DNA of 39,886 nt from a virus: the IMG/VR virus record IMGVR_UViG_3300033997_000582, positions 1 through 39,886 of that record; one strand, written 5' to 3'. The position numbers were made by a program, and so were the translations under genes. The notes below the pieces were generated by a model that did not search any database, was not told the DNA's origin, and worked only from the letters and a program-made list of their open reading frames with translations. Shown here piece after piece: positions 1-39,886 of this stretch (within the stretch, counting starts at the first letter, position 1; every line of letters starts with the position of its first letter).

Positions 1-594
1 TCAGCGCACTCCGCCTTGCTGTTTGAGGAAGTTGGCGAACAGTTCGTGGCCCTGCTCGGTGAGGATGGATTCCGGATGGAACTGCACGCCCTCGATGTTC
101 AGGGTCTTGTGGCGCAGGCCCATGATCTCGTCGACCGAGCCATCGGCATGCTGGGTCCAGGCCGTCATCTCAAGGCACTCCGGCAGCGTCTCGCGCTTGA
201 CCACCAGGGAATGGTAGCGGGTCACCGTGAGCGGCTTATTGAGGCCGGCGAACACGCCCTTGTCCTGGTGGAACACCGGGCTGGTCTTGCCGTGCATCAC
301 CTGGCGCGCACGCACCACGTCGCCGCCGAAGGCCTGGCCGATGCTCTGGTGGCCCAGGCACACGCCGAGGATCGGCAGCTTGCCGGCGAAGTGCAGGATG
401 GCCTCGATGGACACGCCCGCCTCGGTCGGCGTGCACGGGCCGGGCGAGACCACGATGCGCTCGGGCTTGAGCGCCTCGATCTCGGCGACCGTCAGTTCAT
501 CGTTGCGGATCACGTGGACATCGGCACCCAGCTCGCCCAGGTACTGCACCACGTTGTAGGTAAAGGAGTCGTAGTTGTCGATCATCAGCAGCAT
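1..594 (-). CDS. trpG: Anthranilate synthase component II (glutamine amidotransferase)
   Basis: Class I glutamine amidotransferase subunit that hydrolyses glutamine and supplies ammonia to TrpE for anthranilate synthesis, the first step of tryptophan biosynthesis in the cytoplasm. The 197-residue protein has the usual length. The nucleophile elbow GVCLGHQ carries the catalytic Cys at about residue 79, and FHPES near residues 172-176 supplies His and Glu of the triad. The N-terminus [14 protein letters not shown] is typical of TrpG/PabA. I prefer TrpG over PabA from overall similarity to Pseudomonas TrpG, without a search. It is the only clear host gene here. The DNA immediately upstream of its start codon is where prophage-associated DNA begins. 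In P. aeruginosa the trpE-trpG gap holds the pyocin cluster. Confidence 0.95.
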
Positions 595-891
595 TTTAAG
601 GCTAACCCCTTGATATTACTGCGCTATCTGGAAACGCCCTTGTTTTGATACCCGCTTATATACCCGCATTTTTCATAGCTGGGACTGACGCATACAAGCA
701 AGCAGGAAGGCGACGAGACGGGACCGGCCTCGGCCGGCAATCAGAGATCAGGCGCGCCAGCGCCAACGGGCGTAGCCCTTGAGAACGCGCGTCAGAAGAG
801 CGCTGAGGGGATCTAAGGCGGGGGTCTCGGTAGTCATAAGCGGCACAGTAGCCCAGCGGGCTACACGGTGCAATATCACAATACCGAGCAA
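595..891. other. Noncoding junction between trpG and the first cargo operon
   Basis: This stretch should hold the trpG leader and the left prophage boundary. I see a GC-rich inverted repeat at about 723-737 and a 7-bp hairpin with a 3-nt loop at 849-865 (GTAGCCC/GGGCTAC). A possible 29-codon minus-strand reading frame (837 to 748, starting MTTETPALDP) has no clear ribosome binding site, so I do not call it. No tRNA or recognisable attachment core was found, and I could not match it to sequence near the integrase. Confidence 0.4.
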
Positions 892-941
892 TAGGCGCAT
901 TGCGCCTAAATAATTCTTTACAAGTAGGCGCATTGCGCCTA
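892..941 (+). promoter_or_regulatory. Promoter region with two identical 17-bp palindromic operators
   Basis: The perfect palindrome TAGGCGCATTGCGCCTA occurs at 892-908 and again at 925-941, with centres 33 bp apart (about three helical turns). A promoter fits around the second copy: -35 TTTACA at 917-922, a 17-bp spacer, and -10 TAGTAT at 940-945. The downstream palindrome therefore fills the spacer and the upstream one abuts the -35. This arrangement implies repression by a dimeric DNA-binding protein, possibly a product of the operon itself. Confidence 0.65.
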
Positions 942-1016
942 GTATCGTTTCCGTTGGTGGCACGCAGAGAGCCACTCGACCCGAGGGGGCTAGTCGTTGC
1001 CACCGAGAGGAACGAG

Positions 1017-1304
1017 ATGAATCTCTCAGATGTGGCGACCATCCGCACGAACTACCCCGAGGCACATTTCTGGATAGTTCGGCGGGGCTCAGCGGAGCGA
1101 TGCGGCGAGCCGGTACGAGTGTTCAACCCTGAGCACATCGGCATCCGGGTAACACGAACCGACATCCTCCTACCTGACTACCTCTTCTACGCGCTGATGA
1201 GCATTCACCAGCGCGGCCACTGGAAGAGATTGGCGACAGGGACGCTAAGCCTGGTCAACATCCGTGTTTCAGACGTTCGCTCGATTGAGCTGTCACCACG
1301 GTGA
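1017..1304 (+). CDS. Small hypothetical cargo protein, weak type I restriction S-subunit resemblance
   Basis: A 95-residue protein beginning MNLSDVATIR; ATG 1017 is chosen because GAGAGG lies just upstream, whereas a start at 900 would lie inside the promoter. The segment around residues 45-95 (DILLPDYLFYAL, LATGTLSLVNIRVSDV) recalls the conserved region of HsdS-like specificity proteins, where LNIRVSD-like strings follow the target-recognition part. It is far too short for a full specificity subunit and no methyltransferase or restriction subunit is nearby. I therefore treat it as unassigned. It is the first gene of a two-gene plus-strand operon behind the palindromic promoter, opposite in direction to the adjacent lysis genes, which suits a lysogenically expressed cargo operon. 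Confidence 0.6.
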   Translation: MNLSDVATIRTNYPEAHFWIVRRGSAERCGEPVRVFNPEHIGIRVTRTDILLPDYLFYALMSIHQRGHWKRLATGTLSLVNIRVSDVRSIELSPR

Positions 1305-1356
1305 GAAGGGGGCCGAAAGGCCCCCGGATCTCAACTCAACAAGACAGAGGCAAAGG

Positions 1357-1764
1357 ATGATCGACCTACCCAGCATCTCGGATCAGCAGGCGGCAGTGTT
1401 CCAGCAAGCCACCCAGGCCGCCATTGAGCAACTGCAGCGCAACCTGCAGGCGCCGCGCATTCCTGCACAAACCGAAATAGACGAGAGCCAGTACCCGCGC
1501 ACCCATCTATTGAGAGAGCATGAGGGCTGGGAAGCACCACACCCAGATATCGTCGGCGCCTACTTTCGGCATTTTCAGGATCACATCCCTGAGTACAACA
1601 GCGACGGAAGGCTGGCAAACCTGCTTGGGCTGTCCAGCGACCGGCGTGTCCGCGAGTTCAAAAGCGGCCACAGGAAAGTCCCCTATGGGGTGTGGCGGCA
1701 GTTCCTAGTGATGACCGGCCGCGCGCCCCAGGACGTGCTTCCGGTCTTGGCCTACATGGCCTAG
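1357..1764 (+). CDS. Hypothetical cargo protein with possible helix-turn-helix
   Basis: A 135-residue protein starting MIDLPSISDQQ; ATG 1357 follows the Shine-Dalgarno-like AAAGG. The N-terminal 60 residues look helical and Gln/Ala-rich. Around residues 85-125, RLANLLGLSSDRRVREFKSG followed by KVPYGVWRQFLV reads like a helix-turn-helix with a recognition helix, as in small phage regulators. I do not recognise the family with certainty. It is 52 bp downstream of the preceding gene and probably co-transcribed, so it is the best local candidate to bind the palindromes at 892-941. Its stop codon overlaps the stop of the convergent Rz1 gene in the shared tetranucleotide CTAG. Confidence 0.65.
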   Translation: MIDLPSISDQQAAVFQQATQAAIEQLQRNLQAPRIPAQTEIDESQYPRTHLLREHEGWEAPHPDIVGAYFRHFQDHIPEYNSDGRLANLLGLSSDRRVREFKSGHRKVPYGVWRQFLVMTGRAPQDVLPVLAYMA

Positions 1765-2024
1765 TCGCGCTGCAGCTGCTGCCGCTCGATGCAGCCCAAC
1801 ACCTGCCCCGCACAGCTCAGCAGAGCGGCATCAGACTCGTCCAGCGCCTGGCGCCAATCATCATTCACCACCAGCACCGGTCGCCCCGGTAGCCGGCACG
1901 GCACCAGACTGCACTCCATCCGGGGTGCGGTAGGCGGCGGGGTCGGTTGTTTCGGGGCGCTCGTACAGCCGACCGAGAGCACCAGGCACAGGGCTAGCCA
2001 GGTAATTGGCAATCGCTTGGTCAT
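1761..2024 (-). CDS. Outer-membrane spanin lipoprotein (Rz1-like)
   Basis: An 87-residue o-spanin candidate that would pair with the Rz-type i-spanin to fuse inner and outer membranes in the last step of lysis. The N-terminus has a basic start, a hydrophobic stretch (WLALCLVLSVGC) and a lipobox-like Cys at residue 20. A proline-rich segment (PKQPTPPPTAPR) follows, as is typical of Rz1. The lipobox is imperfect. The gene begins inside the 3' part of the Rz gene in another frame and runs past its end, an arrangement characteristic of Rz/Rz1 pairs. Confidence 0.85.
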   Translation of the reverse strand: MTKRLPITWLALCLVLSVGCTSAPKQPTPPPTAPRMECSLVPCRLPGRPVLVVNDDWRQALDESDAALLSCAGQVLGCIERQQLQRD

Positions 2025-2346
2025 TGCTTTTCAACTCCTCAAGAGCCCTGGTATGGGCTGATGCGTTGCGGGTAACGGTCTGGCCGAGCTGCTGCATACG
2101 CCGCTCGATGTCCGCCAGGTCGCTGAGCAGCTGCTGCTGGCTGACCAGCACCCCGGCCTGCAGCTCGACCATGGCCTGAGCCTCGGCCAGGTCGCGCTCG
2201 GCGGTGCCGGCGCGCTGCTCCTGCAGGGCGATGCGCGGAGAGAGTCCCCACCAGGTAACGCCAGCAGCGGCGGCAGCCAGGGCCAGCAGCAGAACCACGC
2301 GCAGCCAGCCAGTGGCCGGCGCTGACAGCAGAGAGGTCACTTGCAT
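1861..2346 (-). CDS. Inner-membrane spanin (Rz-like)
   Basis: A 161-residue i-spanin candidate. The chosen start MQVTSLLSAPATGW is followed by one transmembrane helix at about residues 14-33 (LRVVLLLALAAAAAGVTWWG), then an extended Gln/Glu/Ala-rich coiled coil to about residue 115, as expected for a periplasm-spanning Rz. The start overlaps the 3' end of the endolysin by 10 bp. The reading frame extends upstream but that part would lie entirely inside the endolysin gene. The 3' portion overlaps Rz1. Together with endolysin and Rz1 it forms a standard lysis cassette, but without a neighbouring holin. Confidence 0.87.
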   Translation of the reverse strand: MQVTSLLSAPATGWLRVVLLLALAAAAAGVTWWGLSPRIALQEQRAGTAERDLAEAQAMVELQAGVLVSQQQLLSDLADIERRMQQLGQTVTRNASAHTRALEELKSNDQAIANYLASPVPGALGRLYERPETTDPAAYRTPDGVQSGAVPATGATGAGGE

Positions 2347-2888
2347 GCCAACACCTCCCGAGCCCGAGCCCAAAGCTTGATGCGGTCCTGATAGCCATTC
2401 AGGCCACCATTGATCAGCTGGGTAATGCGCTTGAACTCGCCCCGGTCGGCCATCTCGTTGAGCCCCTTGCTCATCCAGTACCAGGCCGCCGACTCGGCCG
2501 CCCACTGCGGCTCCTCCAGCAGCTCGGGACGGTCCAGCAGGCGTTCATCACGGAACAGGATCAGACTGACCAGCAGGTAGTTGCGCCGGCCGGTGATCTG
2601 GATCAGCCCACGGCCGAGGAACTTCCTACCGTCGCCGTCCAGTTCGGGCGTGTTGCCCAGATCGGTGCGCTGGTCGTAGCGCTTCTGCGCCTCGGTAGGC
2701 CCCCAGATCTCACGGGCGTAGCGCAGAGAGCCGGACTCATGGCCGATCTGCGCCAGGAAGGCGGCGATGCGCTTGGGGTTGTTGATCTGGTGTTTTTCCA
2801 TCGACACCAGCAGGTGCGGCAGGTACGCCGCCGCCCGCTTGCCCGCCTCGGGCAGGATCTGCAGCAGTTGCTCCAGGGTGAGTCGCAT
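2337..2888 (-). CDS. Endolysin, glycoside hydrolase family 19 (chitinase-like lysozyme)
   Basis: A 183-residue GH19-type muramidase that degrades peptidoglycan at lysis. The core AAFLAQIGHESGSLRYAREI near residues 44-63 contains the His-Glu-Ser-Gly catalytic signature. Further on are FLGRGLIQITGRRNY and the C-terminal AAWYWMSKGLNEMAD, both typical of phage GH19 lysozymes. ATG 2888 (MRLTLEQLLQ) is chosen because GGAGG lies a few bases upstream; the longer frame would cross a terminator hairpin. No signal or SAR sequence is visible, so export should depend on a holin, and the candidate holin lies far away at 26272-26616. Confidence 0.93.
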   Translation of the reverse strand: MRLTLEQLLQILPEAGKRAAAYLPHLLVSMEKHQINNPKRIAAFLAQIGHESGSLRYAREIWGPTEAQKRYDQRTDLGNTPELDGDGRKFLGRGLIQITGRRNYLLVSLILFRDERLLDRPELLEEPQWAAESAAWYWMSKGLNEMADRGEFKRITQLINGGLNGYQDRIKLWARAREVLACK

Positions 2889-2903
2889 GATTCCTCCAGG
2901 CAC

Positions 2904-2926
2904 AAAAAAGCCCGCACAGGGCGGGC
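2904..2926 (-). terminator. Intrinsic terminator just upstream of the endolysin
   Basis: On the minus strand GCCCGC-N5-GCGGGC is followed by a run of six T, then the endolysin ribosome binding site within about 20 bases. It would stop leftward late transcription before lysis unless antitermination operates. Confidence 0.8.
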
Positions 2927-2983
2927 GGTTGAATTGATGCGGCAGGCGGGGTTCAATCCGCCGGCACACGTTGAGAGGTGGTT

Positions 2984-3187
2984 ATGGGTAACAAGCTGGT
3001 ACGTCAGGGGCTAGCCAGGCGCGTGGCGCGGCAGTTCGCAGCGGCGCAGGTACTCGACGCGGAAGCGGCGGCCCAGGCCTTTGCGGAAGAGGCACTGACC
3101 GCAGAAGAGCGACTGGCAGCCCATGCCGAGCTGCGCCGGATAGCCAGCGCGCTGATCGGCCCGAACACTGAAGACCACCCCGGCTGA
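2984..3187 (+). CDS. Small conserved phage protein, function unknown
   Basis: A 67-residue, Ala/Arg-rich, probably all-helical protein (MGNKLVRQGLARRVARQFAA, ending in an acidic EDHPG tail). ATG 2984 is preceded by GAGAGGTGG. The pattern of alternating basic and hydrophobic residues suggests a small nucleic-acid or protein-binding helix bundle, but I recognise no motif. It is transcribed opposite to the late operon, between endolysin and tail genes, and is followed by the CsrA-like gene in the same direction. That suggests a two-gene cargo unit. Confidence 0.65.
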   Translation: MGNKLVRQGLARRVARQFAAAQVLDAEAAAQAFAEEALTAEERLAAHAELRRIASALIGPNTEDHPG

Positions 3188-3259
3188 GCCACACACCGCC
3201 GCGAATTGGTCTACGCTCCAACGGTCGCCACGGAAGGTGGCTCTCGCACAGAGGTTCAA

Positions 3260-3469
3260 ATGGGGCTCACCGTAACCCGCCGCGTTGGCGAATCCGTTGT
3301 TCTCGAAGTCGCCGAAGGCACCACCCCACAGGAGCTGTGGGAAGCACTGCAGGGCGGCATCTCCGTGCGCCTGGTGGCCTCCCAGAACACCAGAGCCAGA
3401 CTGGACTTCAATGTGCCCCAGCTCCTCTGCATAGCCCGCGAGGAGCTTGTGGAAGCCGACCTCGACTAA
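3260..3469 (+). CDS. CsrA/RsmA-like RNA-binding regulator
   Basis: A 69-residue protein resembling CsrA/RsmA, dimeric proteins that bind GGA motifs in hairpin loops and control translation. The N-terminus TVTRRVGESVVLEV matches the CsrA LTRRVGE strand, including the RNA-contacting Arg. The middle ISVRLVASQNTRARLDFNVP fits strands three and four ([20 protein letters not shown]), and CIAREEL matches VHREEI with its critical Arg. About 14 extra residues (GTTPQELWEALQGG) sit between strands one and two, where CsrA has a short turn. ATG 3260 follows GAGG. Its stop overlaps the stop of the convergent tail gene by four bases. The assignment rests on motif reading and not on a search. Confidence 0.78.
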   Translation: MGLTVTRRVGESVVLEVAEGTTPQELWEALQGGISVRLVASQNTRARLDFNVPQLLCIAREELVEADLD

Positions 3470-3702
3470 ACATCCACATCGAAGTGCGGCAGGCTCGGCG
3501 CCGGTCCGGTGATCAGCCCGTCCGCTATGTAGGCCTTGTTGTTCAACGGCACATCCACACCACGCACGGTCACGCGGGTACCGGTGCGCAGCTCGACCTC
3601 GCTAATACCGGCGCCCGTGTTGATGGCCTTGACCGTACCTACGGTGCGCACGCCGCCGGGTAGCAGGCCGATGAATCGCTTCCACGGGTTCACTGTGGCC
3701 AT
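3466..3702 (-). CDS. Small tail-module protein, function unknown
   Basis: A 78-residue protein starting MATVNPWKRF. It looks all-beta, with alternating Val/Thr and Gly (VRTVGTVKAINTGAGISEVELRTGTRVTVRG), compatible with an OB-fold or small beta-barrel like those at tail tips. It overlaps the end of the upstream tail gene by 13 bp, so it is the last gene of the tail operon before the lysis region. The start at 3702 is used because the upstream extension lies inside the tail gene. No specific function can be assigned. Confidence 0.7.
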   Translation of the reverse strand: MATVNPWKRFIGLLPGGVRTVGTVKAINTGAGISEVELRTGTRVTVRGVDVPLNNKAYIADGLITGPAPSLPHFDVDV

Positions 3703-5474
3703 GAGTGGTGCCGCTCCAGCTTGAGTTGTTGTTCCACCTTGGATGCCCCGCTGCCGCTCGCCGAGATCTCGACCGAGAGGCACAGCCCAACCCAAGCGCC
3801 CGTCTCCTCCGGCACCTTGCAGAGCATGCCGGGCAGGACCAGCCCCACCCCCTTGTCGTCACTGGTGTGGAACAGCGGAATCGTGGTGCCGACGATCTCC
3901 ACATTCCCGCCCTTGCTCAGCTCGTGCAGCCCACGCTGGCGGTTCGCCGGCTGATCCGTCAGCCAGTCGTCATGCACGTCCGCTGTCGGGTTGTCACCGG
4001 CCGTGCCGGCTCGGCGGACCAGCATCGAGCAGCCGTGCGAGGTGCCCGAGGTGTAGCAGGCGTTCCACGCCGGCTGCGGGGTCCACTCGCCATCCAGGCT
4101 GGTCATCATGATCGGCGGGATGATCCGCTCGATGGGGGCATCCGGGTCGCCCCAGGCCCAGGGCGCCGCCTCGTAGGTCGGGCGCACCTCCAGGGTGTCG
4201 GAGTCCCGCGCCGGCCGCACGAAAGCGCCCACGGTCTCGGCAATGCGCGCGATCACCTGCATGGGCGTCTGGCTCTGGTAGCTGAATGCGCCGGGCGGGA
4301 AGGTCCAGTCGGGCGGCCCCACATTCTCGGCATCCCATTCCAGGGTGAAGCCCGTATTCAGCAGCTCGGCCTGGGCCGCCTGGCGAGCGTTGATCGATGC
4401 ATTGTTGAGGGCCGTGCGCAGCGGCGCGTAGGGCGCGGCCAGCAGCTGGGTGCGGCTTGAGCCGTTGATGGCGTAGGCCTCGCTGGCGAACTTGCGGCTG
4501 CGCGTGTAGCGCTCCACCAGGATGACCCAGACCCAGCCGTTGATGCTGACTTCGATCTCCTTGCCGCCCTCCTCGCCCGGCTTGACCAGATCGAGGGCCG
4601 CGCGGGTGAAGATGTCGCAGCTGAATTTCCAGCTGAAGCTGTCCTTGTCCAGGCCGACACGGACATTCTTGACCTCGATGGGCGTACGCGACGGCAGCAC
4701 CACCACGTTGACGATGTTGGCGATCATGTAGGTGTCCAGAATCTCGGGATCGGGTGGCGGCTCGGGCAAGGGCTTCACCGGGCCGGGGTAGTCCACATAG
4801 GGCAAGCCGGTGAGCGGCCCATCCAGGCGCCGCGCCCTGCCCCAGGGCACACGCATGGCCAGGTTGACCCGCCGCGCATCCTGCCACCGCACACCCACGC
4901 CGCCTGTGTCGGTCGGCTGGATGGCGGGCGTTGCCGGCACGTAGCGGAAGTCGAAGAACACCAGCGGCGTGGTGCTCGGCACGTAGGCCTGGCCGCCGAA
5001 GCTGAACCCCAGCGCCTCAGTGCCTGGCACATACAGGCTGGCCTCGATGGCGCGGGCTGAGTCGAAGCGCGGGCCGTACTCATTGGAGCGCCGCGCCCGG
5101 ATGCGGTTGGCCACATCCTTGGTGGCCGGCACCGGGTTGTAGATCAGCACCAGGCGCAGATCGAGCGCACGCAAGGTGCGGTCCCAGCCGGAGGCCAGGG
5201 CCATGTCCCTGCTCGGCACCCAGCCCCACGGCTGCGCGCTCTGCTGGCCGCTCAGCGGATCAGCAATACCCCAGGTCGCAGCGGTGGCCGTGTCGAGCTG
5301 CGGCACCGCATCCCAGCGCATCGCCTTGGCGGCCTGGTCACGGCGCAGGCCATCCCGCCATGGCAGGCGCGGTAACGCATCGCACTTGGCCAGGGCATTC
5401 CAGGGCAAGCCGGCGCCCTGGCGGTCGGCTCGGCGCGCGGCGCTCCACCCACCACCCACTTCAACCGTCAGCAT
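3690..5474 (-). CDS. Phage tail hub / tip-associated protein
   Basis: A 594-residue structural protein from MLTVEVGGGWS. The C-terminal half (about residues 240-590) reads like a tail or baseplate hub: VKNVRVGLDKDSFSWKFSCD, TRTQLLAA-type linker and TPMQVIARIAETVGAFVRP recall gp27/gp44-like hub domains. The N-terminal half is Trp-rich and unfamiliar. Its start overlaps the stop of the gene upstream (TGATG), showing translational coupling. Position between the large tail proteins and the lysis cassette supports a tail-tip role, probably connecting the tail tube to the receptor-binding apparatus. Confidence 0.75.
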   Translation of the reverse strand: MLTVEVGGGWSAARRADRQGAGLPWNALAKCDALPRLPWRDGLRRDQAAKAMRWDAVPQLDTATAATWGIADPLSGQQSAQPWGWVPSRDMALASGWDRTLRALDLRLVLIYNPVPATKDVANRIRARRSNEYGPRFDSARAIEASLYVPGTEALGFSFGGQAYVPSTTPLVFFDFRYVPATPAIQPTDTGGVGVRWQDARRVNLAMRVPWGRARRLDGPLTGLPYVDYPGPVKPLPEPPPDPEILDTYMIANIVNVVVLPSRTPIEVKNVRVGLDKDSFSWKFSCDIFTRAALDLVKPGEEGGKEIEVSINGWVWVILVERYTRSRKFASEAYAINGSSRTQLLAAPYAPLRTALNNASINARQAAQAELLNTGFTLEWDAENVGPPDWTFPPGAFSYQSQTPMQVIARIAETVGAFVRPARDSDTLEVRPTYEAAPWAWGDPDAPIERIIPPIMMTSLDGEWTPQPAWNACYTSGTSHGCSMLVRRAGTAGDNPTADVHDDWLTDQPANRQRGLHELSKGGNVEIVGTTIPLFHTSDDKGVGLVLPGMLCKVPEETGAWVGLCLSVEISASGSGASKVEQQLKLERHHSWPQ

Positions 5475-6247
5475 CAACTTGGCTCCGCAGTGACAGGCCC
5501 ATGGGCCAGTGGTCGGTAGTAGCGCACCGCCTCGGCGCGGGCCGTGCCCAGCTCGCGCGAGCCCTCGCTGGTGATCGGCCACCAGGCCGGCTCAGTCGCC
5601 GGCAGCACACCAGGCTCGGTGATTTCGTAAAGCACACCAGCAAACACCGAGGGGCGGATGCGCCGGCCTACCTCGACAGAAAGTCCCGGCGAGAAGGCTG
5701 TACCGAAGTCATCTAACCCCACGGCAAACAGGCTGCCCTCGGTCACATCGAGATCCAGAGCCAGCACGCCGTCCGCTCCCGACACGCCGTGACCAGCTAC
5801 CCGCCAGTCACCAGAGGGTGGCCGCTCAACCACCACCACCTCGCGGCTGCCAGGTAGCCCGTCCAGCCTCACCAGCGCCCCTAGCGCGGCGGGTTCAGTG
5901 GCACCACCCGCCCCAGTGCTGATATTGATGGTGTAGGTGCCTGCGCCCGGGATCTGTAGCAACTGCCCGTCCGCCCGTCTCGGTGCTGTCAGATCCTCCA
6001 CCACTACTAACCAATCCGCCTGATCTGTCAGCAGCTGCAATGGCAGATCCACCCAGGGGGTGTACTCCCCATCAAGGGCCTCCAGGCCGACATACAGCTG
6101 ACTGCCGGCATGGATGCTCTGCGTCATGCGCAGATATTTTCGCCCCGGCGAAACCTCGCCATCACGAGTAATGCGGAAGCGGATTCGAGCCAAGACTACC
6201 TGCGGCCGACTGACTGTCTGCGGCAGAACAATGGAGGAGAAAGGCAT
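5474..6247 (-). CDS. Tail-module virion protein, function unknown
   Basis: A 257-residue, beta-rich protein (MPFSSIVLPQTVSRPQ). ATG 6247 overlaps the stop of the upstream gene as TGATG, which is better than the in-frame GTG one codon earlier. The sequence has repeated short beta strands, such as LYVGLEALDGEYTPWVDLPL and GSREVVVVERPPSGDW, and no enzymatic motif. The neighbours on both sides are tail proteins coupled by one-base overlaps. It may be a distal-tail or tip subunit, but that is inferred from position only. Confidence 0.7.
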   Translation of the reverse strand: MPFSSIVLPQTVSRPQVVLARIRFRITRDGEVSPGRKYLRMTQSIHAGSQLYVGLEALDGEYTPWVDLPLQLLTDQADWLVVVEDLTAPRRADGQLLQIPGAGTYTINISTGAGGATEPAALGALVRLDGLPGSREVVVVERPPSGDWRVAGHGVSGADGVLALDLDVTEGSLFAVGLDDFGTAFSPGLSVEVGRRIRPSVFAGVLYEITEPGVLPATEPAWWPITSEGSRELGTARAEAVRYYRPLAHGPVTAEPS

Positions 6248-7278
6248 CACCAGAACCCCGGATTGCTGGTAATCAGGAGGGCGCAGCGATCCGTAAGGTC
6301 GCCCGTCAGCGGCTGGTAGAAGTGGCCATCGCCCAGGTAGGTCGGCGTATACATTTCAGCCACGCCGATGCTGCCCGAGATGCCTGCCAGCGCCCGCTTA
6401 ATCGCGTAGGAGTATGTCCACGACCAGGCACTAACTTTGGCAAACCCGCGCAACCCCTTCTGCACCTGAGTCCCCGCCAGCCAGTGCGCTTTCCCCAACT
6501 CCAGCTCATCAATGCTGAGCGTCGCGGTATCGGTAATGACCACCACTGATGTGTTTGTCCTAACCGCCGCGATACTGGCGGTGATCCCTCCCGTGTCTAC
6601 GTTCGCACCAGTCTGCGGATTGGTCAGCACCGTCAGAACATCTGGGCGAAGCGAGGCCGAGCGAAAATCAGAGGGGGGAGACGCGCCAACGGAACCGCCG
6701 GCTGCCATAAACGTGCCTTGAAGGTCATCCCCCAGATACAGAGTGCTAATGCCGCGAGTGTTATTGCCTGCCGTCGAATCAAAGTTGGCATTCAGGTAGG
6801 CATTCGGGTCAGAACTGTTTGTCCCGCAGAACATGAAAATGGCGGTATTTGCGTCAGCCAAGATCAACAGTCGAGTAGAGGCCGAGAAGGAGCAGAAATG
6901 ATTCACGCCCCACCAATGCGGTGCCGCGTTGGCGGCTGCAATACCTGTCACCACACCAAGCCCCTGAGGCACATTGCCGGACATGCCGGTATAGGTAGCC
7001 GAGAGGTAAATGCGAAACCCGGCGTAGTACGTCAAGTTGCTGGTCGAGTAGTTGTAGGCGCAGACCAAAGTGACATATTTGCCTGAGCCGTTGCGCAGCA
7101 CCAGATAGGTATCGGCTTCGTCAATCAGCGCCCAACCAGCCCCGGCCTTTGATCCGTAGCCCGTCACCAAGCATGCCTTAATGACGGTCTTCATCTGCAG
7201 GAACTTGGCCAGGGCCATCGTCGTGGTGTAGGTCAACGCCGGAAAACCGGCGTCTTGAGAGCTGTAGAGCGTAGGCAT
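6247..7278 (-). CDS. Tail-module virion protein, candidate distal/receptor-facing component
   Basis: A 343-residue protein rich in Ser, Thr, Asn, Gly and aromatic residues, with many short beta segments and no known motif (for example LYLGDDLQGTFMAAGG and WSWTYSYAIKRALAG). It starts at the stop of the preceding gene and is coupled to the following one. Base composition is visibly more AT-rich than in the neighbouring tail genes, and rarer codons are frequent. That suggests a recently exchanged module, as is common for host-range proteins. Placement next to the tail hub makes a role in the tail tip reasonable but unproven. Confidence 0.68.
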   Translation of the reverse strand: MPTLYSSQDAGFPALTYTTTMALAKFLQMKTVIKACLVTGYGSKAGAGWALIDEADTYLVLRNGSGKYVTLVCAYNYSTSNLTYYAGFRIYLSATYTGMSGNVPQGLGVVTGIAAANAAPHWWGVNHFCSFSASTRLLILADANTAIFMFCGTNSSDPNAYLNANFDSTAGNNTRGISTLYLGDDLQGTFMAAGGSVGASPPSDFRSASLRPDVLTVLTNPQTGANVDTGGITASIAAVRTNTSVVVITDTATLSIDELELGKAHWLAGTQVQKGLRGFAKVSAWSWTYSYAIKRALAGISGSIGVAEMYTPTYLGDGHFYQPLTGDLTDRCALLITSNPGFW

Positions 7279-10200
7279 CAGTCTGCATCCCCTCTGATCT
7301 GCAGCTTGAACTCGTCGTCATCCACCGTGCCCTGGCCACTGATCACCGTGCGGATCACCCACAGCGGGCCCAGGGCCGCATCCGTGTTGAAGCGCACCGC
7401 GTTGGCCGCCGCCCAGCCGCTGCCCCACCCCTCTTTCTTGATCAGGAAGTAGGGCTCGCCGGTCAGCGGGTTGATCGGTGCGCAGTCGCTGGTGATGTTG
7501 CCGGTGGTAATGACGCCGAGCTTTTCTTCCACCACCTGGTAGGCCGAGGCGCTGGTGAAGACCAGCGCCCACTTGCCGTCGATGGCGCCTTTGTTGGTGA
7601 TAACCGGCGGATAGCTCAGGCTGTTGTACTGCGCGGTGGTGGTGTTGCCGACCGGCACGTCCGTCCAGTTCGGCGCGCCAGTGCTCCACGTCTGCTGGGT
7701 GAACCAGGTGTGAATCCGCGACTGCAGGTCACCCCAGGTCACCGCGCTGGATACCTTGGTCTCCTCGGCCGGCAAGTCCCACGGCATCGGCGCGCTAAGC
7801 CCGATCTCCCCGGTAATCTGCACCTCAGAGCACATGGTCATGTGTTCCACCCGGTCGCGGATCTTCAGCGGCAGGGTCAGCGGCGAACCGTCCTCAGCCT
7901 GCAGCACCACCGGATTGGCCCAGGTGACGCTGCCGGCTTCGCGGTCGACGCTATAGGACGCAGCCCGCAGCGCAACACCGTTGGCATCCTCCACGGTGAT
8001 GGCGGCCTGCTGCTGGCGGGCCAGCGGCACGGTGCCACCGGGCGCAGGCGAAGCCACCACCGTCTCGGCGGTGTGGTGGATCACCAGCACCCCGCCCTCG
8101 CGGTAGATCGGTACGCGCCCATCCGCCGGCAGGCGCACCGGGTCGAGGCCCAGCAAGCCCGCATCGAGCGGCAACTGGGTCTGCACGACCGCGTTGTAGC
8201 GCGCCAGCAGCGGGATCACCGGCACATCACTGGCGCCGGTCTCGTCATCCAAGTCAGTGGTGAACACAACCCGCGCAATGCCCGTGGCGATGTCGACCGT
8301 GCCCTGAACAATGCCGTCATCGATCAGGCCATTGGCGTCCGCTGTAGCGGTCACCACCTGGGCGGTGTCCGTCCGCACCACGGTGAGCTGCAGGCTACCG
8401 GAGCGCAGGGGTGCGCCAGGCGTGCGGAAGGTCAGCGCAGTGACGCTGAAGCCGACCGAGGCAGTCAGGCAAGCCAGGACGGTGACAGCGCTCGCCACGT
8501 TGCCGGCGTAGCTGTTCAGCGTAACGCGGGCCGACGCATAGTCCACGGTGCCGACAGCCGTACCGCCGTTCGTGTTGCTGGCGATGTCCCGATAGATGAT
8601 CCCCGAGCGGTCGCAGTAGGTCGCGCCGTTCCAGGTGAACAGCAGCGAGCCCGGCACAATGGCCTCCCCCACGCCCGGCAGCAGATCCACCGTCAGCGGC
8701 GGCTGAGCCTGGGTTGCAGATTGCGGCACCACAGCAACACCGGCCGCCTGGGCATCCACAGATAGCGTGCCGCCGAAGCTTTCGCGAGTCGACACCGGGG
8801 TGGTGACCAGCAGGGGCTCGGTCACCGAACCGTTGACCATCTGTTTCTTGCGGTTGGTGTAGGTGTGTTCGTTGTAGTTGTACAGCGCGGCCACCTGCAG
8901 AGTGCAGGCCCCGGTGCTGTAGTTGATAGTGCCGGCGAAACCACCCTGCCAGCCGCCGGAGCCGTTGTCCGCGGCGGCCTTGGAAACGTCCACCAGGCCA
9001 TCGAACACCGGCAGCGCGTTGCCACTCTCCACGGCATCCCAGTTGAGTGCCGGCGCTGCCTGACGGCGGGTGGTCGCCCACTGCGCCCGCACGCTGCCCG
9101 GCTTGAGCGGCGCGCCAGGAATGGTGAAGCTCGCATAGCCGCTGGTGTCGCTGGTCACGGTCAGCACGCTACCGGTCACCGTGCCCTGCTCGTAGCTGTA
9201 CGAGAGGCCAGCGGACGGGGTAGTGCTCAGCACCATGACCAGTTCGCCGCTGGCATAGGCAATGGTGCCGGTGCCGCCCGTACCACTCAGCGCCCCGTTG
9301 CCGTTGTCGGTCAGGGTCTTGGTGGTGCTGCCGGCGAGATAGGTCACGGTCAGCGAGGTTGGGCGGATGCCCTTGTGCGGCAGGGTGTATCGCACCTCCA
9401 GGCTCGGCACCACGCTGCTGCCAGTGCGCTGGGTGACGGTGTTGTCGGCCGAACTGATGTAGCTGTAGACCAGCGAACTGCCCACGTCCGGCAGCGCATT
9501 GAGGGTCAGCGACACGCTGCCGGTGGACAGGCTGATGGTGCCGGCGCCCTCGCCGGTCAGCAGGCCGTCGCCGTAGTCGCGCAGCTCGTACCACTTACCC
9601 AGGGCCATGAAGCTGACCGAGAGCGTGCCACGGCGCGGAATGGCGCCGGCCAGGTTCAGGGTGTACGTGAAGCCGCGATTACCCAGCGTCACCTCCACCT
9701 CGCCGGTGATGGTGTCGCCGGTCGCCGCTGCCCCTGGCTGGTACGAGGCCGTGCCGGTACCGGTAAAACTGGTGCCAGTGCGCACCAGGGTGATCTCGCC
9801 GGTCTGGTAGTCGATGCGGGCGCTGCTGATCCAGTTGCTACCCGACACGAAGCGCAACGCGCCCTTGCGGTCATCGCTGAAGGTGCCGCCGTTCACTGTG
9901 ACGGTCAGCGTGCCCGGCGCACAGCCAGTGCCCAGGAACGTGCGCGACTCACCTGCGACGGCCCCGGCCGCAACGGTGATATTCACGTTGCGCGCCGGGC
10001 CAGCAGGCAGATAGACCTGACGCTGGTAGCCGGCCAACAGGTCGACCAGCGCGCTTTCCTTGGTGGTGCTGGGCACGAGCTGGCTGTAAACCGAAGCCAC
10101 GCGCAGACTGAGGTCACCCACCGCGCAGGCCTGCGCCAGTTTGCTGATGCCGTAGTAGCGGGCAGCATCGGCCACCTGGGTGCTGAGCACGCGGGTCTTG

Positions 10201-10859
10201 GTCAGGCCATCCAGCGAGGCGGACGTGGTGCCGGCGGGCGTGACCTGGCCACCGGGGAAAGTGAACAGCAACGGGCCGCTCAGGCTCAGGTCAAGCCGGC
10301 GACGAATGAAGTTCTGGAAGTTGCCAGGAGTGTACTCGTAGGTGAACTGTTCCAGGCGCTGCTCCACAGCCATCAACCGCACGTACTGGGTGCCGTTCAC
10401 GCCGGCCAGTTGGTACACCTCGCCCACCTCTGGCACGCGCTGCTCCTCGCGCTGCACGCAGGCAATGGCGCGCTGGCCACTGAGCTGGGTGCCCAGCAGC
10501 TCGAAGGCGGCAGCCGAGGCAGCAGCCACATAACTCTCGATTGCGTCGCGGGCGTTGCTGCGCTGGTCGGTCTGGCTGCCGGTGTTGAACAGCAGCACGC
10601 TGACGCGAGGATCTGCAGGCCCATCGGTGACGATGGCATGGGCGCCCAGGTAGGCGTCGTCGTTGGTGGTCATCACCCCGGCGAATAGCTTGCGCAGGTT
10701 GATGCGGCCCACGGTGCGATCCAGGCGCGACAGGTCAGGAAAGACGTTGTTCACCTCGCCGTCCACGACAGCGGTGCCGGTGGCACGGCCGCCGCCGTCC
10801 GCCTCGTCGGTCAGGCGCTGGCTCTTGAGCAACTTCACATCGGTGGTGGCGATGGACAT
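7278..10859 (-). CDS. Large tail structural protein with repeated beta modules
   Basis: A 1193-residue virion protein starting MSIATTDVKLLK. From about residue 300 to 870 it holds several degenerate copies of a 75-100 residue module. Each begins with a PG-x-PLRxGSL-like strand (for example GAPLKPGSVRAQW and GAPLRSGSLQL), has a central DNGNG-type turn, and ends with GTIxYxTGxVxL (GTINYSTGACTL, GTISLSTGSVSL, GTVDYASARVTL). The pattern suggests tandem beta-sandwich domains. The N-terminal 250 residues are a distinct alpha/beta region. It lies between the tape-measure side and the hub, so it is probably part of the tail tip or a side structure. I do not recognise a named family. Confidence 0.75.
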   Translation of the reverse strand: MSIATTDVKLLKSQRLTDEADGGGRATGTAVVDGEVNNVFPDLSRLDRTVGRINLRKLFAGVMTTNDDAYLGAHAIVTDGPADPRVSVLLFNTGSQTDQRSNARDAIESYVAAASAAAFELLGTQLSGQRAIACVQREEQRVPEVGEVYQLAGVNGTQYVRLMAVEQRLEQFTYEYTPGNFQNFIRRRLDLSLSGPLLFTFPGGQVTPAGTTSASLDGLTKTRVLSTQVADAARYYGISKLAQACAVGDLSLRVASVYSQLVPSTTKESALVDLLAGYQRQVYLPAGPARNVNITVAAGAVAGESRTFLGTGCAPGTLTVTVNGGTFSDDRKGALRFVSGSNWISSARIDYQTGEITLVRTGTSFTGTGTASYQPGAAATGDTITGEVEVTLGNRGFTYTLNLAGAIPRRGTLSVSFMALGKWYELRDYGDGLLTGEGAGTISLSTGSVSLTLNALPDVGSSLVYSYISSADNTVTQRTGSSVVPSLEVRYTLPHKGIRPTSLTVTYLAGSTTKTLTDNGNGALSGTGGTGTIAYASGELVMVLSTTPSAGLSYSYEQGTVTGSVLTVTSDTSGYASFTIPGAPLKPGSVRAQWATTRRQAAPALNWDAVESGNALPVFDGLVDVSKAAADNGSGGWQGGFAGTINYSTGACTLQVAALYNYNEHTYTNRKKQMVNGSVTEPLLVTTPVSTRESFGGTLSVDAQAAGVAVVPQSATQAQPPLTVDLLPGVGEAIVPGSLLFTWNGATYCDRSGIIYRDIASNTNGGTAVGTVDYASARVTLNSYAGNVASAVTVLACLTASVGFSVTALTFRTPGAPLRSGSLQLTVVRTDTAQVVTATADANGLIDDGIVQGTVDIATGIARVVFTTDLDDETGASDVPVIPLLARYNAVVQTQLPLDAGLLGLDPVRLPADGRVPIYREGGVLVIHHTAETVVASPAPGGTVPLARQQQAAITVEDANGVALRAASYSVDREAGSVTWANPVVLQAEDGSPLTLPLKIRDRVEHMTMCSEVQITGEIGLSAPMPWDLPAEETKVSSAVTWGDLQSRIHTWFTQQTWSTGAPNWTDVPVGNTTTAQYNSLSYPPVITNKGAIDGKWALVFTSASAYQVVEEKLGVITTGNITSDCAPINPLTGEPYFLIKKEGWGSGWAAANAVRFNTDAALGPLWVIRTVISGQGTVDDDEFKLQIRGDAD

Positions 10860-10877
10860 TCAGGATTCTCCGGGCAC

Positions 10878-10900
10878 AAAAAAGCCCGCACGGGGCGGGC
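10878..10900 (-). terminator. Intrinsic terminator upstream of the large tail gene
   Basis: GCCCGC-N5-GCGGGC followed by six T on the minus strand, nearly identical to the hairpin at 2904-2926. It sits immediately before the start region of the 1193-residue tail gene. Confidence 0.8.
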
Positions 10901-10919
10901 TTGGTCGGGATGGTTCAGG

Positions 10920-11354
10920 TCAGGGCGTCGGCGCAGGCGGCGGCGCCACGGTGATGAGGCGAAGGGTGAGAAAGAACAGGTCGTCAGGCTGGTAGACCAC
11001 GCGACGCCATACTGGCACCGCTTCAACAGGAGGCCCGGCAGGGCGATTCCAGGTGACGTGATACTGCTGCCCGCTGGGCAAGGTCAGCAGCATCACGATG
11101 CCGGGCTGATCTCGCAGCACCTGCAGGGCATCGACAGTCGCCTTGGTGAACCAGGCGCCATCATTGCTGGCCAGGGTAATGGGGCGGCCGTACAGCTTGG
11201 CGCCCTCCTGCACCATCAGCGCCCCGCCCAGTGAGCGGTCCTGGTTTTGTTCAACCGGATCCCACTCATGCTCATCAGTCCATTGCAGCTGCTCCCCACA
11301 CAGCCGAGGATCAGCCGCCAGGTCGACATTACCCAGGGTCAAGGTGTACGGCAT
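10920..11354 (-). CDS. Tail protein following the tape measure
   Basis: A 144-residue protein (MPYTLTLGNVDLAADP). The start ATG overlaps the tape-measure stop, showing translational coupling. It is predicted beta-rich (KLYGRPITLASNDGAWFTKA, MLLTLPSGQQYHVTW) with a Pro-rich C-terminal tail. In siphophages the gene directly after the tape measure often encodes a distal-tail component, and the GRPITL motif within a compact beta domain would suit that. The assignment is positional and not motif-proven. Confidence 0.7.
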   Translation of the reverse strand: MPYTLTLGNVDLAADPRLCGEQLQWTDEHEWDPVEQNQDRSLGGALMVQEGAKLYGRPITLASNDGAWFTKATVDALQVLRDQPGIVMLLTLPSGQQYHVTWNRPAGPPVEAVPVWRRVVYQPDDLFFLTLRLITVAPPPAPTP

Positions 11355-14300
11355 TAAAGACTCCTCAACCCAGCCTCCTCCAGGAGGCTGAGCAGCTTGG
11401 TTTCGTCAGCTGAATCACTCACCGCAACGTCCACTGTCTGGCCCTTCACCTCCAGCCGAATGATCTTGCTGGGCGTTACAGGCTGCACTGGCGCTGCCAC
11501 GGACTTCTGGTCGGCCTCGATGCGCTTCTGCTGCTCCTCGCGCACCCTCTGCTGCTCCGTGGCTGCCTCGATCTGGCGCAGCACACCGAGAGCGCGCGCG
11601 GCATTGCTGACCGCATTGGCATCACCACTGGCCTGAGCCTCGGCGAGCTGCGCCTGCAGCTCACGCTGCCGGGCAGAGAAGCGGCGGCGCTGGATGTCCG
11701 CCTCGCGCCCCTCCAGCCCATCCAGCTCGTCCTGCAGGCTCTCCAGGGTGCCCCGGGTGGACTCGCCAAGCTGTTTCATCTGCTCCTTTGCAGACTTGAT
11801 GGCGGACTCAAGCCCACTCAGGTCAGAGTCATCGAGCAGGCCAAGCCGGCTCTTTGCAGCGGCAGCCGCATTCGCAAAGCCAGCCAGCGTCATCTGGCCG
11901 CTCTCGTAGCGCTCCATCAGCGACTGCAGAGCAGCCTTCTGCCCCAGGTAGGCCTTCTGAGTCTCCAGGCTCGTGCGCTGCATATTCGCCGCCCACTTGC
12001 CCAGGCTGGAGGTCAGCGGGTTGGATAGCGCCGCCTTGGTCGCGTCCAGCTGCTGGTTCACCTTGTCCAGCGACCTGGCCGTGGCCTCAAGGCTACTGGT
12101 ATCCAGCTCCAGGTCGGCCGACTTGATGCCGCGCAGCTTGTCGTAGGCGTCGAGAGCGGCCTTGCTGAGACCAGCCAATGGCTCGCGCGCTCGGGTCAGG
12201 ACGCCACCAAAGAAGCCTTCCACCGCGCTCATGTCGCGCTTGGCTTCCTCGCTACCCTTGCGACGGGCCTGCATCGCTGCATCGCCTGCCTGGCGCTCGG
12301 CCTCCATGCGCTTGCCGCTCTCGCGGCGCAGCTGCTCGGAGGTGACGATGGCATCCTCGTCGGCCTTGTTCTTATCCTGCTGGGCCTTGGTGCCTTGCTG
12401 GACCGCCCCCTTGAGTTCCTTCTGGCGCTCGTTCAGCCGCTCCAGCTCGGCGTTGTACTCGGCCGATCCGATCTTCCCGTCGTTGTACAGCTTGCGCAGA
12501 GCCGTGCGGATGTTGTTGATGTCGACATCGGTCTTGGCGCTGCTGATGGCCTGCTGCACCGACTGCAGGTCGCCCAGCTTTTCCTCCAGATTGGACACGC
12601 CATCGGCGGCGCCGGAGGCCGAGCCTTTCAGCTCCTTCATCCGACCACTGAGAGCAGTCGTGCCCTGGGCAAACTCTTCCTGAGTGATCCGGCCGGAGCG
12701 GTATGCCTCCAGCAGGGCGACCCGCAGCAGCTCCAACTGCTGAACAGACTGCGCACTGTTGATGCTGTCGATCGCACCGGACAGGCTTTCGACCTCGACC
12801 TTCGCGCCCGACAGGCCGCTTTGCAGCTTGACGATCTCCTGCGCGGCCACGTTGTGGCGCTGCTGCCACTCCTCCAGGCTGATCGAGCCGGCGCGATATT
12901 CCGCCTCCAGCTGCTTCTGCTCTGCCCGCAGATTTTCAACTGATGCGGCCAGCTTGTCCGCTGCCGAGGTCATGTCTACCGACTGAGCAACAAACCCACG
13001 GCGCTGTTCAAGCGCGGCCATGGCCTCGCCAAGCTCCTCGGCCGGCAGCTTGGCGCGGGCCAAGGCCGCCTTGATCTCATCCAGCTCTGCCGTGGTTTCG
13101 GCAAAGGCAATTGCAGCCAGGGCATTCTCGATGCCGGTGATGTTCTGGCGAAAGTGCGCCTGAATCTCATCACCCGTCTTTCGCAGGCTATCCCGAACAC
13201 TCGCAGACGAACGCCGAAAGGCAGCCGCCGAACGCTCCGCACTACCCTCCGCAGCGTCAGCAACAGAGTCCCAGGTTGCCACAATATCGGAGCCATCTTG
13301 CGCAACCTGTGACGCCATCGTCCTCATCACGCCGAACGCAAAATCGCGCGCGCGCTCCAAGCCAGACACCACAGCATCGCCGCCAAACGCCTCAGGGATC
13401 AGGCGCGCAAGCTGCGAAAGCACAGTGAACGAAGTCCCGAACAGCGCACCGGACGCGACACCAATGGCAGCAATACCGCCAGTGACGATATTGAATAGAG
13501 CCCGAACCGGCGCAGTTATCAGCGTGACGGCCCTGCCGGCCTGATCCAGCTTGCCTCCAAATTCACTGAGCCATGCAGCGCTGTCATCCACCAGCCGCCT
13601 GAAATCCACTTCGCCCAGGCTGAAAGCGAACTCCTTAACCTTCTCCACCCCCTGGACAAAGGCATCAGATAGCCCCTTGGCCAACGCATCCAGGCTGCCA
13701 TCGGCTGCCATCTGGCTGATGCGGTCGCTCAGTTGCTTGAGCTGATCCTTGACGTACTCCAGCGCCCCGGCATTGGCGATGCGGTTGTAGAAGTCAGTCG
13801 CCTGGTCCTTCAGGTTGCTGATGATGCCGCTCAGCCGGTCCATGTTGGCTGCGGCTGCGCCGGCACTCAGGTTGCCGATCTCCTTTACCAGGGCAGCCAG
13901 CACGTCTCGCCCGAGCTTGCCCTTGCTGGCCAGCTCCTGCAGGTCGGCAGCGTTCTTGCCGGTGACCTTGCTGAGCATGTCCCACACGGGCACGCCGCGC
14001 TCGACCAGCTGCAGGATCTCCTCCGTCTGCAGCTTCTGCTTGGCATAGGCCTGGCCGACAGCACCGATGATGCCGCCAAGCCGCTCCATGCCGCCGCCCA
14101 GCTTCTCGTTCTGGTCGACCAACGCCTGCAGCGTCCCGTTCATCGGGTCCACGCCATAGGCCTGCAACTGGGCAAAGGCGTCGGTGACGTCCTGCAGCTC
14201 CAGCGGGGTATTCTTCGCGAAGTCCTTGATCCAAGCAGTGGCCGCCTCACCAGCGGCTACTGAGCCCATCAGAGCATTCATGCGGGTCTGTAGACCCTCG

Positions 14301-15004
14301 AACTGGTCGCCGGTCTGCAGCATCGTGACGATGCCGCCGCGCACCAGGTCGAGCCCACGCCCTAAGGCGCCGAAGAGCGCATCCAGCCCAACAAAGGCCG
14401 CAGTAAAGGCCAGCACCTGCTTGGCGCCAGATGCCAGCGCGCCGCGTGCAGCATCGACGCGGGAGGCATGTTCCTGCGCGGCCTCTGCCGCCTTTTTCTC
14501 CTCGACGCGCTTCTGCTTGATCGCCTCGCGGTTGTCGTCCACCGCCTGCTTGTTCTGCTTGATCTCTGCAGTAAGGCGGTCTTCTTCAGAACCCAGATTG
14601 TCTGTATCGACATTCAGAGCCTTCAGCTCGGTGCGCAGATTCTTGATCGCGCGCTGGCTGCGCTCATAAGCAGCCTGAGCCTCATCAGCTGTTCGCCGGG
14701 CCTCACGCAAGGCAATGCGCTGCCCGGCGCTCGCCTGCTCGCTGTCACCGATCTCGCGGGTAAGGTCATCCAGCGTGGCCTGCGCATCTCGCCAGGCCTG
14801 CTCCAGGCTGCCGGTGGCGCCCTCGGTGTCACGCAAGGTACGCACCAGACCGCGAGCGCGGCCGGCTTCGGCCAGCTCATCCTTCAGCCGGCGCCCCTCA
14901 TCACCCAGCTCGCGCATTGCATCGGTGGCGGGCGCAAGATCCTTACTCAGGAAGTCGCGGGCGCGCACGGTGAGCTGGACAAGGCGTTCCCTGATACCGG
15001 CCAT
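11354..15004 (-). CDS. Tail tape-measure protein
   Basis: A 1216-residue protein that sets tail length and is ejected with DNA. Residues 1-220 form long charged coiled coils. A hydrophobic stretch (ALASGAKQVLAFTAAFVGLD) leads into the conserved tape-measure domain at about residues 230-385, with GVDPMNGTLQALVDQNEKLGG and MSKVTGKNAADLQELASKGK. Another hydrophobic region at about 490-540 may contact membrane. The C-terminal half carries four SHOCT-like motifs of the type YxxGxIxxEEF near residues 705, 768, 841 and 1033. Its large size, position between major tail and tail-tip genes, and overlap with the next gene all fit. Confidence 0.93.
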   Translation of the reverse strand: MAGIRERLVQLTVRARDFLSKDLAPATDAMRELGDEGRRLKDELAEAGRARGLVRTLRDTEGATGSLEQAWRDAQATLDDLTREIGDSEQASAGQRIALREARRTADEAQAAYERSQRAIKNLRTELKALNVDTDNLGSEEDRLTAEIKQNKQAVDDNREAIKQKRVEEKKAAEAAQEHASRVDAARGALASGAKQVLAFTAAFVGLDALFGALGRGLDLVRGGIVTMLQTGDQFEGLQTRMNALMGSVAAGEAATAWIKDFAKNTPLELQDVTDAFAQLQAYGVDPMNGTLQALVDQNEKLGGGMERLGGIIGAVGQAYAKQKLQTEEILQLVERGVPVWDMLSKVTGKNAADLQELASKGKLGRDVLAALVKEIGNLSAGAAAANMDRLSGIISNLKDQATDFYNRIANAGALEYVKDQLKQLSDRISQMAADGSLDALAKGLSDAFVQGVEKVKEFAFSLGEVDFRRLVDDSAAWLSEFGGKLDQAGRAVTLITAPVRALFNIVTGGIAAIGVASGALFGTSFTVLSQLARLIPEAFGGDAVVSGLERARDFAFGVMRTMASQVAQDGSDIVATWDSVADAAEGSAERSAAAFRRSSASVRDSLRKTGDEIQAHFRQNITGIENALAAIAFAETTAELDEIKAALARAKLPAEELGEAMAALEQRRGFVAQSVDMTSAADKLAASVENLRAEQKQLEAEYRAGSISLEEWQQRHNVAAQEIVKLQSGLSGAKVEVESLSGAIDSINSAQSVQQLELLRVALLEAYRSGRITQEEFAQGTTALSGRMKELKGSASGAADGVSNLEEKLGDLQSVQQAISSAKTDVDINNIRTALRKLYNDGKIGSAEYNAELERLNERQKELKGAVQQGTKAQQDKNKADEDAIVTSEQLRRESGKRMEAERQAGDAAMQARRKGSEEAKRDMSAVEGFFGGVLTRAREPLAGLSKAALDAYDKLRGIKSADLELDTSSLEATARSLDKVNQQLDATKAALSNPLTSSLGKWAANMQRTSLETQKAYLGQKAALQSLMERYESGQMTLAGFANAAAAAKSRLGLLDDSDLSGLESAIKSAKEQMKQLGESTRGTLESLQDELDGLEGREADIQRRRFSARQRELQAQLAEAQASGDANAVSNAARALGVLRQIEAATEQQRVREEQQKRIEADQKSVAAPVQPVTPSKIIRLEVKGQTVDVAVSDSADETKLLSLLEEAGLRSL

Positions 15005-15021
15005 CTACTTTCCTCCGGGCA

Positions 15022-15045
15022 ATAAAAAACCCGCCGAAGCGGGTT
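15022..15045 (-). terminator. Intrinsic terminator upstream of the tape-measure gene
   Basis: On the minus strand AACCCGC-TTCG-GCGGGTT is followed by a T-rich tract, then the tape-measure ribosome binding site (CCGGAGG). This is the same terminator-then-Shine-Dalgarno layout as at 2904 and 10878. Confidence 0.8.
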
Positions 15046-15062
15046 TCGTGAACAGGTGCCGA

Positions 15063-15545
15063 TCAGTTCCAGCCAGTCACACAGCCGTTCTGATCCACGT
15101 AAACGAATTGCATATCTACAGGGCCTCTGTAGTAGACCCACTGATCATCACCGCTGGAGCTGCGATTGATCTCACTGGGCTTGCCCCAGGACTGGATTGC
15201 CTGCTTGGCGGTCATGCCAGGGTAGATCTGGTTACGAACAATCGCCGTCCTGATCTCCTGATCCGAACCACCATCACAGGAAGATCCACCCCCAACTACA
15301 TTCACCTTCCCGCCTGCCGCCTGTTCAGCAGGAGCTGGCTCAACGGAGGAAGGCGAAGCAGAAGGACCGAGCGACATACCGGAACCGCCACTCTCTACCT
15401 TGATGGTCTCGCCTGCCGCCCCTCCGGGGCAAGCCGCTTGAGTGAACGTCACATGCCCGCCTTCATCCACACACTTGTTCAGCTTGGCGGCAGCGGCATC
15501 GCCAGCGGCCAGCATGGCCGCTAGCAACAGAACACGTCGATCCAT
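15063..15545 (-). CDS. Secreted DUF4124-like cargo protein
   Basis: A 160-residue exported protein with no expected role in the virion. MDRRVLLLAAMLAAGDAAAA is a signal peptide with a probable cleavage after AAA. The next part, KLNKCVDEGGHVTFTQAACP, matches the DUF4124 pattern of short periplasmic proteins. A low-complexity linker follows. The C-terminal part, IYPGMTAKQAIQSWGKPSEI and WVYYRG, resembles the BamE/SmpA-type fold (GMTxxQVxxxLGxP). ATG 15545 has GGGAGGA upstream. It is inserted between tape measure and antirepressor, flanked by hairpins on both sides, so it looks like lysogenic-conversion cargo. Its own promoter was not identified. Confidence 0.8.
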   Translation of the reverse strand: MDRRVLLLAAMLAAGDAAAAKLNKCVDEGGHVTFTQAACPGGAAGETIKVESGGSGMSLGPSASPSSVEPAPAEQAAGGKVNVVGGGSSCDGGSDQEIRTAIVRNQIYPGMTAKQAIQSWGKPSEINRSSSGDDQWVYYRGPVDMQFVYVDQNGCVTGWN

Positions 15546-15596
15546 GGCAATTCCTCCCAATTACTGGCGGGAATCTACCAGCACTTTGCCAGCACC

Positions 15597-15617
15597 GAAA
15601 CCCGGCCGGGGCCGGGT
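15597..15617 (-). terminator. Weak hairpin downstream of the antirepressor
   Basis: ACCCGGCC/GGCCGGGT with a two-base loop, followed on the minus strand by only three T. It separates the BRO-N gene from the secreted cargo gene and could be a weak terminator. Confidence 0.45.
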
Positions 15618-15637
15618 GCAGTCAGAACAGAGCTTAC

Positions 15638-16495
15638 CTACGCAGTAGCTGGCAACGTGCTCAGGACGTAGGCATAGGGCCGGCCAACGGTTGAAAGCCG
15701 CGTACGCCGGTAGCCCAGCAGGCCCAGGCAATGCCCTACGGCGGTTTGCGTGCCACGGTCGTTCACCAGGCCTAGCGCCTCGATCACCTGCTGGCTGCTG
15801 AAGCCCTGCGGCCAGTCGTTGGCCACCAGGTGCGCACGCAGGCGCTGCTGCAGCTCGTACTGCTTGCGCTGTGGCTCGGGCAGGTCCGGCCCATCCAGCC
15901 ACTGGCTGGCCCCCAGCTCGGCGGCCAGGTCGATGCCGGTGGCGCGCTGGGCGGCCAGGTTGGCGCGGGTGGCGGCCAGCCGGCGGCTCATGCCCATGCT
16001 GCGGGCGGTGCCGAACAGGGCGCGGAACACCCGGCCGGCGCTCACCATCTCGTCCGCTTCCACATGGGCGGCCATCGGCGCGGGCGCTTGTCCGGCCTGC
16101 GCCGCCGGCATCACGTAGGCGCCATGCTTGCGGATGCTCGGCAGCACCTCGGCGGTGACCCACTTTTTGAAGCGCTTGGCCGAGGCCTTGCGGCTGCGCA
16201 GGATGGCCGAGTACAGGCCGGATTCGTTGATGACCAGCATTTCCTGATCACCACCAAGGGTCGGCACAATCTGCCGACCCTTTTCATCTAAGGGGTACTC
16301 ACATTGTGAGTACCCCCCATGGGGGCGCACTATCTGCGCGCCCTTTTCGTCATCATCCAGTGAGCGACACATGTTGTGCGCGTCTCGATATTCCAGAGAA
16401 CGAGCAACATCAGCAGCGACCCACCACGGTTCACCTTCCACCAGCACCACCCGCACGGCGGCGCCATCGAACGAAAACTCCATGGGCAGGCTCAT
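15638..16495 (-). CDS. BRO-N family phage antirepressor
   Basis: A 285-residue protein with an N-terminal BRO-N domain (residues 1-125: EPWWVAADVARSLEYRDAHN, then VINESGLYSAILRSRKASAK and FKKWVTAEVLPSIRKHG). BRO-N proteins bind DNA and often act as antirepressors that free a prophage from repression. The C-terminal 150 residues are helical and not a familiar KilA-C domain. Residues of the type DEKGxQIVxxxGG occur twice, 21 residues apart, so the canonical domain contains an extra 63-bp tandem copy. ATG 16495 overlaps the stop of the DUF3077 gene (ATGA). It is the second gene behind the c4/cI-like RNA locus, the position ant holds in P1. Confidence 0.88.
   Translation of the reverse strand: MSLPMEFSFDGAAVRVVLVEGEPWWVAADVARSLEYRDAHNMCRSLDDDEKGAQIVRPHGGYSQCEYPLDEKGRQIVPTLGGDQEMLVINESGLYSAILRSRKASAKRFKKWVTAEVLPSIRKHGAYVMPAAQAGQAPAPMAAHVEADEMVSAGRVFRALFGTARSMGMSRRLAATRANLAAQRATGIDLAAELGASQWLDGPDLPEPQRKQYELQQRLRAHLVANDWPQGFSSQQVIEALGLVNDRGTQTAVGHCLGLLGYRRTRLSTVGRPYAYVLSTLPATA
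16256..16343. repeat. Tandem 63-bp duplication forming three consecutive hairpins inside the BRO-N gene
   Basis: Hairpin A is AAGGGTCGGCA (16256-16266) with TGCCGACCCTT (16272-16282). A perfect 12-bp inverted repeat GGGGTACTCACA/TGTGAGTACCCC lies at 16292-16316, centred on one base. Hairpin B is GGGGGCGCA (16321-16329) with TGCGCGCCC (16335-16343), one mismatch. A and B are equivalent positions of the duplicated coding unit, with loops CAATC and CTATC, but their stems differ in sequence while remaining paired. Confidence 0.75.
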
Positions 16496-16773
16496 TGCTT
16501 GGCCCTCAGCATTCCGTCCACCGAGGCATTCACCAGGGCCAGGGTACTCTCCAGCAGGTACACCACCGCCCAGGGCTTGTGGTCATCCCCTTCCATCGCC
16601 ACATCGAGGGCGCCCTTAAGGGCAGTATCCAGCAGCGAGGAGGCATGCTCCATGGCATCCAGCACCGGCACGCCGGCCTGCACGGCGAACAGCTTGTTGA
16701 AGTCGGGCGCCGAGCCACGGAAAGCGCGACTGACGGTAGTGATCTTCGGGTGAAGCGGAACGGGCTTGAGCAT
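16492..16773 (-). CDS. DUF3077 family protein
   Basis: A 93-residue protein (MLKPVPLHPKITTVSRAF) whose central part, FNKLFAVQAGVPVLDAMEHA and SSLLDTALKGALDVA, matches the DUF3077 proteins common in Pseudomonas; their function is unknown. It is the first gene after the antisense-RNA locus. The ribosome binding site region (TATGGAGACCC on the minus strand) lies within the segment complementary to the RNA. It is translationally coupled to the BRO-N antirepressor by an ATGA overlap. In P1 the equivalent slot holds icd, in P4 kil, so a growth- or division-related role is conceivable but purely positional. Confidence 0.82.
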   Translation of the reverse strand: MLKPVPLHPKITTVSRAFRGSAPDFNKLFAVQAGVPVLDAMEHASSLLDTALKGALDVAMEGDDHKPWAVVYLLESTLALVNASVDGMLRAKQ

Positions 16774-16776
16774 GAT

Positions 16777-16821
16777 GGGTCTCCATAGCTGATCTGGAGT
16801 CCGCCACCACTGCGACCAAAC
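16777..16821 (-). promoter_or_regulatory. seqC-like target overlapping the DUF3077 ribosome binding site
   Basis: On the minus strand GTTTGGTCGC (16821-16812) and GCTATGGAGACCC (16789-16777) are complementary, with small bulges, to the antisense segment at 16844-16871. The second block includes the Shine-Dalgarno GGAG. The same sequence can also fold into CTCCA...TGGAG, which would hide the ribosome binding site. Confidence 0.7.
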
Positions 16822-16835
16822 AGAAGGGTGGCGAA

Positions 16836-16917
16836 CCGTGCGCGGGTTGGTCGACCGGGGCTATGGGACCCGGCAGGGCATGAGCCCTCCCACGCACGGC
16901 CCGCCATAACGCGGGCA
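16836..16917 (-). ncRNA. P4 cI / P1 c4-like antisense RNA (candidate)
   Basis: Minus-strand RNA domain. A 7-bp closing stem (16836-16842 with 16893-16899, CCGTGCG/CGCACGG) encloses two smaller hairpins: AGGGC/GCCCT (16875-16888) and CCGG/CCGG presenting CCCATAG in its loop (16855-16873). A further hairpin, GCCCGC/GCGGGC, lies at 16899-16916. The single-stranded or loop segments GGGTCCCATAGCC and GGTCGACCAACCC are complementary to two flanking sites, at 16946-16971 and 16777-16821. This reproduces the seqA-seqB-seqC logic of P4 immunity and the a'/b' pairing of P1 c4 RNA. I recall a similar sequence in P4-like elements, but no covariance search was possible. Confidence 0.78.
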
Positions 16918-16918
16918 C

Positions 16919-16939
16919 AAAAAAACGCCAGTTCGGCGT
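16919..16939 (-). terminator. Terminator inside the antisense-RNA locus
   Basis: ACGCC-N5-GGCGT followed by seven T on the minus strand. It lies between the seqA-like site and the antisense segment, where P4-type immunity uses conditional premature termination. It also stops leftward transcription from the major tail gene. Confidence 0.8.
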
Positions 16940-16945
16940 CGTGCG

Positions 16946-16971
16946 CCATAGCTAACCGGGCGACCAAACCC
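16946..16971 (-). promoter_or_regulatory. seqA-like target of the antisense RNA
   Basis: Minus-strand GGGTTTGGTCGCCCGG and GCTATGG, complementary to the segment at 16844-16865 with one bulge and one mismatch. GTTTGGTCGC and AGCTATGG recur in the same order at 16777-16821, so two target copies flank one antisense copy. Confidence 0.7.
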
Positions 16972-16998
16972 GACCGCTGGACTTACAGCGGCACGAGC

Positions 16999-17027
16999 AA
17001 GGTAAACCCGAACCGGCAGGGCGTCAA
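16999..17027 (-). promoter_or_regulatory. Candidate promoter for the antisense-RNA / antirepressor transcript
   Basis: Minus-strand -35 TTGACG (17027-17022), a 17-bp spacer and -10 TACCTT (17004-16999). The -35 matches five of six consensus bases and the -10 is weak. Transcription would begin near 16992, just upstream of the seqA-like site, as the P4 leader promoter does. Confidence 0.5.
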
Positions 17028-17057
17028 CGATACAGTGATACTGTACCGACTAACGCC
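17019..17057. promoter_or_regulatory. Nested inverted repeat upstream of the antisense-locus promoter
   Basis: The inner palindrome TACAGT-GAT-ACTGTA lies at 17031-17045. An outer pair, GGGCGT (17019-17024) and ACGCCC (17052-17057), surrounds it. It could be an operator next to the -35, or the 3' hairpin of the major tail transcript; there is no T-tract. Confidence 0.5.
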
Positions 17058-17064
17058 CCACACT

Positions 17065-17817
17065 TTACGCGGCCGCCTTCATCCCAAGCTCGTAGAACTG
17101 CGACATATCCGAGGCGGTCACCAGCGGGTCGGCCAGCAGTTCGCCGGTCACGTTGAACGCGGCGTAGGAGGTGCCGGACAGCTGGATCTCCTGCACCAGG
17201 CCGATCTTGAGGCGACGCAGGCGAGCTGGCATCGGAGCGCCGTTCTGCGCGCTGTTGAGGCCGGCGAAGTAGACCTCCAGCTCGGCCGCCGAGGTGGTCA
17301 GCATCTGCACCACGTCCGCCTTCAGCTTGGTGTAGCTGCACTTCACGCCGGCCGAGGTGATCTTGGTAGTGCTCAGCACCTGGATGCCGTAAGGGGTCAG
17401 CAGGTAATCATCCCCGGCAGACAGAGCGACATCGCCGGCGGTCTTGATAACCGGCGCCACGGACAAGTCGGGCAGATTGTCGAAGGGAATCAGCTCACCC
17501 ACCACGCCTTCGCAGGCCTGCGGCTCATCAGCAACGGTGCCGGCGGCAACGCCCTTGATGGTGCCGCGACCAACCAGGGCCAGGTTGCGCGGGTTCACGT
17601 CATAGAGGGTGAAACTGCAGGTCACGTCAGTGACCTGGCTCACCGAGTTGCGGTTGCCCACGCCGGTGATGAAGTTGCGCAGCTTCTGCTGCTCTTCGCT
17701 GTGGGCGATTTTCAGCTCGCTGGTGTTACCCCAGGGCAGCAGAGCCTGCTGGGTCTGGTAGCGGCGGGAGAACAGCTCGCCAAAGCCGATCAGGCTGGCG
17801 TCTTGTACGGTCATCAT
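17065..17817 (-). CDS. Major tail protein (tail tube)
   Basis: A 250-residue beta-rich protein (MMTVQDASLIGFGELFSRRY) in the position of the tail-tube subunit, after the connectors and before the tape measure. ISLxG-type features include VQEIQLSGTSYAAFNVTGEL near the C-terminus. Charged residues and alternating hydrophobics fit a tube-forming beta-sandwich. The first ATG is used because AGGAAG lies upstream at suitable spacing. No sheath gene exists in the window, so the virion should have a non-contractile tail. The stop is followed by a nested inverted repeat and not by the usual chaperone gene pair with frameshift; the RNA locus and antirepressor occupy that place. Confidence 0.8.
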   Translation of the reverse strand: MMTVQDASLIGFGELFSRRYQTQQALLPWGNTSELKIAHSEEQQKLRNFITGVGNRNSVSQVTDVTCSFTLYDVNPRNLALVGRGTIKGVAAGTVADEPQACEGVVGELIPFDNLPDLSVAPVIKTAGDVALSAGDDYLLTPYGIQVLSTTKITSAGVKCSYTKLKADVVQMLTTSAAELEVYFAGLNSAQNGAPMPARLRRLKIGLVQEIQLSGTSYAAFNVTGELLADPLVTASDMSQFYELGMKAAA

Positions 17818-17861
17818 AGGGTTGCTTCCTGTACGGTTTGCGGGAGGTTCTGGAGCGCGGC

Positions 17862-18053
17862 TCAGCCGGCGGCCGGCTGCTCAGCTGGTTTGGGCTCGGC
17901 CTTGGCCTTGGGGTAGTGCGCGGCCTTGAGCACATCCACGGCATGCGCGGCGCAGGCGGCAGAAACCTCCTGCTCGTCCTTGCCGGGCTTGTAGGCAGCC
18001 GTATTCAGGCCCTCACGAAAGTTGAAGGCGGCGGTCACGATGATCTTGGGCAT
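17862..18053 (-). CDS. Small structural-module protein, function unknown
   Basis: A 63-residue protein starting MPKIIVTAAFNFREGLNTAA and ending in a Pro/Ala/Lys-rich tail (KAKAEPKPAEQPAAG). ATG 18053 follows GGAGG and a terminator hairpin. The compact N-terminal part with a charged tail recalls small decoration or joining proteins encoded among head-tail genes. Nothing more specific can be said. Confidence 0.65.
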   Translation of the reverse strand: MPKIIVTAAFNFREGLNTAAYKPGKDEQEVSAACAAHAVDVLKAAHYPKAKAEPKPAEQPAAG

Positions 18054-18069
18054 GGTTCCTCCAGGAACG

Positions 18070-18092
18070 AAAAAGCCGCCCGGAGGCGGCCT
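18070..18092 (-). terminator. Intrinsic terminator between tail-completion and small-protein genes
   Basis: Minus-strand GCCGCC-TCCG-GGCGGC followed by five T and CGTTCCTGGAGG, giving again a hairpin directly before a ribosome binding site. Confidence 0.78.
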
Positions 18093-18114
18093 GCTTGCAG
18101 TGGTGGGGTGGGGT

Positions 18115-18588
18115 TTACTGGTAACGGTCGAGATAGGTCGCGGCAACGGTCAGCGTGACGCTGGCGGCGCTATAGCCCTTCTGTGGCCAGCCGTACTCGA
18201 CCTGGGCGACCAGCAGGCGCAGAGCCAAACCGGCCAGGGTGCGGTCACGCACCGGCCCGCCCAACGCCCTGCACACGGACCACTCGATAGCGCTCACCAC
18301 CTCGTCAGGCGCCCGGCCTGGATAGGCAGCAAGGTCGAACACGACCTCAACCTGGTACTGACGCTGGCGCTGGGCACTCAGCTGTTGCTGCTGCCCCTCC
18401 ACACCAGCACTGGCGGCAGGCACCACGGTAGCCAGCGGCAACAGCGCATCGTCGGACAGATCCTCGTAGAACCGGCCACGCTCGACGCTGGCCAGCGTGA
18501 ACGGGAAGTCGTCCGGCCCCTGCAGTGCGGAGAGGCGCGCCTGCAGCTCGGCCGTCACCTGGTTGGCTGGAAGCTCGGCAAGGTTCAT
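18115..18588 (-). CDS. Tail completion / tail terminator-like protein
   Basis: A 157-residue protein (MNLAELPANQVTAELQARL). ATG 18588 overlaps the preceding stop as TGATG. It is alpha/beta, with RQRQYQVEVVFDLAAYPGRA and VRDRTLAGLALRLLVAQVEYG. Such a protein between the gp10-like gene and the major tail gene generally forms the tail terminator or completion ring in HK97- and lambda-like phages. The identification is by gene order and size. Confidence 0.72.
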   Translation of the reverse strand: MNLAELPANQVTAELQARLSALQGPDDFPFTLASVERGRFYEDLSDDALLPLATVVPAASAGVEGQQQQLSAQRQRQYQVEVVFDLAAYPGRAPDEVVSAIEWSVCRALGGPVRDRTLAGLALRLLVAQVEYGWPQKGYSAASVTLTVAATYLDRYQ

Positions 18589-19193
18589 CAAAGCAGCTCC
18601 TTATCCAGTTCCAGGTTGAACTCCTCGGCCACCTTCTCGGCGACCTGCTCATGCACGCGATCATCGACCACCACCTGCATCAGCGCGGCGGCAGATGGAC
18701 CGAGAGCATCACGAGGCACGGCATACTCGTAGCGGTACTGCTTGATGTGTGGATTCAAGCGCGCAGGCTTCTTCAGCTTGCGCTCACGCACGCTACGGGT
18801 GGCCAGCGGCAGCCGCCGCTTACTGGCAGGGTTGATGAAGCCGGCGCCGATCTTCTCGCCCTGCCACCAGTCCACCACGATGCGCGCTCGGGTGCCCGAG
18901 CCATCAACCGCCTCGGCGCGGTGCCGGTAGCAGCGCGCCGGGATGCCATGCGAGGCCGGCACGATGCTGGCCGCCGGCACCGTGGTGGTGGCCACTCGCA
19001 GGGCGATGCGATCACCGAGGATCACCTTGCGGATACCCGTTGCCTTGGCCATCGGCTCGATCAACAGCACACGACGCGCCCAGCGGGCGGCGCGGTTGAC
19101 GGCGTTGATCTCCATGCGCAGGTAGCGGGCGGGGTCGATGCCGAAGCGCTCGGCGCCACCATCGGCCCCCTGCAGGTAGACGTTGAAGGTCAT
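18588..19193 (-). CDS. HK97 gp10-like / minor tail protein Z-like
   Basis: A 201-residue protein starting MTFNVYLQGADGGAERFG. Features such as NAVNRAARWARRVLLIEPMAKATGIRKVIL and a later basic segment (KRRLPLATRSVRERKLKKP) resemble gp10/gpZ-type proteins involved in head-tail joining and tail completion. ATG 19193 overlaps the stop upstream (ATGA). Length and position between the head-closure gene and the tail-terminator gene agree with this assignment. Confidence 0.75.
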   Translation of the reverse strand: MTFNVYLQGADGGAERFGIDPARYLRMEINAVNRAARWARRVLLIEPMAKATGIRKVILGDRIALRVATTTVPAASIVPASHGIPARCYRHRAEAVDGSGTRARIVVDWWQGEKIGAGFINPASKRRLPLATRSVRERKLKKPARLNPHIKQYRYEYAVPRDALGPSAAALMQVVVDDRVHEQVAEKVAEEFNLELDKELL

Positions 19194-19738
19194 AGCGGCT
19201 TCACCCACATGCGCCGCACCACGCGGTCATCCTCATCATCAACCAGCCCGGCCACTCGCCAGGTCTGGCCAGCCACCACGAACAGCGCACCCGGCTGCGG
19301 CCGCCCCACCTCGATCAGGGCGGCCTCCAGCTGGGTGGTGTACTCAGTCCGGCCCACATCACCCACACGGGCAACGCCGTGCTGCAGGAACACCCGACAC
19401 GGTACAGCAGCGCCGCCACTGGCCGAGGCGTACTGCGCGGCCTGGCCCACCAGCTCCTCGCACGTCATCACCAGCTCGGAACGGTCATTCTTGAAGTCGC
19501 GGACGCTGAGCAGGTGCAGCAGGCGGCTATCTGCTCGCAGGTAGCGCCCTTGCATCAGTCGCTCATCGAACCATGCACGCACCTCGACCTTGACCTGGGC
19601 ACGCAGGCTGACGGGCGCAGGAGCATCTGCGGATTCCTTAGAGCGGACACCCACCCACACCAAGCCGAGTACCTGCGGCTGCAGGTCGATACCGAGGGCG
19701 AGCAGATCCGCAGGGGTATTCAGCTGGCCGGCTCTCAT
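19190..19738 (-). CDS. Head closure / head-tail joining protein
   Basis: A 182-residue protein starting MRAGQLNTPADLLALGID. The central RADSRLLHLLSVRDFKNDRS and C-terminal ALFVVAGQTWRVAGLVDDED fit head-closure proteins related to SPP1 gp16, which seal the connector after packaging. It starts on the stop of the preceding connector gene (TGATG). The segment before residue 60 appears more variable. I assign it by combination of motif style and gene order. Confidence 0.72.
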   Translation of the reverse strand: MRAGQLNTPADLLALGIDLQPQVLGLVWVGVRSKESADAPAPVSLRAQVKVEVRAWFDERLMQGRYLRADSRLLHLLSVRDFKNDRSELVMTCEELVGQAAQYASASGGAAVPCRVFLQHGVARVGDVGRTEYTTQLEAALIEVGRPQPGALFVVAGQTWRVAGLVDDEDDRVVRRMWVKPL

Positions 19739-20055
19739 CAGATGTTTACCCAGCGATAGGGCTGCCAAAGGAACTCGGTTGCCTTAGGCAGTGCAGTTGC
19801 AATGGTGCCGATCACCACGGCCTCGCGGTTGCTGTACCAGTGGCCTACCAGCAGGAGCATGCCCTGCTGGATGGCCTTGGTCGGATGCAAGGCGTTGCCG
19901 ATCGGATCAGGCAGTGGCTGGGCAGGATCAACCAATAACCGATTGGTCTGGTCGTTGAATGCCTGAGCGGCAGCCTCGACCAGCACCTGGATGTAGGCAT
20001 CCTCGTGCCCGTGGAACACGCGGAGGTGCGCCTTGACCGTGCCGATGTCGATCAT
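19738..20055 (-). CDS. Head-tail connector (HK97 gp6-like)
   Basis: A 105-residue protein, MIDIGTVKAHLRVFHGHEDA, with the pattern of gp6-like connectors: an N-terminal 'xxxVKxHLRVxHxxED' helix pair, YIQVLVEAAAQAFNDQTNR, and the later AIQQGMLLLVGHWYSNREAV. These rings attach to the portal. Its start overlaps the previous stop (TAATG). Size is normal for the family. Confidence 0.88.
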   Translation of the reverse strand: MIDIGTVKAHLRVFHGHEDAYIQVLVEAAAQAFNDQTNRLLVDPAQPLPDPIGNALHPTKAIQQGMLLLVGHWYSNREAVVIGTIATALPKATEFLWQPYRWVNI

Positions 20056-20258
20056 TACTGCTGCTCATCAGCAATGCTGGCGGCTTTCTTGGCGGCGGCA
20101 ATAGCCTTCTTCACCGCGTCCGGGCTCGCCACTACTTCCGCTTCCAGGGCGCACTCCGCACCACGGATGCTCAGCTCATGCTCGCCGGGCTCGAACTCCT
20201 GCACGTCGCGGCCATTGGGGCTGAACTTGAACAGCTCCTTGAGTTTGACCTTAACCAT
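20055..20258 (-). CDS. Small head-module protein, function unknown
   Basis: A 67-residue protein, MVKVKLKELFKFSPNGRDVQ, with a beta-rich first half (EFEPGEHELS) and a Lys/Ala-rich helical tail (KKAIAAAKKAASIADEQQ). It lies between the major capsid and gp6-like connector genes. That position often carries a small conserved protein or capsid-associated factor. Translationally coupled to the connector gene by TAATG. Confidence 0.72.
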   Translation of the reverse strand: MVKVKLKELFKFSPNGRDVQEFEPGEHELSIRGAECALEAEVVASPDAVKKAIAAAKKAASIADEQQ

Positions 20259-20281
20259 GTTCCTATCCTCAGAAATGCAGA

Positions 20282-20299
20282 GGCCCGCCGAAGCGGGCC
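20282..20299 (-). terminator. GC-rich hairpin after the major capsid gene
   Basis: GGCCCGC-TTCG-GCGGGCC in the minus orientation, only 20 bases past the capsid stop. The following T-tract is poor (TCTGCATTTC), so it may attenuate transcription or stabilise the abundant capsid mRNA. Confidence 0.6.
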
Positions 20300-20318
20300 C
20301 CTGATGGGCTGGAGCCGA

Positions 20319-21641
20319 TTAGGCGGCGATCTTCAGCAGCTTGATGGCCTTGCTGTCCATCACACCGCCACCGACGCGCTTGGTGGTGTAGAAGTGGACA
20401 TAGGGCTTGTTGGTGAACGGGTCGCGCAGGACACGGGTGCCACGCACATCGGCGATGGTGTAGCCGCGCTTGAAGTCGCCGAACGCCAGAGGGATCGAGT
20501 CGGCCGCGATATCCGGCATGGCCTCGTCTTCCTCGTAGCGGTAGCCCAACAGCATGCTGGGTGCGCCAGCCTCCAGGCCCGGACGCCACAGGTAGTTGCC
20601 TTCGCTGTCCTTCAGCTTGCGCAGGGCCGCCAGGGTCAGGCCGTTGCCCAGCCACACGGCGTTCTTGCGGTAGCCGCGCTTGAGGCTGTGCACCAGGTCG
20701 ATCAAACGATCCGGGTTGCTCAGCGCGGCGGCGGCGCCGGAGGTCACGAACTGCAGGGTGCCGAACGGGCGGCTGCCGGCCTTGTCGGTGACTGCAGAGT
20801 TGGGGTAGGCCAGGAAGCCCTTGGGCTTCTTGGTGCCATCGCCGACCACGAAAGCATCGCCCTCTTCCTCGTCGAAGGTCCAGGACAGTTCCTGGGCGAG
20901 CCAGCCCTCGACATCGAAGAAGATGTCGTCCAGCGCCTTCTGGGTGATGGCCGGGTTGGCGTAGATCTCGCCGAAGAACGGGGCGATCTGCGCCAGCTTC
21001 GGCGTGCTGGTTTCCGGACGGGCGTCGGTCTCACCGACCCAGCCGGAGCCACCGCCACCAATGTTCACCAGGCGCTTGTACTCCTCGGAGCCGACCTGGA
21101 TCACATTTGCGAGGGTGCGCATGATGCTCAGGTCACGCTCCAGCTCGATGATGCTGCGGTCGAGCTCTTCCGGCACGCCGAAGCCGCCGTCCTCGCCGGT
21201 GCCCAGGTTGAGCGCCTTCTGCTCCAGCTCGCGCAGGCCGTCCTCGCGCCCCTTGCGCAGGTAGCCGTCGAAAGCCGACTTGTGCTCGGCCACGGTCTCG
21301 TCGTCGGCGCTGGCATCACGGCCGGGGCGGTTCTTCTTCTTGAGGTTTTCCTCGGTGTTCTTCTTGAACGCCTCCAGCTCACCGAGCTTGGTATCCAGGG
21401 CTTTCAGCTTGCCCTCCAGCAGCGGGTCTGCCTCACCTTTGCCGAGCTTTTCCAGGCGCTCGTCGTTGGTCTTCTTGAACTCGGTGAAGGCTTCACCGAG
21501 TTGCTTCAGTGCAGTGCGCAGTTCGGCATTGCTGTCGCCGCCGTCATTGCGGCGGCGCATGGTGCGCAGGCTGGGCTGTTCGGAAGCCTGGGTGACGTGC
21601 GCCACAGCAGCCACGGCGCGGGCGATAGAATTCTGTTGCAT
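20319..21641 (-). CDS. Major capsid protein, HK97 fold with N-terminal scaffold
   Basis: A 440-residue capsid precursor. The first roughly 125 residues are a charged coiled coil (ELRTALKQLGEAFTEFKK, LEGKLKALDTKLGELEAF), the delta-domain scaffold that the prohead protease removes. The HK97 body follows: SIMRTLANVIQVGSEEYKRL, GWVGETDARPETSTPKLAQI, FGEIYANPAITQKALDD and the C-terminal GFKRGYTIADVRG-like segment (FGDFKRGYTIADVRGTRVLR). The start MQQNSIARAV lies six bases past the protease stop, with GAGGATG as ribosome binding site. Confidence 0.95.
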   Translation of the reverse strand: MQQNSIARAVAAVAHVTQASEQPSLRTMRRRNDGGDSNAELRTALKQLGEAFTEFKKTNDERLEKLGKGEADPLLEGKLKALDTKLGELEAFKKNTEENLKKKNRPGRDASADDETVAEHKSAFDGYLRKGREDGLRELEQKALNLGTGEDGGFGVPEELDRSIIELERDLSIMRTLANVIQVGSEEYKRLVNIGGGGSGWVGETDARPETSTPKLAQIAPFFGEIYANPAITQKALDDIFFDVEGWLAQELSWTFDEEEGDAFVVGDGTKKPKGFLAYPNSAVTDKAGSRPFGTLQFVTSGAAAALSNPDRLIDLVHSLKRGYRKNAVWLGNGLTLAALRKLKDSEGNYLWRPGLEAGAPSMLLGYRYEEDEAMPDIAADSIPLAFGDFKRGYTIADVRGTRVLRDPFTNKPYVHFYTTKRVGGGVMDSKAIKLLKIAA

Positions 21642-21647
21642 AGGGGG

Positions 21648-22313
21648 TCATCCTCGCAGTTGTGCGGTCAGGTTGTGGATCTCGGAAAGAAGGTCTGCAC
21701 CGCCAGCGTCACGCAGGGAGAGGCCTTTGTAGCCATCGGCCATCAGGGCCTTGGCTTCGGTTCGAGAGAGGCCGGCGTCACGCAGGAACTTCTCGAATTG
21801 ACGCGGCCCCTGCAGGGCGGTTTTCACCGTCTCCACACGGGCCGCGTCGTTGGCGGGGAAGGTCACGAGGGACACTTCCCACAGGTCGATCTGGTTGAGG
21901 TGGTACACCCCGGCGCCGTTGTCCCAGGTGCCACCACCAGAGGGGATGCTGTAGCCGATGGACAGGCCAGTGATACTGCCTGCCTTCAGGTGGGCATAGG
22001 CACGGCGAGCCAGAGGATCGTCGTCGATCAGCAGGCGCCCTTCCAGGTAGAGTCCGTGATCGTCCTCTTCCATCTTGGTGTACACACCCAACGGCTCGTC
22101 GAACTTGTGCTGCCAGAGCATCGCCGGGAAGCCGCCCTTTCTGGCCCAGCCCTTCAGCGACTCCAGGAAAGCACCGGGGTGAACCACATCGGAGTAGCTG
22201 TCGGGTATGTCGAATACCGAGCCGTAGCCGGAAAAGGTGCCGTCATCGCCCACGGACTTGACCTTGAAGGCAGTGGACAGGTGCTTAGTGCTAAGCGTGT
22301 TTTTGGTTCTCAT
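21648..22313 (-). CDS. HK97-type prohead protease
   Basis: A 221-residue serine protease (peptidase family S78) that processes the capsid scaffold during head maturation. Motifs: FSGYGSVFDIPDSYSDVVHPGAF at residues 27-49, MLWQH with catalytic His at residue 69, and GSITGLSIGYS with Ser at residue 118. It overlaps the portal gene by 23 bp and directly precedes the capsid gene, the standard HK97 order. Confidence 0.95.
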   Translation of the reverse strand: MRTKNTLSTKHLSTAFKVKSVGDDGTFSGYGSVFDIPDSYSDVVHPGAFLESLKGWARKGGFPAMLWQHKFDEPLGVYTKMEEDDHGLYLEGRLLIDDDPLARRAYAHLKAGSITGLSIGYSIPSGGGTWDNGAGVYHLNQIDLWEVSLVTFPANDAARVETVKTALQGPRQFEKFLRDAGLSRTEAKALMADGYKGLSLRDAGGADLLSEIHNLTAQLRG

Positions 22314-23520
22314 CTGCCGGCCGTCCGTTGATGTTCATGTTTGAAGGGGTGAGGTAGATGTCGCCGCCTTCACGCGGGTTGCGGTCTTCCAGCTCAAGCA
22401 CGTCGTTGGGGCTGAAGGCGCCGATGAAGACCATGTCCTTGTAGAACTGGCGACGGGCGTTCATGTCGCCACGTAGCAGCGCAGTGACATTGAACTTCGC
22501 GTAGTGGCTCTCCTCGTCCCGCTCGTTGAGCAGGCTGAGCCGGATGCGACTTTCGATTCGATTGACGATGGGCAGCAGCGCGTCGGTGACGTACTCCAGC
22601 GCCTGGTGCTCGATGTTGTTGTTGGTGGAGCGGTCAAGGATGGCGATCTTGTGCGGCGGCACGCGCAGCATTCCGCAGATCTGGTTGTCCGTGTGCTTGC
22701 GGTTCTCCAGCCACTGCGCGTCGGCGTTGGTCATGGTGACCGACGCCCACTTCAAGCCGCCTTCCAGAATCGCCACCTTGTGCGAGTTGTCGATGCCCTG
22801 GTGTTTCTCGTTCCAGGTATCGCGCACGCGGTTGAACACCTCGTCCGTCAGAATCTGATCGGTCTGCAGGGCGCCGCCCGGGTTGGCCCCATTGACGAAC
22901 AGCTTGGCGCCGTGGCGCTCGGCGGCGATGCCGGACCCGAGACACTCACGGGCATACTCCAGGGCACCCAGCCCGCGCACGCCATCCAGTGTCAACGCGC
23001 GGACGTGGAACACCTGGTCGGCACTGAGAATGTCCCGCTTGCCGTCAGCGAAGGTCACGTCATAGACCAGCGACCAGTCCTCCCGCAGCTTCGGCTTGGT
23101 GGTCAGCGGGCTGAGCGGCAGCAGCTCCACCACCTCGCCGTTGACCACGTTCTTCCAGGCGTAGAAGTTGCCCCGGAGAATCTGGTGCGCGGTGCACATT
23201 TCCCAGAACTCGGAGGCGGTCATGAAGTCGTTGGGACGGCGGCTGATCAGGCGGTGAATCGGGTGGGCCTTGGCCACATCCGCGCCGCGCTCTGGGCGCT
23301 CCTTGTAGAGCTTCACCGGCAGCTTGCCCACGTCCTCAGACAACACCTTGAGGCAGGCGAAGAACGGGGCATAGCGCATGGCGGTACTGGGGTTGATGTT
23401 CACCCCGGATACCGCCGTGGCACCGGCCGCGATCATCTCCAGCAGCTCACGCGACCCAATCGGCACTGAGGTATCAGCGCCTTTCCGCCAGGGCGGACTC
23501 CAACTCTTGAGCCATTTCAT
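22291..23520 (-). CDS. Portal protein, HK97 family
   Basis: A 409-residue portal that forms the dodecameric DNA channel. Typical segments are PFFACLKVLSEDVGKLPVKLY (residues 51-71), NDFMTASEFWEMCTAHQILRGNFYA, ECLGSGIAAERHGAKLFVNG, and MLRVPPHKIAILDRSTNNNIEHQALEYV. The start codon shares a base with the terminase stop (TAATG). Length and gene order (terminase, portal, protease, capsid) are canonical. Confidence 0.95.
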   Translation of the reverse strand: MKWLKSWSPPWRKGADTSVPIGSRELLEMIAAGATAVSGVNINPSTAMRYAPFFACLKVLSEDVGKLPVKLYKERPERGADVAKAHPIHRLISRRPNDFMTASEFWEMCTAHQILRGNFYAWKNVVNGEVVELLPLSPLTTKPKLREDWSLVYDVTFADGKRDILSADQVFHVRALTLDGVRGLGALEYARECLGSGIAAERHGAKLFVNGANPGGALQTDQILTDEVFNRVRDTWNEKHQGIDNSHKVAILEGGLKWASVTMTNADAQWLENRKHTDNQICGMLRVPPHKIAILDRSTNNNIEHQALEYVTDALLPIVNRIESRIRLSLLNERDEESHYAKFNVTALLRGDMNARRQFYKDMVFIGAFSPNDVLELEDRNPREGGDIYLTPSNMNINGRPADENQKHA

Positions 23521-25337
23521 TAGGTTGTCCTGATGCCTGATTTCGCATAGGCCGCGTTGACGCCTTCCGGCTCCTCAACGGTCGCGCCCATAAAGCGGTT
23601 GAGTGCGTTGAGCAATGCCGCGATGCCGTCGATACGCTCGCGGCTCTTGCCCTTGTGCGGGCGGTAGTTGCCGTTGCTGTCGCGCAGCAGGGCAACGTTC
23701 TCAGCGTTCCAGCGCAGCACCGGGTGTCCGCCATGGGCCAGCAACTGGCTGAGCAGCAGCCCCTCGACGCGCTTGGTTGGCGCACTCAGGTTGCCCAGGT
23801 TCTGCCCGAGCTTGACCATGGTGCGGCCGTCCCCGGTGAGCTGGGTCACCAGGTGCGAAGCGTTCCATGGGTCATAGCCAATCTCGCGCAGGTCAAAGCG
23901 GGCGGCACACTCGTTGATCACCGAGCGCACCCGCTCGTAGTCCACGACATTGCCCGGCGTGGCTTCTAAGAAGCCTTCCTGCACCCACTTGGGATATGGC
24001 ACCCGGTCGATCTTGGCGCGGTACTCGATGTTCTCGACTGGCACGAAGAAGAACGGCACCACGTACACACGCGGATCTTCGGGCGTAGGCTCGAACACCA
24101 GCACGAAGGCCGTCAGGTCGGTCTCGGTCGAGAGGTCGAGGCCGCCAAAGCAGGCGCGCCCCTCCAGCAGCTCAACGTCGAAGGCATCCCCGCAGGGATC
24201 CCACACCTTGACTAGGTCAAGCCAACGGTCGTCTTGCTGGCACCACACGTTGAAGTGCTTGGTCAGCACGTTGACCTGCTGAGCAATCACCTGCTTGGCG
24301 GTTGCCACCTGGTCGCGCAGGTAGCTGAGCCGAACCGAGATACCCAGGTTCGGGTTGGCCTTCACCCAGACCCGCTCGTCCGTCCAGTCGTCACCCTCGT
24401 CCAGGGTGTAGATCACCCCGCCCACGCTGTCGTTGGTGACGCGGCCCTCTAGGATGTCCGCCAGCAGTTGCCGCTGCTCGTAGCAGATACCGTGCTGGTT
24501 GAAGCCGGCAGTGGTGATCGCGGTCAGCATCGGCTCGCGCCGCGAGCCCATCGCCGAGATGATTACGTCCCACAGCTCGCGGGTGCGGTGCGCGTGCAGC
24601 TCGTCGATGATGGCGCCGTGGGGGTCGAGACCGTCCAGCGTCCGCGCATCAGCACCCAGCGGCACGAACTCGTTGGCGGTGCCCTCGACGAACAGCCGGT
24701 TGCGATGGTTCTTGAACAGCCGCTTGAGCGGCGGCGAGAACTCGCGCATCAGCTCAGCATCGCCGTGTGTGATCTTGGCCTGCTCCAGCTTGGTCGCAGC
24801 GGTGTAGACCTTGGCACCAGGCTCGCCATCGAAGGCAGCCAGGTGTAGGCCGATGCCGCTCAGCGTGGTGCTCTTGCCGTTCTTTCGCGCAACCTCCTCG
24901 TACCACTGCCGGAAGCGGCGGGTGCCGTCTGCCCGGCGCCAACCGAACTGAACGGCTCGCCAGAACTGCTGCCAGGCCTCCAGCTGTACCGGCTGCCCCG
25001 TCAGCTCACCCCGGATATGGCGGATGAACTTCGGGAAGAAGTCGATCATGTAGGCAGCACGGGCCGGGTCGAACCACAGCCCGCGCTTGATGCCCTTGCG
25101 CAGATCGACGTAGTGGCGTTTCACGGCCAGGAACGTCAATCGGCACACGGTGATCTCGCCGCGCAGCACGGCCACGCCGTATGCGTCCCAGGGGTGCCGC
25201 TCCTTGGGGATTAGCTTGGCCGCCCCTGCATAAAGCTTCGGATCTCGTCCAGGAAAAGATCGCCTTGCTCGGCGCCTTTCTCCAGCGCCTTGACCTTGGC
25301 GAAGGTCGGGATTGTCAGACAGCAAGACGGTAGCCAC
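23520..25337 (-). CDS. Terminase large subunit
   Basis: The packaging motor ATPase-nuclease. Numbering from the GTG at 25337 gives 605 residues. The ATPase signature VARKNGKST (Walker A, residues 149-157) and GAIIDELHAH (Walker B plus catalytic Glu, 241-250) are clear. The nuclease domain starts near FGGLDLSTETDLTAF, with a later IGYDPWNAS segment. The start is uncertain: the GTG overlaps the small-subunit gene by 127 bp and the first 35 residues look unlike the family, while RHPWDAYGVAVLRGEITVC is clearly conserved. A later alternative start is possible. Confidence 0.93.
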   Translation of the reverse strand: MATVLLSDNPDLRQGQGAGERRRARRSFPGRDPKLYAGAAKLIPKERHPWDAYGVAVLRGEITVCRLTFLAVKRHYVDLRKGIKRGLWFDPARAAYMIDFFPKFIRHIRGELTGQPVQLEAWQQFWRAVQFGWRRADGTRRFRQWYEEVARKNGKSTTLSGIGLHLAAFDGEPGAKVYTAATKLEQAKITHGDAELMREFSPPLKRLFKNHRNRLFVEGTANEFVPLGADARTLDGLDPHGAIIDELHAHRTRELWDVIISAMGSRREPMLTAITTAGFNQHGICYEQRQLLADILEGRVTNDSVGGVIYTLDEGDDWTDERVWVKANPNLGISVRLSYLRDQVATAKQVIAQQVNVLTKHFNVWCQQDDRWLDLVKVWDPCGDAFDVELLEGRACFGGLDLSTETDLTAFVLVFEPTPEDPRVYVVPFFFVPVENIEYRAKIDRVPYPKWVQEGFLEATPGNVVDYERVRSVINECAARFDLREIGYDPWNASHLVTQLTGDGRTMVKLGQNLGNLSAPTKRVEGLLLSQLLAHGGHPVLRWNAENVALLRDSNGNYRPHKGKSRERIDGIAALLNALNRFMGATVEEPEGVNAAYAKSGIRTT

Positions 25338-25690
25338 CTCAACAGCTCCTTCTCTTGCTTATCGACGTAGTGAACGGCCTGGTGGGGCTGTGAGTAGCCG
25401 TTCGGCGTCTTGACCATGATCGAGCCGCCGTTCTCTTCAATCGCCTCGTCCAGGGCTTCCAGGGCCGTTAACCAGCGGCGGTACTTCTTCACGATCACCG
25501 AGATCGCCAAGCCCGCCGTCATGTGGAGCAGGCCCGCCTTGCGCAGCTGGTCGCAGATGTAGTCCCACACCTGCTGCTCCTCGGGGGTAAACGTAATGGG
25601 GCAGTCCGGCGAGACCACCTCATTGCCGGCCGACACCTTGGCGTCTTCACTGCCATCCGGCCGGACAGTCATGGGTGGATTAGTGCTCAT
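25211..25690 (-). CDS. Terminase small subunit
   Basis: A 159-residue protein, immediately upstream of and overlapping the large subunit. FTPEEQQVWDYICDQLRKAG opens an alpha-helical domain of the P27-like type, with SVIVKKYRRWLTALEALDEA, then QEKELLRWLPSCCLTIPTFA and KVKALEKG resembling the usual LTPxxRxRL ending. It would recognise cos and recruit the large subunit. The Shine-Dalgarno before ATG 25690 is poor. Confidence 0.82.
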   Translation of the reverse strand: MSTNPPMTVRPDGSEDAKVSAGNEVVSPDCPITFTPEEQQVWDYICDQLRKAGLLHMTAGLAISVIVKKYRRWLTALEALDEAIEENGGSIMVKTPNGYSQPHQAVHYVDKQEKELLRWLPSCCLTIPTFAKVKALEKGAEQGDLFLDEIRSFMQGRPS

Positions 25691-25822
25691 GGGCTATACT
25701 CAGGGTTCTTTTTGACCCCCCCCCTATCTGAATTTTCGCCGCGCGGGTACACAGCGCTCCCTAGGTCGTTCGGGGCCGTGGTACGCGGAAGGATTCACCA
25801 CCCCCTACCCCCTGAGCGGCGG
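25691..25822. other. Noncoding gap upstream of terS, likely cos neighbourhood
   Basis: Between the HNH and terS genes. It contains a run of nine C (25716-25724), 26 bases upstream of the terS start, and GC-rich half-palindromes. In HNH/HK97-type phages the cohesive-end site usually lies here, but I could not identify the cut site. Confidence 0.35.
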
Positions 25823-26272
25823 TCACCTCGGAGCCGACAGCCGAAAGGGAACCGAGGGGGTGGCTCGCTCAGCCACTCCGCAATCCTTCTCGCGCACCTT
25901 CTTGCCGATCCGGTTGTGGCACTGCCAGCAGAGCGCGCGCAGGTTGCTGTCGACCAGCCCGAGGTCTGGGCGCTCGCGGTAGGGGATGATGTGGTCGACC
26001 ATCGCCGACTCCACCACCAGACCCAAGCGGTCGCACTCCTCACACACCGGATGCGAAGCGCGGTACTCCTCGCTCTTACGCTTCCAGCGGTTCGTCCAGT
26101 AGAAGCTGTCCGTCTTGGGGCGCCGAGCGTTGTAGTCCTTGTGCGCCTTCTGCAGGTACGCGGCCCGCTCCTCCTCCCGCTGCGCCTTGTGCTCGGCACA
26201 CCGGCTGGCACCAGGCAGCGCGAGGCGCAGACAGTTCGGGGCAGAGCAGACGGCCGAGGGAGACCGAGGCAT
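25823..26272 (-). CDS. HNH endonuclease (packaging-associated)
   Basis: A 149-residue HNH nuclease. CEECDRLGLVVESAMVDHII carries the first Cys pair and the DH of the HNH core, followed by PYRERPDLGLVDSNLRALCW and the second pair CWQCHN. A preceding Cys/His group (CSAPNCLRLALPGASRCAEH) makes an additional zinc-like site. Phage HNH proteins next to the terminase act with it in cos cleavage, so this supports a cos-type packaging mechanism. The start overlaps the holin stop by one base. Confidence 0.92.
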   Translation of the reverse strand: MPRSPSAVCSAPNCLRLALPGASRCAEHKAQREEERAAYLQKAHKDYNARRPKTDSFYWTNRWKRKSEEYRASHPVCEECDRLGLVVESAMVDHIIPYRERPDLGLVDSNLRALCWQCHNRIGKKVREKDCGVAERATPSVPFRLSAPR

Positions 26273-26616
26273 CAGCCATCCGCCTCTCGTGAGCCTGGCG
26301 TCTCACACACACCCAGCCGCTTGGCCATGGCTCGCTCATACAACGCACTGGCGACATCGGCGCCCATGGTCGCCACGATGCAGCCCACTGCCACCGCCAC
26401 CAGGATGTGCGCACCGCACGCCCAGGTAACAGCGAAGGTGGCCAAACCGAACACAGCAGAAGCTGCCGAGCGCAGGCCGATGCGCTTGACCAGCGCCCAA
26501 CCAGTGAGCCCGGCCTTGTCCGCCCGCCACGCCTCGCCAGATACACCAGCCACCAGGGCCAGCACCAACCACAGCCACAGCGGCATATCAGCCAGCGCCT
26601 GCTGATGCTCGTTCAT
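26272..26616 (-). CDS. Holin, LydA-like family
   Basis: A 114-residue inner-membrane protein. MNEHQQALADMPLWLWLVLALVAGVSGE starts with a transmembrane helix, then WRADKAGLTGWALVKRIGLRS, a second hydrophobic stretch (AASAVFGLATFAVTWACGAHI), a third (VAVAVGCIVATMGADV), and a charged tail. The pattern matches LydA-type holins of Pseudomonas phages. It would form the pore that lets endolysin reach the wall. Unusually it is the first late gene, far from the endolysin and spanins. Confidence 0.82.
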   Translation of the reverse strand: MNEHQQALADMPLWLWLVLALVAGVSGEAWRADKAGLTGWALVKRIGLRSAASAVFGLATFAVTWACGAHILVAVAVGCIVATMGADVASALYERAMAKRLGVCETPGSREADG

Positions 26617-26641
26617 CGAATCACCTCGATAGCCAGAAACG

Positions 26642-26666
26642 AAAAGGCCCCGCCGATGGCGAGGCC
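26642..26666 (-). terminator. Hairpin just upstream of the holin
   Basis: Minus-strand GGCC-T-CGCC-ATC-GGCG-G-GGCC followed by TTTTCGTTTC. It shares the 14-base downstream string GCCAGAAACGAAAA (read on the plus strand) with the hairpin at 26737-26760. Confidence 0.65.
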
Positions 26667-26736
26667 TGTGATGGGGTGCGGCATCCTTGCCGCCAGGCGC
26701 CGTGACCAGGGCTGGGGAGCCCGGGCGCCAGAAACG

Positions 26737-26760
26737 AAAAACCCGGCGCGGTGGCCGGGT
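26737..26760 (-). terminator. Second hairpin upstream of the holin
   Basis: ACCCGGC-N6-GCCGGGT followed on the minus strand by TTTTTCGTTTC. The exact 14-base repeat GCCAGAAACGAAAA lies at 26727-26740 and again at 26632-26645, so the two terminators look like a duplicated unit between the Q-like gene and the late genes. Confidence 0.75.
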
Positions 26761-26779
26761 TCGTGGTGAGGCTTGCTGC

Positions 26780-27202
26780 TCGCGTACCTCTGTGAAATTA
26801 GCGACTTTTTACCCCCTTAATCCGGTGGCAACAAGGGGGCGGGGCTGCCACTCCAGCAATGCACCGGCAACACGCCGAGAAAGCACCGGCAATGCGCCGT
26901 CAATAAATCACTTTCGGCTATCAGCGCCTGCGGCGCTGTCCCACCTGCCCCCACCTTTTCCAGAGGTGAGACACAGCAACCCCGCGCCACCTCTATCTGT
27001 TCCCTACTTCCCCACCTGTCCCACTTAAAAAAATAAATAGGTGCGCGCCCGCGAGCGCACGCATGCGCGCACCACGCGCACCCGCCCAGCGCATACGCAC
27101 AGGCAGGCGGTGGGACAGGTGGGGAGGTGGGACACGCCCAGCAACGGCGCGGCCCGCCTGCGCCCTACCTCTAAAAGCAGGTGGGCCAGGTGGGACACAA
27201 AC
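26780..27202. repeat. Noncoding region with iteron-like repeats and AT-rich patch
   Basis: About 420 bp without a convincing gene. Two direct repeats GCACCGGCAA-N2-CGCCG lie at 26861-26877 and 26883-26899, exactly 22 bp apart. A 15-bp inverted repeat CCCCACCTGTCCCAC / GTGGGACAGGTGGGG occupies 27010-27024 and 27110-27124, with related GGTGGGACA strings near 26937-26955, 27126-27133 and 27180-27197. TTAAAAAAATAAATAG at 27025-27040 is the only AT-rich stretch. It is followed by a strongly alternating purine-pyrimidine segment with the inverted repeat GGTGCGCGC/GCGCGCACC (27040-27048, 27065-27073). This could be a replication origin, the late promoter region, or both. Confidence 0.6.
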
Positions 27203-27229
27203 AAAAAAGCGCGCCTCATGCGGCGCGCT
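27203..27229 (-). terminator. Strong terminator at the end of the Q-like gene
   Basis: AGCGCGCC-N6-GGCGCGCT followed by six T on the minus strand. It overlaps the last codons and stop of the gene and ends the leftward early transcript. Confidence 0.9.
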
Positions 27230-27590
27230 TCCGTTGTACCAGGTGATCCCTGATGGCCACATGGGCCTTGTGCAATCGCTCATAGAACTGCGTTCGCCCG
27301 CAGCCACAAGCCGACCAGCGCTGCTGCTCCAGGCTGTCGTAGTTCGTGTAGTGCTCAATCACTACTTGCTTCTCCTTGAACGGCAAGAGCTTGTTCACGA
27401 TCAGCTCGATCTCGGCCGACTCCCGCAGCAACACCCTGCTGCCGGCCGTGCTGCGGATCAGCTCACCCTTGCACCGGATCAGGGTAGCAAGCGGGCTGCC
27501 ACATCCGCCAGCCTCCAGTGCCTGCTCGCCCGCTGGAGGGTGCAGCTCGGCGGCCCACAACTTCAGCGCCTCGTCGATGTAACTGATCAT
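27216..27590 (-). CDS. Q-like late transcription regulator (candidate antiterminator)
   Basis: A 124-residue protein starting MISYIDEALKLWAAELHPPA. The C-terminal part, IELIVNKLLPFKEKQVVIEHY then GCGRTQFYERLHKAHVAIRD, matches the layout of Q/ArpU-type late regulators: a hydrophobic helix, a short 'hY' helix and a sigma-region-4-like helix-turn-helix. It is translationally coupled to the primase gene (ATGA overlap) and is the last gene before the late region, as Q is in lambdoid phages. The many terminators in the late operon support an antitermination role. A DNA-binding activator is the alternative. Confidence 0.72.
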   Translation of the reverse strand: MISYIDEALKLWAAELHPPAGEQALEAGGCGSPLATLIRCKGELIRSTAGSRVLLRESAEIELIVNKLLPFKEKQVVIEHYTNYDSLEQQRWSACGCGRTQFYERLHKAHVAIRDHLVQRKRAA

Positions 27591-29827
27591 AGAACTGGCT
27601 CCCTCTCTGCCAGGGCCATCTGCCCGCTCGGTTTCCAACTGTCCGGCCTGATGTACGCATACGGCCGCTGCCGGTAACGTCCCTCGGGCGCCAGGCGCCT
27701 GCGCCGCCACCCAAGCCGGTGCATCACCTGCCCCACCCGCGTCTGCTCGGGCCGCCCCCAATGGCCGGGGTCCAGGTTCAGCGCCTTCTCCAGCAGCACG
27801 TCGCTGCTCACATGCTCGCAGGGGTTCTGCTCCAGCCACTTCACAATGCGCGGTTCCCAGGCATCACCCTGGAAGCGCACATCCTGCTCGGCCTCGAACA
27901 TCGCCAACTCATCCTGCTGCGGGTGCCACGGCTCGCCGGCCTGGTACAGGTGGTACGCCTCGGCCCACAGCTGGTCACGTACCTCGCGCAGCTCGGCCAG
28001 CTTCACGAACAGGCACTCAATCGGCCAGTAACGCCGGTTCCCGGTCGGGTCGCGCAGATACTCGTCCTGGTTGGTCGTGCCCGCGAAAACACACTGCCGT
28101 GGCAGGCGGATAGACCTACGCGCATAGCTGGGGCGGAAGGTATCCACGCTCGCCCCGAAGAACTGCTTGGCCTTGGTCGACTCGGCCTTGTTGAACGCAT
28201 CCAGCTCCCCCAGCTCGACGATCCACATACCCTGGATCACCTGGAAGGCCTCCTTATCGCCCAGCGGGAAAGGCGTATCCATGAACCACTCGCCGCCGAG
28301 CACGCCAAGCGCCGAGGACTTACCCTTGCCCTGCGCGCCCTCCAGAATCAGCACGCAGTCAGCCTTGGCGCCCGGCACCATCACGCGGGCCACCGCCGAC
28401 ACCAGCCAGCGCATGCCCACCACGTCCGGGTAATCCTTGAACTCCGTCAGTGCCCGCGCGCCCAGGTAATCACGCAACCAGGTGCGCAGCCGAGGCTTGC
28501 GGTCCCACACCAGCGCCTGCAGGTACTCCCGCACCGGGTGGAACTGGTGCTCATGCGCAACCACCGCCACCGCCTCCAGCACCGTGACGGACTTCACCCG
28601 CAAGCCGTACTGCTCGGCCAGCCAGATCGACGTGCGCGTATCGTCCAGGTCGCTCCACTCGCCAGCCCGGCCGCCGTAGGGGGTCGCACGGCGCTTCACC
28701 GTGCGGCAACTGAACAGATCCTCACCGATCACCCCAGCCCAGCGCTCATCGTTCTGCAGGATGAGCGCCACGTTCACCGCATGCGGCACCAGGCCGCCCT
28801 GGCTTGTGCGCTGCAGGCACGACTTCCAGCCGCCCTCGGCCACCGGCCGCACCACTGCCATCACCTGGCGGCGCACCGAGTCAAAGCCCTCGGCCAGGTG
28901 CAGGTCGTTGAAGTCCGTCCACTTGTCCTCGCGCTCACCATCGAAAACCGGCCACACCACCCGGCCACCAACAATCGCCGCCGCGTGCTCGGCCTTCTCC
29001 CGGCCAGGGTTCCACGGCTCTTTCTTGTGGTTGGTGGTCTTCCAGTCATCATCGGCGCAGAACACGAACTGCCGGCCCGGGTAACGCTCGCGCATCACCT
29101 CGGCCACCGGCATCAGGTTGCCCGCCGTGAAGGCCACCGCCACGCAGAGGCCCGTCGCCATGTGCAGGCTGGCGCCCGTGGCGTAACCCTCACAGATCAG
29201 CACCGCCTCACCCGGCTCCGGATGCGGGCCGATCAGGTGGAACGCACCAACGGGGTCAAGGCCGGCAGGCCAATAGCGTTTGCTCAGCCCGTCAGCATCA
29301 GGCACGCCGAACAGCACCTGCAGGCCCACCACCTCATCGCGGATGTTCACCAGCGGCACCAGGGCCGTGTCCGGCTTACGCCCGAAGCGCAGACCAAAGG
29401 CGCCGATCTGCTTGCGGTCCAGGTAGCCGCAGCGGCCCTTGGTGGGCAGCGCCTTCCACATGCCGGCCGCACGCCGGGCAGCCTTCGCTACCCGAGCCGC
29501 GCGCTTGGCCTCCTCCTCCCGCTTGGCCGACTCGATGCGCGCCTGGATCACCTTGCGATCCTCGGCACTCATCCGCCCGCCCACGGGCTTCAACTTGTGG
29601 AAGGAGCCCTTCTCCCCCTCACGCCAAGAGCCGAACCCCCCGGCGTAGAAGGTTCGGCCCTCGCTCTGATGTTCATAGATCCGGTAGAAGCCCGTGCGCG
29701 ACTTGCCCTTGTCGTGAGCATCGCGGCAACGGACGCGCTTGCCGAGCAGCAGCGGCAGGTCGGGATCCAATCCCCCGTCCCGCAGCTGGGCCAGCACATC
29801 GTCCAGCAGCGAGAGGGATTCAGACAT
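27587..29827 (-). CDS. Phage primase-helicase (TOPRIM plus VirE domain)
   Basis: A 746-residue replication protein. The N-terminal part is a primase-like region. The TOPRIM domain has EAVLICEGYATGASLHMATG and FVFCADDDWK near residues 215-270. The C-terminal VirE/P4-type helicase domain has Walker A EGAQGKGKSS, Walker B-like MWIVELGELDAF, and FAGTTNQDEYLRDPTGNRRY as sensor region. It would synthesise primers and unwind phage DNA. ATG 29827 is preceded by GGTGGCAGG; an ATG four codons earlier is possible. It overlaps the upstream DksA-like gene by eight bases. Confidence 0.93.
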   Translation of the reverse strand: MSESLSLLDDVLAQLRDGGLDPDLPLLLGKRVRCRDAHDKGKSRTGFYRIYEHQSEGRTFYAGGFGSWREGEKGSFHKLKPVGGRMSAEDRKVIQARIESAKREEEAKRAARVAKAARRAAGMWKALPTKGRCGYLDRKQIGAFGLRFGRKPDTALVPLVNIRDEVVGLQVLFGVPDADGLSKRYWPAGLDPVGAFHLIGPHPEPGEAVLICEGYATGASLHMATGLCVAVAFTAGNLMPVAEVMRERYPGRQFVFCADDDWKTTNHKKEPWNPGREKAEHAAAIVGGRVVWPVFDGEREDKWTDFNDLHLAEGFDSVRRQVMAVVRPVAEGGWKSCLQRTSQGGLVPHAVNVALILQNDERWAGVIGEDLFSCRTVKRRATPYGGRAGEWSDLDDTRTSIWLAEQYGLRVKSVTVLEAVAVVAHEHQFHPVREYLQALVWDRKPRLRTWLRDYLGARALTEFKDYPDVVGMRWLVSAVARVMVPGAKADCVLILEGAQGKGKSSALGVLGGEWFMDTPFPLGDKEAFQVIQGMWIVELGELDAFNKAESTKAKQFFGASVDTFRPSYARRSIRLPRQCVFAGTTNQDEYLRDPTGNRRYWPIECLFVKLAELREVRDQLWAEAYHLYQAGEPWHPQQDELAMFEAEQDVRFQGDAWEPRIVKWLEQNPCEHVSSDVLLEKALNLDPGHWGRPEQTRVGQVMHRLGWRRRRLAPEGRYRQRPYAYIRPDSWKPSGQMALAEREPVL

Positions 29828-30047
29828 GCCTGCCACCATGCTTTTCCAATGCAGACTGGCATTCGATACACATCAGGCAGTCACGATCAGCCAGGGCCTG
29901 CCGCCGGGCCAGCGGAATCGGCTCATCGCACTCTTCACAAGCCAAGGCATGCACCGGCTTGAGCGCCATACGCTGCGCGTGCGCCTGTTCGCGGGCCTGG
30001 TCGTGAATGGCGCTCTCGCGCGCTGCGAGGTCAGCTGGATCAGCCAT
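29820..30047 (-). CDS. DksA/TraR-type zinc finger protein
   Basis: A 75-residue protein (MADPADLAARESAIHDQARE). The C-terminal C4 zinc finger CEECDEPIPLARR...CLMCIECQ is the DksA/TraR signature. TraR-like proteins bind the RNA polymerase secondary channel and mimic DksA/ppGpp, so it might tune host and phage transcription. Start chosen inside a longer frame because the upstream portion overlaps the CII-like gene. It lies between the regulator and primase genes. Confidence 0.88.
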   Translation of the reverse strand: MADPADLAARESAIHDQAREQAHAQRMALKPVHALACEECDEPIPLARRQALADRDCLMCIECQSALEKHGGRHV

Positions 30048-30558
30048 GGGCCACGTCCTCCGCATGACGCTGGCGCACGACCGCCCGCAGCTTGTACACC
30101 GCCTGCACCAGGCGCAGGGCCAGCAGCTCGAACTCGTCCAGCTCACCGTCATCCAGGCGGCCATCGGCCAGGCTCTTGGAGAGGTGCATGGTCACCCGGC
30201 TTTCATCGCTCAGCATCTGGCTGATCGCGGTCAGCAGCGAGGCCTCGGTGTCCGTATCACTCAGCTCGGAAACGTCGATGCCTACCCAGCCAATCGGCGA
30301 GAGCAGTGCATCCACAATGCGCGAGTCGCGCGTCAGGTCGAGGATCAGCTGCAGCTCATCCACGTTCAGCTTGTGCTTGGGGTTGGTGCCGGTGAGGCTC
30401 AGCTTGTGGCTAAGCGTGGTGGCGTTGATGTTGCCGTCTACGGCAGCGATGGCGGTTGCACCGCCGGGGTAGTCCTGCACAGCGTGATAGCACGCCTGTT
30501 TGAGGCTCAGCACGGTACGGCGCGCGCGCTCAATGCTGCTCTGCCAGAGTCGAGTCAT
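30040..30558 (-). CDS. CII-type phage regulatory protein (CP76 family)
   Basis: A 172-residue regulator, MTRLWQSSIERARRTVLSLK. YHAVQDYPGGATAIAAVDGN, TLSHKLSLTGTNPKHKLNVD and ELQLILDLTRD are the Phage_CP76 (CII-like) pattern: a helix-turn-helix followed by a helical C-terminus. ATG 30558 has TCAGGAG upstream. As second gene of the leftward transcript after cro, it occupies the CII position. Its leader contains two copies of CTCTCCACCACAGA and would be overlapped in antisense by the candidate small RNA at 30619-30832. Confidence 0.88.
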   Translation of the reverse strand: MTRLWQSSIERARRTVLSLKQACYHAVQDYPGGATAIAAVDGNINATTLSHKLSLTGTNPKHKLNVDELQLILDLTRDSRIVDALLSPIGWVGIDVSELSDTDTEASLLTAISQMLSDESRVTMHLSKSLADGRLDDGELDEFELLALRLVQAVYKLRAVVRQRHAEDVAHG

Positions 30559-30583
30559 TGGCAATTCTCCTGAAAGTCTGCCA

Positions 30584-30612
30584 GTGACCCCGCCGCCCCT
30601 GCTTGCTACAGT
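30584..30612 (+). promoter_or_regulatory. Candidate promoter of the three-loop small RNA
   Basis: -35 GTGACC (30584-30589), 17-bp spacer, -10 TACAGT (30607-30612). Each hexamer matches four of six consensus bases. Transcription would start near 30619, at a GTGGTCAC direct repeat (30619-30626 and 30634-30641). Confidence 0.4.
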
Positions 30613-30618
30613 TGCGGC

Positions 30619-30832
30619 GTGGTCACTCGTCAGGTGGTCACTTGCAACGGCCGATCTGTGGTGGAGAGACCGTTGCACCCCAGGCAGGGCACCCGCTCCG
30701 CGAGCGCCCTACCAAAACAGCCTGCTGATCTGTGGTGGAGAGGCAGGCAACCCTGGGCATCCGTGCCCAGGCAACCGGCAACACTGTGGTGGTGTGCGCC
30801 GGAGAAACGAGGCGCCCTAGGGCGCCTTTTTT
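30619..30832 (+). ncRNA. Candidate small RNA with three equivalent loop hairpins
   Basis: Plus-strand RNA of about 214 nt. Hairpin 1 pairs TGCAACGG (30643-30650) with CCGTTGCA (30670-30677). Hairpin 2 pairs GCCTGC (30720-30725) with GCAGGC (30743-30748). Hairpin 3 pairs CCGGC (30775-30779) and ACAC with GTGT and GCCGG (30798-30802). All three expose CTGTGGTGG-type loops; hairpins 1 and 2 share GATCTGTGGTGGAGAG exactly and hairpin 3 has TGTGGTG. Two spacer hairpins lie between (30686-30710 and 30752-30771), and the RNA ends in a perfect intrinsic terminator. The loop is the exact complement of the early mRNA leader at 31950-31965 and, in cis, antisense to the cII leader. Promoter and expression are inferred. 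Confidence 0.65.
30810..30832 (+). terminator. Perfect palindromic terminator between cro and cII
   Basis: AGGCGCCC-TA-GGGCGCCT is an 18-bp perfect palindrome followed by TTTTTT on the plus strand. On the minus strand it follows the cro stop directly but lacks a good T-tract, so it serves the plus-strand RNA better. A leaky tR1-like role for the cro-cII transcript is possible. Confidence 0.85.
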
Positions 30833-31069
30833 CTAGGCAGCCACCGATACCGAGGCGGGCGCCGGAAATAGGTCAGGAAGATCGGGGCGAAGCTCATGGC
30901 CTTGCACAGCATTGCCGCACGCACGGACAAGGGCAGGAACACGCTCCGCAGGAACGCCGCGCTTCTTCCATTGAGAGACAGCCATGGGGCTGACGCCGAG
31001 AGCGGCGGCCAACTTCCGACCGCCGCCGGCAGCCTTGATGGCTCGGTCGAGGGGGGCATCTTGAGACAT
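30833..31069 (-). CDS. Cro-like helix-turn-helix regulator
   Basis: A 78-residue protein, MSQDAPLDRAIKAAGGGRKL. GGGRKLAAALGVSPMAVSQW is a helix-turn-helix of the YdaS/Cro type with the recognition helix SPMAVSQWKKRG. It is divergent from the S24-type repressor gene with an 82-bp operator region between the two start codons, the cro-cI arrangement. It leads the leftward early transcript (cro, cII, DksA-like, primase, Q-like). No strong Shine-Dalgarno is visible before ATG 31069. Confidence 0.85.
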   Translation of the reverse strand: MSQDAPLDRAIKAAGGGRKLAAALGVSPMAVSQWKKRGVPAERVPALVRACGNAVQGHELRPDLPDLFPAPASVSVAA

Positions 31070-31099
31070 AAACAGTCCGTAGAGAATGGATGACGGAAA

Positions 31100-31152
31100 T
31101 AGACATTACGTTTATTTCAACGCCATGTCTATACCCGTAAACTTGGTGTTTA
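31100..31152. promoter_or_regulatory. Operator region with three CI/Cro sites
   Basis: Three 15-bp sites fit the consensus TAAAC-N5-GTTTA. TAAAC-TTGGT-GTTTA at 31138-31152 is perfect. TAGAC-ATTAC-GTTTA at 31100-31114 has one mismatch. TCAAC-GCCAT-GTCTA at 31117-31131 has two. The perfect site touches the first base of the cI start codon. A fourth site lies at 31927-31941. Exact promoters for cro and cI were not resolved. Confidence 0.7.
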
Positions 31153-31895
31153 TGAATACATCCGGCCAGCGATTACGCGATCACCTCGACAGACACGGCA
31201 TTTCCTATGCGGAATTTGCCAAGCGCATGGGCGTCGACCCGCAGCACGTGAACAACTGGTTCAAGCGCGGCGTGCCGAAGGCCCGAATATTCGAGGTGGC
31301 TGACGAACTGAAGATCGACCCGCGCGAGCTGGCCGAAGGCACCCCGCAGGCGCCCGCAGACAAAGCCAGACCAGGCATCAGCAATGAAGTCACCCCGCTC
31401 GAACCGCTACACCCGTGGGACAGCAACACCCCACTAGACCCGGACGAGGTAGAAGTGCCCCTTTACAAGGAAGTCGAGATTGCAGCCGGCAGCGGCCGCA
31501 CAGCAGTACGCGCCATTGAAGGACGTAAGCTCCGCTTTTCCTATGCCACCTTGCGCCAGGCTGGCGTAGATCCTGCCAACGCCTTCTGTGCCACCGTCAG
31601 CGGGGACAGCATGGCACCGCTGATCAACCATGGCGCCACCATCGGCGTGGACCGGGGCACCACCAATATCATTGATGGCGAGATCTACGCCCTGGAGCAT
31701 GACGGCATGCTGCGCGTGAAGACTCTCCACCGCCTGCCCGGCGGTGCCATCAGGCTCCGCAGCTTTAACAGCGAAGAGTTCCCCGATGAGATCTACACCC
31801 CCGAGCAGATCGCCGAGCAACGTATCGCCGTTCTGGGCTGGGTTTTCTGGTGGTCGGTGCTTCGATCCCGGCGCGGACCTACCGTTGCCAGATAA
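31152..31895 (+). CDS. CI-type repressor with S24 (LexA-like) peptidase domain
   Basis: A 247-residue prophage repressor. The helix-turn-helix covers residues 5-45 (SYAEFAKRMGVDPQHVNNWF). The C-terminal peptidase domain has the autocleavage Ala-Gly at 112-113 (EIAAGSG), Ser at 153 in SGDSMAPL and Lys at 190 in LRVKTLHR. RecA-stimulated self-cleavage would induce the prophage. ATG 31152 is chosen because MNTSGQRLRDHLDR is the natural start of the helix-turn-helix; there is no Shine-Dalgarno, so translation may be leaderless. An in-frame ATG at 31125 is the alternative. The operator overlaps the start. Confidence 0.93.
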   Translation: MNTSGQRLRDHLDRHGISYAEFAKRMGVDPQHVNNWFKRGVPKARIFEVADELKIDPRELAEGTPQAPADKARPGISNEVTPLEPLHPWDSNTPLDPDEVEVPLYKEVEIAAGSGRTAVRAIEGRKLRFSYATLRQAGVDPANAFCATVSGDSMAPLINHGATIGVDRGTTNIIDGEIYALEHDGMLRVKTLHRLPGGAIRLRSFNSEEFPDEIYTPEQIAEQRIAVLGWVFWWSVLRSRRGPTVAR

Positions 31896-31914
31896 ACAAA
31901 AAATACACGTCGCG

Positions 31915-31943
31915 TTGACACGATAATAAACACCGCGTTTAAT
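31915..31943 (+). promoter_or_regulatory. Early promoter with embedded operator
   Basis: -35 TTGACA (31915-31920), exactly 17-bp spacer, -10 TTTAAT (31938-31943). The perfect operator TAAAC-ACCGC-GTTTA (31927-31941) lies between and overlaps the -10, so CI binding would exclude RNA polymerase. Transcription should start near 31950 and read the 13-gene plus-strand operon. Confidence 0.85.
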
Positions 31944-31949
31944 TGCCTC

Positions 31950-31965
31950 GTCTCTCCACCACAGA
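31950..31965 (+). promoter_or_regulatory. Predicted antisense target at the 5' end of the early mRNA
   Basis: GTCTCTCCACCACAGA lies at the predicted transcription start and two bases before the Shine-Dalgarno region (GAGG, 31969-31972). It is a perfect 16-nt complement of hairpin 1 and 14-nt complement of hairpin 2 of the RNA at 30619-30832. Confidence 0.65.
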
Positions 31966-31978
31966 GCCGAGGTAAACC

Positions 31979-32155
31979 ATGCAATCCGCCACTCTGCACG
32001 TCCACCCGGCGTGCGCCTCCAACCGCCGCCTGATCGAGCGCCTGCAAGCCCAAACCGGCCTGCTCGTCATCATCAGCGGCGGCAAAGCCAAGCTGCAGCA
32101 GCGTAACGCCAGCACCGCCACCCCGACCGGCCCCTGGGGAGGTGATGCAGCATGA
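31979..32155 (+). CDS. Small first gene of the early operon, function unknown
   Basis: A 58-residue protein starting MQSATLHVHPACASNRRLIE, too short for usual length filters. ATG 31979 follows CGAGGTAAACC, with GAGG as Shine-Dalgarno. The N-terminal half is predicted to be beta/alpha (LQAQTGLLVIISGGKAKLQQ) and the C-terminus disordered. The stop overlaps the next start (ATGA). It may be needed mainly to couple translation of the operon, and it is the direct target for control by the antisense loop. Confidence 0.75.
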   Translation: MQSATLHVHPACASNRRLIERLQAQTGLLVIISGGKAKLQQRNASTATPTGPWGGDAA

Positions 32156-32433
32156 GCCAGCTGACACCCACCCCTCTCAACCAACTGCTGCGCCTGCTGC
32201 TCACCTACCTGGTAAGCATTCGCCAAGCCAGCTGGCCGGCCCGCGTAGAAAGCGACAGCAGCCACGCCATCGGCATGCTCTCGGGCGCCTACGTGCTCGG
32301 CCACCTCGACCGCCAGCAGGTCAACAGGCTGGAAAGCCTCATCTACAGCGCCGCCACCAACCGCAACCGCGAGCTAAGCCTGCGGCTGCTGCCCTATGGC
32401 CGCCGGTTCCCGGTACGGAGGGCAGCAGCATGA
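32152..32433 (+). CDS. Early-operon protein, function unknown
   Basis: A 93-residue, probably helical protein (MSQLTPTPLNQLLRLLLTYL). A hydrophobic amphipathic N-terminus is followed by HAIGMLSGAYVLGHLDRQQV and an Arg-rich tail. I recognise no domain. Its start overlaps the previous stop (ATGA), and its stop overlaps the next start, showing tight coupling in the early operon. Confidence 0.7.
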   Translation: MSQLTPTPLNQLLRLLLTYLVSIRQASWPARVESDSSHAIGMLSGAYVLGHLDRQQVNRLESLIYSAATNRNRELSLRLLPYGRRFPVRRAAA

Positions 32434-32993
32434 GCCGCTACATCCTCCCCGAGCAGGCCCTGACCCTGCTACAGGCCCAGCTGAACCTGAATGGTCGCTT
32501 CACCCACTCGCTCCGGTCAGCCTACGGTGGCCCCAAGATCCTCTTCGCACTCAACGTCGAGCGCGGCGAGCAGATCGGCGTCACCGTAGAGCTGGGCGGT
32601 CAACGTCACAGCACCACCCTGCCGGACAACAGCCGCAACAGCGCCTGCCTGCTGGCGGACTACATCGACGCGATCGCCAACGGGCGCGTGGACTCGGCCG
32701 CCATCGCCCCGCCGCATGCTCTCCCGTCAGCTGAGCGCGACCAGCGCCACGCCACCATGGACGAGACGCTGGCAGCACTGGTACGCCAGGGCGGCTTCAT
32801 CACCCTGGAGGCTCCGCACCACCAGCCGGTAGATGTGGCCGTACACACCACCACCAACCGCCAAGGCATCACCGTCATCCTGCGCATGGGCTCAGCCTCG
32901 CGCTGCTGGACGGTGTACGGCGCGCCCGAGCACTGCCAGCGCCTGCTGCAATCGTCGCTCGAAGCGCTCACCAGCCCGCCGCTTGCAGCGTGA
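32430..32993 (+). CDS. Early-operon protein, function unknown
   Basis: A 187-residue protein from MSRYILPEQALTLLQAQLNL; the ATG overlaps the preceding stop. A mixed alpha/beta sequence with two similar halves: ILFALNVERGEQIGVTVELG around residues 35-55 and VAVHTTTNRQGITVILRMGS around residues 135-155 each look like a beta-hairpin. An internal duplication is possible. No functional motif recognised. A linker region (PPHALPSAERDQRHATMDET) separates the halves. Confidence 0.7.
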   Translation: MSRYILPEQALTLLQAQLNLNGRFTHSLRSAYGGPKILFALNVERGEQIGVTVELGGQRHSTTLPDNSRNSACLLADYIDAIANGRVDSAAIAPPHALPSAERDQRHATMDETLAALVRQGGFITLEAPHHQPVDVAVHTTTNRQGITVILRMGSASRCWTVYGAPEHCQRLLQSSLEALTSPPLAA

Positions 32994-33003
32994 GGAGGCC
33001 GCC

Positions 33004-33294
33004 ATGTCCAACTCCCTCAAGTACGCCGCCCAGCGCCTCGGCCTTGGGCACCGCGAGCTGATGAAGCGCATGCGCGAGAAGGGGCTGCTGACAGCGGCCA
33101 ACCTGCCGGCCAACCCGGATGCGACCAAGGCATTCCTGGTGACAAGGGAAAACCGCTTCTACCACCCCCAGAGCGGCCTGCAGTACCCGCGCACCACCCG
33201 GGTGACCGATGCCGGCATTCCCTGGCTGGCCGCACAGCTCGGCATCGAGCGGGTAATGCCAGAACCAAAGCCGGATCCGCGCGATGTCGCCTGA
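33004..33294 (+). CDS. KilA-C/Ant-domain protein
   Basis: A 96-residue protein, MSNSLKYAAQRLGLGHRELM, with the pattern of a stand-alone KilA-C (phage antirepressor C-terminal) domain: the helix-turn-helix YAAQRLGLGHRELMKRMREK followed by RENRFYHPQSGLQYPRTTRV and TDAGIPWLAAQLG. It lacks the N-terminal domain of full antirepressors. A role as a small DNA-binding regulator in early gene control is plausible. GAGGAGG just upstream is a strong ribosome binding site. Confidence 0.8.
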   Translation: MSNSLKYAAQRLGLGHRELMKRMREKGLLTAANLPANPDATKAFLVTRENRFYHPQSGLQYPRTTRVTDAGIPWLAAQLGIERVMPEPKPDPRDVA

Positions 33295-33454
33295 GCAACA
33301 GGGCCAACGCCCACGCCACCTGGCAGCGGCCATCGTCGCCCTGCCCACCCTGGAGGAGCGCCGCGCGGCGCTCGCCAAGGTGCCGCAGGAGTGGCAGGCG
33401 CTGGTCCGTACTCACTGCGTCATCGCCTGGAACCACCCAGCCCGGAACCGTTGA
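33284..33454 (+). CDS. Small early-operon protein, function unknown
   Basis: A 56-residue helical protein starting MSPEQQGQRPRHLAAAIVAL and ending WNHPARNR. It overlaps the preceding gene by 11 bp in another frame and is followed 11 bp later by the next gene, so it fills an otherwise empty slot of the operon. LPTLEERRAALAKVPQEWQA is a typical amphipathic helix pair. I recall similar proteins in Pseudomonas phages but without a known function. Confidence 0.68.
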   Translation: MSPEQQGQRPRHLAAAIVALPTLEERRAALAKVPQEWQALVRTHCVIAWNHPARNR

Positions 33455-33465
33455 AGGTCAAGACC

Positions 33466-33927
33466 ATGAAAGACACCAAGCTACTCGACGAAACCCTGAT
33501 CAGCCTCCTGCGCATGCCCGAGGCCGAGCGCACCGCCGAGGTGATCAGCTCGCACCTGGCCCTGGCCACCACGGCTGCCGGCCTGAAACCGGACAGCAGC
33601 ACCGGCCTGCAGCTGGAGCACATGAAACTGGCCGGCGCAGTGGCGCGCCTCGCCGGCGACATGGGCGAAGGCTTCACCCACCGCACCGCCCTGCGTCTTG
33701 GGCCGGATCTGCAGGGCATCGAGCTGTTCGCCAGCATCGAGGCGGTCGGCAAGCGCGAGATCCGCTTCACCGGCTTCGGCTGCTCGGCCGAGCGCGTGCT
33801 GGCCCAGCTGCGCATCGCCATCAGCCAGCACGGCCAGGCACTCAGTGCCACCCAGCAGCAAGGCAAGGCGCGTTGGGGCGACCGCAACCCCCTGCGCATG
33901 CTGCCGCGTGAGGCCAAGCGCGCATGA
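33466..33927 (+). CDS. Early-operon protein, function unknown
   Basis: A 153-residue protein, MKDTKLLDETLISLLRMPEA. Residues 1-75 look helical (AERTAEVISSHLALATTAAG), and 80-130 alpha/beta (LQGIELFASIEAVGKREIRF, then CSAERVLAQLRIAISQ). ATG 33466 follows GAAGGT. The stop overlaps the start of the PrtN-like gene (ATGA). No motif recognised. Confidence 0.72.
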   Translation: MKDTKLLDETLISLLRMPEAERTAEVISSHLALATTAAGLKPDSSTGLQLEHMKLAGAVARLAGDMGEGFTHRTALRLGPDLQGIELFASIEAVGKREIRFTGFGCSAERVLAQLRIAISQHGQALSATQQQGKARWGDRNPLRMLPREAKRA

Positions 33928-34259
33928 GCCAGCACGACAACCAACCCCAGCTGCGCCTGCTGGCCCAGCCAAAGCCGGTGACGGTAGAGCTGCTGTTTCG
34001 CATGTTCGGAACGGTGGTGATCCCGGCAGAGGAGGTGCGCGCCAAGCTGTTCCGCAACCTCAACACCGAGCGCTTCAACCGCTTCCTGGGCACCCAACGC
34101 CTGCCCATCCCGGCCACCACCCTGGATGTCAGCACCAAGGCGCCCCGCTTCATCGAGATCCACCACCTGGCCGCCCACATCGAGCAACGCGCCGCCATCG
34201 GCGACGCCGAGCTGGAGAAGGCACTCACCCAACCACAGCAAGACCCCGAAGCCACCTGA
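33924..34259 (+). CDS. PrtN-like pyocin activator family protein
   Basis: A 111-residue protein. TVELLFRMFGTVVIPAEEVR, then LFRNLNTERFNRFLG, LPIPATTLDVSTKAPRFIEI and HHLAAHIEQRA match the conserved profile of the PrtN family, which in P. aeruginosa activates pyocin genes through P-boxes after PrtR cleavage. Here it sits in the CI-controlled early operon, so it would be expressed on induction. It may act on phage late genes, or on host tailocin genes. No P-box search was possible by eye. Confidence 0.85.
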   Translation: MSQHDNQPQLRLLAQPKPVTVELLFRMFGTVVIPAEEVRAKLFRNLNTERFNRFLGTQRLPIPATTLDVSTKAPRFIEIHHLAAHIEQRAAIGDAELEKALTQPQQDPEAT

Positions 34260-34307
34260 TCCGCGACCGCTGCCACCACCAGCCAAGCGAAACCCGAGGA
34301 GACCACC

Positions 34308-34994
34308 ATGGAACTGACCAACCCGCAGCTGTACGCCCTGTTCGGCGCCGCCATCGCCGTGCTGATCCTGATCGGCATCACCTACTGCGCTGGCCTCAAG
34401 ACCGGCCATACCAGCGGCTGGCAGGAAGGCCGCCAAGCCGGCACCAACTACTGGCGCCCTCTCTTCCAGGAAAAGCGTGACGAGCGCCTGGAGGCGCTGG
34501 ATCTGCTCGACAAGCGCGAGCGAGAACTGGCCACCCTACGCCGCAACATCCAGGCCGAGGCCGACGATCACGCCGAGGTCGAGCGCGGCTTGCTGCAGCG
34601 CCTGGCCGCCGCTGCACCGTTCAACGATGAAGACCAGGCCACGCTGCAGGCCATCGCCGCCAAGCTGGAGCTGGCCGCCGACACCTTTGCAGGTATCGGC
34701 GGCGGCGATCATGCCCGCTTCGCCCGCCAGCTGGCCCAACACGCCCTCAACATGGCCCAGCGTCTGCACGCTGCCGCCGCCAACACCCTGCCGCACCCGG
34801 ACAGCGAGCTGATCGACTGGCTGGACCAAGAGGGCTCGGTGGACTTCGACTTGGAGACGGCGACGATCCGCTTCCTCTGCACCCCTGCTGACGAGCAGGG
34901 CATCAGCAGCCTTCGCGCACTGCTGCGCCAAGCCAAAGCCGACAGCGAGGAGATCGATCGTAATCACGCCGCCAGCCTGGAGGCCGCAGCATGA
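34308..34994 (+). CDS. Membrane-anchored coiled-coil protein, function unknown
   Basis: A 228-residue protein. MELTNPQLYALFGAAIAVLILIGITYCAG contains one N-terminal transmembrane helix (residues 9-29). After a short basic segment there is a long heptad-like coiled coil (EKRDERLEALDLLDKREREL, continuing to about residue 105). The C-terminal part (about 130-215) is helical with an acidic patch (LIDWLDQEGSVDFDLETATI). GAGGAGACCACC precedes ATG 34308. The gene ends overlapping the HD-domain gene. Topology suggests a membrane-linked early factor, without an identified role. Confidence 0.72.
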   Translation: MELTNPQLYALFGAAIAVLILIGITYCAGLKTGHTSGWQEGRQAGTNYWRPLFQEKRDERLEALDLLDKRERELATLRRNIQAEADDHAEVERGLLQRLAAAAPFNDEDQATLQAIAAKLELAADTFAGIGGGDHARFARQLAQHALNMAQRLHAAAANTLPHPDSELIDWLDQEGSVDFDLETATIRFLCTPADEQGISSLRALLRQAKADSEEIDRNHAASLEAAA

Positions 34995-35536
34995 GCTTCA
35001 TCATCACTTTCACCGGCCGGCGCGTGGATCTGCTGGAGCCCGCCGCCTCGATGATCGAACCGGCCGACATTGCTCACTCGCTCAGCATGCAGTGCCGGTT
35101 CAACGGCCACACCCGCGCCTTCTACAGCGTGGCTCAGCACAGCTACATCGTTGCCGACCTGGTGCCGGAGCAGTGGCAGCTGCAGGCCCTCCTGCATGAT
35201 GCCACCGAGGCCTACGTGGGCGACGTGGTAAGCCCGCTCAAACAGGCCCTGCCTGAGTTCCGCCAGATCGAGATGCGCGTGTGGCACGCCATCTGTGCCC
35301 GCTTCAACATCGACCCGGTGCTGCCGTCCTGCATCCACGACGCAGACCTGGCGGCTCTGGCCACCGAGCGCCGCGACCTGATGCCGGCTCACAAGGACGA
35401 GTGGCCATGCCTAGTGGGCGCCATCCCGATGCAGGCCCGCATCAAGCCCTGGAGCCAGCCCGAAGCGGCCCAGTTCTTCTTCGACCGGCTGATGCAGTTG
35501 CTGGCCACCACCCACCGCGCGAGGGCTGCGGCATGA
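34991..35536 (+). CDS. HD-domain phosphohydrolase (YfbR-like)
   Basis: A 181-residue metal-dependent phosphohydrolase. The conserved FYSVAQHSYIVADLVP, LLHDATEAYVGDVVSPLK and, later, HDADLAALATERRDLMP carry the HD-domain metal ligands (His, His-Asp, Asp). Related phage enzymes are 5'-nucleotidase-like and act on nucleotides during replication. Length is normal. Start overlaps the upstream stop (ATGA). Confidence 0.9.
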   Translation: MSFIITFTGRRVDLLEPAASMIEPADIAHSLSMQCRFNGHTRAFYSVAQHSYIVADLVPEQWQLQALLHDATEAYVGDVVSPLKQALPEFRQIEMRVWHAICARFNIDPVLPSCIHDADLAALATERRDLMPAHKDEWPCLVGAIPMQARIKPWSQPEAAQFFFDRLMQLLATTHRARAAA

Positions 35537-35850
35537 TCCTCGCCACCCACCGCACCCAAGCCTCGGCCGCGCGAAAGCGCGGCGGCGGCCTTGCACGTCG
35601 CTACCTGCTCGCCTCGCTACTGATGGGCCGCCATCCGCGCCAGACGGGTGGCGAAACAAAGAGCCTCTGCCGCGCAGCGGCAGGCATTACCTCTGCTCTG
35701 CCCAGCGCCTGCGGAAGCCTCGTATACCCCATGAAAGGCGTGCGCCAGGCGCAGAAGTCGAGCCTATCGCTCCGCTCCCCTTTCTTGCCCGCAGCGCAGC
35801 TTGTTAAGGGGTATTCGCACCACCAGACCACACGCAAGGAGGCCGAATGA
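35533..35850 (+). CDS. Doubtful small ORF between HD and methyltransferase genes
   Basis: A 105-codon frame from MILATHRTQASAARKRGGGL, overlapping the HD gene by ATGA. The first 40 residues are basic and plausibly coding. The remainder (LCRAAAGITSALPSACGSLV and on) shows no protein-like bias and overlies RNA-like structure: the hairpin CTGCCGC/GCGGCAG (35667-35683) and the long-range pair ATACCCC/GGGGTAT (35724-35730 with 35808-35814). The real gene may be shorter or frame-shifted, or this may be the methyltransferase leader. Confidence 0.4.
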   Translation: MILATHRTQASAARKRGGGLARRYLLASLLMGRHPRQTGGETKSLCRAAAGITSALPSACGSLVYPMKGVRQAQKSSLSLRSPFLPAAQLVKGYSHHQTTRKEAE

Positions 35851-37556
35851 CCGCCTTCAACCAGCCCCTGAGTGCCGCCGCCAAGGCAGTTCGCACCCAG
35901 TTCAGCCTCGACTTCGAGGGCTATATCACCGTGGATCTGTTTGCCGGCGGTGGCGGTGCCTCAATCGCCATCGAGGAGGCAACTGGCCGCCCTGTCGATA
36001 TCGCCATCAACCATGATGCAGAAGCCATCAGCCTGCACATGCGCAATCACCCGCAGGCCGAGCACTACCAGGAAGATATTCGCCTGGTGTGCCCGAAAGC
36101 AGCCACGCGCGGTCGACCGGTCGGCCATCTGCACGGCAGCCCTGAATGCACCCACCACAGCCAGGCGGCCGGCGGGCAGCCCCGCAGCGTTGAAAGCCGC
36201 TCCCTATCCTGGGCGATGATCCGCTGGGCGGGCCAGGCCAAGCCGGTGATGATCACAATGGAGAACGTCCACCAGATCATGCAATGGGGGCCTCTGGTTG
36301 CTAAGCGCTGCCAGAATACCGGCCGCGCCATGCGCAAAGATGGCACCGTAGCCGAGCCGGGGGAGCGCATCCCACGGCACGAGCAGTACCTGGTGCCCGA
36401 CCCCAAGCGCAAAGGGCACACCTGGCACCGCTTCATCAGCCTGCTGGAGCAGCAGGGTTACCAGGTCCGCTACGGGAAGCTGGCCGCTGACGACTTCGGC
36501 GCCGGCACCACCCGCGAGCGCTTGTTCCTAATTGCTCGCCGAGACGGCGTGCCGCTTTATTGGCCAGAGGCAACCCACGCAGCCTGCCCGGCCAAGGGCC
36601 AGATGCAGCGTAGTCCGATGGCTGAGCATATTGACTGGTCAATCCCCTGCCCCTCCATCTTCCTCGATGCAGAGGAAGGCCGCCGCTACAAAGTGAAGCG
36701 TCCACTGGTGGCCAAGACCCTGGAGCGTATCCGCAAGGGCATCCGCCGCTTCGTGACCGAGCATGAAGACCCGTACTTCGTGCCAGGCATCAACCCGGTA
36801 GTGCCTTTCATCACAGAGCACGCCAATGCAAGCGCCCAGCGCAACGTGCCCGCAGACAACCCTATCCCGGTGCTGTGCGCAGGGGTCAAGGGCGGCCACT
36901 TCGCCTTGGTCAGCCCTGTTCTACAGCCTGCAGAAGCGCACAAGACTGGCAGCGCCGCCGTCGCCTACCTGGCGCAGCACAACGGCGGATACTGCACCAC
37001 GCCAGGCCATCACCTTCGCAAACCATGCTCAGCCATCACGACCACAGGCAGCCAGCAGAACATCGTCGCTGCCAGCCTTGTGACGTTGCGCAAGGGCTGC
37101 ATCGGACGAGATCTCCGCGACGGCGCTCCCGCGATCACCGCTGGGGCTGATGACTTGGCGCTGATGCAATGCACCCTGGCCCCCGAACACGAGGCCGGCG
37201 CGCTGCGCGTTGCCGCCTTCCTGATGGGCTACTACGGCACCGATAACACCTATGACGTGCGCAACCCTGGCGCCACCATCACCACCCGCGACCGGCTGGC
37301 ACTGGTAACGGTCGTGATCAAGGGCAGCCCCTACGTCATCGTGGACATCGGAATGCGCATGCTCACGCCCCGCGAGCTGTACTCCGCGCAGGGCTTTCCG
37401 AGCAACTACGTCATCGACCAGGGCCATGACGGCAGGCCGATCAGCGTGCGCGCCCAGGTACGCATGGTGGGCAACTCCGTATCGCCGCCACCTTTGGTGG
37501 CACTGCTGCGCGCCAACCCATTGTTCGTTGAGCAAGACAGGAGGGAGGCCGCATGA
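35847..37556 (+). CDS. DNA (cytosine-5) methyltransferase
   Basis: A 569-residue C5 methyltransferase. Motif I is DLFAGGGGAS (residues 30-39), which binds S-adenosylmethionine. The catalytic loop is HGSPECTHHSQAAGG with Cys101; the usual PCQ is here P-E-C. Motif VI is ENV (139-141) and TRERLFLIA resembles motif VIII. LTPRELYSAQGFPSNYVI and MVGNSVSPP are motifs IX-X near the C-terminus. The long middle (about 250-480) would hold the target-recognition region. No restriction partner is present, so it is an orphan enzyme, probably protecting phage DNA from host restriction. AAGGAGG precedes ATG 35847. Confidence 0.9.
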   Translation: MTAFNQPLSAAAKAVRTQFSLDFEGYITVDLFAGGGGASIAIEEATGRPVDIAINHDAEAISLHMRNHPQAEHYQEDIRLVCPKAATRGRPVGHLHGSPECTHHSQAAGGQPRSVESRSLSWAMIRWAGQAKPVMITMENVHQIMQWGPLVAKRCQNTGRAMRKDGTVAEPGERIPRHEQYLVPDPKRKGHTWHRFISLLEQQGYQVRYGKLAADDFGAGTTRERLFLIARRDGVPLYWPEATHAACPAKGQMQRSPMAEHIDWSIPCPSIFLDAEEGRRYKVKRPLVAKTLERIRKGIRRFVTEHEDPYFVPGINPVVPFITEHANASAQRNVPADNPIPVLCAGVKGGHFALVSPVLQPAEAHKTGSAAVAYLAQHNGGYCTTPGHHLRKPCSAITTTGSQQNIVAASLVTLRKGCIGRDLRDGAPAITAGADDLALMQCTLAPEHEAGALRVAAFLMGYYGTDNTYDVRNPGATITTRDRLALVTVVIKGSPYVIVDIGMRMLTPRELYSAQGFPSNYVIDQGHDGRPISVRAQVRMVGNSVSPPPLVALLRANPLFVEQDRREAA

Positions 37557-37735
37557 CCAAGGCAGCCCACGATATTCAGCTGCGCGGGCGGCGCCCCAAG
37601 CACCTTGAGGCGGGCGGGCGCTACTACGACTGGAAGAGCGTCTGCGACATCTGCCAACGCACACGCAGCGCCGGCAGCCACGCGGCCTGCTCGAAGAAGC
37701 GGCAAGCTATGAAGAAACAGAAGGAGGCAGTATGA
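37553..37735 (+). CDS. Small Cys-containing protein, function unknown
   Basis: A 60-residue basic protein, MTKAAHDIQLRGRRPKHLEA. WKSVCDICQRTRSAGSHAACSKKRQ carries a CxxC plus a later His and Cys, so a small zinc-binding fold is possible. The start overlaps the methyltransferase stop and the stop overlaps the AlpA-like start (both ATGA), which supports it as a real, translated gene. Confidence 0.72.
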   Translation: MTKAAHDIQLRGRRPKHLEAGGRYYDWKSVCDICQRTRSAGSHAACSKKRQAMKKQKEAV

Positions 37736-37971
37736 GCCGCCCCCAGCAGGCAATCGGACCACAGCCTGAGCCTATCCCGAGCCCGGTCGACGTGCTGCTG
37801 CAGCTGCCCGAGGTCTGCCACCAGGCAGGCTTCGGCAAAACAGCAATCTATCGGATGATCAAAGAAGGCACCTTCCCGGAGCCGATCAAGCTGGGCCCAG
37901 CATCGCGCTGGTCGCAACTGGAGGTGCAGGAGTGGATCCAGAAGCAAAAGGCCGCCCGGAGGGCGGCCTGA
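37732..37971 (+). CDS. AlpA-family regulator / excisionase-like
   Basis: A 79-residue DNA-binding protein. LLQLPEVCHQAGFGKTAIYRMIKEGTFPEPIKLG is the AlpA/MerR-like winged helix signature and SRWSQLEVQEWIQKQKAARR the wing and basic end. AlpA proteins control integrase transcription or act as recombination directionality factors. Being the last early gene and near the convergent integrase, it is the best candidate for excisionase. Confidence 0.87.
   Translation: MSRPQQAIGPQPEPIPSPVDVLLQLPEVCHQAGFGKTAIYRMIKEGTFPEPIKLGPASRWSQLEVQEWIQKQKAARRAA
37946..37968 (-). terminator. Terminator of the minus-strand cargo gene, overlapping AlpA 3' end
   Basis: GGCCGCCC-TCC-GGGCGGCC followed by TTTT on the minus strand. 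It lies within the last codons of the AlpA-like gene and directly past the DUF2335 stop. On the plus strand no T-tract follows, so it mainly stops leftward transcription. Confidence 0.75.
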
Positions 37972-37972
37972 C

Positions 37973-38470
37973 TCACTTCTTCGCTACCTTGGAGCCAGAC
38001 CTGTTGCGCCCGACCAAGAATGCGGCAACGATACTACCAATCCCCAATGCACCAAGGGCACTCGCTGCTATCTCCTTACCAATTACTGCAAGGTAGACAG
38101 CAGCGGCGAGGAACGACATCGCGATCAGAAAACCGAATAGCTGACCTAGAAAGACCTCACGCACATGAGAGCCTGCGAGCTTTTCATCAATTGAAATGGC
38201 CTTCTTTTCCATCGCATGACGATGAGCAGTTTCGTCTGTTGCCCAGCGGACAATCTCTGCAGCCAGACCTGGCTGGATGCGGTCATAATCTTCAAGAATC
38301 GCCGGGGGAGGAAGAGGTCCTTGGAATGCACTAGCAACTAGCTTAGAGCCATTTTCCTGGGGAATCCTTTCTACCTGAGCAGCAGAGTTACGAACAGCTT
38401 TTCTGGGCTTCGACAATCCGCTGTCCTTTATCAACTGCTTTTTGGAAATCAACACCAATGCTACGGACAT
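37973..38470 (-). CDS. DUF2335 family predicted membrane protein
   Basis: About 165 residues. The region FQGPLPPPAILEDYDRIQPG through LAAEIVRWATDETAHRHAME is the DUF2335 signature, followed by two transmembrane helices (LFGFLIAMSFLAAAVYLAVI and AASALGALGIGSIVAAFLVG) and a short basic tail. Family function is unknown. The start is unsure: ATG 38470 is given, but a TTG at 38416 with AAGGA upstream would avoid most of the overlap with the gene upstream. DNA here is less GC-rich than the phage core, which suggests acquired cargo. Confidence 0.78.
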   Translation of the reverse strand: MSVALVLISKKQLIKDSGLSKPRKAVRNSAAQVERIPQENGSKLVASAFQGPLPPPAILEDYDRIQPGLAAEIVRWATDETAHRHAMEKKAISIDEKLAGSHVREVFLGQLFGFLIAMSFLAAAVYLAVIGKEIAASALGALGIGSIVAAFLVGRNRSGSKVAKK

Positions 38471-38588
38471 CAGCGCGCAGTGCTTCGATATCCGAGCGAC
38501 CACAGGCTTCGTTGCGGTAGTGGCTGTATCCAGCGGAGGGCGCAATCACGAGTACAGACCCTATGCCGGAGAGAATATTCTTTAGCAT
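38388..38588 (-). CDS. Small secreted or membrane-anchored protein, function unknown
   Basis: A 66-residue frame, MLKNILSGIGSVLVIAPSAG. The N-terminus is a hydrophobic signal or anchor. The rest (CGRSDIEALRADVRSIGVDFQKAVDKGQ) is a short helix with two Cys. An alternative start lies at 38633. No good Shine-Dalgarno is present at either. It overlaps the start region of the DUF2335 gene in another frame, so the two may form a cargo pair. Real but low confidence. Confidence 0.45.
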   Translation of the reverse strand: MLKNILSGIGSVLVIAPSAGYSHYRNEACGRSDIEALRADVRSIGVDFQKAVDKGQRIVEAQKSCS

Positions 38589-38674
38589 TCGGTTCACATT
38601 GGTACCAAGTGTTGGCTTCTTGAGAGGGCGCATGATTCTACACACCGCATGTTATCCACACAACCCGTTCTGAC

Positions 38675-39886
38675 CTAATTCTGACCAAGCAGTTCCGTAC
38701 ATACTTCGTAGCGCATGTCACGGCTCGCGTCTAGGAACCCGGCCCAAAAGTCCATCATTTCCCGCCTTTCCGCAAGATATTGAGCATGATTGTAAGCGGC
38801 CCGTGTCTTATTCCGCTCTGAGTGCGCAAGCTGCACCTCGATCACTTCCGGCCGCCACCGGCCTGACTCATAGAGATGCGTTGCAGCAGTCGCGCGAAAG
38901 TCATGGCAGTGCCACCCCTTCATATCCAGATACTCCAGCGCTCTGTTCAGGGTTGTGGGGCTGATGGGCCTGAAGGGATCACGCAGCCCTGGGAACAACA
39001 GATCCCCAGCGGTGATCTGCCGCAGCTCGCGCAACAGCGCAACAGCCTGTGCCGGCAATGGCACCAGATGACGACGCCGCATCTTCATCCGCTCTGCCGG
39101 GATCTCCCACAACGCCCCGTCCAAGTCGAACTCGGCCCAGGTAGCGCACCGCAACTCAACCGTCCGAGTGAACAGCATCGGCAGCAGCCGCAGCGCGATT
39201 ACCGTCCCCTTGTGCCCCTTGTAGCGATCGACAGCAGCCAGGTACTCGCCCAGCTGTTCTCGGGTCATAGCCTGGCTGTGGTTGATTGGCTTGCGCTGGA
39301 TTGCACCCTTCAAGGCTGCCGCAGGGTCAGCATCAGCGCGCAGAGTGGCCACCCCGAAACGGAACACCGCAGAGATCCATTGCCGCACCTGCAGGGCCAA
39401 CGTAGTAGCACCCCGGCCATCCATGCGACTGAGGATGGCCAGCACTTGGGCGGCGGTGATCTCGCGCATAGGCATGCGCCCTATCGCCGGGTAGACGTCG
39501 TTTGCGAACGCTCGCCGGCATTGATCACGGTAGGTAGCAGAGCGCTGAGCCAGTCGGTCCTCGATCCACTCCTCGGCCACCACCTTGAAGGTGTTGCGAT
39601 TCTCTGCCAGCTGCTTGGCTTTCTCGGTCTGACGAACGTGAGAGGGATGGCGGCCGCTGCGCACAAGCTCCCGGGCTGTGTCGCGCTCGGCTCGGGCTTC
39701 GGATAGGGATACTTCGGGATAGGCACCGATGGCGAAGACGTTCTCCTTGCCAGCCAGCCGGTAGCGATAACGCCACAGCTTGGAGCCGCTGGGCTTCACC
39801 TCCAGATAGAGGCCGGCGCCATCGGTGAGCTTAAGCGGAACCGCGCCGGGCTTCGCCTGGCGGATCTTCACATCGGTAAGAGGCAT
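38675..39886 (-). CDS. int: P4-type tyrosine integrase
   Basis: A 403-residue site-specific recombinase. The N-terminal DUF4102 domain (MPLTDVKIRQAKPGAVPLKL, LYLEVKPSGSKLWRYRYRLAGKENVFAIGAYPEVSL) and a core-binding SAM-like domain (residues 100-185) precede the catalytic domain. Catalytic residues: Arg241 in TRTVEL, Lys near 269, His328-x-x-Arg331 (HDFRATAATH), His355 in LAHSE and nucleophile Tyr370. The start codon is exactly the window edge, so promoter and nearby att site lie outside. In such elements the N-terminal side of the gene usually faces the attachment site. Confidence 0.95.
   Translation of the reverse strand: MPLTDVKIRQAKPGAVPLKLTDGAGLYLEVKPSGSKLWRYRYRLAGKENVFAIGAYPEVSLSEARAERDTARELVRSGRHPSHVRQTEKAKQLAENRNTFKVVAEEWIEDRLAQRSATYRDQCRRAFANDVYPAIGRMPMREITAAQVLAILSRMDGRGATTLALQVRQWISAVFRFGVATLRADADPAAALKGAIQRKPINHSQAMTREQLGEYLAAVDRYKGHKGTVIALRLLPMLFTRTVELRCATWAEFDLDGALWEIPAERMKMRRRHLVPLPAQAVALLRELRQITAGDLLFPGLRDPFRPISPTTLNRALEYLDMKGWHCHDFRATAATHLYESGRWRPEVIEVQLAHSERNKTRAAYNHAQYLAERREMMDFWAGFLDASRDMRYEVCTELLGQN

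Follow-up and report, generated by a model that had tools for sequence, protein, structure and literature searches.

Why would a temperate phage carry an antisense-RNA locus of the kind known from P1 and P4 within its late operon, and what would such a locus control there? The question is raised by a cassette on the minus strand of the virus record analysed here, which was taken in its entirety (39,886 bases, hereafter the window). The phage is temperate and its host is Pseudomonas-like; the window encodes a CI-like repressor (31086-31892, plus strand) and also a CII-like activator. On the minus strand the cassette is preceded by the gene for the major tail protein (PHROG 807 match) and followed by that for the tape-measure protein (PHROG 973 among others), and it comprises, in this order, a palindrome, a weak promoter, an isrK/a1b1-like leader, a terminator-like hairpin, a C4 RNA, a second target site, a DUF3077 ORF and a Bro-N gene. 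The locus is real and well formed as a C4 family member, and its location is unusual. Its reading as a C4-type antisense-RNA repressor cassette is, taken as a whole mechanism, quite probable, and by analogy with known systems the C4 RNA most likely keeps the antirepressor gene silent.

The C4 antisense RNA itself (16824..16911, minus strand, as are all features of the cassette) matches RF01695 over positions 1-87 of the 87 in the model, with 71.3 bits against a gathering threshold of 45 (E 4.2e-12), and is the sole gathering-level Rfam match in the whole record. The segment folds with -55.5 kcal/mol (z -5.29), and none of 200 shuffles was equally stable. Within it lie the b' loop GGGTCCCATAGC (16860..16871), the putative anti-RBS and specificity element, and the a' segment CGACCAACCC (16844..16853). 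Upstream, site A (16946..17005), a c4-a1b1-like or isrK-like leader, holds a1 GGGTTTGGTCG (16971-16961) and b1 GCTATGG (16952-16946), and is separated from C4 by an intrinsic terminator-like hairpin with a T run (16914..16940; hairpin 16940-16924). Downstream, site C (16777..16821) holds a2 GTTTGGTCG (16821-16813) and b2 GCTATGGAGACCC (16789-16777), such that the Shine-Dalgarno (SD) sequence GGAG (16784-16781) lies inside b2, 7 nt ahead of the DUF3077 ATG at 16773. GGTNGACCAACCC occurs a single time in the window, and none of 100 shuffles contained it. The promoter-like sequence TTGACG-17-TACCTT (16999..17027; -35 TTGACG at 17027-17022, TACCTT at 17004-16999) agrees with the consensus at 8 of 12 positions, a level of match whose frequency here is about 0.29 per 300 nt, and a scan with a 9-of-12 rule found no promoter at the locus; its spacing of 17 nt is retained in the related locus of genome G261 (L180) and is 18 nt in that of P. 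indica (L010). One base from the -35 lies an imperfect palindrome, GGTACAGTATCACTGTATC (17029..17047), a candidate operator, of which TATCACTnnAnCGTTGAC is common to G261 (L180), P. indica (L010) and G020 (L077). This TATCACTnnAnCGTTGAC palindrome was not found upstream of the other C4 loci compared, being restricted to the tail-type cassettes and G020, and its place at the promoter suggests a possible added transcriptional control.

The DUF3077 ORF (16492..16773; 93 aa; PF11275, E 4.4e-10) takes the position of icd or orf45, and its stop overlaps the start of the Bro-N antirepressor gene (15638..16495; 285 aa; PF02498, E 2.3e-23; PHROG anti-repressor Ant, E 4.6e-49) in an ATGA at 16492-16495. 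A small ORF overlapping the antirepressor start is a feature of the P1 immI type, and the stop/start coupling overlap is retained in the relatives from P. indica and G020. An initial annotation, made from the bare sequence, had claimed a C4-type antisense RNA with a promoter, sites A, B and C and a terminator, followed by a BRO-N antirepressor, and had proposed a search with Rfam covariance models; the gathering-level match and the co-variation of the a/b sites described below bear out the family assignment, every element lies at its place on the minus strand, with the promoter reaching only 8/12, and the Bro-N gene is present, read via the small coupled DUF3077 ORF.

Read from the sequence, the C4 fold, the a/b sites and their co-variation, the ATGA overlap, the gene families, the cassette boundaries and an empty relative would fit the following course of events. 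The local promoter would give rise to a leader RNA, part of which would end at the intrinsic terminator as a short isrK/SeqA-like RNA, while the rest would read through and be cut to free C4. The a' and b' segments of C4 would then pair with a1/b1 of the leader and with a2/b2 over the DUF3077 SD, blocking translation of DUF3077 and, via the ATGA overlap, that of Bro-N. Titration of C4, for which the short leader RNA, the entry of a mismatched phage or strong late transcription could each be responsible, would allow the antirepressor to be made, and this would act against a CI-type repressor. The cassette moves as a self-contained unit and here lies at the permissive junction of the major tail and tape-measure genes. 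Transcription, processing, repression and the antirepressor target we infer from analogous systems, and an "immunity" role of the locus would likewise be modelled on P1, P4 and Gifsy-1; the second, RNA-based immunity system besides CI that had been claimed for this phage stands as gene content (the CI-like and CII-like genes), while immunity as such is presumptive. The weak promoter, the leader families scoring below gathering and the slight preference of a' for a2 count against this explanation, as does the 1:1 ratio of C4 and target in a long late transcript, which leaves repression by C4 there in question.

The window shares with the c4-icd-ant unit of P1/P7 the C4 fold, the a' and b' segments and a target site that covers the RBS of the small ORF preceding the antirepressor gene. 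It differs in that the small ORF is DUF3077, the antirepressor is of the Bro-N type and the cassette, known here from its sequence, lies in the late tail operon. The action of c4 and its processing by RNase P are summarised in PMC12197685 and PMC5320573. Similarly, isrK-orf45-anrP of Gifsy-1 has a leader with a terminator, a processed RNA segment (predicted in the window) and an AUGA overlap, and the source describes IsrK, STnc1160 as a processed RNA, coupling through the orf45/anrP overlap and the resemblance of IsrK to P4 SeqA (PMC4825925). Unlike Gifsy-1, the window has a DUF3077 ORF whose 93 aa are selected as protein, no adjacent Q-like antiterminator and an isrK score under the cut-off. 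As with the P4 cI RNA and seqA/seqC, B pairs with one upstream and one downstream site; however, P4 regulates replication genes by termination, whereas the downstream gene in the window encodes an antirepressor.

The leader also bears on a different reading, in which IsrK-like activation dominates, so that the short leader RNA opens the DUF3077 RBS in trans and the locus serves as a stress-induced switch for prophage induction and not as an immunity repressor. The isrK model (RF01394) matches at 16919-16992 with an E-value of 6.8e-9 in a 421-base search and exceeds gathering in eight of the 29 related loci scanned, and IsrK of Gifsy-1 activates anrP in trans (PMC4825925). With 46.0 bits, however, the window falls below the isrK gathering threshold of 50, and the same sequence is accounted for as the a1b1 target of C4 (c4-a1b1, RF03163, at 16953-17005; 42.9 bits, below the gathering threshold of 46.7; E 1.1e-9 in the 421-base search). 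We consider dominance of activation possible but unlikely, and both functions may hold together. The isrK and c4-a1b1 models both exceed gathering in relatives such as L008/L010, L077, PAJU2 and PAShipCat1. In the latter two phages (L002, L007) C4 stands directly before the antirepressor gene, with no small ORF in the icd position, and the C4 loci adjoin an O-antigen acetylase gene, as well as tail genes on the other strand.

In the window, the pairing of b' with site C was matched by 0 and that of a' with site A by 32 of 5000 shuffles, while a'-site C (541/5000) and b'-site A (2567/5000) were not significant, and the short queries of this test were picked after the match had been seen. With wider queries, an energy test was matched by 14 (a'-A), 946 (a'-C), 138 (b'-A) and 55 (b'-C) of 2000 shuffles; broad energy windows did not reveal the loop pairing and were abandoned as a pairing test, though their outcome counts against the proposed mechanism. 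Nested co-folding, which counts against it as well, gained only 2.8 kcal/mol for C4 with A and nothing for C4 with C, by a method that cannot express loop-loop pairing. Since the pairings of the window by itself were not all beyond chance, other loci were brought in, giving a set of 103 (18/18 from G001, 16/17 from G004, 36/36 from G032, 26 from other family genomes, six from named-phage or viral-contig records, and the window), in which the b' loop was located by its hairpin or, in 11 loci, by position. The longest Watson-Crick run of b' averaged 7.70 with the locus's own b2/downstream region, compared with 4.43 for the regions of other loci; for the b1/leader region the means were 7.12 and 4.54 (103/103 loci), neither difference being reached in any of 10,000 permutations. 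Some rows are near-duplicates (L008 equals the P. indica locus; G042/G124 and G064/G103/G148 share loops and targets), and therefore the 103 loci are not independent cases. The b' loop of the window forms a run of 7 bases with both its own b1 and its own b2, and BR233a alone among the 102 other loci has a b2 with which it could form a run of that length. For a', the cognate a1 was preferred to the median in 100 of the 103 loci; the preference for the cognate a2 was slight (-12.1 vs -11.1; 61/103 loci beat the median). Within a genome the own target was best or tied for 14/18 loci (G001), 14/16 (G004) and 24/36 (G032), which falls short of establishing full mutual orthogonality. A 6-nt code test, which scored 72 of the 103 loci and excluded 31 (19 without CC in the loop, 11 in which no loop was found and one without GGA), was dropped for the register-free test; the window scored 0/6 in it because its CCC shifted the register. 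The case for the locus rests on the covariance model together with coordinated change across loci. The initial annotation had named, as outcomes that would speak against it, a lack of any covariance-model match and a decay of the pairing between A, B and C in related prophages retaining the genes; the opposite was found, since the model matches and pairing is kept and co-varies, with b', b1 and b2 all differing together between the window and G261 (CATAG / CTATG) and P. indica (CTCTGAC / GTCAGAG at b2).

The relatives also delimit the cassette (15638..17048), whose homology begins, past the end of the major tail gene, at 17048 in L180 and 17047 in L010, and ends at 15638 and 15711, respectively. 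G261 (L180) has the same order of major tail gene (75% identical), C4 cassette and tape-measure gene (46%), with a HIRAN-domain gene interposed; its leader-C4-target RNA is identical to that of the window at 228 of 260 aligned nt, with the same a' and b', and the proteins agree at 39/86 aa (DUF3077) and 199/264 aa (Bro-N). In P. indica (L010) the cassette follows a major tail protein that is only 25% identical and has other neighbours, with a small gene before the tape measure; the cassette of the viral contig L008 is identical to it. In G020 (L123) the cassette is located near integrase and terminase genes, away from tail genes. L009 has major tail (72%), DUF4124 (44%) and tape-measure (43%) genes like those of the window and neither cassette nor chaperone, so that the same gene junction carries the cassette in the window and G261 and lacks it in L009, as is expected of a moron. 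A moron also brings a promoter and terminator of its own, and for the promoter of the cassette the 8/12 agreement with consensus is the only sign. The shared edges, the varied settings and the empty relative identify it as a mobile, moron-like unit. Its place in the late operon between the major tail and tape-measure genes, seen also in two other prophage lineages, is apparently new here: in the literature searched (C4, RF01695, DUF3077/DUF6124), as far as the sources were available, neither a C4 locus in a tail operon nor a link between C4 and DUF3077 was found. An unrelated phage thus carries an RNA-controlled antirepressor of the P1/Gifsy type within its late operon, in a unit that moves as a cassette. 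That this position is unusual and that the tail chaperone is missing had been noted before, and both hold; the absence is not an effect of the insertion, which it predates, because L009 is also without a chaperone.

This position raises the question of whether the element acts on the tail genes themselves, as a late-operon attenuator in which the terminator reduces expression of the tape-measure gene compared with that of the major tail gene, C4 pairing tunes termination and the antirepressor is a passenger. A terminator-like hairpin does lie between the two genes, and the window, L009 and P. indica all have terminator-like sequences ahead of the tape measure, indicating that attenuation is tolerated here. 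However, the gene pair also occurs in L009, where the cassette is missing, the G020 cassette lies away from tail genes, and the pairing sites follow the ribosome-binding site of DUF3077, all of which makes an attenuator very unlikely. As a separate observation, about 35 bp at 15012-15045 (terminator and SD before the tape measure) recur elsewhere in L009 (1958-1992) and L180 (14106-14140), with 91-94% identity. Two long minus-strand ORFs near the G020 cassette (4357-5457 and 7597-8415 of L123) have no Pfam or PHROG match.

The repressor cassette would act first on DUF3077, which is a real protein and more than a leader, since purifying selection acts on it (dN/dS 0.24-0.50 in five pairs out of six, the sixth being saturated for synonymous change). 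Its AlphaFold model is a two-helix hairpin (mean pLDDT 86.6) for which a fold search returned no informative match (96 matches, none at E <= 0.001), and tblastn with DUF3077 against the phage collection found nothing. In 19 of the 20 nearest loci, which made up the scan (L077-L096, the exception being L087; nine further DUF3077 loci, L097-L105, fell outside it), DUF3077 is preceded by C4. Of the 30 PF11275 matches in six genomes, 16 have a same-strand C4 within 1 kb upstream and the remaining 14 have none within that distance, judged against all 142 C4 places. Among 89 proteins directly downstream of C4 (88 from other loci and that of the window; repeats and proteins below 40 aa excluded, some assigned by an ORF rule), 21 match DUF6124, 15 Bro-N and nine DUF3077, and no other Pfam family was among the matches listed. 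The DUF6124 matches are nearly all from G032 (L140-L175), as judged by sequence. Profile alignment relates DUF3077 to DUF6124 (probability 97.1, E 5.7e-11), and two other C4-downstream families had no detectable relation to DUF3077. DUF3077 and DUF6124, both unstudied families, thereby gain a shared and testable regulatory context.

The presence, amid chromosomal genes, of C4 units with DUF3077 or DUF6124 downstream, together with the purifying selection on DUF3077, would also fit a type I toxin-antitoxin-like pair, with DUF3077 as growth inhibitor, C4 as its RNA antidote and Bro-N as secondary; P1 Icd interferes with cell division. In the window and its relatives, however, Bro-N is coupled to DUF3077 and is the better conserved of the two, with dN/dS of 0.19-0.24 in 6/6 pairs, and we regard the pair as improbable. 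That the cassette is a decayed moron, functionless at present, as its moron boundaries and the fast divergence of DUF3077 from G261 (39/86 aa) might suggest, is highly improbable in view of the compensated a/b changes, the intact ORFs and the low dN/dS of Bro-N.

The wider pattern of coded C4 modules with the DUF3077/DUF6124 superfamily is more surprising than the locus itself. C4 is present in 96 of 148 sampled genomes of the Pseudomonas family, and full counts in G001, G004, G032, G073, G080 and G081, two of which belong to the P. indica genus while four were picked for their high C4 number, gave 18, 17, 36, 24, 25 and 22 copies. Many of these copies have distinct b' loops and are dispersed along the chromosome, at 21 (G073) and 17 (G081) places separated by more than 50 kb. 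From Acinetobacter baumannii a large group of C4-like RNAs within a single genome is already known, with many members and variable loops as in the pseudomonads; host targets were proposed there, whereas in the sampled pseudomonads the loops match the adjacent RBS (PMC5320573). Tentatively, C4 RNAs may be more than phage immunity genes, and the free-standing RNA-protein modules built on them may constitute a large, coded class in the family, with up to 36 per genome. Most of these modules would have a b' code of their own that fits the neighbouring ORF, and they would control the DUF3077/DUF6124 superfamily or short Bro-N proteins; some would be fixed beside housekeeping genes, where they would guard against incoming phages and satellites as resident decoys or repressors, or else act as toxin-antidote pairs, and the window cassette would be a phage-carried example. 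The abundance of coded units in some genomes makes such resident RNA immunity directly testable, and cassettes with matching b' codes, such as those of the window and G261, are predicted to silence each other's antirepressor, while the P. indica code should not.

The surroundings of 20 C4 loci in G073 and G081 were scanned for 69 of 77 ORFs within flanks of 1.5 kb. These ORFs belong mostly to chromosomal families; phage-type matches were limited to Bro-N/antirepressor (three), AlpA/excisionase (one) and Sie-like (one), and no terminase, capsid, tail or integrase family was among those listed for these flanks. A nearly identical C4 with a small ORF lies beside fructose-bisphosphate aldolase in both G081 (L113) and G073 (L120), with 94% identity over 1863 bases, and because the same neighbour recurs in two genomes, some C4 loci appear chromosomally fixed.

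Follow-up and report, generated by a model that had tools for sequence, protein, structure and literature searches.

A 214-nt RNA predicted on the plus strand between the cro-like and cII-like genes is, in the reading that we consider likely, a multivalent antisense RNA, probably activated by CII, which pairs with the 5' end of the mRNA from a pL-type promoter and dampens early lytic expression. In the analysis of the window (the whole stretch of 39,886 nucleotides), the signals of the RNA gene, its complementarity to the target and the covariation of both partners were computed, whereas its expression, dependence on CII, repressive action and effect on lysogeny were inferred. The features concerned are the following.

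30040–30558 (−), CII-like activator gene, PF06892
30559–30583 (+), inverted repeat TGGCA-N15-TGCCA, possible binding site for an activator (CII-like) at the RNA promoter, conserved with unrelated spacers
30607–30612 (+), -10 of the RNA promoter, TACAGT, predicted +1 at 30619
30619–30832 (+), predicted small RNA, 214 nt, from promoter signature, terminator and fold
30619–30641 (+), 5' hairpin GTGGTCAC/GTGGTCAC, plus-strand fold more stable in clades A and B
30643–30677 (+), loop hairpin 1, in which 30655–30670 is complementary to 31950–31965 (16 nt)
30720–30748 (+), loop hairpin 2, in which 30729–30742 is complementary to 31952–31965 (14 nt)
30775–30802 (+), loop hairpin 3, common core TGTGGTG only
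30809–30832 (+), intrinsic terminator with six T, conserved on the plus strand
30833–31069 (−), Cro-like gene
31152–31895 (+), CI-like repressor gene with S24 peptidase domain
31915–31943 (+), pL-type early promoter TTGACA-N17-TTTAAT, a geometry shared by 99 of 110 distinct leaders
31944–31976 (+), inverted repeat of the leader, expected to sequester the Shine-Dalgarno sequence in read-through transcripts
31950–31965 (+), target complementary to the loops of the RNA, at the predicted +1 to +16 of the early mRNA
31979–32155 (+), first ORF of the early operon, 58 aa, phrog_13491, function unknown

The initial annotation had described three hairpins with unrelated stems (TGCAACGG, GCCTGC and CCGGC(+ACAC) for hairpins 1, 2 and 3) around a common loop core, TGTGGTG, and this was borne out by sequence and fold. 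The region 30619–30832 (+) also holds spacer hairpins, besides the 5' hairpin, the loop hairpins and the terminator. Complementarity of the loops to 31950–31965 proved exact, as had been claimed, over 16 nt for hairpin 1 and 14 nt for hairpin 2. Dinucleotide shuffling of the RNA (1,000 times) yielded matches to the leader of up to 12 nt, and other segments of the window matched over no more than 9 nt. When 15,892 window sites were scanned, the leader was the strongest duplex partner of the RNA loops, with predicted pairing gains of -21.0 kcal/mol for hairpin 1 and -16.5 kcal/mol for hairpin 2. A terminator with six T was found as described, but not a perfect 18-bp stem: it is an 18-nt palindrome forming a stem of 7–8 bp with a 4-nt loop (30809–30828). 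As a second correction, the RNA, which is antisense to the stretch between cro and cII, begins about 60 nt ahead of the cII start codon and so leaves the cII ribosome-binding site uncovered. In phage Haddon a 'hypothetical protein', Haddon_CDS0011, is annotated over the RNA (locus L005, 3048–3188) and is probably spurious. In L008 (3368–3567), L070 and L179 the RNA is shortened to one loop matching the target, plus a terminator.

An activator-type signature, TGGCA-N14/15-TGCCAGTG-N20/21-TAnAnT, is kept in homologues despite unrelated spacers, with -10 variants TACATT, TAGAGT, TACAGT and TATAGT at a fixed spacing in 150 distinct copies; in L008 it stays with the RNA though displaced from the cII start. 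The half-sites of the inverted repeat are centered at about -38 and -58, some 20 bp apart, and the repeat thus fits an activator site. Binding of TGGCA-N15-TGCCA by the CII-like protein is an inference from conservation only, without binding data. The CII-like gene of PF06892, the family of phage 186 CII, adjoins the RNA in all 147 distinct loci that could be tested, and both a CII-family gene and an activator-type promoter beside it, as in the aQ or 186 pE type, are present. The 186 pE promoter has a position matching that of the RNA promoter. A consensus promoter scan reported neither this promoter nor the pL-type one, because it demands an A at position 2 of the -10; both rest on conservation. 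A second TGGCA-N15-TGCCA, possibly due to chance, lies at window positions 26826–26850 without a -10, and in the prophage at L049 the target leader is kept, whereas cII and the RNA have apparently been lost.

Plus-strand terminators were found in 110 of the 150 distinct copies and minus-strand terminators in none, and wobble pairs in the terminator stem (21 G-U versus 1 A-C) showed a plus-strand bias, although a terminator was not obvious in many clade B phages. The stems of the loop hairpins showed no strand preference (107 G-U versus 120 A-C), a smaller wobble tally for clade C leaned to the minus strand, and a comparison of plus- and minus-strand free energies did not separate the strands. 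From the sequence signals, without transcript data, the existence of a plus-strand RNA is judged very probable, and the hairpins of the complementary cro-cII mRNA may have a role too.

In the target region, the pL-type elements are TTGACA (31915–31920) and TTTAAT (31938–31943), separated by 17 nt, and +1 is predicted near 31950. Among the 99 distinct homologous leaders in which a promoter was scored, 83 have the ACCACAGA core 14–15 nt after the end of the -10. Transcripts starting at the predicted +1 lack the 5' arm of the leader inverted repeat, form a weak hairpin only and do not hold the Shine-Dalgarno sequence. In read-through transcripts the predicted leader hairpin buries this sequence, and pairing with the RNA partly frees it. 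The outer stem of the repeat is changed compensatorily in L138 (CGTTT/AAACG), and the repeat is inferred to silence read-through from cI. A precedent for such silencing of read-through transcripts is the T4 lysozyme mRNA. Downstream of the first ORF, for whose 58-aa product structure prediction was poor (pLDDT 67), lie a PrtN-like gene, a weak YfbR-like match, a C5 methylase and AlpA, with an integrase on the opposite strand. The PrtN-like gene (pyocin activator, PF11112) occupies window positions 33924–34259 within the early operon.

Beyond the first isolated phages, a search with the target ORF led to 53 further loci, nearly all with the RNA, and a promoter-signature scan, a leader scan and additional genome loci brought the fetched loci with the RNA to 223, which include some contigs fetched twice. 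A recognisable target was also present in 146 of the 223, giving 59 distinct loop/target combinations. Of 399 Pseudomonas species genomes, 49 contained the promoter signature and 2 its reversed pattern. Hosts of the temperate phages bearing the RNA are Pseudomonas and Azotobacter, and the isolated phages LPPA36, Haddon and vB_Pae_U5 (U5) carry both RNA and target. LPPA36 and Haddon agree by 94% in the RNA region and by 98.7% in leader and ORF; their cro-cI blocks give no DNA alignment, and BLASTP found no significant match between their CI proteins. As judged from this comparison, the RNA/target pair survives a swap of the whole cro-cI block lying between its halves. No Rfam family matched the RNA with default or permissive settings, and literature searches found it described nowhere.

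The complementary match to a phage mRNA encoded elsewhere than the RNA gene is conserved and co-varies, as in trans-acting antisense RNAs of the sar/c4 type. Across the 146 loci and 59 combinations, own pairs had a duplex energy of -20.54 versus -19.90 (s.d. 0.11) for permuted pairs, a value reached in 0 of 300 permutations, which is not a strict probability since related sequences are not independent. GTGGTGG/CCACCAC became GTGGTAA/TTACCAC (GG/CC to AA/UU) in L046, L047, L050, L052 and L053. GTGGTAG/CTACCAC (AG/CU) was found in L158, L172 and L226 and, independently, in another clade (L217), with two loops changed. A further compensatory change, CAGAC/GUCUG, occurred in L087, L163 and L102, and a C-to-U change in the target was kept as G-U in L055, L081, L090, L156 and L215. 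Four loci (L064, L130, L174 and L220) have an uncompensated A-C at the loop/target pair, and in L084 and L209 the target was absent from the locus DNA examined. The RNA tree requires five loop changes, with one or two of the automatic target calls in that analysis being unreliable. Several targets were found only under relaxed criteria, and the invariance of the core arises partly by construction, the target search pattern having fixed most of it. Independent divergence of loop and 31952–31965 in homologues, which the initial annotation had named as grounds for refutation, was looked for, and the pair was found to co-vary instead.

A second target was found in the cro leader. Nine loci (L012 and L015 types) carry UUCUCCACCACAGAGC just ahead of the cro start, and this copy has almost no hairpin. 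Such copies lie near position 4010 in L012, L015, L016 and L028 (3371 in L026), and one is also present in L188. Sites with GTGGTAAAA upstream of cI in clade C were considered as matches to the RNA and rejected, as they look like parts of repressor operators.

In the proposed mechanism, a promoter just upstream of the cII-like gene and directed away from it, probably activated by the CII-like protein at TGGCA-N15-TGCCA, would yield the short terminated RNA (30619–30832), whose hairpin loops would display UCUGUGGUGG or its core several times. Contact between a loop and the initial 16 nt of the pL-type early mRNA would seed a duplex that grows to 14–16 bp. The predicted duplex ends a few bases short of the Shine-Dalgarno sequence, inside the ribosome footprint, and should therefore block translation of the first ORF, leaving the message exposed to decay. 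Blocked initiation is the simplest outcome of the duplex, mRNA protection not being excluded. Since the early operon encodes PrtN-like and AlpA-like proteins, its dampening would favour the lysogenic outcome. The sequence of the RNA is also a perfect antisense match to the mRNA between cro and cII, and some relatives have an RNA that matches the cro leader. The inference of a multivalent antisense RNA made at the outset is supported by covariation and by the conserved plus-strand promoter signature and terminator, its expression and the direction of its effect remaining unproven.

The strongest rival is a motif common to both early transcripts, with the minus-strand early mRNA as the functional molecule: hairpins with CCACCAC loops between cro and cII, together with the same motif in the pL leader, would be nut- or put-like sites for a shared factor. 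Read on the minus strand, the loops have the very sequence of the pL leader motif rather than its complement, their cro-cII location is that of nutR, the loop stems fold equally on either strand and the clade C wobbles lean to the minus strand. We nevertheless regard such sites as unlikely, given the conservation of the plus-strand promoter signature and terminator, the weakness of the pL leader hairpin from the predicted +1, the near absence of a hairpin from the cro-leader copy, and a first pL gene unlike N protein.

It seems quite unlikely that the effect of pairing on the pL mRNA is activation or stabilisation, through 5'-end protection or by opening the Shine-Dalgarno hairpin of longer transcripts. 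Pairing at the extreme 5' end would make protection possible, and would partly free the Shine-Dalgarno sequence buried in read-through transcripts. However, from the predicted +1 this sequence is free of the leader hairpin, so that opening is unneeded, the duplex overlaps the ribosome footprint, and a CII-type promoter suggests an anti-lytic role. The place and direction of the promoter fit pE, as would be expected if the transcript were mainly the leader of a CII-activated message toward cI with the loops minor in trans; a strong terminator is missing in many clade B phages and a plus-strand ORF follows the RNA in some relatives. The terminator ahead of cro in 110 of 150 distinct copies and the loop/target covariation make such a leader very improbable.

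Among known systems, P22 sar RNA (68/69 nt) targets ant, pairs near its translation start and supports lysogeny (PMC12197685). The RNA described here is likewise small and phage-encoded, and would pair close to the translation start of a phage mRNA; unlike sar, it repeats the pairing sequence on several loops, and its target is more than 1 kb away, at the 5' end of the early mRNA. The c4 RNA of P1/P7 (Rfam RF01695) is a structured antisense RNA with pairing sequences in loops that acts around a ribosome-binding site (PMC12197685). The RNA studied here would share these traits but differs in target and promoter, and identity with C4 was rejected, no covariance-model match (RF01695) being found at the RNA locus or in three homologue loci.

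Lambda OOP, a cis-antisense RNA against cII, promotes lysis (PMC12197685). Both OOP and the present RNA are antisense-strand RNAs in the cro-cII-replication region, but OOP is antisense to the 3' end of cII and starts between cII and O, whereas the present RNA lies between cro and cII, outside cII, and has trans targets and a CII-type promoter. The analogy with OOP drawn initially is therefore weak: with its target far away in trans and its promoter positioned as CII-activated ones are (186 pE, lambda pRE/paQ), the RNA is more likely pro-lysogeny, probably a brake that helps the phage become dormant. Repeated loops with a trans target are not known from either lambda aQ or the 186 pE transcript. 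Lambda aQ (paQ) is a 220-nt CII-linked antisense RNA (PMC12197685), and phage 186 CII activates pE (PMC7708051). STnc6030 of BTP1, also a prophage antisense RNA, differs in its length of 786 nt and in being antisense to late genes; it blocks superinfection (PMC7067206).

If the antisense reading is true, the RNA represents a widespread, unrecorded family of phage regulatory RNAs that would take part in the decision between lysis and lysogeny, have an unusual architecture of multiple loops and possibly confer cross-immunity among phages whose repressors differ. As a tentative extension, which we hold to be possible though doubtful, the recognition code would be shared across phages with unrelated CI proteins, and a multivalent prophage RNA would silence the early mRNA of heteroimmune relatives entering the cell, providing repressor-independent immunity in addition to a lysis-lysogeny brake. 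The isolated carriers LPPA36, Haddon and vB_Pae_U5 make the RNA directly testable. A separate C4 antisense RNA is encoded by the same phage at window positions 16824–16911 (−), where RF01695 gave its sole match in the window, with 71.3 bits.
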